Below, piece by piece: positions 1-64,000 of a stretch of 64,000 nucleotides of DNA (position 1 is its first letter; the number at the start of each line of letters is the position of its first letter). Below the pieces are notes generated by a model. That model ran no database searches. It saw only the letters and a program-made list of their open reading frames with translations, and was not told the origin of the DNA. The position numbers and the translations under genes were made by a program. The stretch covers positions 1 to 64,000 of the forward strand of contig JADGJC010000034.1 in assembly GCA_027596075.1 (NCBI GenBank), in the 5' to 3' direction. Source of the DNA: Rhizophlyctis rosea. Lineage: Eukaryota > Chytridiomycota > Chytridiomycetes > Rhizophlyctidales > Rhizophlyctidaceae.

Positions 1-702
1 AACATTTTGATGTTTTTGTATGCGTTGTGTCTTTTGCATATGCCGAGGGAGAATCGGGAGGGGGGTGGTGGTGGTGTGGGTGGTGGTGGTGGGGTTATGG
101 CGGGGATCGGGATGGGGGGACAGGGTGTTAGGTATGGGAGTACACATTATTCGGTTCTTACGACACCACATTTCCGGATTGATACGACGACGCTTCCACC
201 TATCCGCGTTTCCTCATCCGAAATCTTGACTCTTGCACGAAGAGCAACAGTCTACGTCCTCCGCACCATTCATAAATTCACCCGGCCGAGCTTCCACCCG
301 GTCGATTTCATCCCTCTTAGCCCTGCGAAGCTCAATGCCGACGCACATAACGTTGTCGCAACTATTCCATTCGACCCTTCATGCCCCGCACCACCACTGT
401 CACTGTCCTGGCCGGTCATGACAACACATTGTATTAACATTGTAGCGTTGGCGTGCTTGGCAGGCGTGAGACGACGGTCGCCACCTGCTGCCACCCCGCC
501 GTTGTCGACATCGGCGTTTGCGGTTGATGCGATTGTCAATCCTATGCCGGAAGGGAGGGTTACAGTGGAGGGGAGGGAGGTAGAGAAGGATGTGCGGGAA
601 GTGTTTCTGCCGGTGTTGGATAATTTGAGTAGGGTTTGGCCCATGGGGAGGAGGTATGCGGCGAGGGTTAGGCAGAGTGCTTTTGCGTTGTTCGGGGAAT
701 AG
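1..702 (+). CDS. 3' part of an unrecognised gene (possibly a fungal transcription factor C-terminus)
   Basis: The reading frame is open from the left edge to a TAG at 700-702, so the gene starts outside the window. The N-terminal part seen here is Gly-rich low complexity (residues about 20-45). It is followed by about 180 residues of ordinary composition containing a hydrophobic helix around HCINIVALACLAG and a helical C-terminus (LDNLSRVWPMGRRYAARVRQ). Such a helical tail, with a conserved-looking Trp and an Arg-rich end, resembles the C-terminus of fungal-specific Zn2Cys6 transcription factors, but no zinc cluster lies in the window, so this is only a suggestion. A splice junction near the left edge is possible because the Gly-rich stretch could be intronic. 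Confidence 0.45.
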   Translation, partial: NILMFLYALCLLHMPRENREGGGGGVGGGGGVMAGIGMGGQGVRYGSTHYSVLTTPHFRIDTTTLPPIRVSSSEILTLARRATVYVLRTIHKFTRPSFHPVDFIPLSPAKLNADAHNVVATIPFDPSCPAPPLSLSWPVMTTHCINIVALACLAGVRRRSPPAATPPLSTSAFAVDAIVNPMPEGRVTVEGREVEKDVREVFLPVLDNLSRVWPMGRRYAARVRQSAFALFGE

Positions 703-3268
703 GTGAGGGGTCGTGGGAATTGAATCTGATAGGCGGGAATGGGTGATAGTGGGTGAACGTGAGAGTTGGCAGCTGTGTCCTTTCTTTTGTAGATATTGAT
801 GTCTGTATATGTCTTTTGTATCTATAGTGCTTGTTATAATGTATTTAGTGTTAACAATCCAGCATTGTACTCACTTGCGTTGGGACTCTTTTTTCTCATA
901 CCCATTTTTCATTTTTTTTTTTTTCGCACAGCTGTACCGCATTCATGAAATGGTTCAAGAACACGGGAAAAAAGTCCAGCTGACGGAAGGAAAGGAGAGC
1001 TCCTTGGCAGCCATATTCGCACCAGAGGTTGGATGATACGATGCACTTCATCATGGAAGGTAACAAGGGTGCAGTTCAACCATTAGCTCCGCTGTCGTTG
1101 GGAGAGTGCAGACAAATGTCCCACATGATATGGTGTAGCACGTAAAATATATGCTTATGGATAATTACCACAACAAAGCTCGTGGAGAAACCATATGCCC
1201 ATGGCTTGTATGCTGTACACTGTGTACTACCATTCTTCTTTTTCCTCCTTGAAACTTGGTCACATATGGATTTTGCTGGTGGAGGTTTGGGTGGGTAAAG
1301 TCATTCATCTCCAAGTCTTCCATTATGGTATACGGCATGGATGACTGCTTGGGTTGGATCAAGCGCCAAGATCCGAAACTATGACGGTCCAAGCGGATAG
1401 GATTCTGGCAAACATGGATGTGCCCACGATTTGCTGAAGTCTAGTATACTGAAGTAAATTGTAATTGGGATCAGGGGCTCCCATCCGTGTCTGGGACCCT
1501 CCCACGATTTCAGGGCAAATTACTCTTTTTGCGTCAAACAAACAGTGGTCACTGCAATGGACTTGGAGTCACCTGTCGTACATTCTTGAATACCTCCAAT
1601 CAGCTCTTCCACCTTTGCCCAAGGATGCAAACCACTTGAGGCATTGAGACAATGTTACATTGACGTGATAAGCTCCGCTTTCTCGTCCATGCACCAAAGT
1701 TCAAAATAAGCTGCATGGATGGACGGCGTACGAGATGTATAAAAACCACCCTGACACATTTGCTAGTTCTGCTTACACACCGAGGGAGGCATCCCGATAG
1801 TTGCCCGTTCCCTTTTTCAGTGTTTACAGTTGCATATGATAACAAAAACAAATCAAAGGTGGTCTGCAAACTTGTCATGCGGCAGCGTTCCACATGCAGC
1901 AATCAATCTGCGTCTTTCGTATAGTCCGCTCACATATATCAAGCTCTGACTGAGTCACGCACAAGGCTGTTAACGAGGGGAACACCGTTATCAATCTCCA
2001 TCGTTGTCGGCCATCAAGAGCTGGGAAGGGAGGGGATTCAAAAGTGCGTAGGCCTTATCTAGAGTATACATCATCGTGAGGCAACTGCAGGCCGCAGACA
2101 AGAAATACTCCCCCACTTACTTGAAACTACGCAGCTTGCATTCGATGTAAAGAACAGCCGTTTTGACCGACATGTTTTTTGATGCTTGTGGTCAATGCTT
2201 CGCATACCTACATTTTGGGTAGACGGAATCACTCCCTATCCAATGCTTGCTGAGCGAGTCGTCCCTATGTTTGCTACTATCAAAAGCTTCTGCCAGAAGC
2301 TCTGCAGATGTCGTTGATCAATTCGACGTCCTTCCTCTATGGTGTAGAGAGTAAATTCCTTTTGTTTTTAGCGACCAGGAGATGAAACTGCGCGGATTGT
2401 GAAGCCGATCCGCATCAGCATGGAACCAGGTTGGGTTACAAAAAGAGCAAAGGCACAACCCGAAAGTGGCCTGTCGGGATGGTTATTCGAAACTTTAATA
2501 GGAACGTAGGTGACGAAAAGGGGTGATTCAATCCACAGAAGTTTGCACAACTAAAAACGCTCAAGCCCAGCCGAGATCATGATCCGGCATTATGTCAAAA
2601 AGGAAGGTCTGATTGGGGCGGGTGCAATGATAGGCTTTTCGAACGGTGTATCGTTGAAGCTGCTACCGTCCATATTGCCATTTCACCTCCTCTTGTCAGG
2701 TTGAACACAGACGGCTGTATCAGCACCATCCGGAAGCTATCAAATGGTGGAAGAAGATGATGCGCACGAGAACACAATTGAGTGTACTGCAACTGATATT
2801 GGTGGGCTGGGTCAGGATGAATGTAAAGTCAGCTATGAAGCACAGAAAAAGCAGGTGGAGTCGGAGGGCACCAGAGGAACCGTTGGGGATGCGACCGTCC
2901 AATACCATCAAATACCCGAAATTTGGGAAAAGAAAGAATAACCTGTGGTGTGCGGGACTTGAAGGGTCGCGTGGTGTTCAACAGCCGCTCCGAGTCGGAC
3001 AGTTCTTGAATCTTGCCGCTTTTGGACTTGCTCCACCGCCGCGCCTGTAGTACAAAAACTTAGAAATCAAGAAAGTTTCGTGTGGAGAGTGCAAGGTCAT
3101 TTGTGAAGTTGACCAAGGTTGTCCGACGCGAAACACATATATTTACGCGTGAGGGCGAATTCCCCACATTGCGTCCTCAGTTCGTGGTCAACGTCCAGCA
3201 CAGGTTGGTCCGGCGACCTTCGATATCACTTACATTTTTGAGTTTTTTGCCACATCGACCAACAAACA
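703..3268. other. Intergenic stretch, no gene resolved
   Basis: About 2.5 kb with only short open frames. Minus-strand pieces around 1640-1360 (for example EIVGGSQTRMGAPDPNYNLL) look protein-like and could be exons of a decayed gene, but I could not join them with credible splice sites. A plus-strand open frame at 2757-3050 is basic and has no recognisable motif. Apart from T-runs near 910-925 I see no repeats. Confidence 0.4.
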
Positions 3269-4491
3269 ATGCGTCCTGGAACACTTTTTGTGGGCGCTGC
3301 CGCCCTTTTGATGGAAGTTCTCCCAGCGGTCAACGGTATGCCTCTTCACTTCTACGTCCTTACTGCCTGCCAATCGGCAGTTTGGATCACTACCCTGTTC
3401 GGATTTTGAACCCCTTTTTTGACACAATTTCACCATGATCATCCCGTTTATCAGCTCATTCCTTCAATATGACCCACTTGAGCTCCGTCCAGGAATACCC
3501 CATCCTGAGTTACATTATGGATATGACTGACGACAACATGTTGCATTCTACTGAGGGTGACTCTGGCGATGATGATAAGATGTGTCCTGCTCATTTGATG
3601 ATTCAGGTTTGTGCTCTGACGTAAAAAGTTACCAGCTCTGAAACCAGCGAACATCGAGTGACCTGTCTACTCATATCATTAATCATTCATTTTTTTCTCT
3701 CTACTGTAATATCTAGCAAGACGGGAACCTTGTGATCTTTGACAAATATGATCCGATGCACACCGTGTCTTGGGCTTCAAACACAGCTTATTCGCCTGTA
3801 TACCCACCGCATGTGTTGTACTTCAGGGTATGTTGAGTAATGAGACGACGGCGTCATCGCCATCCACTCAAATTCGTACTGTATGTTGATGATGATTTCT
3901 CAGACCAACGGCGACCTCGAACTCGTTAACGGCAACAACCAAACCCTCCTCTGGTCCGTCCACAACCCCAACCCGCACATCGAAGGCACCGTCTACCACG
4001 CCTTCGTCCGCTGCGCCGACGGCGCCTTCGTCCTTAAAAACACCGCTACAAACCAAACCTATTGGACCAGTAACGACGAACCTTGGGAAGCTCCTCACAC
4101 TAGTTCGAACCCGCATCACACTATGCCGATGACGAGCATGACTATGAGCCATACTATGACGATGGAGTGTGCGACGGTTACGAGGACGGATGTTGTGACG
4201 AGGACTGTGACGCCGCCGGATGTGACTATTACGGTTAGTAGGACGAGTTCGAGGAGTACTACTACTACTACGACGACCAGGACGACCACGACGGCGACGC
4301 AGAGCCCTTGTCTGGCGAAGTATGGCCAGTGTGGTGGACAGGGATGGACTGGTGCTACTTGCTGGTATGTGTAGCACGCTGTAGCAATCGTCCTGCAGTT
4401 CCGGCAATACTCATTTTTCGTTTCCCTCAAAATCAGTCAAACCGGATCCACTTGCCGCGTCAGCAATCAATACTATTCTCAGTGTTTGTAA
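3269..4491 (+). CDS. Secreted bulb-type (B-)lectin with C-terminal CBM1 cellulose-binding module
   Basis: Five exons join in frame to give 281 residues: 3269-3335, 3455-3606, 3717-3827, 3904-4364 and 4437-4491. Exon 1 encodes a signal peptide (MRPGTLFVGAAALLMEVLPA). A bulb-lectin domain follows (about residues 25-165). Its first subdomain carries QQDGNLVIFD, matching the mannose-binding QxDxNxVxY motif with Phe for Tyr; the second and third (TNGDLELVN, CADGAFVLKN) are degenerate. A Thr-rich linker (about 170-240) leads to a CBM1: YGQCGGQGWTGATC, then across the last intron CQTGSTCRVSNQYYSQCL, with all cysteines and the planar Tyr residues in place. The likely role is a secreted protein binding mannose-containing glycans and cellulose; no catalytic domain is present. 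The start is set by the signal peptide. A decayed relative follows downstream. Confidence 0.88.
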
Positions 4492-5160
4492 TATTTGTGT
4501 GGGGCTTGATTATTGTACTGTCTGTCAATATATCCCTTCGCTGGACGAGGGAGGATAGGCGTGCGATGTCATTCACGGCTTTCTCTTTGCACGTAACGGG
4601 CCGACATTCAGAATTACAAACACTCTCACATGAAGCCACGGTAATTGTTAACAAGGAAAGGTCATAACCAACAAATGAGCAACCCAATACCGTTATCTGT
4701 ACTGATGTTCACACTTGCTCTCAAACGTCATGAGCACAACCGTAATAGCATTATTGACATAGGAAGACAGCTGTCCATTGACATTGTTTCCATTCCCATT
4801 GATTGTACGCATACGAAAGTTTCAGGATACGCACCGTCACGGATGGGAAGGATATAAGAATTGTATACCCCAGTGTTTTTTCCGTATTTCGGCGTTTCGG
4901 GCAGTCGAAGTTGGGTTCCGTAGCAGCAGCTGTGGAAGTCACATTCTGCTTTCAGCTTGCACTGAAATCCGTTTGTCCCAGTCGAGTCAAAACAAATGTT
5001 GGGAACCTTTTCCGATCCAATCCGCCGAATAAGCCATCTATGTGTTTCTGGTAGTGCCAGACGTTCGATTCACATGCTACGCGATCACAAGGCGTACTTA
5101 GAGGAGTACCGCCCTGAAGATCAACGCGAAGAATAGGAGTATTTCCGAACCATAAATCTT
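4492..5160. other. Spacer between the lectin-CBM1 gene and its decayed relative
   Basis: About 670 bases with short frames in all phases. A minus-strand frame at 4952-5173 (LWFGNTPILRVDLQGG) could be read as protein, but nothing recognisable emerges. It probably holds the 3' flank of the upstream gene and degenerate 5' sequence of the next unit. Confidence 0.35.
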
Positions 5161-6685
5161 GCAGCATGCTCAAGGTTTTGAGGGATGGCTGAAGTATCTT
5201 TTTCTTATTTCGTCCTCCGTGCCGTTGACCTTAGTTCCGAACATGGCCATCCACAAGACCCAACCAAGTTCACGACGCATTGTTCTGGGGCAAGATTTCA
5301 TTAGATTGGTCAACAATGTGAATCGAACTCCAAGCTGTACTTCCTCGCAGGCGCATTGGACCCTTTGGGCCACAGTCTCGCACCCCAACAGATGGAACCG
5401 GCGCCGTTATTCAACGATTTACGGTCAATGAGCGACAGAAACACCATCCATTATGTGGGAACCAATAAAAACCAACCTACCAAGCACAAATGGTTATGTT
5501 ATTGCATTGGGAAGCGTCAAGGTCCACTCGTAAACTTCCGCTTTTCAAGGGAAGCACTGAAGAGCTCATACCGTCGGCATCAACCAGAATACCAGGTCAG
5601 TCGAAACATCTTTTCAGCTTCAGAAATATGATGTTATTTGTCCCTACCCACATTTATCAGCCTCCGAATCAGCGCTAGGTGGTCATATCCATGCAAGGTA
5701 GACATGCACGTTGTATGCATACAATTTTGTTGGTCAATCACGATGCATCGGGCGGCGGGATGGGGAAGTCGGGTTGAGCGCACCGCTTTGCCCTCCATCC
5801 TCCATCATTGAATTAGAATCCGACAAGTGGCAGAAATGCAATCACGTTTCGCGATATCTTGAACAATGCTTCACTAATCACAATTTGTGAGAAGGTTTTG
5901 CTGATTCTCATGTTGAGTAATTTTTCTTGCTGTGCTCAAATCGGCAAGGAGAAAAGAAATAATTCGTCCTTTTGAAACATGATACGAACATACGTTATGC
6001 ATCAAAGATGTTTTGAACCCATTTGATTGGTCCTTGGTGGGTTACGCTGTTACAGATGGAACGACCATCTTCATGACCACTACATTTGATACCAAATTGA
6101 TGAATCAATTTGCGCGTAACCAACAAACCCGCTCAGCTGCATCACCCATCACCGTCCAAGCAACCTCCTGCCTATCAACTATAGTGACTGCTCAAAAAAG
6201 AGATGAATGCCAGCAAACGATTCAACTATAGAATGCTTCTGATGTGTGCATTCTATTACTAAATCTCAAACCACAGCCGTACCGCGTGTACCGAAACCAG
6301 TTTGAAAGACTTCAACAAGGGCTGCTGAATCGCCCATCAAATGTCGTTTGTGCTCTGATTCCCACGCGCGCGAGGTCTCTCTGTTTGCGCATCCCACCAG
6401 ATGAGAGTTGCATACAACAATACCCGAGTTTGTCCATTCGAGCTTCCTCAAGTGCAGTGTTCTGGATTGGGAAGGACTGGTGCTCCTTGCTGGTACGCAC
6501 CGCCGAGCGGGCCATTCTGCTATGAAAACATCTATAGTCAGTTTTTTGTCCCTGTGAAGTTTAGCCAAACCAAATCCACTTGCTGTATGAGCAACCAGTG
6601 TTATTCTCAATGCCTTCGGATTTTGAATGTTTCTTTGGAACATACGATGTATGATGATCTGTCAATATACCCAGTCGTTGGATGA
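5161..6685 (+). pseudogene. Decayed paralogue of the lectin-CBM1 gene
   Basis: Pieces of the upstream gene recur in the same order. Around 5240-5400, MAIHKT...FIRLVNNVNRT and TLWATVSHPN align with WASNT...DLELVNGNNQT and LLWSVHNPN of the intact copy. At 6433-6492 CPFELPQVQC..GRTGAPC matches its CBM1. The intron in the same codon is kept (donor GTACGC after TGCTG, acceptor TTTAG near 6562) and leads into CQTKSTCCMSNQCYSQCL. The binding-face aromatics are lost (the Tyr before QC, the first Tyr of the YY pair) and the Trp of GW is Arg. The stop after CL is replaced by Arg, with read-through to a TGA at 6683-6685. Between these parts I find no continuous frame or convincing exons, so I call it a pseudogene. 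A diverged gene with unusual exons is the alternative. Confidence 0.5.
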
Positions 6686-7513
6686 GGGGAGGGGAAATCT
6701 TTTGATGTAACTGTCGGCTCATTATTTTTGGTTCAAGGAGTTGAAGTCCACATATTGACGGCTGGAAACTCTTTGGCATGAGGGCTCATCGTAATTGCCA
6801 AAAACAATGAATAAGAATGCTGACCATGAATTGAGTGTAGCACATGGGATGATCACGCTTTGCATTCTAACTGCACGTGATTTCACCATTGCAGCTTTCA
6901 AGGATCATGGCGATACCCATTCCCGATTTCGAGAATTGGTGCACTTCAAATGCCCTTTACTCAGTGGTTAGCGTGTAGGTAAGGTCCTTCTCATTGATAA
7001 TGCTCATGTCCATAATCGGGCTTGAGCATCTCACCAATTGTTCATAGATCCGTCGGAAGTGAGCGAATTATTGTGGCTTGCCTTGATTTTTGTGCTTGTG
7101 CGGGCGTCAGTGGCAGTTGGAGTTTCATCAAATGAGTAAACACCGCATCGCAACGTGACCCCGCCATCTGATCTGTTGCATAGAGTTTCCCTCCCTCTGA
7201 TTTGAATGTTGCTTTCGTTGCTGGTCCTTGCATGGGCAACCCGCAACATTCTGTAAGAATCAATTTTTTGATTCTCATTTTGCGGGGACGAATATCAAAA
7301 TCAGCTGGTGACTAGGAAAAAAGACTGTTGACATAACTTGGGACGGTACCCACATCCGTACATCAGAGATGTACTGGAAGTAGTCAAACCACCATTCTGA
7401 ATGAACTTCGAAACGACAAACCACACAAATCTCATTGATTTACAAAATATAAAATTGATGATTCAATTCTAAACCCTATCCACCAAAGACCCCCCTTGCC
7501 TCTGACAAACCCA
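6686..7513. other. Intergenic stretch
   Basis: No gene supported. Two overlapping minus-strand frames at 7031-7278 have mixed composition and no motif. The AT-rich part at 7420-7480 is probably the 3' flank of the minus-strand hydrolase gene. Confidence 0.4.
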
Positions 7514-10282
7514 TCACCGTCCACCAACCTCCTGCCCATCAAACCGCATCCTCAACCCCAACGGCCCATGCCCATGCGACCCAACACGCATCCTCTCAGT
7601 GTTCCCTCGCAACTTCGGCACGCGCATACCCCGCAGGTCACTACTACTGAAATGAAGGATTTCGACGGGGTGTGTGGAAGATGTGCCGGTGGCGTGCGAT
7701 CCGTTTGATGGTGAGGTATGTGTAGAGTTGGTGTGAGAGTGGACGTGTTTGTTTTGTCGGGTGTGGGTTTGGTGATGGACGCTGTTACGACGTGAAGGGA
7801 TGGAAGGTCGTCCGCTCGCCGTGGGAGACTTCGTGGTCGGAACAGCCGGAACCGGTGCAGTAGTACCCTCATCCTTAATCCCAGCAGCCATACAAATCCT
7901 ATCAACCACACACCCCAACATCCCCTCCCTCAACACAAACCCCCCATGCTGTGCCCCTTCAAACGTCTTTATCTCGAACCAATGCGGGAGATCCTGTCCG
8001 TCGTCGTCGGAAATCTCGCTTCCGCCGTCGTCGGAGCGGACAATGACGTCTTCTTCTACGTCTGTTGAGATTTCTACGTCTTGTGCGTGGGATTTTGGGG
8101 AGGTTGCAGTGTTTTCAGCCGCGGATGCTACGTGGTTTACGTCTTTCGTTTCGGTCTTGTGGTCAACCTCCTCCACGCACGCTCCCTCCTTCCTCATCTC
8201 CCCCACCTTGGTCCTCAAATACCTCACAACCGCCCTCGCAGGAACAATCACATCATTTAAACAAAGCATAACAACATTCTTCCCGCGCTTCGGTACATCC
8301 TCCAAAAACAACACGTTCCAATCCCAATGAAACCGCCTCGCCAACGTATACGCTATATACAGCTCCGTACTAGCAAAGAAGTTCATCACGACGCCAATGA
8401 TCGTTGACGGCGTTCGGTAAAGAAAGTTATACGCTACGGCCGGGTCGCATAAGAGGAAGCAAATTGGGTCGATGAAGACGGTTGACGCAACGTATGGGCG
8501 GGTTTCGGGGTCGCGGAGGGCCCAGGAGAGGGCGGCGGTGCCGAGGGAGTGGCCTACGAAGCAGGCGTGTGGGTGGGAGTCGGTTTGGAGGAGGGTGCGG
8601 AAGAGGGAGAGTGTTGCGGGGATTGTAGGGATTGTTTCGGTTAGGCGCATGAAGATGTGGGGCCAGTCGAGGAGGTAGAGGGGGGTCGTGCGGGGGAGGC
8701 GGGCGATGAGGGGGAGGTAGTGTGCTAGGCCGATGCCGATGCCTGGTGGTGTTTGATGGGGTGGAAATTGGTTAGCATTTCTGCGCTGATTTTCCGGAGA
8801 CTGGTAGCATGAACCTTACCATGGACAAAGATTATCGGCATTCCAACACGTTCGTCATCTGGCACGGTGGCCGGCCGGTAAAACACTCGTTGTATCCCTT
8901 CGTTTGGAACATCTATCCATCTCTCCTCAACTCCCAAATCCTTCAAAGCAATAGTCGCCAACCATTGCACGAACCAAACGCACACGTAGTACACCGCCGG
9001 TCGATGCGCAACGCGCAATGAATCCAAGGAGGGACGAATGCAAACCGCCTTAGGGTTATATCCTTCGTCAAACGTAATCTCCATCCTTTGTTCCAGTTGA
9101 CGCACGTAATCGTCCAGCTCTTCCATCTCGATAGGGGTAAGACTTTCAACGGTGGAGTTGAAAAACGCCCACGCTCCCCATTCCCTGCAGTTTTCGCGGG
9201 GGATCGGTTCGGAAGGGTCGGAGATGAACCATCTTGCGAAGGTTTCGCGGACGTATGCTATGGAGTTTGAGGGAGTAGGTGCGGAGGCTTGCATGGCGTC
9301 TAGACATTGGTGGAATAGACGGGAGCGGAAGTGGCGGGTTTGGTGGGAGCGGGCGGTGTTCATGTATGGGATGCGTTCTGGGCGGTGTTGGAGGGTGTAG
9401 CGTTTGTAGAAGTAGAATAGGACCCTGTGGTGTGTTTTGGTGAGTGAGAATAACTCTTTCTCTATTCAATGTGATACACTTTTAAAGCAGAGAGGATGTG
9501 CGAGCTTTGCTCGCGAGCTGTTCGCTAAAGCTCACTCGCTGTGATACTTCACGTTGACAGAGAATGTGCGCTGCGCGCAGTTGAAGCTCGCGAAGCTCGC
9601 GATCCGTTCGCTGAAGCTCACTACCACACCAAACCATGCTGACGGCCTTCCAGTTTGTGCCTTCGGCACACCTTCCCCAACCAACACGCTTCGCATGACT
9701 CTCCCAACCCCATCCCACCCCAACACACGCCAAATCCCCACCGCACTCAACTCACCACAAGGCCTCAGCAAGCATGTAAATGCCAATCACAGAATGCAAT
9801 CCCCTCCCAAGTGCATCCCTCCATCCGACCTTTGGCCTAAATAACCCCTTCCAAGTTCCATCCCACTCTCTCCAACTCCTAAAGATAGCTTTGATGACGC
9901 CCTCCTGTCTCCTTGCCAGGGGCAGGAACCCAAACACGTTAACGTTCCATCTCAGCAGGATAAAACACCAAACAAGGTAACTGTAAGCGTAAGCGCTGAT
10001 GCCAAAGCTGATTGTGATGACAGCGAGTTGCCAGAAGTAGCGAGATAGACGGGGGTATTTTGTTGCGAGCGTGTCACCGAGGGAAGTGCCTTTTGAGACT
10101 GTTAGGGAGAGGAGGTGGTGGAGTTTTATGCCGTTTTTGATGGCGAGTGTTTGCCATGGAGTAGGTGCGGTGTGGGGGTCCATGTGCGGTTCGATGAGCG
10201 TGAGGGTGTGACAGCTGGAGGTTCTGTGCGTTATCACCACTCTGCGGAGGAGAATGAAACGGGCCAAAGTTGTGGGGGGCAA
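7514..10282 (-). CDS. Alpha/beta-hydrolase with membrane-associated N-terminal region
   Basis: Three exons (10282-9756, 9424-8820, 8742-7514) join in frame to 786 residues. The N-terminal 180 residues contain two hydrophobic helices (WQLAVITISFGISAYAYSYL and a second at HSVIGIYMLAEALW). The hydrolase core begins at IIFVHGIGIGLAHY, the HG-type oxyanion strand rejoined across intron 2. The nucleophile elbow is GHSLG with Ser at about 443; the acid is probably Asp in CLNDVIVPA, and a His in the segment EGAQHGGF is the likely base. A 120-residue disordered, Ser/Thr/His-rich tail follows. Intron 1 (9425-9755) is unusually long and holds a palindrome-rich repeat. The fold suggests a lipase or esterase-like enzyme, substrate unknown. 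A second in-frame ATG (MDPHTAPTPW, at 10183) is an alternative start. Confidence 0.85.
9482..9620. repeat. Palindrome-rich GC repeat inside a long intron
   Basis: Intron 1 of the hydrolase holds repeated GCGAGC/GCTCGC and GCTGAAGCTCAC-like words, including the hairpin GCGAGCTTTGCTCGC and the pair AAGCTCGCGAAGCTCGCGA. Similar words (CGAGCTGTTTGGCGAGG) make up the tandem array at 23361-23511, also in a probable intron, so the two may be related dispersed repeats. Confidence 0.55.
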
Positions 10283-11433
10283 GGGTGAACACTGGCCGGG
10301 GTTTTTGTAAGTTTTTGTGGGGGGAGATCCAACTAGTGGGAGACGGGTGAATGTTTACGCAAGGGTGTGGGGTAATGAGTTCATGAGTGTCCCAGTGCGG
10401 CTAGCTCCATAGTCTCCATGAATGGGGAACACTTTACAACACTTTCAACTTACCCTCCTCAAGTGGGCACGTCAGATGTGCAACGCGATGACGTGGGATG
10501 GCGAACGTTGAGTGGCCTGTCACATGGGACAGGGACCACTTTGTGCATCTGTCAAAGATGGAAGTGGTTGTTCGGTAGCCCCAATCACAGACGCGTAAAT
10601 CGCGGCAATCTCGGAGTTCCAGTGAACGAAATACCGAGATTGGGCATGCGCACATCGATGCATTCATTTCATTCATGAAAGGCAATCTGTGGATAACGGA
10701 CTCGCTGGACATAAGCAGAATGAGGGAAGAATGACTGTGATGACGCGGATGACTGGATGGTTCCGGCCGGATTGATCTGTTTACCCAAAACACCCTATTC
10801 ACCCAATTAGCACGTGACACTCATGACTGTCACATGGAACCTCCAAAGAGCCTTGCAACTCCCGGTAGCATGACATCATAATACATCCATAACTGCACAT
10901 TTGGACTGATCAAGGAATGGCACTATGGCTGTATATTCTGACTATCCCTCGTGATTGCTCTGATCATTGCTGATGTTCAGTTCTGACAGTACGCCACATC
11001 ACTGATTCGGTCACATTGTCACTCTTTGATTTTGCCTCTGATAGATTGGCGGCCACACGATTGACGGCTCTGTGAATACGTCAATTAACGTGAAAAATCA
11101 TCATGATTTCACAACAACTTGGACCTCCCTCTAACAGGGGCTATGATCTATGATGGAAAGCATCTGACCGCGCTACCATGTGGTGTCCAATGCCTTTTGG
11201 ACAAATACCGGCATGCATTGGGAAAAACAAAACTCGGCAGTCGGCACAGATTCCGTATGTTATTCAAGTGAAGCTCGTCCTGACCAATAACATACGGGCA
11301 AAATCCATTGAATGAATTTGTATATAATTTTGTGAGCACAAAAAAAGCTACCGGTATAAGTTTGCCTGCCTGTACAACAGCTCTTCATATAAGGCCCATT
11401 CTTTCATTCGGATAGCACTGCAACCGACAGCAG
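10283..11433. other. Intergenic stretch between two minus-strand genes
   Basis: About 1.15 kb holding the promoter of the hydrolase and the 3' flank of the next minus-strand gene. The longest open frame (10434-10820 minus) has no recognisable feature. I see no repeats or RNA genes. Confidence 0.4.
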
Positions 11434-12036
11434 TTACACCGCCTTTGCCTCTGCCTCAGCATCTTGCCGAATCCACTCCAATCTCCTTCCCAACGACCTA
11501 CGTATGAGTGGCCCGCACAACAGCACCACCCACGCAGGCCCGTCCAACGTCATTTGGCCCGCAACTGAATTCCCTTGTAACAAAAAGTCCCATTTGACCT
11601 TCATACCAAACATCATGAACTCATCACTCATCTGCCCGCGAAGTACCATATCTCCTTCCAGCACCGCCGTATACCTCCTCTCGACACCCTCAGTAATAAT
11701 CAATCGTTTCTTGTATTGGTGATGAAGATCGTATATGACGGTTTCTTCCTTCCCGCTCGTCAGGGATCCCAAATCCTGTGTTCCTGTTTCCGAGACGATT
11801 TTGAAGTCGTATTTTTCGCCTTTTGTGACGTTGCGGGTGTTGAATTGGTCGTAGTAAGGGTGGAGGAAAGCTAGGCGGGCAAAGGCGGCGTTTTGGGTGG
11901 CAAGGTTGGTTGGGAGGGGGACCGGGGACACCATGCGGATGCGGCGGAGGTGAATGCGAGTTAGGGCTAAGTAGAGTGCACTGGCGCCGGCTAGGACCGC
12001 TGCTGATGTGACTAGTATGTTGCTGTCGGTGGGCAT
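11434..12036 (-). CDS. Small membrane-anchored protein of unknown function
   Basis: A single-exon frame of 200 residues. An N-terminal hydrophobic helix (ILVTSAAVLAGASALYLALT, residues 7-26) is followed by Arg-rich residues, as in a signal anchor. The remainder reads as alternating beta strands (KYDFKIVSE, EETVIYDLHH, KRLIITEGVERRYTAVLEGDMV) ending in a hydrophobic segment and a basic helix. The beta-rich pattern with ligand-size loops recalls START/SRPBCC-like or lipocalin-like folds, but I recognise no family signature. Base use matches neighbouring coding sequence, which supports a real gene. The ATG at 12036 is the first in frame. Confidence 0.75.
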   Translation of the reverse strand: MPTDSNILVTSAAVLAGASALYLALTRIHLRRIRMVSPVPLPTNLATQNAAFARLAFLHPYYDQFNTRNVTKGEKYDFKIVSETGTQDLGSLTSGKEETVIYDLHHQYKKRLIITEGVERRYTAVLEGDMVLRGQMSDEFMMFGMKVKWDFLLQGNSVAGQMTLDGPAWVVLLCGPLIRRSLGRRLEWIRQDAEAEAKAV

Positions 12037-13742
12037 TGATGTTTCCGGGTTGTCGGTGATATTCGGGGTTTTGGGTAGTCAGCCAGTGAGTGTAGGCCGC
12101 ACAGGTCAGATTTTTCTTTGGGGTAGCGAAAAGTAAATTGAGGAAACGGAACTTATCGCGAAGGACGGGTGGCGGCGTAGGAAAGGCCAGTCGGTGTGAA
12201 TGTTTTTTATCAATTTTTTTGACAGTGCTGATGACCGAAGTGGACGGTATTTGAAGGTGGGAGGGTTCAGGAGAATTGGGTCATCATGTCGGAGAACACG
12301 CGACCTCCGTGCAACCGTGTTGGTGACTTGGTGTAAAAACTTCGGGGGAAATCGGAAGTTGTGCTTGACATCTTGCCAACTTCACACGACCTTTGAAAAT
12401 GCGCAACAGTTGGCACAACTTGCATTTCGTGTCTGTTGTTCATTGGCGTCCCGTCCTGCGATCATGCCGGAAAAGGTCGTGTTTTCATCACCTCCATCGA
12501 AACATTGCGGGGCATCAGTCAGCGAATAATGTTTGTACAGCCAGTGCTGAGTTAGCGAAAGCCGTCCAAAGCCCGGAAACAATCATACGCATGTGCCATG
12601 AGCATGCTCGGTCAAACCCGCTACCAACCTCCACTCCAGCATCCTAGCACCATCAATTATACCAATCCAAATGAGCCAAGAGCCTCCCTACTCCGACCCT
12701 CGCACTACTATTGCACAGTCGGTGCCGTCGACTGGCGCAGTCCCCATCTGACACGTCCCCAACACTTTCCAAACCCATGAACCATAGCACATATTAAGAA
12801 GGGAAAATTGTATTACGACAGACAGTCGTCGAAAAAGAGGAGCGCGACAGTCAAGGAACCTACGTGTTGAACTTGGCCTCAAAAGTGGCCTTAGCACGGC
12901 ATTACGGCAGTATGGATCAAATGGGTAGCGATTGAAAGTCACACAAGCGTACTAAATTGAAAATTACACGCCAGCACAATGAGCAAGTCTCAGCTTCAGA
13001 GCTCCGGGTTGTGAACACTGTAAAGTGGACAAAAATGACATATCATCGCCGTCAAGCATGGTTTCCCGACCAGACATATCCCCCGGGGAAAGCACAAAAA
13101 GACGGCACAAATCTATTGAAAGGTCAGCAAGGATGTCCCGGGCAAATGCCCTCCTTCAACCTCGTTCGATGATCGGCACTGGTGTCCGAGGATTTCTCGT
13201 TAACAAATAAGGATTACATGTACCCGCCACGACACTCAATGTGCCTATGCATTGCTGATGGCCACTACTCCAGTGTCTGAGGAGATGGCTTAATCGAGCA
13301 ATCAAGATGCATTTGGGTGGAAACAGATCGAGCAACAGGATAAAAATATGGTTCAAGTCAGACGGGATGGAATGGCTCTGCCCATTGTTGGGTCAGAACG
13401 ACTCATATCAGTCGCAATGCACTTGTGCGTCGCGGTCCGGACGAGTCCCTTTACCCGTGTGCGCATGCGACAGAGACCAACAACCAAAAAGTAACTTCAA
13501 ATAGCACTCAAACTACATACAAATCATCACAGAAACATACACGCGACAGATTTGCTCATCAGCTTCAACTGCCGTCTAGCAACCGCCATTGGTCACCAAG
13601 CCTTCCTCTTTAATCGAAAATCGCGGAATAGGAGAATGTGGTCGGTAACAAGAAGGCATCTCGGGCGCTCAGGACGGAGCGTTTCTTGCCGCGAGGGAAA
13701 GCAGCGGGACCGTCCATATCGGTCTCATCACAGTGATCGAAC
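12037..13742. other. Intergenic stretch, nothing resolved
   Basis: About 1.7 kb of short frames in all phases. The first 150 bases upstream of 12036 probably contain the promoter of the anchored-protein gene. I could not support exons, repeats or RNA genes in the remainder. Confidence 0.35.
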
Positions 13743-16700
13743 TCAAGGGATCAATTCAATGGGAGTACGATGAAGTTGAAAGGATCTAGACCAGGGCAAC
13801 GAGTAGTGAAGATCGGGCTGGTGGAGGTGAAAGTCGACTCTGAAGCTAGTACATAAGTTCAGAGATACAAGGTAACTTGCACTTTCTCGGAACTTACCGC
13901 CCAGCGCAAGCAAATAAAAGCTGTAAACCCATCCGTCCATAGGATCCATCCCATTGCGTGAAATCCATTCTGCCAAACGGTCCGTTTGAAACATTCCAAT
14001 GCCAGCCTTTCGACCACAGCTGGCAAGAATCTCCTCAGTAAACCCTCGCGTGCTTTTTTCCCTGGACAAAACCTGGGTTTACAGAGTGAAAACGAGATCG
14101 AGAAGGCACACCGGCAAACGACACCGTGGTCGGAAGGCAACGCGGCGGACCATGGAGCATTTGTGTATTGTACACCAGACAAGGCCGAGGAAGAACCCGG
14201 TGGAGGAAGAGGAGTGCAGCGTGTGGGTGCCGAATCATCTCTTGTAGCTTCAACAATTTTGATATCGCCTCCTTTTTGATACCATGATATAAAAAAATAA
14301 GGCCATGCCAAACTTCAAACTACGACATGTTGAAGTTCAACTCCTGCAACCAAACAATAAAAGTGAATCGGTCAGACGCTTTGTTTGGGTCGGTTCAACT
14401 TGCCAAGTTGGAGAAGGCCCCGCTCGAGACCGACTTGCAAGGATGATACCAGCATGAAGCCGCCCAAACCCCGACACGAGGTTCATCAAGCGCACTGCAT
14501 TCAAATGGAATGCAAACAGGTCACCCGAACAGAAACTTACCCGACCCACAAGGGGGGTAAAAGGGAAACAAACATCCATACTAAGTGCTTGAAAGCAACG
14601 TACAATCTTATGTTTCCATGGCCACGGTATCAATAGATTAGATCCTTGGGCTATTCCCTTATTGGGCAGTTGTGTGTTGTTAGCTTCTGGTTTCATCCTG
14701 GATCATGGCATCATTTCGACGCTGATGTTGTCAAAGCCAACCAATGGACCTTGCGGAGTCTGAGTTTTCGATGACAATCTTATTGTAAGCAAGACGATCG
14801 GAAAAGAGAACACCACTCAGCGTTCATCGCATCACTTCGAGATAAGACATCATCCGCAATACAGAGTTTCTGACCCGACCCACCGCCATTGCAGCGCCTT
14901 TCTTTACTAATGAGGGGTTTCCAGAGGTTTTTTCCTTGAGGCGGCCTGTGGAATGAGCCCCTAAACCGAAAAGGTCTCATCCCGTAACAATTGCGTCAAA
15001 CGCGACAGTGCACCCAGGCGGTGTAGCGGCATTCATGAAAGTCAAAGAGTCGCCGACGGTCTGATTCATTATTGCTAGTTCCAGCAGGTGGAAGTGTTGA
15101 CCCGACGATGTTACGCACCCGTGTTGAAGGAAGGAAGAAAAGAAGAGCCGTAGTCTCTCCCGACGATTCGCGCAGATGCCAAGAAATGCCTCGAAGGATA
15201 TGGCTATATGGAGCATCCAAGTTCCACGTCTTGTGGAAAGTCACCGAAAATGGTGGGTTGCTGTGGTTGCAGCAGGAATGGACCGCGACCTTGATGCAAT
15301 ATTTGCAAGATCTCTACAAAACGATAAGAGGCAACCCATTGGTGACATCAAAAGCTCTTTACCGCAGCACTACTTCTTCCAACGCATGTTTTTCCAGCGG
15401 CCTTCAGCAAAATACTACATGATTTGAAACTATTAAACTTGGTATGGTGGGCAATTGATGTGCTCGACTGACACTTGTTACCTGACGACTCCTCCAATTT
15501 ATGTCTCAACGTCACTTGCAAGATCAGTCTCGACGTCCGCATATCGAAACAACGGCCCGATATTTCAATACATGAACTATCATCCGCTTAGATTTGATAC
15601 GGACACTGATCGCTGGCCCATGTAAAGTCATGACAAAGTACTCACAACTGTCTCATCCAAGTGTCCCAGCGAGCAGCTCATGGCAGGGAGATCTCGTACA
15701 TCATTCGTTCATTCGCAGTACGAGAGTGCAAAACCAACGATCTCGCCTCTTTTTGCTTCCAGGTTTTGAAATTCGTGATTACCGGTGCACATCCGACCAT
15801 AGAAGACCCATTGCGCACTCAAAAAACGAAGCGATTACACGTCCGAATTGCACTTTCTGGTGGAGGAAGCGACGGCCCCATCATGACATGAACAATTTCG
15901 TTACAAAATCATCGCAGGACATCTTGCTGCATAAACCCTCAACGGACCCATGCTCAGCATTACGAGGAGCGATGCGGCTGACACAGTTGACACTGTAAAG
16001 AGTTGTAAAGGCAACTCACACCTGTCTGACTGGCATTACTTTGTACCAATATTTGATACCATCAATACCTTACATGTGCAGTCTCAACACTCTTTTGACG
16101 TTTTACACCACCAGATCATTCCTTGAGTGTGCATGCGACAAAACTGATAAAATTCATAAACACCAAAAACGACATCACCATGCCTCATGAATTAGGGTTC
16201 AAGCTCACCAAGCCTCCAATCCGTTGCAACGACTCCAAACGCCACCCGCGACACCATATTGTCCACTTCCTCATACTCTCCATTACTGTCTTACTTTCGG
16301 TATGCGAGAACGCCGAACACCCCTCATCGACAAATACTCTCACAAATTCCATCTGGACTGAAGAATTAAACGTCTCGCTGGTTTGCAAACAAAAAAAGAG
16401 GCCATCATATGCATCAATGGTTTCAAAGTGAGCAAAGCTGACCACTCTGACCCAATCAAGGTCCAACCATTCATTCGTCCAGTGCCTCAACAGATGTTGA
16501 AAAGGGTTTAGTCGATGGCGAAGAGTCGATATTATCCTGACAATGATATGACTGAAACATCCAAAAAAGACGGAATCATGATCCATACCAAGGGTGTCGC
16601 TATCGTTTCACGGCACTGCACTCAAGAAAACAAGATCCCTTCATGTTCTACGACTCTGCCTTCCCTTCGGTAGAAATGCCAATTGATTCAAAGCTAAGAA

Positions 16701-17274
16701 GCAGACGAGATTAGAAAGGAAAAACACTTGGTCCCATTTGCACCAAATCTGCGCGGGAGCCATAATCTCATCTCGGCAGCTGGCCTTTGTTGAGGCAATT
16801 TGACGTTTGGGAAGCAATGAAACATTATCGAACTCGACCATGTATCACAAGTAAGTTTGTCATTCTCTATTTTCCTTAGGCATCCGAGTCCACAACACGG
16901 CGCCATTTTGAGTACCCCAGACAGGCCAGAAATAGGTGAATGCAAGGCGCAATTGAAGTACCGAATGCACAATCGTGGATGCAAACCGAGCGGCTTACAG
17001 TGGAGTCGTCATTGTTTATGATATGATACGACCACAATAGGAGAAGACGATGTTGTCAAAAAAATGCTGCGGTGACGCGGGAGGAGCGATCGCGCCACGG
17101 CTTCCCGTTGCACGCAACCAATATACATAGTATCACAGATCGCCGTCACAAAATGTGTTAGTCTCCCTCGCAACGATTGTGGGATTTTGCTCAAGATTAA
17201 AGTCAAAGGCTATGACTCAGTATCGAGTCGTCATCTCAAAAGGTACTAAGTAGCAAACCAAACGTTTGGAAGGC

Positions 17275-17336
17275 AAAAAAAAAATAAAAAATAAAAATCA
17301 AAATCAAAATCAAAATCAAAATAAAAATAAAAATAA
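17275..17336. repeat. A-rich microsatellite
   Basis: A short simple repeat built from AAAAAT and CAAAAT hexamers (about eight units), bounded by unique sequence. It lies in the unresolved gene-poor stretch. Confidence 0.85.
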
Positions 17337-17785
17337 ACCCTCAAAAGCCTGCATCAACAGGCCAAGAAAGAGAATTGTTTCCCGACCAGGATCATTCTGG
17401 AGCAACTACAACATGAACCATTACAAGATATTTGAGACACGTGTCGGTTCCACCACCCATCCAACTTCAACCGACAGATGTACGGGCATAAAAATGCACT
17501 TCCACAGATTCATTGGATCGAGTGGATCGTCACATCGCTTCGGCGAACGGAAATTTCCCGTCAAAATTTGCAGATGAGTGTATGTCGATTGCAACAGGGA
17601 TATTCATAGATAGACGCATCTCCCCTCATCGGGCTCGAAAGCCACCTAGCAAGTGTTTGGGGTCGGATGGATCTTGAATCAAACGATGAACATTCCTTGG
17701 TGATGGGTTGCGGCTCATAGTGCCCATTGTCAACCTTGACATTCAATTGTATAAAAGTAAGAGCAAGGATACGCAATTTGGATGG

Positions 17786-17970
17786 GGGGGGGGGGGGGCG
17801 GCGGAGGGGTCGGAGGGAGAAACAATAAGTATAGAGGGGGGTGGNNNNNNNNNNGTTGCAGGACTTTTCCCTTTTTTAAAATTCAAATTTAATTGTTACA
17901 AAACAATAGCAATTTTACCCATTTTTTGTCCCCCCCCCCCCCCCCCCCCAAAAAAAAAAAAAAAAAAAAA
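17786..17970. other. Assembly gap flanked by homopolymers
   Basis: Ten Ns at 17845-17854. To the left is a G-run starting near 17786; to the right an AT-rich segment is followed by about twenty Cs and twenty As (17930-17970). Long mononucleotide runs on both sides suggest the assembler joined contigs at low-complexity ends, so local order and distance are unreliable. Confidence 0.9.
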
Positions 17971-20900
17971 CGCAACGGTGGTGCAGGAAGTGCCATTCGA
18001 GCTCGTAGTTTGGCATACCATGAATCAAACTCAGACCACTCAGTCAACATCTTACCCCGATCACCACTCGCCTATCCCAAACACTGGTATAGTGTCTACA
18101 GAACAAAAAACAATGTTTGACAATCAACCGAGAAAATGCGAACCATCATGACAGCCCACACCCGTGAAACGGTGCTCCTTTTTATTCCAAGTGTTCCATG
18201 ACAACTCTCCTCCACAGTGCTTGCTCTCCATCCGGACCAGATGGACTGAACAGAATGAAAAAGAAAACCCAAAGACCACCCACATAGGGCGCACAGTAAC
18301 CTCTTTTGGAACGCAACGGGCGGAACATGAGGGATAATAATGTGCAAGACTAACAAGGGGGTGAACTTGCAAGGTTGGTGCGGCGGACCTAACAAGTTGG
18401 GTACACGGGGACACATCCCGGGAAAGAGATTATCTTCTCCCAGGAAGGAAAATACAAAAAGTAGCGGAAGACCAAATTCTCTATGCACTATCGCGCTGAG
18501 TTGCCGTTCGCTCCAACTACAAGTAAATTTCATTGCATCAGTCTGTTCAGCTGGAGGACGAATATAGTCGAGAATCACGGGGTTAGAGTGAGCAGGGAAA
18601 AAAAAAATCAAGGCTACGTACATGCGAAACGACCATCAAACCAAGCAGAACAGGACTTTGGGCCATTGTGACTTTGCCGGAGATAATCGTGTGAAAGACC
18701 CCCAAGACTCTTGCAACACATGCATGTCGGAACCAACGTGAAGATGCGCAAACAGTCAAGGACCTAATACCAAATACCTAATCAAAAAAAAAAGCGAATT
18801 CAAGACAGAAAACACCGGTCGCAACCCATCCTCAACAGCAACTGCGAACAAATAAGTCAACAGCGACGCATATATGATTGACGATATATGGAGAGGTGAT
18901 GCGAGAGGGGTTGAGCAAAAACGGTCGAGGTTGACAAGGATTCGTGTATTTGGCCAAAACGAACCTACGCCATAGCTTGGCATATTAGGCATGTCAATGC
19001 AAGACATCCACACTCACCCATACCAAGGAGAGTGCTCACTGATAGGTATTTCTCGAAGTTGCGTCTGCCGGTCGTTTCCCATTAGGCCGCTGGGAGATTT
19101 GCAAAAAACAGAGGGTGGGGGAGACACATCTTTCGTAAACATGGATGTCTATCGGTTTACATACTCGATGGGTATCCCGGCATGGGCTTATATTTCTTTC
19201 ACGACTAAAATGGTCCAGTGACGGTCTAACTCTCGGGAAATTGTGAACGACCTGCGTCATCCCAGGCTTCAGAGTGTGATAGATGACATCCGAAACGCCT
19301 CGCATACATAGAAGCATAACATAAATCATAAACATTACTATGCCGTTCATGACGGTGCCAGTTGGCTCCGATATAGATGTATGGTTCCGAGAGGTTACGG
19401 ATGTCACTCAATCACTCCATTTCATGTGCCAGTCACAGGCCACAATGTCTACAAAAACAAAAAACAGAATAGAATTTGAGAGTGGTTACAAAGAGGTCAA
19501 GAAACGTTAAAGGTACCGGCGGACCTGCAGTTGAAAACCCAAACTCAGTCCAAAGCACGATTCTAGCCTCCAGTATTTGCCCGCAAATATCACGAGCCAG
19601 AAAAAAAAAAAAAAAAAACAATAACCCATCAACCTACTCAATCCATGACAGAAACCCCAAATTCCTGTGAAAACGTCTGGTCTGCTCACGTCAAGCTCCT
19701 TGGCAAAAGTGCAACTGACATAACGGCTTACCTTAGCGATCGCTCTGGCGTCTGTATTTTGGGGTAAAAAAGGGTGCGCAGAATGTGAACGGTGGATAGG
19801 CATGACGACGCTATCTGTTGGGAAACGATTAAGCCAGAAAATGCTTCAGAACATCGGAGAGCAAGAGCTTGGAGGTGTACGGAAAGAAGTTGGGAGATGC
19901 TCATAAGCACAGCGCAGTTATGAAAATTGTCTTGAACACGGTGAACGTTGTGGGTAAAAAGGAGACGGACACAGCAACAAGTACGTATGGGCCTTACCAA
20001 CGATTTGGGTGAGAGGACGGCGGATGGGACCGATGTATGGTAGGATTATGAATAACACCTTGGGCATGCGAAGCAACCGCAGCAAAGAGGAGAGCAATAT
20101 GACTCTCCCCTCGTATCATGCTCAGCCCCAACCCATAGCTATCTCCTTGCAAATCACCTCACACCTCCAGCACCCGTCATCAACATCCGTTACACTCTGT
20201 CCAGAAAGGAAATACCAAAAAAAATAGCAGGAAGATCGTAGGATCCCCGTAAAAAACTCACTAGGTCGCCACTCACTCCAACCTCAAGTGCAACCCATTG
20301 AGTTCATCCGTTCCGCAGGCAGACGAAACTCGTTGTTAGGTTCACAGCAAGGCTGTCAGCAGAAAAGAAAGGGTGATGGCATACGAAGCGACCGCCGAGC
20401 CAAGCATAAAAGGACTTGTGGCATTGAGAAGTTCGAGACGTATGAAGATACACAGGCATTCATCTCACCCTCAGTACAACTGCCATGCATTTCTCCTTCT
20501 CTGCTGCTGCTTACCTACCACTGAATGTCAACAAGTCTCAACTCAACACCACTACTACAAAATATATGTTCAGAACACACATGCCAGAATAAACGTAGAT
20601 AAGCGCACCGAACGGAATGACATACAGTGTCCAAAAAAGGAATCATTATGCATAACCATTGCTGGAAACATTCGCATCAGAGCACGATTCACATGGGAGT
20701 ACGAGCCAAAGACTCGGACGGAGGAGGTTTGGGCACCGTGAAGCAACAGTTGCGACATAAAAGAAACAACAAAAGGGAAAAAATAACGGCAGAAACACAA
20801 GACGATCGACCCATTCACTGCTGAATTTTCTGCATCAGGTCCAACCGTGTGACTCGCTGAATGATACATTCAAGTGAGGGCGTTGGAGTTGCTCAGAAAA

Positions 20901-21100
20901 GTCAAGACAGTGGATGAGAGTGGAGGGACAAACAGAAAGACGGGAACTTCTCGAAAACACGTTAGGGCAGCGAGAAGAAAGTGAAGAAGAAAAAGGAGGG
21001 TAAGAAGTACTGCGAAGGCGGCAAGCAACTGCGGCAACAAGGTCAACGCTGGAGCAGATAAGATTGATGACAGGTTGCTCAATTTATTTCTGAAGGAAAC

Positions 21101-22600
21101 GTGTCTGAAGCAAATTAGGAACGCAGAAGAGAAAACAGAATGCGAGAGCTACGAACTTCCGACGCTGCGCGCAGCATCACCATAACGCGGAAGCGACACA
21201 CCGGGCGGTTTGACCTACTTACCAACCTCCAACACGCTCACGTCGAGTCATGACCAAGATCTGCAAACCATTCGGAGTGAAAGTGCGTGATGTAGGCGGG
21301 CAGCTGATTCTTACCACTGCGAGACGAAGAGGCTCGACCTCAACTCTACCCAGACTTGTCAAATTTCCGTTCAACCATGTTTGCGCTTTTGCCAAAACTC
21401 ATTCCCAGGTCGTCCCGACGATTCGGACAAGGATTCAAACTGTGTAAACAGGTGTGGATGTGCGTCCAGATTGCATCAAGTTTCACATCACGAGGGAAGT
21501 CACCAAAAACTCAAAACGATGGGTGCTTCCATAACAGCAAGGTAAGTACGACTAGCAGAGCAAACCATGCCTCCATGCACGTATGTTTTTTTTTTTTTCA
21601 TTTTTTTCAATTACCTAGATCATTCTTCTTGTCCTCATGATCTTGGAGAGAGCTTCGCCCCAAAATCAACCGATAACCTGATACATGTTTTTTTCTTTCA
21701 TTTCCCAGCCCTCGGCTCACTGATCCATGACGATTGCCTGGTGCCACGTCAGGGCGGTGCTATATCGATCCGAGATGACGGATCTGCCGTTGTGGCTGGT
21801 ATCCAAGAATGTGGGCAATTGGAACCGTGTAAAGTGACTCAAGTCATCATCAAGCCAGGTCTGTTATCCGATGGCAGTGAGTAAGACCAGCCCCGATCAG
21901 TCACACAATCCGATGCATTGCCGGGCCGTGGAAGGGCGTGTGTGATACCAGTGGGACCCTCGAGATAACCGATGATTCGGATTGTCATACAGCAGTCCCT
22001 TCCCACGATATTTCCCACAGCATCGAACATGCGGATTGTTGTATCCCAATCAGTTGCATGTGCTTTTTCATTGATCCAGATTCTGACTGATGGGTGCCAC
22101 CGCCCCTTTGGCCCCAATCCAGCCAATGTTTTGCCGCGCTTTGTGATTAAGTGTGGCTTTTGTGCTTTACAAGCCCGGCCGACTGTATACATCCGGCCAA
22201 TATTGCAAGCCACAATGTGACTCCAATGCATGAGTGTCTTGATCACCCAGTGACACCCACCCTTATGACGCGCATAGTAAATTGCAACCAGATTGGGATG
22301 TGTGTGTAAGACAAAGCAATGATGAGTGATGAGTGTATGTGTTTGATAGAAGCCTCCGAAAATGGGGCCCACAGCGCTTTTTTGACATCTCGTCAGCCAC
22401 TTGGCCACCACAAAGAACACACAGGACTGGACCACTGGCTGGACCACTGGCTGGACAACCCCATTCTCATCACAGACCCACCAATCTGTCACTGCCGCTC
22501 TCGCAACTTGGCTGACACACACACACCACATTTTCTTCACCACACATCGTAATAAAAAGCTTCTCACACCAAACTGGCCCTTTTGGACCAAAATTTTTCT
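21101..22600. other. Unresolved stretch with possible exons
   Basis: On the plus strand a frame ending at 21884 (IHDDCLVPRQGGAISIRDDG...) follows a pyrimidine tract ending in CAG and could be a terminal exon of a secreted-type protein; pieces near 21370-21545 end at a good donor (AAG/GTAAGT). I could not join them. A 257-residue minus-strand frame (21839-22612) covers the same bases but looks like non-coding composition. Confidence 0.25.
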
Positions 22601-22955
22601 TCTGTCAATCAACCAGTGTCTTCAAGCACTTTCGGTTGTATCCTCCGATCTCGTCTCAAATTCTTGACACTTCCTTCTCTTTCTCTCTCGTGAGAATCTC
22701 GCTCAACACCAACCAGCACCTCTTGCTCATAAAGCCAACCTCACCGTTCGTCGTTACATCACGACCATACATAACCAACTTTCACACGTTTTACCCCCCG
22801 ACCTAGTCGTCAAAATTCATCCGTACGCCTAGTACCCTTTTGCCTCTCAATCCCACACAAACGTACAGCAATACACCTGTCCGTCTCTCTTATAAGCTAA
22901 TACTATAGCCGAGACCGACATTGCATTTCCCCATTCTTCACCCCCTCTCTTTGTC

Positions 22956-23114
22956 ATGAACGTGGCCTCAGCCGACGAACCTTCTATAGCACCCTTTACT
23001 GCTTCGCTCCCCTTCGCCCAACTGGCTACCCAAGTCGTTTACCGCTGTGATTGCATTGCTGGACGCCTCGCTCTCCTCTGCGGCGTCGTCTCTAACTCTT
23101 TCGACGGTGGATAG
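22956..23114 (+). CDS. 52-codon ORF upstream of the PRL phosphatase gene
   Basis: An ATG-initiated frame of 52 codons with gene-like C-rich codon use and a hydrophobic helix-like middle (AQLATQVVYRCDCIAGRLAL). It ends at a TAG 18 bases before a strong intron donor. It could be an upstream ORF in the PRL leader or the first exon of an unrecognised gene. I recognise no domain. In vertebrates PRL mRNAs are translationally controlled by a conserved upstream ORF; whether this is analogous is speculation. Confidence 0.35.
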   Translation: MNVASADEPSIAPFTASLPFAQLATQVVYRCDCIAGRLALLCGVVSNSFDGG

Positions 23115-23163
23115 AATTTGCTGTCTCTAAGGTATGTCTGAGTGGATGTGGGGTGTGAGCGCC

Positions 23164-23300
23164 GCGAAGCGGTGGATATGCCCGCGCCGCGGAGCGTGGA
23201 ACTGACGGGTCCGCGGGTTGGGGCTGGAGCGAAGCGGTGGAAATGCCCGCGCCGCGAAGCGGTGGAACTGACGGGTCCGCGGGTTGGGGCTGGAGCGAAG
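23164..23300 (+). repeat. 66-base tandem repeat, two copies plus a partial third
   Basis: The unit begins GCGAAGCGGTGG and contains ACTGACGGGTCCGCGGG; copies start at 23164 and 23230, with a partial one at 23296. The first copy differs by small substitutions (GGAGCG for GAAGCG). The unit length is a multiple of three, so frames stay open through it on both strands, which produces spurious long ORFs. Confidence 0.9.
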
Positions 23301-23360
23301 CGGTGGCATGCTCTCTGCGCACGCGCAACATAGGAAGTGAGCTTTGGCGAACAGTATACG

Positions 23361-23511
23361 AGCTGTTTGGCGAGGAAAGAAGCGGGAGCTAAAATGGAGA
23401 AGGCTTTTGCGAGCTGTTTGGCGAGGAAAGAAGCGGGAGCTAAAATGGAGAAGGCTTCTGCGAGCTGTTTGGCGAGGAAAGAAGCGGGAGCTAAAATGGA
23501 GAAAGCTTTTG
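23361..23511 (+). repeat. 51-base tandem repeat, three copies
   Basis: Three near-identical units start at 23361, 23412 and 23463, each beginning AGCTGTTTGGCGAGG and containing AAGAAGCGGGAGCTAAAATG. At 51 bases this is also a multiple of three. It lies in the same probable leader intron as the 66-base array and shares short words with the intronic repeat at 9482-9620. Confidence 0.92.
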
Positions 23512-23777
23512 CCGAGCGTAGCTCGGACAAGTGCGCGCAGCGTTCAGTTTACTGGCAGCACCACATAGATAGCATCAGTCATCATACATTTATACAACCT
23601 GTGGGAAGTCAACCAGAGCACATGGACTAACGTCAACGCATCACTACAGGTGACGGATTATTCATAAGGAAACAAAAAACCAACAAAAAAACACACACAT
23701 ACACAATCCACCAGCGACCGCATCGCATCCGAGAAACACTACACCCACAACAACCCCATTCGAACCAACTCGTCAAA

Positions 23778-24437
23778 ATGCCCGCCAGGATCCCCTTCTC
23801 CCGCATCATGTCCGACGTCGAATTCCGCAACCTCCGCTTCGTAATCCTCGACTGCCCCACCGAAGAAAACCTCGACCTCTACATCGAAGAACTCAAAACC
23901 CGACAAGTAACCGACGTCGTCCGCCTCTGCGAACCAACCTACGATAGCGTCCGTCTTACGTCCCAAGGTATCGGATGCCACGACTGGCCCTTCAAAGACG
24001 GCGGCGTCCCACCCCCACAAATCCTCCAATCCTTCCTTTCGTTGTGTGACGACCGCTTCGCCGGTATCGGCTCAAAAGACACACCCGACGGTCCCGCCAT
24101 CGCCGTCCACTGCGTCGCCGGCCTAGGCCGCGCACCCGTCCTCGTAGCCATAGCCCTAATCGAAGCCGGCATGACACCCCTCGACGCCATCGACTACATC
24201 CGCCGTCGTCGTCGCGGAGCCTTCAACAGCGTCCAACTAACGTACCTCGTCGACACCTACAAACGCAACTGGACGAAAAAGTCGTCGACGAGCGCGAGGA
24301 TGAGCGGGATCAACTTTTTGAGTACTGTTAGGAGGAGTCCGACGCCGGAGAGTTCGGCTGCTGGGGGCAATGTTGGGAGTGGGGGGGCGGGGAGGGGAGG
24401 GGGATGTGGAGATGGAGGAGGCTGGTGCAGGGAATGA
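23778..24437 (+). CDS. PRL-type protein tyrosine phosphatase (PTP4A family)
   Basis: A single exon of 219 residues. The signature loop HCVAGLGRAP holds the catalytic Cys (about 112) and Arg (about 118). WPFKDG holds the general acid Asp (about 74), and Cys at about 51 corresponds to the backdoor cysteine that forms a regulatory disulfide in animal PRLs. RRGAFNSVQLTYL matches the conserved PRL helix. The family acts at membranes and binds CNNM magnesium transporters; a CNNM gene lies at 41.7 kb. The C-terminal 60 residues are Ser/Gly-rich and end in WCRE, so the prenylation CAAX box of animal PRLs is absent here. The first ATG is used; a second (MSDVEF) is possible. Confidence 0.93.
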   Translation: MPARIPFSRIMSDVEFRNLRFVILDCPTEENLDLYIEELKTRQVTDVVRLCEPTYDSVRLTSQGIGCHDWPFKDGGVPPPQILQSFLSLCDDRFAGIGSKDTPDGPAIAVHCVAGLGRAPVLVAIALIEAGMTPLDAIDYIRRRRRGAFNSVQLTYLVDTYKRNWTKKSSTSARMSGINFLSTVRRSPTPESSAAGGNVGSGGAGRGGGCGDGGGWCRE

Positions 24438-25013
24438 CGAGTGATTGTGGTTTGTAGATATGTGTTGATGCCCAAGCCATTGTAATTTGGGATGTTTTGC
24501 AACATGATTCAATGTTGCACACCTGAATGGACGTATCATAATCGTATGACTGTGAGCACTATTGTATGGTCGAAACAACCGCGGTCTGCTGCAATTCCTA
24601 TGGCCCAACTGACTCTAGCCTTCACCGGACTTTACATACCGTAGACGCCCGGTAGTACGAAATCGAGCAATGTGCTCGGCAATGTGGCCGATGCGCACGG
24701 CAGGGCCCTTCCGACCTTATAAGCTTTACCCTTCAGGGTCCAATGGATTTGGCCTACTCCGAACACATATAGGTTGAGAGGGCTTCGACTAGCGCCGCTT
24801 GCCCTGGCTAGGAATACGACTTCATCAAGAGAGGGACATCACCAGGAGTATGTGCATTCCTTTCGAATTCGGCTGACGACGCATTAATGACAAACCACGG
24901 CAGTCAAAAGAAACAAAACACAAAGCCCAGACCAAGCCATTCTGGTTCAAAATAAATGTCTATTGAGGTCTCTCGAGCTCCTTAGTCGTACCTGTTACAC
25001 CCTTCACGAAACT
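24438..25013. other. Intergenic stretch between convergent units
   Basis: About 580 bases between the PRL gene and the broken F-box gene on the opposite strand. No open frame or repeat of note; it holds the 3' flanks of both. Confidence 0.5.
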
Positions 25014-26465
25014 TCACTCCACGAACCACTCCTCCCAACTCCTCTTGTCACTAACCACAATCTCCCCAATCCCCAACTCATTCTTCAAAAGCTCCGCATC
25101 CCTCTTGATGACCGCCACTAACTCCACCCAACTGTTTTGCAATTCCTCCTCGTTGAGATGCTGACCATCCGCCCCTCGATGATCATGCAAGTTAAGTGCA
25201 ATGACAACCTTCTTAAGGGGTGGAGACCTGTTGAGAGCCCGCCGCATGTAATCGTAGCTCCAATCCCGGCAATCAAACTCTATTTCTGTCAATTGGGTAC
25301 TGGGTATCAGGCGGATCAGATATGCCACGTCCTGGATATGGAGAGGGGGTTCAAGGCAACGGAAGGTGAAGGAGATGAGGTTGCGCATATGGGGAAGGAT
25401 GAGGGAGAGTTCGGTGGGCACATCGGCGGTGTCAGTGATTGTTCTTGCAAGGCTGAAGGTGGTCAATTGTTGGCAGGTGGTAGGAGGTAGGGTACTTAGG
25501 ACGTTATCTCAGTGAACATGATCCCACACTAGGGTCCGAATTGTAGGTTGCGTCAGTGTCTTAAATGAGGTAATTGGTGCCGCGGGCAGGTATCTTGGGT
25601 AGCTGGCAGATATTTCGATGTTGCGGAGCTTGGGCATCGTGGTCGCGAAGTCAGAGAAGATGATGTCCGGTTCCATACGCAAGGACTCCAACGATTTGAA
25701 AACAAGTCCGGGGCATGATGACGCGATAGGTGGGATGTCCTGAATGACGAACTGAATGCAGGTGCAGGGTTTTGAGAGGGGTATCTTGCAAAAGGCGAAG
25801 GAGATGGTGCAAGCTATCAGACATCGTGCGGAAGGTGACGGCAAAAGTTGTCAAGCGCAAAGACTGATTGGGAGTTGCGGCTCTGACGAATGTGTCTGCG
25901 ACTTGATCCACAGTAGCCCACCCCTCCCTCGTATCCTGAATTTCGACGTGCCGTTGATTGAAGAGGTTGACGACTTTTAACAACGCCGGGATTTGCCAGT
26001 GTGACCTAACTGATTGCACGGAAGCAATGCGAAGGGGGTCATTACTGAAAATCTCGAGTGCTCGTTCCAAAAGCTCCCGAGTCCCTTCTATTTCACCGTC
26101 CCACTTGTAGCTAGGAGTGTACGATTCCACATCCAAGCAATTGCCGTCCCGCAGCCGAAATGCCGTGACACGGAACACTCTGCATATCTGCTCCAAAAGG
26201 GTCCCTTCAGCAGATGTTACAGCTAAAACCAAGTCATCCAAGTGGTTACCTGAGCAATATGGATCTCATAAGGAGGGTGGAAGTCACTATTATCGCCCTC
26301 TTTACCCAGGCGGCTGGCATTGCAGGTTGCGGACAGAGCTGTGCGTGGAATCCTGACCACTTCTCCTTCGCGTGGCTGAATCCATTCCAAAATATCGAAA
26401 AGGATGTGGTCGGGAACGGTGGTAATGTAGCACGACACAGTACCAACTTTGGTTGTTGCGGCCAT
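25014..26465 (-). pseudogene. F-box protein gene broken by a frameshift and an in-frame stop
   Basis: Exon 1 (26465-26250) encodes an F-box-like start (TTVPDHILFDILEWIQP). A 62-base intron (26249-26188) leads to a long leucine-rich body. The frame shifts near 25752: dropping one G would restore LHS-FVIQDIPPIASSCPG. Downstream, the frame meets TGA at 25509-25511 yet continues as clear protein (LPPTTCQQLTTFSLARTIT) to a final stop at 25014-25016. Two independent lesions in an otherwise well-preserved coding sequence suggest a recently inactivated gene; errors in the assembly would be the alternative. F-box proteins are substrate adaptors of SCF ubiquitin ligases. A 5' TTG or ATG further upstream is not needed because the F-box begins near the first ATG. 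Confidence 0.65.
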
Positions 26466-26592
26466 CGTGATTACACTGCACTGTGTCAGACTTCGGTCTG
26501 TGTGTTGAGATGACTGAAAAATTGTTTATTTACTCCCTGAGAACCAACATTTTAAGGGTTTGCAGCTTATGCGATCTTGAGGGTGAAGGGTC

Positions 26593-27013
26593 TTGCAGAT
26601 GTTCGCCGATGTGCTTGACCTCTACACGGCACAATCGGCTCTTGAGGCATCCGAGCCAAGCGTCGACTGGAAAAAAATCCAGCAAAACGGAGCTTGCAAA
26701 GCGACGGTGCAAAAGGCTGCTGATTTTGTCCGTCGAGTGGAGATTTTGGTTGAGTGGTTGACACCGGAGGATGAAAGGGAAGAGGTGTCGCGATATCTTT
26801 GGGGTACCGAGAAGTTGGAATCAGGGCTAAGTGCGAGATTGACACCGAGACAGCATAACTTATTCTTCATGGTGCAGAACTGCGGTTGCAACGTGCTAGG
26901 GAGGTTGGGATGTGTGATGAGGCTATTGTTGAGGGGACGGAGTTGCTTAGACGAATGCAGATTTTGGTGGAGCGGTTAAAGGTGCAGGACGATGAAACAG
27001 GAGGTTCTGGATG
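26593..27013 (+). pseudogene. Remnant of a helical-repeat gene
   Basis: Two similar amphipathic helices appear in different frames: ATVQKAADFVRRVEILVEWL (about 26697-26760) and EAIVEGTELLRRMQILVERL (about 26920-26980), the second followed by KVQDDETGGSG and a stop. The change of frame between them implies an indel or lost intron. No start or family can be named. It lies between the broken F-box gene and ODAD4. Confidence 0.35.
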
Positions 27014-27643
27014 ATGAAATGGCGTATTGTGGGAGAGGAATAGGTGCTTACTTGAAGTTCCGGAAGTTACAGAATGTACGTTTCTTCAATTCCGCCGGAG
27101 CTCCAAAGGGATTCCTTTGCTATATACACTATAGGAAAAACCCTTAAAAGCATCACAAGGCAGCAGTGCATGATTTCTAATATACCGTCAGGTTTGCTTT
27201 CTCATGAATAGTATGAGTCTCCATGTGAAGCAACACATTGTCCGCACACCAACATGTGCATTCCCGATCTCCGCGGTCGTCAAGTTTCCGTTCTATTGAA
27301 ATAAGGACCATTTTAAGGCGCTGCAACTACTGATGGGTTGAAATACACTATCCAGCTAGCACGAAAAGCTACGAAAGTCTCGAACAGCAGTGGATCAAAC
27401 AATTTTGCGATGTGACTGTGGATTTTCAGGGTCCACAACGTGGCTTGTGGCTTGGTCATAATGGACCCGCGTGGCTCAAAATGGAAGACCTGACAGCCGG
27501 AACTTGACGAGTTCCCCACACATTCGCGGAGAACTTCGTCCGCCAAACGGCACTTCAGAGAACGTGGTATTCTCAGCTTGCTACATTCGCTGTGATTGTG
27601 CTCGCTAGCAACTTGCCAAAGCAAACGATCACATCCGTCGACC
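27014..27643. promoter_or_regulatory. Upstream region of the ODAD4 gene
   Basis: About 630 bases with no supported gene. It must contain the promoter and leader of the plus-strand ODAD4 gene; I see no strong TATA element. Confidence 0.35.
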
Positions 27644-28651
27644 ATGGCTGAAGGCAAACAACCAGCACCACCACCGCTCGACCCCGAAGACCCCGAAGCC
27701 CTCGAAAACCCCCTCGCAACCTTCCAAACCCTCGCCGCCTCCGGAGACCTCCTCGCCCAACGCGGAAACTACATCCAAGCAATCGAAGCCTACACCCGCG
27801 CCCTAACCATCCGTCCAACCGACAAGCACTGCCTCGTCTCCCGCTCCCGCTGCCACATCAAAACCGGGTCCCCAACACTAGCCCTCCAAGACGCCGACAG
27901 CTCCCTCAAAGAAGACCCCTCCTTCTTTAAAGGCATTTTCCAAAAAGCCGAAGCCCTCTACGCGCAGGGCGATTTCGAGTTAGCGTTGATGTTTTATCAT
28001 AGGGGAAATAGGTTGAGGCCAGAGTTGGATGAGTTCCGGATTGGTATTCAGAAGGCTAGGGAGGCGATTGAGAATAGTATTGGGCATCCTAGGGAGTTTC
28101 GAATTCAGGTGCCGGCGAAGTTGAGGAAGGCGTTGGGTGGGGGTGGGCATGAGAGGACGCCTGATGGTGGAGGAGGTGGTGGGAAGGCTTTCAAAGCTGG
28201 TCCGCGCAAGTCTACTGCGATGAGTGCGGCGGGTGGGGGCGGTGCGGGCGGTGGTGGTGGAGGCGGAGAATGGGCATCGGCTGCAGCGGGGGCGGGGCCT
28301 CTTACTGCGGCATCTGAGGGGAAATTACTCGGAGAACTACACGATGATAAACTTTACCTTGAGGAACTCCTTTCCGATCGCGACCTTGTGGAACATCCCG
28401 ACCCTGAAGTCCTCGGCCTCATCACCGAAGGGTTGCGGTACCTTGAAGCGAGGGCAGATTTCTGGAGCAAGCAGAACCCGTTATATGCACGGCCAAAAGA
28501 GAAGAGAATCAAGCCGCGTATGGAAAGGGGTCACATCGGTGGTGGTGGTCCAGTTGGAAGGTCGGATGCTAGACGTGATGTAAAGGGAAGGCACGTACAG
28601 GAGAAAACGTACACGAAGATACCCCCTATAGCTAGTGTGAGTGCCGAATAG
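27644..28651 (+). CDS. Outer dynein arm docking complex subunit 4 (ODAD4/TTC25) homologue
   Basis: A single exon of 335 residues. Three TPR units lie in residues 20-135: NYIQAIEAYTRALTIRP, then KHCLVSRSRCHIKTGSPTLA, then FKGIFQKAEALYAQGDFELA followed by LMFYHRGNRLRPELDEFRIG. This block matches the TTC25 N-terminus closely. A Gly-rich spacer follows, then a second conserved block (LLGELHDDKLYLEELLSDRDLV ... ARADFWSKQNPLYARPK), also typical of TTC25. The protein helps attach outer dynein arms to axonemal doublets, so its presence implies flagellated cells. It is shorter than animal TTC25 (about 670 residues), lacking the long C-terminal part. The ATG at 27644 sits in a good context (GACCATGG); the frame is open for 16 codons upstream without an ATG. 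Confidence 0.92.
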   Translation: MAEGKQPAPPPLDPEDPEALENPLATFQTLAASGDLLAQRGNYIQAIEAYTRALTIRPTDKHCLVSRSRCHIKTGSPTLALQDADSSLKEDPSFFKGIFQKAEALYAQGDFELALMFYHRGNRLRPELDEFRIGIQKAREAIENSIGHPREFRIQVPAKLRKALGGGGHERTPDGGGGGGKAFKAGPRKSTAMSAAGGGGAGGGGGGGEWASAAAGAGPLTAASEGKLLGELHDDKLYLEELLSDRDLVEHPDPEVLGLITEGLRYLEARADFWSKQNPLYARPKEKRIKPRMERGHIGGGGPVGRSDARRDVKGRHVQEKTYTKIPPIASVSAE

Positions 28652-28941
28652 TAGATGGTTGATTTAGGGGCAGCAAAGAAACGAGTAGTGTAGGTTTGAT
28701 AGGTCTAGAATTTGCCGATATACCCCAGTAGCCGTAGATTCGATAGTTATTTACATGTTGCAATAGAGAACAAACAGGTTCCAAACGGTCCTTATTCGGA
28801 TCAATTGTGCAGTGCACGATGGTCAGAGCTGTGAAAATTCTAAATCAGAGAGCACTGTTACTATTATACAACTGGAAACATGCAGGCGACTCTATAGAAT
28901 TATCAGCCCAACCCCACAACCTCTGCCCCCTCCCAACCACC

Positions 28942-31900
28942 CTACCCAACATCCATAACCAACCCACAATTCAAACACTTGGCCTTCCCACCCCTCAACA
29001 TCCCAAAAGCCGTAAACCCACACCGACACCTCAACCCCTCCTCCCCAACACTACTAACACTCGTCGTCTCCTCATCCACCTCCCTCCCCGACGCCCCAGA
29101 ACTCTCACTACCCCCCTGACTCATCATCATCGTCACCCCAGCATTCTCATCACGTTCATCCGACGGCGATTCGGCGGGAGATTCCGTGAGTGGTATGCTA
29201 GATGGTGGTGGCGGTACAGCTCTATGTGTAACAGACATTGAACCGCTATGCATCATGCCACTGGCATCACTATTCCGCGAATGGGAATCAAAAGTAGCGC
29301 TCCGCATGCGTCGGATCGGTTCTGGGCGGTCTGGGCGGTCTCCTCCAATCGAGGATTTATGTGTGGTGGGAATGGGAGGTGCCGACGAAGTACTTGCGGG
29401 GGAATCTAACTGATCCTGCGTCGTTGCTGAGGTCATGGAAGACAAGGCAGAAATCACACTGGACGGCGTGGAAGCTATTGATGGGACGGGCGTGACGGTT
29501 CGTGGTCGGAAATAGGTGTCATGATCGTCTATATCTGGTCTTCGCGGGGATGAAGACGACGATGCTGGAGTCGATGGCGTTGGCGATCCGCGCATTCCGG
29601 CTGCGGTGTTGTGAAGGGATGTTGCAGAAGGTGCGGTTGCCGAGCGATTGAAGCGATGCAAGACGGGAATAGTAGAGGACGTTTGAGACTGCAATAATGG
29701 CGCTGGGCGCGTGGCAGATGTCAGTGTCACACTATTCTCATCATTTGGCAGTTTTGACTCCGAAAATTGGTTCTCATACACCCGTATCCGCCCAAGCATG
29801 TCCGCCGTAACCAAAAACGTCCCATCCGCTCCTGCTCCTCCCGCTGGGGCCGTGGGGCGCGCCTCACTCCCGGGGCTCCCCGGCGCGCCCCGCGCCCGCA
29901 GCGGGCGCGGGGGCNNNNNNNNNNCTCAACCATCTCCCTCATCTTCCTCGGCGCAAAACACGCACACGTAACAGCCTCCGAACTCCCCACAAACCTCTCA
30001 AAAGCATCGCTCCTCCCGGCATCAACCTGCCAAGCCATCAACCCGCCCAACACCCCTCCATACATCGGCGAAAACTGATGATCGCCAAACCCTCCAACAC
30101 CATGATGGAAACTCGTCGACCAGATATAAACCCCATGATCCTCACTCCCACTGACAATATACTTCCCATCCTCACTTCCCGTCGCCCGAATCTGACTACT
30201 CCTATTTTCCGCACCCTTATATTTCCGATACAGACTCTTATCCCTCAAATTATACAACCGCACCCTCGAATCATTGCTCGTGATAATCAACCTCTCCTCC
30301 GTACCTTCGCCATAAGGACTTGGAGGCAAGATCTCAATCCCCGTGATTTTCCTCGCTTTAGCGTTCCGCCCCTTCGACGACTTGACTTGGATCTGAGTAT
30401 TATACCTCAATCCATCGAACTCATAGAATATGCAATCTCCCGTATAGGTCCCGGCAATGACCATACTCCCATCACTCGTAAACGCAACTGCCGTGACATA
30501 ACTCCCATTAGGTGCTTCGTTCCAGTGCGCGACGCGTTTTTCTGATACGGACCAGACGCGGACTTTTGAATCTAGTGAGCCGGTGAGCACGTACCGGTCG
30601 TCGTAAGGATGGAATTGAACGCCTGTTACAATGTCTGGGTGACGGAAACAGCAGAGGCATTCGGTGCGGGAGATGTGCCAAAGGCGAACCATTTTATCCA
30701 TTGAGGCGGTGGCGAGGAAGTTGTTGCGGGACCATGTTAGGTCGAGGATAGGCGCTGTGTGGCCGCGGTAGATGCGGTAAGGGCGTTGGCGGAAGGGGAG
30801 CGGAAAGATTTCGGTAGCGGAGTGGACGGAGGGTGGGGCGGAGATACTGGGTTGTTCGTTTGATGCGGCTGTACGGAAGGAATCGGCAGTGCGGAAGCTC
30901 TCGATAGACTCTCGTTTTCCCAACCCCCGAACAACCGGGACGTGATGAGCAGGAGCGTGGGCGTAATGAGCCGTTCGTGAAGCATCTGAAACTCTTCGTC
31001 CTTCTGGTCTATGCCCTTCCGTCATAGGTGCTCTATCCTCATCTGCTACTGACAGGACCCACACCCGTAGAACGCCGTCCTGCCCCCCTGCCGCCAAATA
31101 TTTCCCATCCTTACTAAACCGCATGCACCATATAGGACCAAGGACCTCCGACGATTCTAAATCTGGAGTGATGGGCGATCCACTGACTGAACTTGCAACG
31201 GTGGATCGCGTTTCTACGCTGGCTTGGAAAGGAGTGAAAGGCGGGGCTATGGGTATCGTTTTGGACCCAACACTCAGGGGTCCTCCCAACATTTGCAGTC
31301 GACTTAATCGATCGAAATCTCGATCCATCTTATGATACGCCTTCACTTTGACCGCCAGTGGTTGGAACGGATGCATGCGATCTCTTTCAACAGCGAGTTC
31401 ATTCGATGCTGCTGACGTTGTAGTTTTCTCCGAAACGAATGACTGTCTCTCTGCAAGGTCGCCAGCTTCCTCCGCCTCTTCTTCTATAGATGACTGTGAC
31501 CGGGGCATAGGCAGTTCGCTCTCATCCGATAACTCCTTCTTATGCCGTCGGAAACGACCAAAGAAATTCTTCGTCTTCCCACTATCGGCCGCCGCCTTCC
31601 CTGCATCTGGCCCTACCATCCGCTTCCAAAATGATTCTTTCTCTTCTTCTTCGTCTGAAGATGCTGGCGGAGAACCTGACCGTGAGCTGGGAGGCGACAA
31701 GACATTCTCTCCATCACCTTGTTCTGCGCCACCATGCACCAGTTGGTTCAGGCGAGCTGTTAGAGGATCCAAGCTCTTGCGTCGCATGGCTGAAGCGGAG
31801 GCTACTGACAGTTTTTGTGGAGAAGACGGTCCAGGTTTTGATTGATGGGCTGGTCGTGAACGAGGGTGTTGAGGAGTTGGTTGGGTGATGATTGATGCCC

Positions 31901-32651
31901 CGGTGTGTACCATCGCCATGTACGGATTGGCGGAGACTCGTGGAGGAGGATCAGTGTTTGACCGAACGTGTCTAGACTCAAGCCGTATCGGTTCTGTTGC
32001 GCTACGAGCATGGAACAAATCCTCATCTTCGCTGGGCTCTTGGGTCTGATTTGTAGTGAGCGTTACGCTGGACCGAGCGGCAACGCTTTGTGAGTCTGAA
32101 TGCAAGGCGAAACACATTGAATATCTCCAACCCATATCTTTCCTATTTCTCACACATTTCTTTTGCCTTAAACCATTGCAAACTCCAACATCATCATGAC
32201 ACACTTTGCACTAATTTCATCAAATGCATGAGCAGAAGACTTACCCAGGGACTAACGATGGATATGATCCGGTGCGATGAACGGGATAAGACCCCAAACG
32301 CTGACCGAATGCAGGTCTTTTCGGTGCCGATGGCGCTCGCAAAATGCTATCATCTCCTTTCTCATTTGTCAATGTGAAAGAGAAGCCCATACTCTGCGTG
32401 CCGAGTGGAGAGTCTCGAGATACTGACGCATTTGGAGATATGCCAGACTCCGGAGGTGGAAGGGGAGCGTTACTGCCGCGAGTGTCATTATCGCTTTCAT
32501 CAGAACTTGTCAGGTATCGCTCCTCTGAGCGTGTGGTAGGAGGAGGAGGCGGCGGGGGCGGACGCGACGGTGCTTTCCGTTTGGAATCTTTAGTCCCTTC
32601 ACGTGGCTGGGCGGGTATAATGGTATATGCGGAGTGACTAGGTAGGGACAT
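28942..32651 (-). CDS. WDR44-like WD40 protein, interrupted by an assembly gap
   Basis: Exon 1 is 32651-32245, ending at GTAAGT; the main exon begins near 32190-32100 (the acceptor is not certain) and runs to TGA at 28942. The N-terminal 400 residues are disordered and Ser/Pro-rich. WD40 repeats begin at GPIWCMRFSKDGKYLAAGG and include IVTGVQFHPYDDRYVLTGS, VTAVAFTSDGSMVIAGTYTG and GKYIVSGSEDHGVYIWS. This layout matches WDR44 and its fungal relatives (yeast YMR102C type); mammalian WDR44 binds Rab11 on endosomal membranes. Ten Ns at 29915-29924 fall in the last repeat and shift the apparent frame; it resumes as ADGTFLVTADMLGRIRVYEN. A C-terminal CxC...CxxC zinc-ribbon-like end (CRCGFTAF..KCLNCGLV) closes the protein. 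Confidence 0.88.
29842..29924. other. Assembly gap and GC-rich flank inside the WDR44-like exon
   Basis: Ten Ns (29915-29924) follow about 70 bases of very GC-rich sequence. Read on the minus strand in the gene's frame this flank is open and encodes a Gly/Ala/Pro linker, so it is probably genuine low-complexity coding sequence where assembly failed. The N count is arbitrary because it does not preserve the frame. Confidence 0.85.
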
Positions 32652-33199
32652 TGTGAACGACCAGCTTGACGAAGATGGATAGCACGACCTGAAAACAGAG
32701 CCGTCACTTGGGCGACGACGACTGAATGCCTGCTCACTGGCCGGAAGCGCAGAGGGACGAGCTCCCCTATCGCCTATCGACTGTTGGTACTTAATGCCGA
32801 AGATGTGCCAGTGTTCTCATGGCGGTTGTAGAAGTGTGAGGTGAGGAGAGGGAGGGAAGGAGAAGAAGGTAGGCTCGGATGTCTGACGCGACCTTCAGAA
32901 TCCAGGCTGCAATCGCGTGTCACCATCATAGTGTGGATGGAGTGGCAACAGGGGTTTGCTCCTATTCAACACAAGTTTCCAAAAAGAATCACTGACATTT
33001 AACACTTCCATCCGCAACCTTCCGACACCATTTCACGCGACCTGGTGGTGCACGTCTCCTACTACACTCTTCACACAAGTTCTTGACTTCGGCAGCTTGG
33101 CAATGCTCGGAGGTGTGAACACGACACACAACTCATGGAGGCCTTATACGAACTTGTTGCACACACGCAACACAGAGGTTTTCTTCTTTACTTTGTGAG
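32652..33199. promoter_or_regulatory. Upstream region of the WDR44-like gene
   Basis: About 550 bases without a supported gene, between the WDR44-like start codon and the structured RNA candidate. A purine-rich run (32835-32870) stands out. It should contain the minus-strand gene's promoter. Confidence 0.4.
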
Positions 33200-33645
33200 G
33201 ATTATATCCACTGGTAGGATTTGAACCTAACTCAGGGACGTTTTCCAAAAATCATGAGGACCGAAGTCCTCATGGAGTTCGCAAGACAGTCAGCAGCCTG
33301 TAATGCTCTCTCTATATGGGGGGACGCTGGGACCCGACGAACGGGCAAGAACCCGCTCCCCTCCACCCCATTCAACATCTTATCACCAAAACCCGTGTTC
33401 CGACGAACGGTTCACGTATTGGCCTTAACCTCTTAACCCTTTTACTCCCGCGACAGTCAAGGCCGGCGAACGGTTCCCTTGATGTCCCAGGTGGCCAAAG
33501 CCGGCGAACGGTTCCTTTGGAGGACACTAGGATCCGGTGTGAGACAGCCCCCGAAGGGGGACTGCCTCGGGGTAGGCATCTCCTGAAATTACAAGGAATA
33601 AAATAGCGAACGAGGAAACAGGATTAGCATTTCTTATATAGACTT
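33200..33645 (-). ncRNA. Structured RNA candidate, copy 1, with tRNA-like T-arm
   Basis: On the minus strand, in order: a TATATAAG box (33640-33633); a strong hairpin with a C5/G5 core and TTC loop (33566-33543); four copies of CCGTTCGYCGG (at 33511-33501, 33473-33463, 33410-33400, 33345-33333). Two of these sit in longer helices that covary (TCAAGG/CCTTGA and CCAAAG/CTTTGG, plus-strand view). Then come a 9-bp hairpin (33274-33253), TTTTTGGAAAACG, and GGTTCAAATCC (33227-33217), which folds as a T-arm with stem TAGG/CCTA. The same order recurs at 56.5-56.9 kb. There is no coding frame across it. It may be a pol III-type non-coding RNA or a tRNA-tailed element; no known RNA family was recognised. 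Confidence 0.45.
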
Positions 33646-34694
33646 TTCGGACTGCGCTTTCGAGGGCTTGCGGGCTTGTGTGCGTAATGATGAGCTGCCC
33701 CTGTAAATCAATGATCGACATTGGTAAACAAAAGCGACTGAGAAGTGATGGGATGGCACTGTCACTATAATTGCTCCTACTTGCAATTTCACGCCAGGAA
33801 GTTCAACGAACTTGAATGCAAAAACATTGAAGTTCTTCCACGCAAAGGGCACTTCCTCTACCCTTTTCTGGTTTGGATGTCTTCATAGACCATTGTGGGC
33901 AGACGGCGTTGGGAGCGCAAGAATGCACCATTATGGATGCCACAGTATTTCTCACTATCGGCATTGCCCCCTCAGCTAATTTATGGTTGATGACGGGCCA
34001 CGGCTGCACCTTGAACTCCCTTCAAATTGATATCACCTCTGTGAAAGTGGACGAGCCCCAATTCCCGAAGGACCCTTGGGTCTTTGACGTATGCGCCTTC
34101 AACCACGAGATGAGCCACTCGGCTCACTCCACCTCCGGTGTTCACTGTTGTCGTCCGAATACCAGGAGGGCGCAGCACCGGACCCATCTAACAACACCTG
34201 CCATAATCGGCAACATGCATGAGACACAGAAAACGACCGGATACGAATAAAGCCCAGATGCATGATGCGTGCTTTTCATAAAGGGCTGTGATACCGTTCA
34301 CACCTTCTTGCGATGCGCCCTTGATGATTTTGATGGAAAACTCTGTTTCATTTCGTGGGTATTGAACAATGTCCATGAGATTGGGCAGATGAGTCAAGAT
34401 TCACGAAATTTCCAAGCATAGTGTGTTGGCAGTGTTATGGAATCTAGATGGGTTGTGAAGACACCTCATACGGGTAAACTTGTTGGCGCAAGTTGTTCAC
34501 TTTGTTTCCGCATCCTTACCAATCCGTACCACAGCGTTGCGCGAAGTGATGTCCTCTCATCCGTGACTGCTGCTTGAGGGCCCGCCCATGCAAAAAAGGA
34601 TTAGATTTCACCAATATATATTGACTCTCTGAAGATCCGCGGCTGTTGATCATAGACTTTGAACCACCACTTTCTGAATCGACGTTCGCATATT
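33646..34694. other. Stretch with protein-like fragments, no gene resolved
   Basis: Minus-strand frames at 33634-33852 (NFNVFAFKFVELPGVKLQVG), 33803-34009 and 34188-34397 look partly protein-like and lie in a row, which could reflect a decayed minus-strand gene. I could not connect them by splicing. The last 300 bases are the upstream region of the plus-strand gene at 34695. Confidence 0.3.
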
Positions 34695-36576
34695 ATGGCA
34701 ATGGAACTGAAACATAGGCCGTCCGTGCAGAGTCTGTTCAGTCCTAAACTTTCAGGCTGGTTAGCATCTGGCGGGAGAGCGTCCCGGAAAACAGATACAG
34801 CGTCTATCATATCGCGGAAGGGTGTGGAGACTAGTGATAACCTGGAAGCGCCGATCGAGGTCGTTGACAGTGCCGGTGAGTAGAATTTCATGTAATTCAA
34901 AAGGCAACTGGTGCCTTTTGTATGCCGTTTCTGACCCGTTTCCTTTAGATTTAGAAGTGGCCTATGCACGATCTCCATCCAGAAGTGTAAACATCGACCG
35001 CCATGCGGTGCCAAGAGTAGAAGATGTCTCTAACCTATCTCGCACACCACCAAGCCGCCGTCAAGCACGCAAAAAACTGTCAACAATGACATTATCCTCC
35101 CACATCTCAACCTCGTCCCTCCAAAAATCATTGCAACTCAGAAAAAGCAATTCCCTAAGATCGTGGCGCCGACGACGTTCTTCCGTGCCAGATTCGGGCA
35201 TCGTCCTATCCTCAGCGGCTTCATCCCTCAGAAACCAAGATGGAAGTGATGCAGATTCCCGGCCGACCTCCTTCCAATCCAGTCCCTCCCTTACCCGTTC
35301 CATGACTTCTTCCTTATACCCCCCATCATCGATTGCTGGAACGATTGGATCAACAGCTCCGTCAACGACGACGTTGGAGGACCAGCTTGTGTGCATGTCC
35401 CTGTTACAACGCAGCACCTCGGTGGCATCATCAGTGTGCAGTGCTTCCCGGTCTAATCCGACCCTACTCCTGAACGGGTTGGCAGAAACGGAACCTGGAC
35501 TGGCTCATGTGCAGGCGATGGATTTTGATGCGTATGATCTTGCGGATAACATCAAAGTTCATACGAAGACCACCACGACAACGCTCATGAACATCACTGA
35601 GGAGACCATATACCCATCGTCGTCGGGACCTGAGAGCTCTCATGATGCGCAAATATATCCGTCATTATGTCGATCTGTACGATCCGTTGTTGTTCATTCA
35701 GAAACCATCACCGCTGTCAAACGCACACCTTCCTCCTACACTCGCTCCATCCGGGCTCCCTCACTCTCCACAACACCCATTCCAACCAGCAATAGCCAAA
35801 CCACCCTCCATACCGCCGTCTATCCCACACCACTACCACTGAGAAGAAGCCACTCCTTCGATGAAACCTCCACGATCCGCCTACCCCCATCAACATCCTC
35901 CACACCCAATCTAACATCCTCAACACCCAATCTACACAAAATGCGCCACCAACATTCCACTACATCTATTTCGACCTACGCCGCGTCCTCGTTCGATCCG
36001 GATAACCATGACTTATTCCCAACTCCGAAGAAACCCCATCCGATAGTGAAAGCCATGAAGCGGATCCATAAGAGTGCGAGTGTGGTGGGGTTGTGGGCTG
36101 CGAGTAGGGTTGGGTTGAAGGGGCGGAAGGGGAAAGATAGGGATGATGACGGGAGAAGTGATAGTAAAGTTGGGTTTGCTGTTCCAAGGGAGAGATCTAT
36201 GCAGGGGTTGCGGAACAAGTCATCACGTGGCAGAAGCCAGGAAGCTGATACCACAAATCGCATGTCCATGGTGGTCAAACACAACATTGCGGCGCCTGCA
36301 GCGGAGAATAACGGTGATGACGTTAGCGCAAGTTATAGACTTGTCCTAGCTGCTGCTGCCGAGTCGCGGGATCGATCGGGGTCGAATGCTTCACAAGTTA
36401 CTGTTGTGCATGCTCCCTCTGGGGCGGATCACCCCATTTACTTGCCCATGCATAAGTCGTTGTTCCTCAAGGCGTTGCCGCCTACGTACCAAGCTTCCGG
36501 AGAGCTGCCTAGGATGAAGGATGCTAGGGAACATGGTGGGGAGGGATGGAAGGTACTTTGGAAGCGGGGCGAATGA
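34695..36576 (+). CDS. Large Ser-rich basic protein of unknown function
   Basis: Two exons (34695-34875, 34949-36576) join in frame to 602 residues. Most of the protein is predicted disorder: Ser/Thr/Arg-rich stretches (SSLRSWRRRRSS-type), a tandem SSTPNL motif near residue 400, and a basic helix (PHPIVKAMKRIHKSASVVGLW, about 425-445) followed by GLKGRKGKDRDDDGR. The helix could be membrane- or partner-binding. A small ordered-looking C-terminus (HPIYLPMHKSLFLKALPPTY) ends the protein. No family is recognised. Many SxxR and SP sites suggest phosphorylation, as expected for a scaffold or regulator. Two ATGs lie two codons apart (34695, 34701); the first is used. Confidence 0.8.
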
Positions 36577-37625
36577 TATATAGTTGATACCTATATGCGT
36601 ACATAGTACATAATTTGTCTTCGTACATAGTTGTTATACCTACTTTGCTTTAATGTAATCAACCTACTACCTACAATAAAACCTTCACACGCTGATAAGT
36701 AACGATACCGATATGAACGACTTTAGGCAAGGTTGTGATTTGCGCTTCTTCCCCGGCGTTTATGCTTTACATCCAACTAGGTGCATTCCGAGTGCGTCTC
36801 TTCGGCCACTTCATTACGTCCATTTGCGAGGTCTTCAAACTCCCATCCATAATAAGATCTTTACCGATACCTTTCTGATGATGGAATACCCAGACGAAAC
36901 ATAATGATTCGCCATCATGTGCATCTCGTGAATGTGCCGGGCCTCATCGAGTTCTCTCAGGAAAAAATCGTCAGCACCTCGTCAAGATGTTTGGACTTTG
37001 GACTCCGGACCATCCCGGAGCAACATGTGAGCGATGCGGTTCGTTCGGAGGGTGCATCAACGCTTCCATGGATCGCAAATCTTTATTGCATTTCTGAAAT
37101 CCAGTTTTTTGGCGAAAGTCAAGGGGAGGTGCGATCTCCCATCTCCAGCCAACTGGCCCGGCCTGTACGACCATCACGTTTACTTCCTGGCCCGGCCTGT
37201 ACGACCATCACGTTTACTTCCTGGCCCGGAAATGAACGCGTCGCCTGCGGTAAACAAACAAAACCCAGAGATAAACTGCGCCACATCGTTGGCTGGTTGC
37301 TTTTGCGCTCTGTTTGGGCAAGTTGCAACTCACCCAACTCGCACAAGCAGTGCTAGAGTGGCCTTCGGGAAAGAGATAAGATGCGGGAGTGGGAGACAAG
37401 GCCCTTCTTGCTCCCCTTCAACTGACCTCAAGAGATTCCCAGGCCTTTTCTTGCTGGCCAAGAGATTAGAGAGCTATAGAGCCGCATATTTATTCTAACT
37501 TATTTGTCTGTTATCTTGCACGAACCGGGAGACGTGGTTTTCACGCGACCATCTCCGTATACCCAGGCACATACACATCTTAACACGCCTGCGTTCCCTT
37601 GCATTCTTGCATCCCATCCAACATT
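36577..37625. other. Intergenic stretch with a short tandem duplication
   Basis: About 1 kb between two plus-strand genes. It holds a TA-rich 3' flank (36580-36690), the 34-base duplication listed separately, and probable promoter sequence of the next gene near 37480-37620. The open frames at 36904-37498 owe their length to the duplication and have no recognisable content. Confidence 0.45.
37153..37230. repeat. 34-base tandem duplication
   Basis: Two identical 34-base units start at 37153 and 37187 (CTGGCCCGGCCTGTACGACC...), with the first nine bases of a third. The perfect identity suggests a recent event. Confidence 0.92.
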
Positions 37626-37628
37626 GCA

Positions 37629-38040
37629 GGTGAGTTTTGAGGTTTCATGATGCTATTTTTGGCCTAAGTTTTGGGGTATGTTGACCCGTGGGGAGAAGGT
37701 TGGGAGAGCGGGTGCCACACGGAAACGGCCTGCCGTGTTGGGTGGGGAAAGGGGATGATGACGGGAAGGGATCACGGAGATGAGATGGTCGGAAGAAGCT
37801 GTTGTGGGTTTAGGGAAGGAGTGCCAACGGAGCAAGCACATCACATGGCTGTCACTGAAGAAAACACTCATAAAACTCCACGACCAAGAAACCCAGTCCC
37901 ATTTTTGTTCTTGATTTTTTGCTGAAGGTGTCATGAAGCAACCCCAACTGCTAGCGTAGTCTATCATATTACTTTTCTTACTTATTATTACTATATACCT
38001 AATCAACGGACTGTGTCCCTACATTAATTGTCTTTTGTAG
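37629..38040 (+). promoter_or_regulatory. Probable 5'-UTR intron of the coiled-coil gene
   Basis: CATTGCAG/GTGAGT at 37628/37629 is a strong donor and CTTTTGTAG ending at 38040 a strong acceptor, placing an intron of about 412 bases 87 bases upstream of the start codon at 38128. It is longer than coding introns in the window, like the leader intron proposed for the PRL gene. Confidence 0.5.
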
Positions 38041-38127
38041 ATACCTTGTATACCATCACGCCTGACACCATCACAACAACACAATCCCTCATCACACACT
38101 TTGCACACACAAACCACATACCCGCAA

Positions 38128-39317
38128 ATGCCAGCAACAACCGAAATCGAATCCTCCCTCAACAACATCATCAACGACTTCAACACCGAACCCACAATGA
38201 ACGGCCACACCTCTGACCGGGAAACCTCTCCCGCCCCCTCAACACCCACCTCAACCCACGCCCCCTCAGCCATCTCCGACGGCGAAGAGCTCGTCGCCAC
38301 GGGCACCGGCGAAGAATCCAAAAGCCACAAGAAGGCCGCACGCCCCGTGTCGGCGTTCAAGAGGAGGTTGGTTAGTGTTTTGGGTGGGGGTGACAAGAAG
38401 GAGGACCGGAGGAAGAGCGTTGACCATGGGGCGGAGAAGAAGGTTGCGGTGAAGGATCCTCACCCTGTTATTGTAAGGTCGGTTAGTAACGAGAAGAAGG
38501 ACGAGGTGCCCGCGGCCAAGCCTGAGGAGAAGTCTCCGTATCGGTTGACGTTTAGTCGGAAGGGACATCCGTCTCCGCCCGTGACTCCCACTGAGGAGGA
38601 CAAGAAGGTTACGACACCGACTGCTACCCGTCCACCATCTCCATCGGTGAGGAAATCCCCTTCTCCGGAGCCTAAGGCGGCTGCCGCGGCTACGAATGGG
38701 ACCAAGAAGGTTGCTACGAGGAAGCCGAGCGGGACGGTAAAGGCCACTGGGACTATTGCTGCTCATGCGGTAACGAAGAAACCATCTCGGCCTTCATCTA
38801 TCTCTAGTGCTTCTGGTGTTACTGCGCCAAAGAGGTCGCCAACACCCGTTAGTGTTGAGAAGAAGGATGACGAGGAAGTCAAGGCGTTGCAAGCTCAGAA
38901 TGCTAAGGTGAAGGAGGAGAATGAGGCATTGAAGAAGCAAATTGCTGTAAGTGTCGTTTAGTAACATGTTTCAAGTATATGTGGCCCATAACTGACGTAA
39001 ATCACTTTTAGGCCCTCACCGCCGCCCTCGCCGAAGCCAAAGCATCCCTCGCCACCGCAATCGCCGCCACTCCTGCTCCTGCACCCACCACCTACACCCA
39101 CGTCGACACCCCATACCCAACCGACACCACCACCGACCGCTCCCTCCCCCTCCCGGAACCAACAAAGGCAGCACCTTACCACGTCCCCTCTGTGACGGTC
39201 AACACCGTTGCCCAACTCCAAATCTCCGAAAAGGAACTTACCTTTGCCGCCCCCGCCGCAGAACACTCTTTGTCGGGATGTTCAGGTTTGGGCGGGTGGA
39301 GGCTTTTACTTTTGTAA
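38128..39317 (+). CDS. Lys/Ser/Pro-rich protein with a C-terminal coiled coil
   Basis: Two exons (38128-38946, 39012-39317) join in frame to 374 residues. The first 240 residues are disordered and rich in Lys, Ser, Pro and Ala, with SP/TP motifs (SPPVTPTEEDKK, RPPSPSVRKSPSPEPK) like those in microtubule-associated or histone-like tails. A short coiled coil spans the intron (VKALQAQNAKVKEENEALKKQ / ALTAALAEAKASLATA, about 250-290). The C-terminal 80 residues are Thr/Pro-rich and end in a hydrophobic LSGCSGLGGWRLLLL. No family is recognised. The basic tail with coiled coil is compatible with a cytoskeleton-binding protein, but that is only an inference. Confidence 0.78.
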
Positions 39318-40318
39318 GGAGGGGAGTATGGGAATGAAAGGGATGTTTCTAGTAGTGGTGTAACCATCTTCGATTTCAAGTTTTTGTTTTAGTTCATTTT
39401 TTGGTGTGTCTTTTGTTTATCCAGTTAGGATACTGGCCTCATATAGAACGAACACGCACTCTTTTTCTCTATTTCCTTCTCCGCCAAGTGCAAGGCTCCA
39501 AGTCCTTTGTGGTGTTCTATCCCATAGTTCTATTTACACGCCAGGGGTTTCTTGTCATTTTGGCTTCCAGATGATTGTTTGGCAGAGACGAGTTTTGTGT
39601 TGAGTGTTACCCTAATACACTATCTTCACTATATGGGACTTTACTATGTGGGAAGGAGATTGACCTTATGTCGATTTTCACTGAAGGGGTCGAAGGGTAG
39701 GTTGATTCCAACAGTGTGTACTTTGTGCAAAACGTCACTCTTGAGATGTTCCCAGAAGGGGAGGCACAGAATATTGATGTGGCTGTGCATCAAACTATAG
39801 GTCACCGTGCCAGTTGCGCCGCTCCAAAAATTACTGGAAGCTGAGAGACTGGGTTGGACTGGAGGATGCGTTGGTGAGGTGACAGCTGGCACCTGACACG
39901 TACGCAATGCACAATGCTCGCTCCTGCGATGCAAACCCACAATTGAGACTCATAACTGGAATAGGGCTTGCAATGTTGGGCTGGCTTCAGGCTGATGGGG
40001 CCCGACTAACAGGGAGGGAGCGGGAAGGTGGATCGAATAGGGTTGAGGGAAGAGTGCAACTAATCGGCGTGGCAGGTCATTGCCCCTGTTTGGCAGACGA
40101 CTCCGTGAACATTGGTGTGCCTCTCAAGGAAGCATGGAAACAAGAAGTGACATCGGTTCTAATGTGCCACATGTACGCGGCTCTCCTTTGATTTGATTTT
40201 CTTCCGCCATCAGTGCCACACAGTTTGTTTGCCAAACACCGAAGGTTCTCTGCAATTAGAATCTATTTTGATAACCATGATAGTGACTTGGTGTCTCTCA
40301 ACATACCCACCACTACCG
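39318..40318. other. Intergenic stretch between convergent genes
   Basis: One kilobase holding the 3' flanks of the plus-strand coiled-coil gene and the minus-strand membrane gene. Open frames (39644-39940 minus, 39907-40191 plus) overlap on both strands and have no motif. Confidence 0.45.
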
Positions 40319-41530
40319 CTACAGGTAGATCAGGACAGGTACTGCTACAGATAGATAAGGACACAGGAAGACTTGTACAGCCATTTGGTCCATCTCCCCC
40401 ATCAATGCGCCAGTGGCCGCAAAAAGCGACAATGGAGTGGCTATGATAGGCATGACGACCCCACCAACCAACAGCAATGTCCATGTAGCTATGGAGAGAC
40501 CGTATTGGGGTCCACTTGCTTTGCAAATGATTTGACGCCAGTTGTCTTCATACTTGTTACGGATATCGGCAATAGTTCTCCCTTCCTCCTTGAGCTTTCG
40601 AGAAAAGATGACAGCAGCATCCGGAATTCGCAGCCGCATCCTGGTCATTATTTGGTTGCGGCGCGTGCAAGCTTCCTCAGCCAGAGCCTCCGTGGGAATG
40701 ACTATGGTTGATTAGTCAAGTTTCCAAATGCAGACCTGATGGGCAAGTGTATCACAATACAAACCTCCCCGTCGCAATATGTCACGTTTGATCTTGCGAC
40801 ATTCCAAGAAATACTGCAATGAACATTTATTAGCAAATGCGCTGAACCTGAACTGCTTCAGACGTCACCAACCTGCAGGCGCCACCATGCTTGCTCCACG
40901 AAGTTCCATGAATTCAATGACCCGTAAAGCACAAGTAGGCTCAAAAATACGACACGCCGCCTTTCCCAAGAGGCGGCCCCCGTCCACCAGCATGCGCATT
41001 GCGATATTACCACAAGGTTGAACCACATGGGTTTGTCAAGGTTGTTCCACCTCCTGTTCCCCAGCAATGTCGGATTACCATCACCGACCCAAACGTTCCT
41101 GAAGCGGCTGAGGCTAGCCTATCAGGAAGAGCCATCAGCCCGCACTAATGGATGCAACCACCACTTCCATCCATATGCTCAGGCTAGCGGATGGAAATGG
41201 GAGCGAGGGGTCGGAGGATGGCGACGTCGTTGGGCGTCCCGGCAAACAAGCCTACCGTGGGAAAGTTGGGAAAGAAGAAACAAGGGTGAAACCCAGGCGG
41301 AGGCCCATCCCTCTGTGACCTCACGCGACATACATGTTGCTAAGCCATCCAGGGCCAGGGATGGGTGTCATCACGCTGGCGCGTGCACAGGCGAGGTGGG
41401 TCAGCTCAGATCTGGACCAATTGGGCTGCCCTGGCACCATGACGCATACCAACATAGTTGCTATGTACATTAGAGTTGGGCGGCAATAGGGAGGAACGGA
41501 TGCAGATATCGAAACGACAAGTATACTCAT
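40319..41530 (-). CDS. Polytopic membrane protein of unknown function
   Basis: Four exons fit together: 41530 to about 41346 (donor GTATGT), about 41116 to 40872 (acceptor CTTCAG, donor GTTGGT), a short exon around 40815-40767 (YFLECRKIKRDILRRG, donor GTTTGT), and about 40706 (acceptor CATAG) to TAG at 40319. Joined, they read through without a stop. Hydrophobic helices are TLMYIATMLVCVMV, MWFNLVVISQCACWW, VVFLSLLVLYGSL, TWTLLLVGGVVMPIIATPLS and PYLSVAVPVLIYL, about five in all. Between helices 3 and 4 lies a charged, helical cytosolic-like segment (KLKEEGRTIADIRNKYEDNW). I recognise no family. The gene shares a 143-base divergent promoter with the CNNM gene, so co-regulation is possible. Confidence 0.62.
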
Positions 41531-41673
41531 CTGTACGATGGTTTTGCAAACAGTTTAAAGAGACGCGCCACTAAATCCTCCTTTCACACCTCATCGAGTT
41601 CACCGTCACGCGCGTTTCGTCCACGATCACCTCCTAAAGGAGTTGAAGAGAACACTCGACAAAACTTTTAGCC
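41531..41673. promoter_or_regulatory. Divergent promoter between a membrane protein gene and CNNM
   Basis: Only 143 bases separate the start codons of the minus-strand membrane protein (41530) and the plus-strand CNNM gene (41674), so both must be driven from here or from sequence within each other's transcribed parts. No TATA box is obvious. Confidence 0.55.
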
Positions 41674-44242
41674 ATGCCACTAACAACACAACCATATCGC
41701 CAACCGGCTTTCTCACGAAGAGCGCGCATATCCCTCTCATTGTCAGCATTCCTATCAGTTTTGCTCATGATATCCCTCGCACGCGCAGCTATCAAATCTC
41801 AAGGTCTCGCTTCCAACACGCGTCTATCTCCCCTCAAGTTCACTCTCACTACACCTTCAACTTCTTCCGCAAAGGCTGGGGACCAAATCACCTGGGAGGG
41901 AAAAACCGCCTATGGATGTTCCTGCTCGTGTTCCTGCCCAACAAACATCGCTGAAACTCCCTTTGCCGAGAATGTTTACAAAACTAAAGATGAAGAACGA
42001 ACGCGTGATGAAGATCCAACGGATCCTAGTACGGTGCCCCGTGCAGAGTTTTGGACTATTTTGGGTGTCATTGCTTGTCTAGTTTGTCTTGGTGGGATGT
42101 TCGCTGGTGAGTGTGAGGGGGTCTGATCTGAATCATCCAAGATCCCGGATTGAAACGGCCCTCACAAACAAAATCCTCGCATTCCAACAGGCCTCACCAT
42201 CGGTCTAATGTCCCTCGACGAAACCAACCTCTCCATCCTGAAAGCTTCGGGAACACCAAAAGAACAAACCTACGCAAACCGCATCGAACCCATCCGCCGC
42301 AACACTCATCTACTACTTGTGACTCTGCTGCTGGGAAACACGATCGTGAACGAGAGTTTGCCCGTGTTGATGCATGAAATTCACCTAGAAGGCGCATATG
42401 CGGTCGTTATATCCACGGCTTTGATCGTTGTTTTTGGAGAGTAAGTCTGCGAATATTCAAATGTGATGTCGATCTCAAGGGCAAATGGTCTTAACGGCGA
42501 CCTGGCACAGAATCATTCCCCAAGCAGTCTGCGCCCGCCACGGGCTAGCTATTGGAGCCATCTTTGCCTGGCCTGTCCGTATTTTCATGTGGATCCTATT
42601 TCCCATTTCCTGGCCCATCGCCAAGGTCTTGGACTTTGCTCTCGGCCACAAGCAGGGCATGGTCTATCGTCGTGCAGGTACGCATTGACGATGATTTTGG
42701 TATCATCTGGACAGGGCCAGGACTCACCTGCGACGCGTTCATTACCCATACCAGAGTTGAAAGAACTTGTTAGCTTGCACGGAGAAGATCAATCTGGTCC
42801 CTTAACCAAAGATGAAGTCAGCATCGTCCGTGCCGTTTTGGACCTTCGTGATAAGACTGTGCAGGACGTGATGACGCCTTTGGAGCATGTGTTTATGTTG
42901 CCATTGGAGACACAATTGAACAGGGTGACAATTGAGCAGGTGCGGTTTGTTTACTATGATGCTGTGTGATATTCTTCATAAATACACATATCTCATCCTA
43001 CATCTCACCTCACGTAATCCATTACCCACCCCAAACGCAATAGATCGAACGCGCCGGCCACTCCCGCGTCCCCGTCTACAACCAAAACCGCCTCAACATC
43101 GTCGGCGTCGTCCTCGTCAAACAGCTAGTAGTCTACGACCCCGATGACGCCGCGCCGTTATCGCAGATTAAGATCCGGAGATTGTTGAGAGTGACGGCTT
43201 CGACGCCGTTATTTGATATGTTGCATGTGTTTGAGGAGGGGGGCAGTCATATGGCTATCGTTGTTGATGAGCTGGGGGTGGTGGGTGGTGGGGGTGCGGG
43301 TGGGGGGGATGCGGGGAGTGTAACGGGGGGGAGTGTGGATGGGGATGGGCATAGACCGGTTGGGATTGTGACGTTGGAGGATGTTATTGAGGAGTTGTTG
43401 GGTGAAGAGGTATTTGTTGGTTTTGCTTTTGTTTTCTTATGGCGGCGGGGGGGATGGGTTCACGGGATGCGAGGGAGTAAATGAAATGGCAATTTTGGCT
43501 GATCATTTCTGGGCAAACTTAGATCATTGATGAAACGGATGTATTCGTGGACGTCGCGTCACAGATGAAAGTCGCGCGAAATCCCACGGCATATGCACGG
43601 ACGGCACGACTTGTTGGACCACGCTTGACTTTACCGCCCGTCCTCACGCGTCCAAAGATCAAGACCAGCCCCTCAACCAACACCGCCGTCGACCGCACCG
43701 ACGACCACACCGGCACCGAACAAGAACCCCTCCTAAGCGCCAACGGCCAAGGTTACGGCGGCGTAGAAAATACCGCTTCTGCGACGACGTCCGGCCCACA
43801 ATCACCAGGTCTAAAACCCACCCCACGAATAACTAAACCCAAACGGCGACGAACGCGCGGGGAATTCGTTCCAGCCGGGGAATTGGCGAATGATTTAGAG
43901 CGGAATGGAGGGGATATTTGGAAGCCGCGGAATCCTGGGGGGTTGACGCCTAAGATGTCGCGGATGGGGAGTGCGAGGAGTTGGGAGAGTGTTGGGGGTG
44001 GTGGTGGGGGGGAGGGGGAGGGAGGGAGGGTGAGTCGGGTTGAGGATGTTGGGGTTGTGATTAGTGAGGAGGGTGGTGGTGGGGAGGGGGATGGGGATGG
44101 GGACATTGAGGAGGATGTGGGGGATGTGAAGGGTATTGCGACGAGTAAGGAACCGCAGGCTGCTAGGGCGAGGCAGACGGAGTTGGGGTCACCTGATGGA
44201 GCGGAGGGGGTGGGGTCGGATAAAGCGCAAGAGGTAAAATGA
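41674..44242 (+). CDS. CNNM/Mam3-type metal transporter (DUF21 plus CBS pair)
   Basis: Six exons join in frame to 706 residues: 41674-42106, 42191-42440, 42511-42677, 42755-42939, 43044-43409, 43523-44242. A signal-like helix (about residues 17-38) precedes a short Cys-rich extracellular part. The DUF21 membrane domain (about 125-310) includes FAGLTIGLMSLDETNL, VVFGEIIPQAVCARHG and hydrophobic helices. The CBS pair (about 315-480) shows VQDVMTPLEHVFML, AGHSRVPVYNQ and PVGIVTLEDVIEELLGEEI. The loop before this last motif is expanded with Gly and Asp; in animal CNNMs this loop docks the PRL phosphatase. The last 220 residues are disordered and acidic/Gly-rich. Yeast Mam3 and animal CNNMs handle magnesium or other divalent metals at membranes. 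A PRL gene lies at 23.8 kb. Confidence 0.93.
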
Positions 44243-44899
44243 TGATTTTTTGTTCTGTTCCTTTGCTCCATACACGCTTGGCGAATGTGTGCGGAGCCCC
44301 GTTTAGTCCAAGACACAATACTTTTGGCTCATGTGTTTCATTACATTCTTTCAAAGACTTCTGCCACGTCACCTGAATCGGCCAATAGCGGGAACGTCCC
44401 TTTCAATACCGCGATTTTGAAGTTGTGATCAAAAATTTTGCCTTCTGTTTTGCGGAATCTGGACGGAAACGGGGCTTGATGTGCCGCTTCTTCTGCTCCT
44501 CGCCGTCTTCTTCGAAAATTGCAACTCCATTGCAAATTCCGTCGCATTTTCGCCCTTTATGCCGCAAGCCCCCCGGTAGGACTGTAGTGCCTCCTTTGCT
44601 GATATGAAAAAGGAAAATCAAACCACCCCTCAAAAAGAAAAGAAAAGAGTTCTCCCTCCCACGTTTTATCTCCTACATTCAAGTTGAAAACTATCTACAG
44701 ATTTTCAACAAAAACAAGAACCAGAAAGGCAAAAAGCAACATAGCACACCCGCAAATTTGGAAGCAAAGCAAAAGCACCTTCCAACACCCCAAATCCCAA
44801 AAACCAACCCTCCCCTCCTGTTCCCAAAAACCAGGGCGTCCACCCCCTGCCCCTTCCCCCAATCCCCTCTCCCAATCACCCCCCTAAAAACAACCCCAC
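44243..44899. other. Intergenic stretch between convergent genes
   Basis: About 650 bases between the CNNM and LSM12 stop codons. The plus strand becomes A/C-rich from 44690 on. No gene is supported. Confidence 0.5.
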
Positions 44900-46396
44900 C
44901 TACTTTAGCCGCACATGCTGCAAAATCTTCCTCACCCTACTCAACAACGCGCTATCCCCGTCGTCCTTCTTCCCCGCAACCAACTTGACGCTCTCCAACG
45001 CATAAGGCGGCGGGATCTCAACCTCGTTCATGATAACAATGACGTCCTTGCGCCATTCCACTGGGTATGTTTTCGAGATTGCGTCGAATAGTTGCTGTGT
45101 GGTTTTCAGTTTGTTTGTTGGATGTTAGTGACATGAAGTGGCAGTTGGGGGAGTTTTGCGACAACGGGATGTAATTTGTAAAAGCAAACCGGAGAGAGGG
45201 AAGGATCGTGCATACCTGCGCTTCATTGGAAACACCAACGCCAATCTTGGCGGCCCGCTCGGATTCTGCTCGAACTGCTGCGGCTTCCCGCGCCGCAATT
45301 TTTTCGAACGAGACCGCCGTGACGGGGACGAGGGATGGGGCGTCTCCCGTGGGTGCTGGTAGGGGTGTTACTTCTTTGATGTAGTTAACATTGAGGACGT
45401 GGAAGTCGTATTTCAAGGGGTTCAGGAGAGAGGTTTGCGATGGTGTAGGAGACGGGGATGCAGGTTGCGGGGTTGGTGTCCCCGCGGTTGTGCCGTTTGT
45501 CGGGGTGGTGGGAGTTTGAGGAGGAGGGGTGGTAGATGATTTGGCGCGGGCCGCTGCGGCGGCGAAACTCAGTGGGGCTGCCTTTGCCGCTGAGTGCTTT
45601 CCGTTTGTGGGTTCGGGGCTGGGGGAGGCGGGTGTGGTGGGAGGTGGGGTTGCGCCATTTCGGGCGACTGGGGCCGCGGTAGCGGATGGGGTCGGAGAGG
45701 GAGAGATCGGTGGGTTGAAGGATTGGGCATTGTCCGGAAGGGATTGCAGTACGACGCATCCAAGGGCGTATGCGAAGATCAATCCTTGGTAAATTTTGTC
45801 ATCCACCGTTTTGATCTGGACGGACAGACCAATGGCGTCCAAGCCTGACAGTGCAGCCAAGGGATCAGTGTCCGATTTTGTCGGATCTCCGGTTGCGCGG
45901 CGTTTAGTGGGGAACTCAAAAGCCAAGATTTTGCCTTTGGCGTCAATATGCAGGGTTAGCTCGTGGTCATTCGGGACCCGCCGTGATGAAGGTCGGTCAG
46001 AGAATGATATCTAGAAAAACGTGACGATGGGATAGGTTGATGGCCGCGTTTAAGTTAGCAGTTGGTGGCGCGCTTCAATACCAACCTTTGTCGTCTCTCC
46101 CAGCTCTTCTATGACAAAGCTGTCAGTCTCCACCAACTCTGTCGGACGTATCTCAAACCCCAAAAACCGCGGAGCCGCAGCTCCAGTCACTTCCTTCTCA
46201 AAGGAAACAGTGAAGCCAGCATGTTTGTCCAGAGACTTCCCATGTTTGATTTCGCCCAAACGGGGTGCAGTCAGTGGGATTTGCACGGTTGCCGCGTCCT
46301 TGGGAATGCTCCTAAGATGACAGTGAAGATCAGACATGCAAGCTCCATGCATTTCAATATGCAAATAGGGTGCACATACCTCCTCTGCTTCGTCAT
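44900..46396 (-). CDS. LSM12-like protein with an extra N-terminal beta domain
   Basis: Four exons (46396-46380, 46311-46086, 46010-45216, 45094-44900) join in frame to 410 residues; the first exon has only 17 coding bases. Residues 1-120 form a beta-rich domain I do not recognise (HAGFTVSFEKEVTGAAAPRF ... ELTLHIDAKGKILAFEF). An Lsm-type domain follows (IGLSVQIKTVDDKIYQGLIF, about 135-170), then a Pro/Ala/Thr linker and the anticodon-binding-like AD domain (YIKEVTPLP ... KIAAREAAAVRAESERAAKI, NEAQ/QLFDAISKTYPVEW, EVEIPPPY). That Lsm-linker-AD order defines LSM12, an ataxin-2 partner in animals and yeast. Typical LSM12 is near 200 residues and starts at the Lsm domain, so the N-terminal domain is an addition. 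The reading frame through it is continuous. Confidence 0.88.
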
Positions 46397-46879
46397 AGTC
46401 GCTCTAGTGTGAGGTTTATATGCGCTGTTGCATTCAAGAAGGGCGATCTATGCCGAGGTTGTGACAAGAATAGCACTCGAGTGGGAAGGGAGGGCAAAAT
46501 GCGGACCTTGTTCTTTGGATCGGAGCGAAGGACACAGCACGAGTGCACCAATGCACCAATGCACCATTTGCACCAAAGTGACACAGACCATCCCATCCCA
46601 TCAGTGACAAGATCAACATTTGCCAGGAGTGTGGCGTCACATCAGCACTGCCATCATCCAGTGTATCCGAATGGATGGAGTCGGCTATGCATAATTGCAG
46701 TGTGACTTTAAGCAAGCCACAATCTGCCAGCCATTTCTAAGCCCAATCTACTGTGCCACAGTTCAATGCCCAACTTGAAATGCTTCCTGCTGCGATTTCT
46801 CAAAGCTGCTGCTGCTTCATGTTTGCTTCGGAAGATGCAACTTCACTGTGATGGACACTGTGCGTAGATATCATACAAC
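46397..46879. promoter_or_regulatory. Divergent promoter between LSM12 and the SS18-like gene
   Basis: A 483-base region between two start codons. It contains a direct repeat of GCACCAAT (46548-46575 region), giving two CCAAT boxes ten bases apart. Binding by a CCAAT factor would be the natural reading; this is inference. Confidence 0.5.
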
Positions 46880-49800
46880 ATGAACTATCCTTACTCAGCA
46901 CAGCAGATGTACGGCTATGCCGGCGTGACGCCAACAACTGCTGCTGGTCAGGAGGGGCAAAGTGAGTTACCCAAACTACGTAGTGTGTCGCCACTTGCCT
47001 CGTCTCATCTTCAATCTAGTGGGCGCGACTTACTATACTGGCACTTCTCAGCCCATGGCTATGCAATCGACAGCAATGTACGACGGATCACAACAGCAAG
47101 GGACCATGGGTGCATACCATAACCCCGTATACAACCAAGCCGCAGGGTACCCCATGAACGCAGGAACGATGTACGTCGCACCCCGACCAGTCGCTCAAAA
47201 CGGTATGGCTGCAAATTACGCAGGCTACAACTCGACTTCAGCAGCAATGAATCGAGCCGCTGGTCTTTCTTCAAACATGATGATGATGAACAACAATCAA
47301 TCTGCGTTATACAATGCAAACATGGTACGGCAGAATCTCGCTGCGACGGGAATGTACCCACACCAACAGTCGCGACTTCCCACCGCTGCCGCCATGCCCA
47401 ACGCGTACCAAACCAATCCTGCTGTCGCATCCGTCGTGACCAACACTCAGACACAGGGAACGCCGGCATACCAGCAGGCGAATCCTCTCATTAATCCTTC
47501 AACCACCTTTCGGCCCCATCCGAGCTCTGTGCAACCTTCCCAATCGCACCTCAACATGGGCAGAGTAGATCAGCAGCAATTGCCGGCGCAAAGTACTGCT
47601 GTACCACCTGTGCAACAACAAGGGGCTCCAGCTGGAAATCAGACAGGTCCGATGGGGGTCACGAACGATGCTACTGTTCCGAATAGAGTGGCTCCCATGG
47701 TGAACGGCGATCTTGTTCAGAAGGTGCTGGAATTGAACCAGCAGCTGCTGCGCGCTATAGTAGAGTGCCAAAATCAAGGGCTGCCTTCGTCTGAACATGA
47801 GAGGTAGGAGCTAACATATCAAATGGAATGTATCCTGCTGAGTGAGTGTCTGATCCGGTGCTTTCAGGTATCAGAAACGCCTGCATGAAAACCTCACATA
47901 TCTAGCGACAACCGCAGATTGGGTACTCAAGCCAGTATGTAACGAGAGTGGATGATGTCAATATCTCTTTTGATGGAATGCTTATCCTTGCATTGCAGGG
48001 TGCAAGTCATAGCCGGCCACCACGTAACCCGCCTGACCTCACTCCTATTGAGTATACCCCTAAACTTGCGCATCTGGCAGCAGAACAGCAATCACCAGCA
48101 CCAGCACAAACGTCGGAGTCCCATGCGACTTCCGCCTCTGCACTTTCTCCACCCGCACCCGTGACTACCGCAAACCCAAGCCAGGCATATCAGTCTAACC
48201 TCTCACGGCCTATGCAACACCCATCGTCGACTGTTGCTCATACGGGAGCGCACGCTATGTCCCCACCTGCACCCGCAGCATCAGTTTCTCCCGCTATCCC
48301 GAACCGAAATCAGACATTCCAATCTCCGGCCACACGTCCGATACAACCGCTCGCTCCGAACGCCGCTAATTTGGGACCGTATGCAGCTCTTTCAGGTTTG
48401 AATGGAACTACGCAAATGACTGGGAGCACGTACGTTACAACAGCAGCGGAGACACCTGTCACTCATGCGGCAGTGTCAGGCGTTGGTAGAAACATCTATG
48501 GCGGCGCAGTTCCTCCACAAAGAGTTCAGGGCAACGGAGTGTTTGTCAATGAAGCAAACCAACAGCATGGCACGAAGCGGTCAGCTGAGGAAGGTTTTGG
48601 CCAGCTTCCACCGGCCAAAGCTGCGAGGAATGACGTGTCTCATGCGATGACACATCCTCAGTCTGTGCAAGGGTTGAATGTCACGTCTCCGGCTGTTCAA
48701 CCATCCAATGCGGCATCTCCAACTGTTCAACCTTCGGATTTCGCATCACCGGCCGTTCCAGCTGTGAATGTTCCGCCTCCTTCGAATCAACCTTCGAATG
48801 TCGCATCTCCATCCGTTCAACCTTCACACGCGCTATCGACTCAACATTCGAACGTTACCCCGACATCCATGCATCGTCCACATACCACCGTCACCCAACC
48901 GGCGCAATCTATCACAACACCACCCAGTACATATCCCATGCCAGTGTCGACTCCACAATCGCACCAAAACTTTACACCTACGAATAATGTGGTGCAAAGC
49001 ACAGCCATTCAACCGCAACCGACTCCGGCGTACGTGACTCCGATGACGACGGCACAAGCGCAGCAAAGCTCTGCCTCTGCAACCTCCTTGAACCTTACCA
49101 CTGCTGCATCACAAGCGCAAAAGCCCGCGTTTTCGCCCTTCCTTCCGCCCACGGCAGTTGGACAATCGCAAACGTTTGTGCATCCGCAGATGGGGGCGGC
49201 GTTTAGTAGTGGTGCAACGTTGACTGGTTCTGGTCAAATGCAGCAGACTTTTCCGACTGGTTTTGGGACAAGTCAAGCTGTTGCGGGTTTGAATGGTCAG
49301 GGAGTTGGGGGAGGTGGTGCGTTGGGTGGCGTACAGGGGTTGCAGACTCAGGCGGGGACCGGGAGTGGTGGGCAGCAGGTGCAGGCATTACCGGCGAGTA
49401 GTGGTCAGCAGGTGCAGGCGGTGCCGGCAATCAGTCAGCCAGTGCAGGCAATGGCAGCGGCCAGTACTCAGCCAATGCAGGCGATGCCAGTGATAAGCAC
49501 TGAGCTAACGCAGCCGACACCGGCAATCGCTGCTCAGCCAATGCCGTCAATACCAGTGAACAGCAGTCCGCATACGCAGCCAGTGGCTGCAATTCCCCCA
49601 TATCAGCCGGTTGGGAGCGGGTTGGCGGGAGTCGCAGCTAGCCTTGAGTCAAAGACAATTTCTGCTGGGATTGGCACGGTCGCTGCTAGGCATGCGGACG
49701 CTGGGTTCCAACAAGGGGTTGCAAACGGGCAGGGGTTTATGGATTCTGGGGTGGTGGATGGTGAGGCTGCGGCGGTGTCTGATTTGAATCTGGCGGCGGG

Positions 49801-50653
49801 TGTAGGAGCGGGTATGCGGGCGGAGGCACCGGTAATTGTGAGTCCGGAAGTTGCGGTGGATGCCGCGTCGGGTGTACCTGTGGTTTCGCCGGTCGGGACG
49901 GCACCGGGAGTAGGATCGGTTGTGGCTTCAACTCTGCCTATAGTATCTCCGGTCATAGGGGCTGCAGAACCAGTGAACGTATCCCCCGTACCCTCGGTTT
50001 CGCCGATCGTGGCAATTCCGGAGGTAGCAGTTGATGTCGCGTCGACGGCACCGAAGATGTCGCCGTTTGGGGCCTTTCCTGAAGTAGGAAGTGTTGTAGC
50101 ATCGACTGGAAGAGCGATTTCGCCAATTGGGGCAGTGCCGGAAGTAGCAGCGGATGTGCCATCAACTGCACCGACGGTGTCACCAATCATGGCGAGTCCG
50201 GCGGTAGCAACGGTCGTCGAGGTGACGAGCGCCCCATCGCAAGCTGCATCACCTGTGCCGTCGTCGATTTCGTCCTCCTCGGTCCCTCCTGCGCTGCCGT
50301 CTCCGTCTCTGGTGCCGTCGGGCGTTACTGAGACGGCGACGCCGAATGCAAATGAGGGGAATTTGGAGGGACAGGGCTTGCCGGATGTGGTGGGGGATGA
50401 GAGCTCTGTGGGTGGTGGTAATGAGGCCGGCGTGAGTCTTCCAGGGATGGAACAGGGGATTACGGAGTTGCCGGTAACTGCTGCGGAACAGGGTGAGGTT
50501 GGATCGGCGGTGGACGTGGTTGCGGATGGGGAGGGAGGAGCTGTTGATGAGGTGCCGGTTCTCAATTCTGTTCCCGATAATGCCGGGAATGACTCCTTGG
50601 CTGATGTTGATGGTGCGGCGGGCGTGGATGGGGTTGAAGGAGGGCAATCTTAG
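46880..50653 (+). CDS. SS18-like (SSXT domain) chromatin-remodelling subunit
   Basis: Four exons (46880-46961, 47020-47803, 47868-47934, 47999-50653) join in frame to 1195 residues. The SSXT domain lies at about residues 257-308: VQKVLELNQQLLRAIVECQN, then across an intron RYQKRLHENLTYLATTAD, matching the SS18 N-terminal helix pair. In animals SS18 is a subunit of SWI/SNF (BAF) complexes. Here the domain is preceded by about 250 residues rich in Gln, Asn, Tyr and Met (MNYPYSAQQMYGY) that resemble the SS18 C-terminal QPGY region moved to the front. About 890 residues of Pro/Ser/Thr/Gln/Val-rich repeats follow (variants of PSNVASPAVQ, VSPIVA-PEVAVDVAS). The protein is over twice the usual length of SS18. 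The long tail is probably disordered. Confidence 0.88.
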
Positions 50654-51192
50654 TGGTTTGTTGGGGGATCGGATGGTTATCATGTGACGTTCACGCTCAC
50701 TTGTAAATAGTTGTACAATACATCACCTTTTTTGATTGCGGTTTTCTGGCGATTGTCCTTCTGAAAGTTTGTTTTGATACGAGTTCGCGGTTTGGGTGTG
50801 TTGGGAGAGTTTGAGTTTGGCGGAAGGGGATTGTGTGGTGCGCACTCTGCTGGTTCCATAGATTTCTTTGATTTATAGATGCGCAAGACCCAGTCCAATT
50901 TAATGAACTGGGTGCACGCGGAAAATGGGGTGTTGAGGCGCGACCAGACGCGTCGCGATTGCGCAGCAGGGTGACAGGGACCCCGTCAAATATGCATGAA
51001 CATCGTAACAGCGCCACCAGGCCACTTGTAATGAAATGGACCCTATGCATATGCCCGATTGAATGAAATATTCGGAGACCTTCTTGGCCCCTTTCTATGT
51101 ACAGTGTGTATGGATTCACGTATCACTTGGCCAAAACTGGAAGGGTGGGTTACGGCATCGGGTAGGTAAGGAGGTTGGGCCTGTCATGAATC
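50654..51192. other. Intergenic stretch
   Basis: About 540 bases with the 3' flank of the SS18-like gene and upstream sequence of the LRR gene. No supported gene or repeat. Confidence 0.5.
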
Positions 51193-53304
51193 ATGAACGC
51201 ATTTATCGAGGAGTTCGATGAAAGACACGCACGTGTCAACAACTCTGATTTGTGTGTTGCCGCACCCGTTCCGATCATCAGCCTCATCCTTGTCTTCGTT
51301 TCATGCAGGCAATGCAGTCATACCATCTCCCTCATCGCACTTTCCCACGCAGAACTGTATCCGCTCGTTTTGCCGGGCATATCCAACCTCCCGAACGCAC
51401 GTCACCAGTGTATATCAAACCATCATAAGAGCACCCTTTGCCCCAACTCCCACCATCTCATGGAAATCCCATCACAAACCTCTTCACTCGACGTAAGCGC
51501 CAGTATAGAGTCAATGAGCTTCGCACCATCATCCATGAATGACCCCGGTATCGCAACGGAGGCGCCGGCGCTTCCTCCTCCTGCTGCTGCTGCTGCTACT
51601 ACCACATCAGTGTTCGTCGGTTCGTCACCTACCACGACGGTAGTATCAACACCACCCACACCCACCACCTCAGACCCCGACGACTGCAAAGTCCTGAACG
51701 AGCTGTACTTGTCGACGGGAGGCGATTACTGGTTGCATCATGATGGGTGGTTGGGTGGGGGGTTTGTAGGGAATGGGGATTGTTGTGGTTTGGTTGGGGT
51801 TAAGTGTTCGGGGGGGAGGGTTGTTGTTATGTGAGTATTTTGTTGTTTTTGGGAGGGGTCTGGGTTTTCCGGTGGCTGCGCGACGTGTTTCTCACAGACT
51901 TTGTGACATAGATCTTTGACTGGCAATAACATGACTGGGAGTTTGCCTGGGTCGTTGGTGAGTGTGGAATGGGGAGGGGTCTTATAGTTTTGTTTGGTTG
52001 TATTTTAGGTAATGACATGCTGATGCTTTTACGTATCATAGTTTCGTCTTGATGCGTTGCGGAGTTTGTAAGTTTTTTGAGTGGGAACGCTGCATTTTCG
52101 CATTGCTATGGCGATGTATTGAAGACTACGGATGAGACAGAACGATTTCAGGTAACCCGGGTCTGACAGGGGGTGTTCCCGGATCATTATTCACCATGCC
52201 AAACCTTGCCATACTGTAAGTCATCGAAACTCAATGAAAGTAGAGGATTGTCTTTTTCTAACTTGTGACCAGCGACCTATCACGCAACTCCCTTTTCAAT
52301 CAACTACCGGACGAATTCGGCAGTGTCTCAGCACCACTCACTACATTACTACTCGGTATGGCGTGGCCATTCTGTTGTCTCAAAATGCGTCGCACCTCAT
52401 AGCAGCTCTATCTTGAGCCAGATGACAACCGCTTGTCAGGACCGCTCCCCGCCTTATACGGACCTCACTTCAACACCCCACCCACACCCTTCGCCTGCGA
52501 CCTCACCAACAACCTCTTCACCTGCGCCGACGACTCCATGCAACCATCATCCGGATCTGCCCTCTGCCGCATCGACTCCATTACCACCTGCCCAGGCAGC
52601 GGTGCCCTCAGCAACGCATCATCACCAGATACCACAACACGCAACATCCTCATCGTCACGGGCTGCGTGGCATTCTCAATCGTAACGGCGATCATTATTC
52701 TTTGCGCGTACGTGTCGATGAGGAGGGCGAGGAGGTTTGGTGGGGATGGGGTTTCGACTGTTGGGTATGGGGAGAGTACGATGCGGAGTACGGTTGTGGA
52801 TGGGGAGGAGGGGGAGGGGGGTGGAGGTGGGTTCGATGCGTTGAGTGAGACGCAGACTTTGGGGAGGAAGTGGTGGAACCGGACATTGGAGGTTGATAGG
52901 GTTCGAGAGGCGGATGTGGCGGTTGCTAGAGTTGTGCAGCTGGGGATGGATTACCAAGTTATTGAGCATGCTGGGTAGGTCTTCGAAGTGGTTTATGGCG
53001 GAAGGCACAAAGCTCAACAGTTACCCCGCCAAGGTCCCTCTTACCGTCAGGCACCATCGTCACGGTCGAAGCGGTATCAGCGGATGGGGTCTGTTCTGGA
53101 TGCCGGCAAGATACGGGAGAGACAGTAAGGTAAGGAAGAGTGGAATGATGTTCGCCATACGTCTATACGATTCGTACTGAAGCTAATGCATCAATTTTCG
53201 AACAGATTTCCGACGAACATATTGCGTCCCATTCACCAATTTTCGAAACCGGATTCAATGGTTGTGACGGTGCCCATGGTGTCGCCTCGGATTTCGGCCG
53301 ATAG
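51193..53304 (+). CDS. Plasma-membrane-type leucine-rich repeat protein
   Basis: Short exons rejoin in frame: 51193-51830; then pieces giving ISLTGNNMTGSLPGSL (from about 51915), FRLDALRSL (about 52042), TISGNPGLTGGVPGSLFTMP (from 52141), LDLSRNSLFNQLPDEFG (about 52273), and a long exon from about 52422. These are plant-type LRRs (LxGxxP), with introns between repeats. N-terminally, the LNELYLSTGGDYWLHHDGWL segment is the usual LRR cap. After the repeats come a Cys-containing cap, a transmembrane helix (NILIVTGCVAFSIVTAIIIL) and a cytoplasmic part of about 150 residues without a kinase. The last exon begins after ACAG near 53205 and stops at 53302-53304. The start is uncertain: 51193 gives an N-terminal hydrophobic stretch, while 51460 (MEIPSQ) lacks a signal peptide. 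Confidence 0.75.
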
Positions 53305-54865
53305 GGTCGTGAAGTAGGACGATTGATTAGTTGGACGTTTCACATTTGCTGGACTGTTCCCGTTGTATGTAGCGTTCCATGCTTGAATGTAGATTTGGAG
53401 CTGTTGAGTAAAAGTAATACCAACAGATGGTTATTCACATTTTGGAGGAAGTTTTGTGTTGATGCATTTGGCCTAGTAGTTGGAGGAAAACAAGACTTTC
53501 GAGAGTGTTAGAGTACGCCATCACCTCCGTTCAATCGCAGGCCTCCGTCCAGGTCCGGGTCGACCTGAAGACAAAGTCCCTCTGAAAAACCGGTTGGGAT
53601 CAAAACGTACCTTATTCAGGAATGGTATACTTGCATCCAGCTGGAATGAGATTGTTGCGGAAGAATGAGTGAGAAGTGGAGAAGATGGAAAGAAGGGGAT
53701 GAACAATGTGATGCGTTTGGGGGAGATCCCCGGATATGTATACTCTTTTTGAAATGTGTCCGAGTTTTCTGGTGAATCGCAAAAAAAAACCGCACATCAT
53801 GGGATTTGCGAGGTTGTGTCAATCAGTCTGTAGGACCCTGAAATTTAGTGATCCTCAGCCACAACCAAGCCAGGCCTGAGAACTTTCAAAACCAAACGCA
53901 CACCACTCTTTCTTCCTTCTCCACTGCAATTGCAGCTGATCTTCACACCAAACGCCCGACGACCTCCCTCCCACACCAACCGACCCACAAAGCCCTCAAA
54001 GGCACCTAAATAAGCCTGTCCGACCCACACATGACGACATCAAGCGAGGATCTATTCTGAAAGCTTCCCAAAGCTCATGATCCTTTGAGGGCGGTCGGCT
54101 TGGTTAGGGAGATTAGGTCGTGGGGCCGTGAAGCTTCAATTGCTGCAAGTTTCAATACATTGAAATGCCGGGATGAGAAAAACTTGAGAGACGGTAGAAG
54201 GCGCATTTTCCTCTTGGGAGGATGTGCAAGTTAGATTGGCCTGAGCGCTCTGTTTTGGTTGGATGGCCCAATCTGTGTCAAAGCAGGTTTGGGACACGCC
54301 AGACGTTGTTCGTTTTCGGGTTCCTTCTGTGACCCCTTGGAAACTTGATCTAAGTTGACCGGCTACCTTTTCTTTCTTTCTTCTTGCTATCTTTCCTTTG
54401 TCTTCTCTTCTTGGTCACTTTGTTTGGTTTTTGGTGTTATCTAACCCCTGGTGACCTTGGCACCGGCCGCTGTTCCTCGTAGCTTCAGTAGACGAAAGCC
54501 GGTTACCGCGAGTGGACGATGAATCAAGAGTTTCGTTATCTCATTCCACACACACAGATGAAGCGTCAAATTCGAAAGTTCTAGTTTCCTGTGACTGCGT
54601 ACTGCGGACGGTAATGGGTTTTGGAGGAGGGGTGGAGTGGAAGTGGAAAAAAGCGGCTGAGAAGGTTTGAGAGAGGGAATGGGGAGCAAGGGCAGCGGGC
54701 TGCAAGTGTGAGGCACATTTCAGCTGGGCAGTTCAGTAAGACTCGATGGGTACAATCCTTCCCATAGTGGGAAAACGTTTTTCCAATCTATTACTACTCT
54801 AATAACGGATCTACAATTACTATTTACATAAGTGTCTGCGTCTAATGTATGAATAGTCCTGTACA
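53305..54865. other. Intergenic stretch between convergent genes
   Basis: About 1.56 kb. A pyrimidine-rich tract (54368-54420) stands out, probably on neither gene's coding side. The frames at 53480-53668 plus and 54441-54716 minus have no motif. No RNA gene or repeat was recognised. Confidence 0.4.
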
Positions 54866-55880
54866 TTATGCGGTAGCCGGTTTTAGGTTTTTGTGGTCCG
54901 TCTGCCAGTCCCCATCATTGTGGTACGCATTCCACCACCAATCGTTGAGACGCGCTGTGCGATGACTGGCATAGTCAGGATGTCCAGGAGGTAGATTCCA
55001 TGGCTTCTCTTTGATGTAATGAATTATCCGGTGCTAAAAGTTTGAATGGTTGAATAAATCTTCTTGGGAAAAAACCCGGCATATTCATTTGCTTCCATAC
55101 CTCATCCTCACTCCAAATATTCAAATGGTTCAGCGGGATGGTCTTCAACCCATTGTAAATCCACGGCAGTTGAACCCAGTCCGGGTACACTTCCTGAAGC
55201 CAGTCCTGTTCCGGAAACTTGTACTTTTCCAAGTCGTTTGCACCAGCAAGGAGCTCTTCCATGTCTTGCAGCATTTTGAGATCGGGCCGGAAGACCATCA
55301 AGCCGGCGTTGAGTGCTCTGAATGGGTTGCCGTCATTCAGATTGCGATTCAGGAGACAGTTTGCAGGGTTCCATTCTGGTGGGTAGGAAGGGACGTTGTC
55401 GATGTTGCAGGTGCAGGCGGGGGCGGCGGCGAGGTGTTTGTCAGAGGGGAGGAGGGAGAAGACGTCATCGATGTTGCGGGTGATGAGCATATCTGCGTCG
55501 AGAAGGCAGACCTGGCAAGAGAAGGTAGTCTCAGCTTTTGCGCTTACATTCCCCCACATTGTTCAAGGTAAACAATGACCTACCATATCATATTCTGTCA
55601 AGGCCCACGCTCTAAACTTCGTCCAAACATCCTCGAACCGGGCCATAGCATAAGCTGTTTTGGAGTCTTTGGAAGGGAGGAGGATATCGATCTTTTGGAC
55701 TTCTGCAATTCCTTTCTCATTTCGGAGGAGTTCTAAGGACTCTTCGTCTAAGCCAGTTTGCAGGACGATCAGAGGGTACTTGGAACGACTTTGGTAGTGG
55801 GATCTCGCTAGGACCTGTGCGCCAATGACGTAGGCCTTGTTAGTGACGAGGGTTGCATATGCGTACTTTGGTTGGGTCAT
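54866..55880 (-). CDS. GT8-family (glycogenin-like) glycosyltransferase
   Basis: Three exons (55880-55584, 55511-55101, 55033-54866) join in frame to 291 residues. AYATLVTNKAYVIGAQVLA is the usual GT8 start, and VCLLDADMLITRNIDDVF carries the DxD metal/nucleotide-binding motif, rejoined across intron 1. FRALNAGLMVFRPDLKML and FPEQDWLQEVYPDWVQLPWI are conserved acceptor-side motifs. HRIIHYIKEKPWN near the C-terminus holds the His and the KPW motif typical of glycogenin and galactinol synthase. The enzyme should transfer a sugar from a nucleotide-sugar donor with retention. It lacks the long glycogenin C-terminal tail, so whether it primes glycogen or has another acceptor cannot be told. No signal peptide is seen, so it is probably cytosolic. 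Confidence 0.9.
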
Positions 55881-56466
55881 GGTGCGACGGAAACTGTGAG
55901 GAAGGAGAACAGCGAATGGTGGGGAGAAAGTGGAGCGTGGAGGAATGCGACTTTATGTATTCATCGCGGCTAAAATAAGCTGTTCACAGGTTGGCACAGC
56001 ACGCCATTTGCTGACGCGATCTGCGGAGCTGTAACGCCAACTTGCTAGGGTCCTATGCACGAATGCAGCTCTTTTACCCGCCTGGTGGAATTTTTCCCTT
56101 CGGTAGTCTACCGCCCAAAAGGGACTGATATCTCTTGAAATCATTCAACATCGACAGTTTGTTGGGCAAAAGGTTTGGCCGCTTGAGGAAATGTCAAAAG
56201 CATGGCTTGTCGTACATCTCTCCTTCCCACTGGACCGAATCACATGTCCCTTCTGCTTCCTTTTTTCATGATAGAAAGGATGCGATATAAACTCGAGCGT
56301 TGGTTGTTTGTTTACTTCGCTTTCATTATGTAATGCATCCTTACATCATGTCCGTCCGTCCCGTCAATCCTGATTGGATAACACCGGCCAATCACTGAGT
56401 GATTGATTGACACTGCGGATCACCAGACCCCAAATAGACCCACCCCAAAAAGCGCAGTCGCAAAAT
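55881..56466. promoter_or_regulatory. Upstream region of the GT8 gene and of RNA candidate copy 2
   Basis: About 590 bases between the minus-strand GT8 start and the plus-strand RNA candidate. It contains TATAAA at 56285 (plus strand) and no supported gene. Confidence 0.4.
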
Positions 56467-56925
56467 TCTATAAAAGAGGTCGCGCCCCTCACACTCTCCC
56501 TTCTTTCTCCCAGGGATTTCTTTTTACTCCTCAGTCATTCTGAGAGTCGACTGCCCCGGTTTGTCGAGATACCCAATACCCTTGCGAGGGCTGGGCCTCG
56601 GCAACACGGCGATACGGAATACCCTTGCGAGGGCTTCGCCGCCACGGGGGGTTTACAGGGGTAAAGGTTCAAGGCCGAATGGGATGTTCTCTTGCGAGGG
56701 ACTCCGGGTTCGGATAAGGGGTCCTGGTGGTTGGGGTGACGGATGTCCCTTGCGAGGGCTCCAGTGACCCCTTTTTATGAGAGAAGTAGACCAGTCTTAG
56801 CCCGAGGACTGGTCTATGAGCTCTGAGGGGAGGTGGAGACTCAAGCCCGTGGGTCGATACCTTCCTTCTATATCAATTTTTGAAAACGCCCTGTGTTGGG
56901 TTCAATTCCCACTGTGAGGGATACT
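56467..56925 (+). ncRNA. Structured RNA candidate, copy 2, with tRNA-like T-arm
   Basis: In order: TATAAAAG (56469-56476); CCTCACA (56487-56493); four copies of the hairpin CCCTTGCGAGGG or CTCTTGCGAGGG (56579-56590, 56622-56633, 56689-56700, 56747-56758); a T5 run (56772-56776); a 10-bp hairpin (56787-56816); TTTTTGAAAACG (from 56877); and GGTTCAATTCC (56899-56909) in a T-arm with stem TGGG/CCCA. TGTGAGG (56913-56919) follows directly and can pair with CCTCACA near the 5' end, which would close a tRNA-like acceptor stem around a 420-base insert. Copy 1 at 33.2-33.6 kb has the same order of elements and similar spacing. No coding frame runs through it. Confidence 0.45.
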
Positions 56926-57404
56926 GGGGTCACTATCTGTGTGCTCTTCAATGCGCGACCCTGCGTGTTTAACCCATGGGTGAAGCACGGATGTGCAGTC
57001 TTTCTCCACATTGTCTTTCTCTACACGAAAGTGAGGGGCGTGGCTCAGGCCCCTCCAAGTCTGGCTGGTTGAGCATGAGTTTTTGAAACGTTCAACAAAT
57101 GGGTGAATGGCTGGGGGAAACTGGGGGTGTGCGTGACAAGTGTGGATGCAGCTAATTGTCGTTATTTTTCGGATAACAAATTCAGTTACACCACATTTGG
57201 GTTTATTTGCCCCATGGTGGGGAATTTCTGTCCAGTTTTCCACCAGAGCGTCGTCCACTCATTCTGTTCCCACAATCTGCTCGGGATAGAGTTTACATCA
57301 CAACGGACGTAACGACGGCATCATCTCCCTCCCGCACGTGGTTCACCGCGGCGTCAGGAAGCCCCAACGGCAAATCTTGCCCCTGAACGACGCCATGCTA
57401 AACG
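56926..57404. promoter_or_regulatory. Upstream region of the RMI1 gene
   Basis: About 480 bases with no supported gene. C-rich sequence immediately before 57405 is consistent with a transcribed leader. Confidence 0.4.
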
Positions 57405-59853
57405 ATGCCCGTCCCACAGGCAGTAACCGCGCTCCTCACAAGCAAAAGCTGCTCCATCCACCCTGAGTGGACAGTACAATGTGTAGACTACGTTCGTCAA
57501 ACGGAAAACCGCCCACTCTCAGACCACGAACTCGCACAACTTGTCTACGATCAGTACCTCCATTCCGACTTGGCCGACGTAGGTCTGCCAGTCCTCCCAC
57601 CCAACATAGCCGACCCCGACCACGCACATAACATAATCATCGGAGCACCCAACTCCCGATCACCAGGACATAAGGGCGTAGTTTTGCAGATCAATGATAT
57701 CATGGAGGTTGGCGTATCCGTGCAACATCTGCTCGACTGCGTCCTTGACTTGAAGCCACAGAAGGCTCTTCCCACATTTGACAACGGCTACGACGAGGCA
57801 GAGGAGCCGGTGGAGAAGGTCGGCAAGTTTCCTAGAAAGATGTTGAAACTAACGCTGACGGATGGGCAACAAACGCTGCCTGCTATGGAGTACAGCTTTT
57901 TGCCGGACTTGAGTTTGCAGAGTTTGCTCGGAATGAAAGTGCGGAACGATGTCATTTTTTTTTCATACATTATTCGGAAGTCTAACGATCCCCATCAGAT
58001 AGTAGTGCGCAATGCGGTCGTGAGGCGGGGTGTTATGATCTTGGAGCGACAGAACGTAGAATGCTTGGGTGGGAGTGTGTCGGAGATGAATGAAGAAGAC
58101 ATCCTCATGCGGCTGGAAAAGAAGTTTAGAGCTTTGCTGGCGTAAGGGCTTTGAAGTCTTCATTTTCATCGTGGTTCTTGATTTCTCAGGCGCACTTCAT
58201 TAGACTCCCACCACCCGACCCACCCAGACCGCAAAATATCACCGTTAAGCAGGAACCTAATGCACGCTCCGCCATACCCGCCGGCACCGGCTCCTCCAGA
58301 AATATATCATCTCACTCCACAATACGCAACGCCGAGCCTTCCCACCCTCCTGCACCTCGAACAAATCACCAGAACGCTTTCGCTGACGACGACATGATGG
58401 ACGACGCGTATGGCTTCAATGACGACGATTTAGATGCATTGCTTGCTGCTGAGGATGAATTGGTTGGGCAGGCTGAACATGGTTACGGTGGAGGCAACAA
58501 TGGTACTATGGGAAGTAGGGAGGACCGGCAAGCATTTGAGATGGAAGATGTTGAGTTTGGTTCGGGTTTGGGTCATCATCCTGGGGCGCGTCATGAGGAA
58601 GCAACTCCTCGTGCTGATCCATTTGACGATTACATTGATGACATGGACGAAGTCCCTCTGACCCGCACGTCGAGGCCACGACGGGATGTTGGACGGATAG
58701 GAAGTGATGCTGGGACGCGGGGGTCTGCTGGATCTGCGGTCAGCTTTGGCGGAAATCACGGGGCGTCATCATCCACTCCTAGGAGTTCACGACAGACTTC
58801 AAGAGCGTCGGTCAAGAAAGAAGAAACGCCTGTTGTTCGCAGTCCAATGGCACATAAGCTATCGCCTTCAAGTGCCTCATTGAGTACGTCACCTCCCCTC
58901 ACTACACACATTCTGCGGATTGTTGCTCACGGACAGTGCAGTTCCACAGCGGCGTGCGGCCGAATTTGCATATGAGCAGGATCCACCAACACTGGCAGCT
59001 GCTGTCGCTGCATCGCCTTCACCAGCGAAGAAACTTAAGGTGGAGCAAATGACTGTTGTGAAGAGCGAAGAGGCACCAACTCCTTTGTCCGGAGGTAATA
59101 AGTATTGAATGTTGTAATTCAGGGAATTCTGCAGATGCTGATCACCGTAACAGTTTCTGCTGGCGAGATTGACCCACATGAAGCGGCACCGTTACGGTAT
59201 CTATGTGATTTGGATAGTATTATCAATGCAAGGTGAGCGAGAAGGCGCGCTTTTACCGTCAGATAGAACTAATACCATATGCAGAACGCTCTCCCGCATC
59301 AAAGTCAAGGTGATGCTTTAACTCATTGAGCAGATTCCGCCCATAAACTTACAGTCAATGATTGCGCATCCATTCAGGCTCATATTGCTTGGCGTGATCA
59401 GCTAAAGGTCCAGCAACGTCGATTTTTCCTGAAGGTGGAATTAGATGATGGAACTGGCTCCGTGAGAGCAATCATGGCGGGAGAGGTTTGTGGGTCGGGC
59501 TGTTTTCACGGGGAGGATAATTGACTAAGCCCAAAATCTAGCTGCTGTTTGAGATTCTGGGCGCTTCCGCGGCAGAGTTTGTTGGTTTCAGTAAAACGCC
59601 GGAAGGGAAGACAGAGATGAAAAGGGTATGTCAGTCTCTTGCTTGCATCCTCATGAGAAATGCGCCCAGTTTCACATAACACCTCCAATAGCGAGTAGCA
59701 ATTCTTGATGCCCAGCTCAACCAAATGGATCGGATCATGGAGCTGGACCTTTCTCGTTGTTCGACTGGGCTTCAGCCCGTGGTGGTATCAACAGCCGAAA
59801 TGGAGGTGGACGACTGTTATCCGTGGTTTGAAGCGGCTGAACGGGATCTGTAA
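57405..59853 (+). CDS. RecQ-mediated genome instability protein 1 (RMI1) homologue
   Basis: Eight exons can be joined; early junctions are GC/GTAAGG at 58143 to CAG/GCGCAC, and 58883 to 58942. The N-terminal 245 residues match RMI1: a helical start (ALLTSKSCSIHPEWTVQCVD), then the first OB fold with KMLKLTLTDGQQTLPAMEYS, LGMKV and VRRGVMILERQNVECLGGSV. An acidic, disordered middle (about 250-540) contains DDDMMDDAYGFNDDDLDALL, which may be a partner-binding acidic segment. The C-terminal exons encode the second OB fold (RIKVKAHIAW, RRFFLKVELDDGTGSVRAIM) and a last helix pair (QMDRIMELDLSRC). RMI1 bridges the BLM/Sgs1 helicase and topoisomerase III to dissolve recombination intermediates. The stop is TAA at 59851-59853. 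Confidence 0.9.
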
Positions 59854-60019
59854 ATAGTTTTCATTTAGTTGAGTCGCAGAATAGCGTGAATAGGTATGTG
59901 GTTATTTTTAGATCGTCGGGTGTATTTTACAGAGAGTTTGAGAGAAAGACGGGGATTGATGATCTGAAAGATGCAATTGCGAGTTTGTGTGCGGGTGCTG
60001 ACGGGAGGAGCATGCATTT

Positions 60020-60399
60020 TCAACTCTGCTTCTTCGCCGCCTTCTTCTGGCTCTTCACCATCACATATGATATGAAACCGAATATGGCTGATACGCCGAC
60101 GACGAGGAGGATGACTGGGCCGCGGATGGCCCATTCCAATGGTGGGAAGTATCCGTAGATGGGGTGGCCGGCTTCAACGAAGGGCTAAGGCGAAAAGTGA
60201 TTGGCAGAGGTGAGTTTAATGCTACCCAAGTATACTATTGAAGTCGAGAGGGTCTGCACGTACGAGGATGAGTGCCCATGCGGTGTAATAGGTGAAGACG
60301 AATGCGCTCACTAGGAGCAATGCTGCTCCGACTATTCTGTCTGACGCTGCCTGAAAGTAGTGCACGTTTAGTGGGTGTTCTCACGTTTTTGAAAAACAT
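60020..60399 (-). CDS. Dolichol-phosphate mannosyltransferase subunit 2 (DPM2) homologue
   Basis: Three exons (60399-60385, 60350-60264, 60184-60020) join in frame to 88 residues, the size of animal DPM2 (about 84). The first coding exon is only 15 bases (MFFKN, donor GTGAGA). Helix 1 (RIVGAALLLVSAFVFTYYTA) ends in the conserved FTYYTAW. PFVEAGHPIYGYFPPLEWAI follows, then helix 2 (GPVILLVVGVSAIFGFISYV) and the conserved KSQKKAAKKQS tail. DPM2 stabilises the DPM1/DPM3 enzyme in the ER membrane that makes dolichol-phosphate mannose for N-glycans, GPI anchors and O-mannose. Its promoter region is shared with the Dia2/Pof3 gene on the other strand. Confidence 0.9.
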
Positions 60400-60842
60400 T
60401 CTCTAGCGGTAGACAACCATAGTTTACGATCTTCTCAGGAGAACTCTGAAGGACATTGTGAGAATTATACTCTATGAGCACTTTGCAGAATCCAAGGTGG
60501 ATAGGTACCTCAGAATACGAGACTGATGTATCCGCACTTCACACGTTAGTAGTTATGTAGCGACGCTAGTTGGTTATTGGGAGTGGGGTTGGAAAGGATG
60601 AGAAGAATGGGAGGCAGCACGCAGGAGGAGGAGCTGCAGCTGGTGGTGAAGTGGTGAGAGCCTCTTTGTGACTCAGTGTTTGTCATATTTGTCCTGTATC
60701 TCGGACTTGCCAACAACTCACAACAGCCACAGCCACGAATGCTTCCCCTCCTTTGAATCATTTCCCCCTCTTTCCCTTCATCATTCCATCGACATCCGGT
60801 AGTTCGCCCAGTCCAAACTCATCTCAACTTTTGCCCAAAGGC
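60400..60842. promoter_or_regulatory. Divergent promoter between DPM2 and the Dia2/Pof3 gene
   Basis: A 443-base region between two start codons. The plus-side end is C/T-rich (60735-60800), typical of leaders in this window. No TATA box stands out. Confidence 0.45.
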
Positions 60843-62797
60843 ATGGACAAACCATCCCCTCTCCTAACAGCGGCAGTGGACGCCTTCAGAAGGAAAGACT
60901 ATCAAAAGTCGGTCCAATACTTCTCAAAAGTAGGTGCACTGGGGTCCGGTAAAGGACTTGACCAAGCCTGAACTGACTTTTCATGCATAACGCAGATCAT
61001 AGCTGCCGACGGCAAGCACTTCAAGGCGCTAGATGGACGAACTCAGGTCTACATGAAACTTCAGAAACGGGAACCGGCCTTGCGTGATGCCGAGGCTTTG
61101 GTGAAGTTCGATCCGACGAATGCGAAGGTGAGGCTGGATTGCGGTCTGACATCCTCATGGAACCGCACTGATCGAAGCGCCTCCCACGGTAGGGGTACTA
61201 TTACACGGCAAAGGTATTCTCAGAAATGGGAAAACCGTCGATGGCGCTGAAGATATGTCAGCTTGCGAAGAAAAAGGTTCTTCCCACAGATTCCAGACTA
61301 CCTGTAAGTGGGAATTGCAGTGTTCCGCAACCAATTTGTATTGACAGTCATTACTAGCTCATTGATGCTTTGGAAAAAGAGCTTGCGTCAGTAGCTTCCT
61401 CCTCTGATGTAAAGCGGGTTCGGGCAAGAGCAAATGACGAAACTGGCGTTTTCAACAAACAAATCGAAGCCGAAAACATCCCACAGCCCGTAACAATCAA
61501 CCTCGGTCCCTTCTCCCTTCCGCTTGAACTTCTGACTGCCATCCACCTTTACCTACCCTTTGAATCCCTTGTACGCCTGACCTCCGTCTGCCGCGGCTGG
61601 CGCACAACCGTTGTAAACACCCATTTCCTCTGGCACACGCTAGCATTCACATCCCGCCGCACACTCACCAACGCACAACTCATCACCCTCCTCTCCCGCT
61701 CCAAAAATGGTCTGAAATCTCTCACACTGTCGTCCTGTCCCAATATTACCAACCCAGCGCTTAAAGCCCTTACCCTCCATACCTGTAAGAATCTCACCCA
61801 TCTCGCCATCACGTCCACCACAAAAATTACCCCCGCCGCTTTCGCAGAGACGATCCCGATGATGGGCAAATCCCTTACGGACCTTACGCTTTCCGAAACC
61901 CTGGCAGAGGACCAAACCGTGCGACGAGTATTGAACATATGTCCAAACCTCACGCACTTAACACTCGCCAAAACATCCGTAACGAATCACGCCTTCCAAA
62001 TCTGCGACAAGTTCGCGGAGAAGAACCTCCAGCTGCGCCTGCAGCATTTGGATGTTTCCGGATGTCGGGACGTGTCGGATCGAGCGTTGTACTCTTTGTC
62101 TCGTGTGTGCCCCGATGTTCGCTATTTGGATTTGACCCGAACGGGTGTAACAAAGGCGACGTTGGTCAATTTGGCGCATTTTGGGAAGATCGAGACGCTT
62201 ATCCTGGGCGGCGGGCAGAATCACTTGAAGTTGCCGGGGACGTTGAGCATGGGGGATGCGATGTTGACGTTTGTGAGTGGCGAGGGGGTTGGGGAGAGTT
62301 TGAGGTGTTTGAGAGTGAGCTACATGCCGGAATTCGGGGATGAGAGTGTAGGGTTTCTGGCGAGCTTTTGTAGCCGGTTGGAGGAGGTGGAGTTTGAGTG
62401 GTGTGGTGGGGTGGGGGATGGGGCGTGTGGGAGTTTGGCGAGCGGGTGTGAGGGGTTGAAGAGTGTGAAGTTGGTTAGTTGTCCGAGAGTTTCAGATGTT
62501 GGAGCGGTTGCCTTGGTGACGGGGTTGAAGGGGCTGGAAGCATTGTCTCTGGCGAACAACTCGCAGGTTGGGGATGCGGTGGTGGCGGCTGTTGTGGAGG
62601 AAGGAAGGGAGTTGGTGCATTTGGATTTGGGGAATTGTGTGAGTGTTTCGGGTGGTGGGGTGGCGAGGTTGACGGAGAAAGTTGGGAAGAGGATTCAGTA
62701 CTTGAATTTGGATAACTGTTCGGGGGTGCATCATGATACTGTTGCGAAGCTTCGGGCGTCGTTGGTGGGTGCCACCATATCGGCAAGGTTCAGCTGA
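60843..62797 (+). CDS. TPR-F-box-LRR protein of the Dia2/Pof3 type
   Basis: Four exons (60843-60929, 60996-61127, 61193-61303, 61358-62797) join in frame to 589 residues. Residues 1-115 form TPRs (AVDAFRRKDYQKSVQYFSK, GRTQVYMKLQKREPALRDAE, YTAKVFSEMGKPSMALKICQ). An F-box lies at about 160-205 (FSLPLELLTAIHLYLPFESL ... CRGW). The remainder is a run of cysteine-containing LRRs (LKSLTLSSCPNITNPALKAL, LQHLDVSGCRDVSDRALYSL, LVHLDLGNCVSVSGGGVARL). This order (TPR, F-box, LRR) is that of budding yeast Dia2 and fission yeast Pof3, SCF ubiquitin-ligase adaptors at replication forks; Dia2 acts in disassembly of the CMG helicase. Fungal identity supports orthology, but only by architecture. Confidence 0.87.
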
Positions 62798-63041
62798 TGG
62801 TTTCACAAAGCAGGATTGGGCCAAAGCAGAGGGGCCAGGATGTACATATATATAGCGAATGTAAATTATGCCAAGTGTTGAAAACAACTATATACATGTT
62901 GGGCTTTCTTGTTGCTACCTTTGCCTTTGCCCCGTTTTTGGAATGTGGAAAAAACTTGCAAAATCTGCTTGATCTTTGATACTTGTACTCCCAACTTCAT
63001 CATCCCTACCTCTCTCTTTCCCTAACTTCCCCGACACCCTT
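62798..63041. other. Spacer between convergent stop codons
   Basis: A 244-base spacer with TA-rich sequence (62838-62850) that may serve as 3' processing signals for both genes. Confidence 0.5.
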
Positions 63042-64000
63042 TCAACCATCATCATATTTTTCCAACAGAGCCGCCATCGAATCCATGAACTCCCTCCTCT
63101 TCATCTTCTTCTGCTCATCTCTCTCCTCCTTCCCCACCTTCCCATCCACCTCACCAACTCCCGCACCCACATCCCCAACCACCTCCCCAACCCCATCCAC
63201 AAGCTCCCCAATCCTCTCCCGCAACGCAAAACTCCGAACCCTAGCTTCAACAACCGCCTCCCTCATCCTCCTCCCATGCTCAGCCCTCCTCTCCCTGACC
63301 CTTCCCAAAACCCTCTCAACCTCCTCTGCATTCCACCGCCTCTGTTGGTCCCTCCCGTCCATCCGTGCATTTGCCTTATCCAGCCGCCTCCCCAATCCTA
63401 CAACCCAGTACATGTTGAGCAGTGCAATTGTTAACCCGATTGCAAGTAGAACGAGTATGATGGGATGTAAACCTCCTACCCACTTCCCACCCCTCCTGAC
63501 CCGTTCTGCGAATGACATATCCGGTAATGGTGCATCTAAAGTCTTACTTTCCCCCGCAACATTTTCCGTAACAGCCGGCACCATCTCTGCGGAGCTCTCG
63601 GGTCCGAGGCTTCCATCGCGTTGTGGGACGGTGAGGGGACTAGTGGGTTCGGTTGTTGTGGTGTCGAATTTGGATACGTTGGGTGTGTCGCCGTCAAAAG
63701 CTGCTGAGAGGAGTGGAGCGAGTTCTTGGAAGTATTGGCGCATGCCTTCGAGGCTTTCGCGGTCGATTTTGTCTGTGGGGTGAAAGGAGTTGGGTTGGGG
63801 TGTCAAACGAGGTCATACCAAAGCGCTTTTCTTGTTGAAATGGGTGCCTCCCCCCCTCACCCTCTGGAGGTCACCCACTCTCAACTGTGCAGAACACGTA
63901 TTCAGCTGGTTCACTCACCTCGCCACATGACCTTCTTGATGAAATCCGTTTTCCCCGTCACTCTCAACTTGGTCTTCCCGATCCCAGCATGCGTTAAGCA
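63042..64000 (-). CDS. VASt-domain (GRAMD/Lam-type) lipid-transfer protein, 3' part
   Basis: The last two exons are present (64000-63919, continuing beyond the window, and 63772-63042), joined in frame by GTGAGT and CACAG sites. The upstream piece (IGKTKLRVTGKTDFIKKVMW) is the final strand and helix of a VASt domain; IDRESLEGMRQYFQELAPLL continues it. A linker and a transmembrane helix (HPIILVLLAIGLTIALLNMY) follow, then a long Arg/Glu-rich helical C-terminus probably forming a coiled coil. This matches the end of Aster/GRAMD1 and yeast Lam proteins, which are anchored in the ER and move sterols at membrane contacts. The coiled-coil tail after the transmembrane helix would face the ER lumen in the usual topology, which is atypical for so charged a segment. 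Confidence 0.82.

Follow-up and report, generated by a model that had tools for sequence, protein, structure and literature searches.

The 64,000-nt stretch of Rhizophlyctis rosea DNA analysed here (the window) holds two similarly built elements in opposite orientation, copy 1 on the minus strand (33177-33657) and copy 2 on the plus strand (56452-56920), and raises the question of what kind of gene combines a TATA box, an array of short hairpins and an apparent tRNA-like arm. A preliminary description had presented them as two members of one structured family with the same order of elements. Every element it named in copy 1 is present on the minus strand. The hairpin spacings it reported hold for copy 2 (43, 67 and 58) and for the first two intervals of copy 1 (38 and 63), but the third is 66 rather than 67. 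The hairpin pattern exceeds chance: tolerating one mismatch, 1.7 matches would be expected in 64 kb, and copy 1 has four exact occurrences within 178 bp. We regard it as highly probable, judging from sequence features, that the family to which both copies belong is of snRNA type. The features of copy 1, in sense order and with other family genes named by contig, are as follows.

33650..33657, minus: upstream element GCGCAGTC; in one orientation or the other it also precedes, as an exact match, U1, U2 and two of three U5 genes
33633..33640, minus: TATA box, sequence TATATAAG
33569..33578, minus: UGCCUACCCC block, kept in A-type genes (UGUCUACCCC in C625a)
33541..33568, minus: 5' hairpin H0, its pairing kept and its stem sequence varying between genes
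33482..33527, minus: hairpin H1, outer helix GUGUCC/GGACAU, inner helix CCAAAG/CUUUGG, apex CCGUUCGCCGG
33457..33482, minus: hairpin H2, stem UCAAGG/CCUUGA, apex CCGUUCGCCGG
33423..33442, minus: central conserved stretch AAAGGGUUAAGAGGUUAAGG, from a six-gene alignment
33386..33422, minus: hairpin H3, outer helices CCAA/UUGG and CGUG/CACG, apex CCGUUCGUCGG
33320..33361, minus: hairpin H4, apex CCCGUUCGUCGGG
33501-33511, 33463-33473, 33400-33410 and 33334-33344, minus: the four CCGTTCGYCGG hairpins
33253..33274, minus: long hairpin H5, CATGAGGAC-UUCG-GTCCTCATG, just 5' of the Sm-like site
33245..33252, minus: Sm-site-like AUUUUUGG, of the same motif class as in the U1, U2 and U12-like genes of this genome
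33239-33251, minus: U-run element TTTTTGGAAAACG
33206..33239, minus: 3' terminal stem-loop with loop GGUUCAAAUCC, earlier called a T-arm, covarying in seven genes
33217-33227, minus: loop sequence GGTTCAAATCC of the 3' stem-loop
33177..33190, minus: downstream element TAAAGAAGAAAACC, resembling an snRNA 3' box, 62 nt on from where the Sm-like site starts

Copy 2, which contains the only occurrence of TTTTTGAAAACG in the window, reads as follows.

56452..56459, plus: upstream element GCGCAGTC
56469..56476, plus: TATA box TATAAAAG
56561..56604, plus: hairpin H1, outer helix UUGUCGAG/CUCGGCAA, apex CCCUUGCGAGGG
56607..56641, plus: hairpin H2, apex CCCUUGCGAGGG
56675..56713, plus: hairpin H3, outer helix CCGAA/UUCGG, apex CUCUUGCGAGGG
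56733..56771, plus: hairpin H4, apex CCCUUGCGAGGG
56787..56816, plus: long hairpin UAGACCAGUC/GACUGGUCUA, with a similar loop on a different stem in C625b
56875..56883, plus: Sm-site-like AAUUUUUGA
56888..56920, plus: 3' stem-loop with loop GGUUCAAUUCC, weak taken alone, an alternative fold being lower in energy (z 0.15)

The general layout of the genes in the 5' part is GCGCAGTC, TATA box, unconserved leader, UGCCUACCCC (A-type genes), H0, H1 and H2. The 3' part continues with the conserved centre, H3, H4, further hairpins, the Sm-like site, the 3' stem-loop, a gap and the 3' element. In copy 1 the leader spans 54 nt, and 15 nt separate the 3' stem-loop from the 3' element. The TATA position reads CATAAAAG in C614 and TATAAACG in C625b, and the conserved centre of A-type genes is AGGGGUUAAGAGGUU or a near variant. 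H5 is absent from C625a and not evident in C334. By eye only, a long-range UGCCU/AGGC pairing would close the body of the RNA, and this reading was set aside.

Searching the genome for additional copies, as had been suggested together with a check that all keep four internal hairpins, yielded seven further members, but the hairpin number was not constant. BLAST, pattern searches and inspection of flanks place the two copies in a dispersed noncoding RNA family of at least nine genes in this 44.1-Mb, 634-contig fungal genome; the count is a lower bound from searches by patterns, DNA and families. The neighbouring WD40 gene has its best match in a Rhizophlyctis rosea protein, at 65% identity across 71% of the query, and this one protein points to a probable chytrid source. 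Used as a DNA query against the whole genome, copy 1 recovered C68:100974-101426, C614:9718-10099, C625:16778-17125 (C625a) and C334:189370-189598, and copy 2 recovered C625:31724-32073 (C625b); whole-genome queries with C614 and C625b added no members. A pattern of the U-run plus GGTTNAANNCC matched eight places in the whole genome, against none for the reversed control, and these were the seven genes already known and a new short gene, C625c (C625:26928-27189). The ninth member, C625d (C625:13196-13486, minus), came from BLAST between the fetched stretches. It has a 5' hairpin in common with C625c and its own TATA box, Sm-like site and 3' element.

The nine genes measure about 200-450 nt and fall into subfamily A (copy 1, C68, C614, C625a and C334), subfamily B (copy 2 and C625b) and the short genes C625c and C625d. 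Six of the nine carry four hairpins, C334 carries two, C625c a single apex-like sequence that is unformed in the lowest-energy fold, and C625d none of this type; the short genes C334, C625c and C625d nevertheless retain the TATA box, Sm-like site and 3' stem. Models built from alignments and run on the fetched loci recovered C334, which is outside model R1, at 25 bits and C625c, which is outside model R2, at 39.6 bits. Model R2 also gave weak matches to U2 (22 bits, E 0.027), RNase MRP (E 0.19) and a U4atac-like gene (E 0.24), and one chance-level match in the window (E 0.13).

Four of the nine genes cluster in about 19 kb of contig C625, and the window has two in a span of 24 kb. A Sm-plus-box scan of two additional C625 stretches found no more members. 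Homology ended at the gene borders when the window was compared with six 10-kb stretches around copies: flanking DNA was not shared, and none of the 93 window reading frames had a match in those stretches. We also observed other repeated stretches of 40-75 bp among the family genes in the two C625 loci L048 (C625:12000-21999) and L049 (C625:22001-32000), for example L048:2416-2488 with L049:6261-6335 (87%).

The claim that the RNA is under structural selection is supported by covarying helices. We used an alignment-free arm-swap test, in which the pairing of each 5' arm with its own 3' arm was compared with its pairing with the 3' arm of another lineage; flanks of a set length served as arms in every hairpin but H0, whose arms were picked by hand. 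Swapped arms equalled the native ones in 3/38 cases for H0, 3/38 for H1 and 6/38 for H2, compared with 10/26 for H3, 10/26 for H4 and 10/38 for the 3' stem. By this test, covariation is clear in H0 and H1, present to some degree in H2, and slight in H3, H4 and the 3' stem. Several outer helices have kept their pairing and not their sequence. Whole-RNA folding energy was clearly lower than in shuffles only for copy 1 (z -3.9) and copy 2 (z -2.3), with z between -0.5 and -1.7 in the other five genes tested, so minimum energy alone would have missed the structure.

Compensatory and disruptive differences were also counted, a check that the preliminary description had suggested. Counted pairwise on hand-drawn structures, compensatory pairs were present, but broken pairs were not few: copy 1 versus C68 had 4 compensatory, 5 one-sided, 8 broken and 2 gapped pairs, C614 versus C625a had 2, 5, 11 and 7, and copy 1 versus C614 had 8, 5, 18 and 4, respectively. 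Alignment register accounts for some of the broken pairs, namely in H0, H5 and the apices, although the class is still not small. Copies that lacked the hairpins, or showed random decay of paired positions, were to have counted against an RNA under structural selection. The outcome was mixed. The number of such hairpins is two, one and none in three relatives, which differ by whole modules, and the apical stems still pair in all six four-hairpin genes and in C334; elsewhere, the pairwise counts show broken pairs too.

These differences bear on a reading of the family as a dispersed, partly decayed, snRNA-derived SINE-like repeat without function. Such a repeat would account for multiple copies at unlinked sites, for the missing 3' element in copy 2 and C68, for the modules absent from some members and for the broken pairs. 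It fits less well with a family of only about nine copies found, each of them divergent, in which H0, H1 and the 3' stem have stayed paired through compensatory change, the promoter and 3' element are kept in most members and the apices are homogeneous. Moreover, the body is conserved and the leader is not: in the close pairs, leaders differ at 22/52 and 22/43 sites, compared with 35/214 and 32/219 sites in the unpaired body. We consider a functionless repeat very unlikely.

The 3' end of the genes points to the class of RNA. Sm sites near the 3' end of an RNA follow the consensus A U4-6 G R, and an Sm-like site of the type AUUUUUGR is present in 9/9 family genes. The U-run TTTTTGGAAAACG is best read as a candidate Sm-protein site of this type, and GGTTCAANTCC as the loop belonging to a 3' terminal stem-loop. 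The change from TAGG/CCTA to TGGG/CCCA between the two copies, reported earlier for the stem of a T-arm, is indeed present in the sequence. The reading as a tRNA-like T-arm did not hold up, since the 3' domain of an Sm-class snRNA is laid out in this way, with a covarying stem-loop behind a U-run, and the flanking elements match those of the genome's own U1, U2 and U5 genes. Aligned across seven genes, 91.6% of the 83 cells of the 3' stem are paired, and 4/12 pairs have changed on both sides. Its covariation score of 0.321 was reached by 0/500 shuffles and by no slid version of the structure (highest 0.151); the number of doubly changed pairs was reached by 24/500 shuffles and the number of pair types by 48/500. 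We note that these shuffle figures are not probabilities, because the rows are related and the alignment that was scored also supplied the structure. The 3' region of copy 2 did not beat its shuffles in folding (z 0.15), and the other six regions had z between -1.5 and -4.0; 3' stems also appear in the folds of C625c and C625d.

Known classes of structured RNA did not account for the family at the loci tested. ARAGORN found no tRNA in the window, where only the T-arm-like loop is present, and none in L048 and L049, which between them cover C625a, C625c, C625d and the greater part of C625b. Rfam at permissive thresholds gave only unrelated sub-threshold matches at copy 1, copy 2, C625c and C625d, and covariance models of the spliceosomal snRNAs (U1, U2, U4, U5, U6, U11, U12, U4atac and U6atac) had no match at these four loci. 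RNase P and MRP RNA were rejected, as their covariance models did not match at copy 1 or copy 2 and the MRP gene lies elsewhere; a whole-genome search for RNase P found none, with a control that was uninformative. U6 was likewise rejected, as a whole-genome search placed the U6 genes elsewhere. We found instead the marks of the Sm-class gene type, namely an Sm-like site, a 3' stem-loop behind it, and the genome's own snRNA promoter and 3' element.

The same 3' sequences could, alternatively, belong to U6-like RNA polymerase III genes, with a TATA box, a TTTTT terminator and a downstream B box (GGTTCAANTCC), so that transcripts would stop at the U-run and the T-arm-like element would serve as promoter DNA. 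In 8/9 genes (not in C625d) a T5 run does follow the TATA or near-TATA box and a B-box-like motif the T5 run, and the loop GGTTCAAATCC fits the B-box consensus of Pol III genes. However, the stem around this loop covaries like RNA. The 3' stem is thus probably transcribed, and the U-run is probably not a transcription terminator. The context of the U-run is also that of the genome's U1, U2 and U12-like genes; in the three U5 genes the U-run is followed by CC rather than GR. No T4 run lies in the 80 nt behind the 3' stem in 6/8 genes tested.

A tie to snRNA genes came from the 3' element. In 7/9 genes it is present at 12-14/14 letters, at a distance of 61-63 nt from where the Sm-like site starts; the best match behind the copy 2 stem-loop was 7/14 and behind that of C68 8/14. 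A scan of 142 kb for the Sm-like site plus the element returned these seven genes and nothing else, and two control strings returned one match (C625d's own element, offset) and none. The exact 14-mer TAAAGAAGAAAACC has 13 places in the genome, compared with one for the reversed control: three family genes, RNase MRP, U2, U6atac, a U12-like gene, the two loci L025 and L033, and four unassigned places. A looser genome-wide pattern of U-run plus element had 12 places and none in the control, and these were six family genes, U1, a U4atac-like gene and four unassigned places. Following up U5, we found that all three genes found carry the element (11-12/14) 20-24 nt behind the matched end. Of the three U6 genes, none carries it (7-9/14). 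Among random 140-nt stretches, 36/3000 scored 11 or more, some of these being real elements, and 135 scored 0, presumably because they are masked.

The genes at these loci are MRP at L034/L016 (C607), U2 at L032 (C334:321648; Rfam 99.6 bits), U6atac at L029 (C261; 43 bits), U1 at L054 (C117) and three U5 genes at L068-L070. The U1 match scored 61 bits, under the cut-off of 69.5, with E 3.2e-13, and we take the locus to carry the U1 5' end. L028 (C257) is only probably U12 (25.1 bits, E 0.099) and L062 (C621) only probably U4atac (29.6 bits, E 0.11), both under the cut-off of 53. U6atac and these two probable genes make it probable that the genome has a minor spliceosome. Spliceosomal RNAs of the U12 type have been described in Chytridiomycota (PMC2846911; PMC10639083, which names Spizellomyces punctatus), so minor snRNAs are to be expected in this genome.

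Upstream, the 8-mer GCGCAGTC occurs exactly, in either orientation and no more than 110 nt upstream of the TATA box, in U1 (both orientations), U2 (reverse), 2/3 U5 genes (one each way) and 3/9 family genes, and within one mismatch in 7/9 family genes. In random stretches it was found exactly in 31/5000 and within one mismatch in 351/5000. The best match upstream of C625c and C625d was 6/8, and the element was absent upstream of one U5 gene, the U12-like, U4atac-like, U6atac and MRP genes, and 3/3 U6 genes. The distance from the start of GCGCAGTC to the TATA box is 17 or 24-26 nt in seven family genes, compared with 35-60 nt in U1, U2 and U5.

For transcription by Pol III, these flanks cut both ways. 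The 3' element is common to U6atac and MRP, which end in T-runs, so the element is not proof of Pol II, and the upstream element sits nearer the TATA box than in U1, U2 and U5. Against this, the family shares its upstream element with U1, U2 and two U5 genes, whereas all three U6 genes lack it, and none of them has the 3' element either. We judge U6-like Pol III genes to be an improbable explanation. An snRNA-type family with the Sm-class layout is our preferred reading, and its RNAs would probably be transcribed by RNA polymerase II and probably assembled into Sm RNPs.

The hairpin array is what sets these genes apart. The apices follow the consensus CC-N-UNCG-N'-GG, and it had been pointed out that they are homogeneous within each copy and different between copies. 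Edit distances and permutations agree with this across the six four-hairpin genes. The mean apex edit distance was 0.86 within genes (36 comparisons) and 3.96 between lineages at the same position (48 comparisons), and only 1/216 lineage-level permutations was as homogeneous, the observed arrangement itself. The lineage types are CCG-UUCGY-CGG in copy 1 and C68, CCA-UUCG-UGG in C614 and C625a, and CCU-UGCG-AGG in copy 2 and C625b; C334 has CCG-UUCG-CGG. Two kinds of exception to the consensus occur: copy 1 and C68 have the extra Y, and in C68, C614, copy 2 and C625b single hairpins have a pair that is inserted or altered.

Homogeneous apices could have arisen through gene conversion or internal duplication rather than through a shared partner. 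H1 and H2 are alike beyond the apex, differing on average at 6.2/20 positions of their 10+10 nt flanks within a gene, as conversion would produce. H3 and H4, on the other hand, share only the apex: their flanks differ from those of other hairpins at 14.3/20 and 14.9/20 positions, close to unrelated sequence, which leaves little homology for conversion. We hold homogenisation of this kind to be unlikely, and in the form of conversion limited to the apex it is the main alternative to a lineage-specific partner.

Another possibility is that the hairpin loops base-pair, by kissing or antisense contacts, with gene-specific RNA targets and not with protein. A gene-specific sequence repeated several times would suit such pairing, and an excerpt on HSUR1 describes an Sm-class RNA that binds mRNAs (PMC13158664). 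We considered the sequence GCGAAC before the Sm-like site of A-type genes as an internal partner, which does pair with the copy 1 apex, but it was rejected, as it did not co-change in C614 and C625a. Base pairing with RNA targets seems somewhat unlikely to us. Conversion and base pairing are both compatible with an snRNA-type identity for the family.

Gene-specific apices within one genome would make a single shared partner inadequate, and a partner specific to each lineage would explain them. Under the preferred reading of Sm-class, snRNA-type genes, each RNA would present one short hairpin ligand several times over, and this ligand might be bound by an RNA-binding partner specific to the gene lineage. 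That the family RNAs act as multivalent scaffolds or decoys in this way is a tentative proposal, plausible but short of an even chance. The more particular version, in which paralogous nuclear Sm-RNP RNAs each display a private hairpin array that co-evolves with a paralog-specific partner, is more doubtful still; if true, one genome would hold several orthogonal hairpin-partner pairs built on an snRNA gene chassis. Taken as one joint reading, a paralogous family of Sm-class, snRNA-type noncoding RNAs with a scaffold function appears moderately probable to us, a grade that is itself a compromise.

Bacterial CsrB/RsmY decoy RNAs titrate an RNA-binding protein with several copies of one small hairpin. 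The logic proposed here would be alike by analogy, whereas the two differ in hairpin motif, in the kind of gene and in the domain of life, and we do not claim homology. To our knowledge, Sm-class RNAs outside splicing are rare, and hardly any come from fungi. The family resembles the genome's spliceosomal Sm-class genes U1, U2 and U5 in its upstream element, TATA box, Sm-like site, 3' stem-loop and 3' element. Compared with the spliceosomal snRNAs (U1, U2, U4, U5 and U12), the four-hairpin members are longer and have gene-specific hairpin arrays, and by eye the family has no recognised spliceosomal 5' end or pairing motif. As excerpted, PMC7919456 describes the Dictyostelid Class I RNAs as about 60 nt long with one stem and an 11-nt motif; they are likewise lineage-specific multi-gene noncoding RNAs with a shared upstream element and a compensatory stem, but the family genes here, at 200-450 nt, combine an Sm-like site with arrays of hairpins. 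Herpesvirus saimiri HSUR1 is similarly an Sm-class RNA outside the spliceosome, but it is viral, and the excerpt of its source does not name a hairpin array for it (PMC13158664). Among the literature matches listed, a small coverage that says little, there was no chytrid snRNA-like family. The family of snRNA-like genes is undescribed, with no credible Rfam match at the four loci tested.

Short motifs behind noncoding RNA genes have precedents. In Giardia, according to the text excerpted from PMC3510501, one short 12-nt motif stands behind many noncoding RNA genes and serves 3' end formation, as supported by RNA end mapping, whereas the element described here comes from sequence comparison alone. 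The human 3' box consensus GTTYN0-3AARRYAGA, as quoted in the available part of PMC5493778, resembles AAAGAAGA in the 3' element, which is one base off in AARRYAGA.

Several paralogs with up to four hairpins changing together may be a natural record of co-change between an RNA ligand and its partner. The working definition of an snRNA-type gene used here, upstream GCGCAGTC, a TATA box and the 3' element TAAAGAAGAAAACC, could also expose further noncoding RNAs. The loci L025 (C13:71471) and L033 (C566:153501) are structured and related to each other. Both contain a long stem, which in L025 reads CCGAGCTCAC...GTGAGCTCGG, and, a short way ahead of TAAAGAAGAAAACC, a T-arm-like sequence, either GGTTCGATCC or GATTCGATCC; at both, Rfam gave no credible family (E 0.05) and ARAGORN no tRNA. 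At L027 (C152:61619), which has no credible Rfam family, a TATA-like box is followed by some 200 nt and an exact 3' element, and this locus is possibly a further snRNA-type gene.
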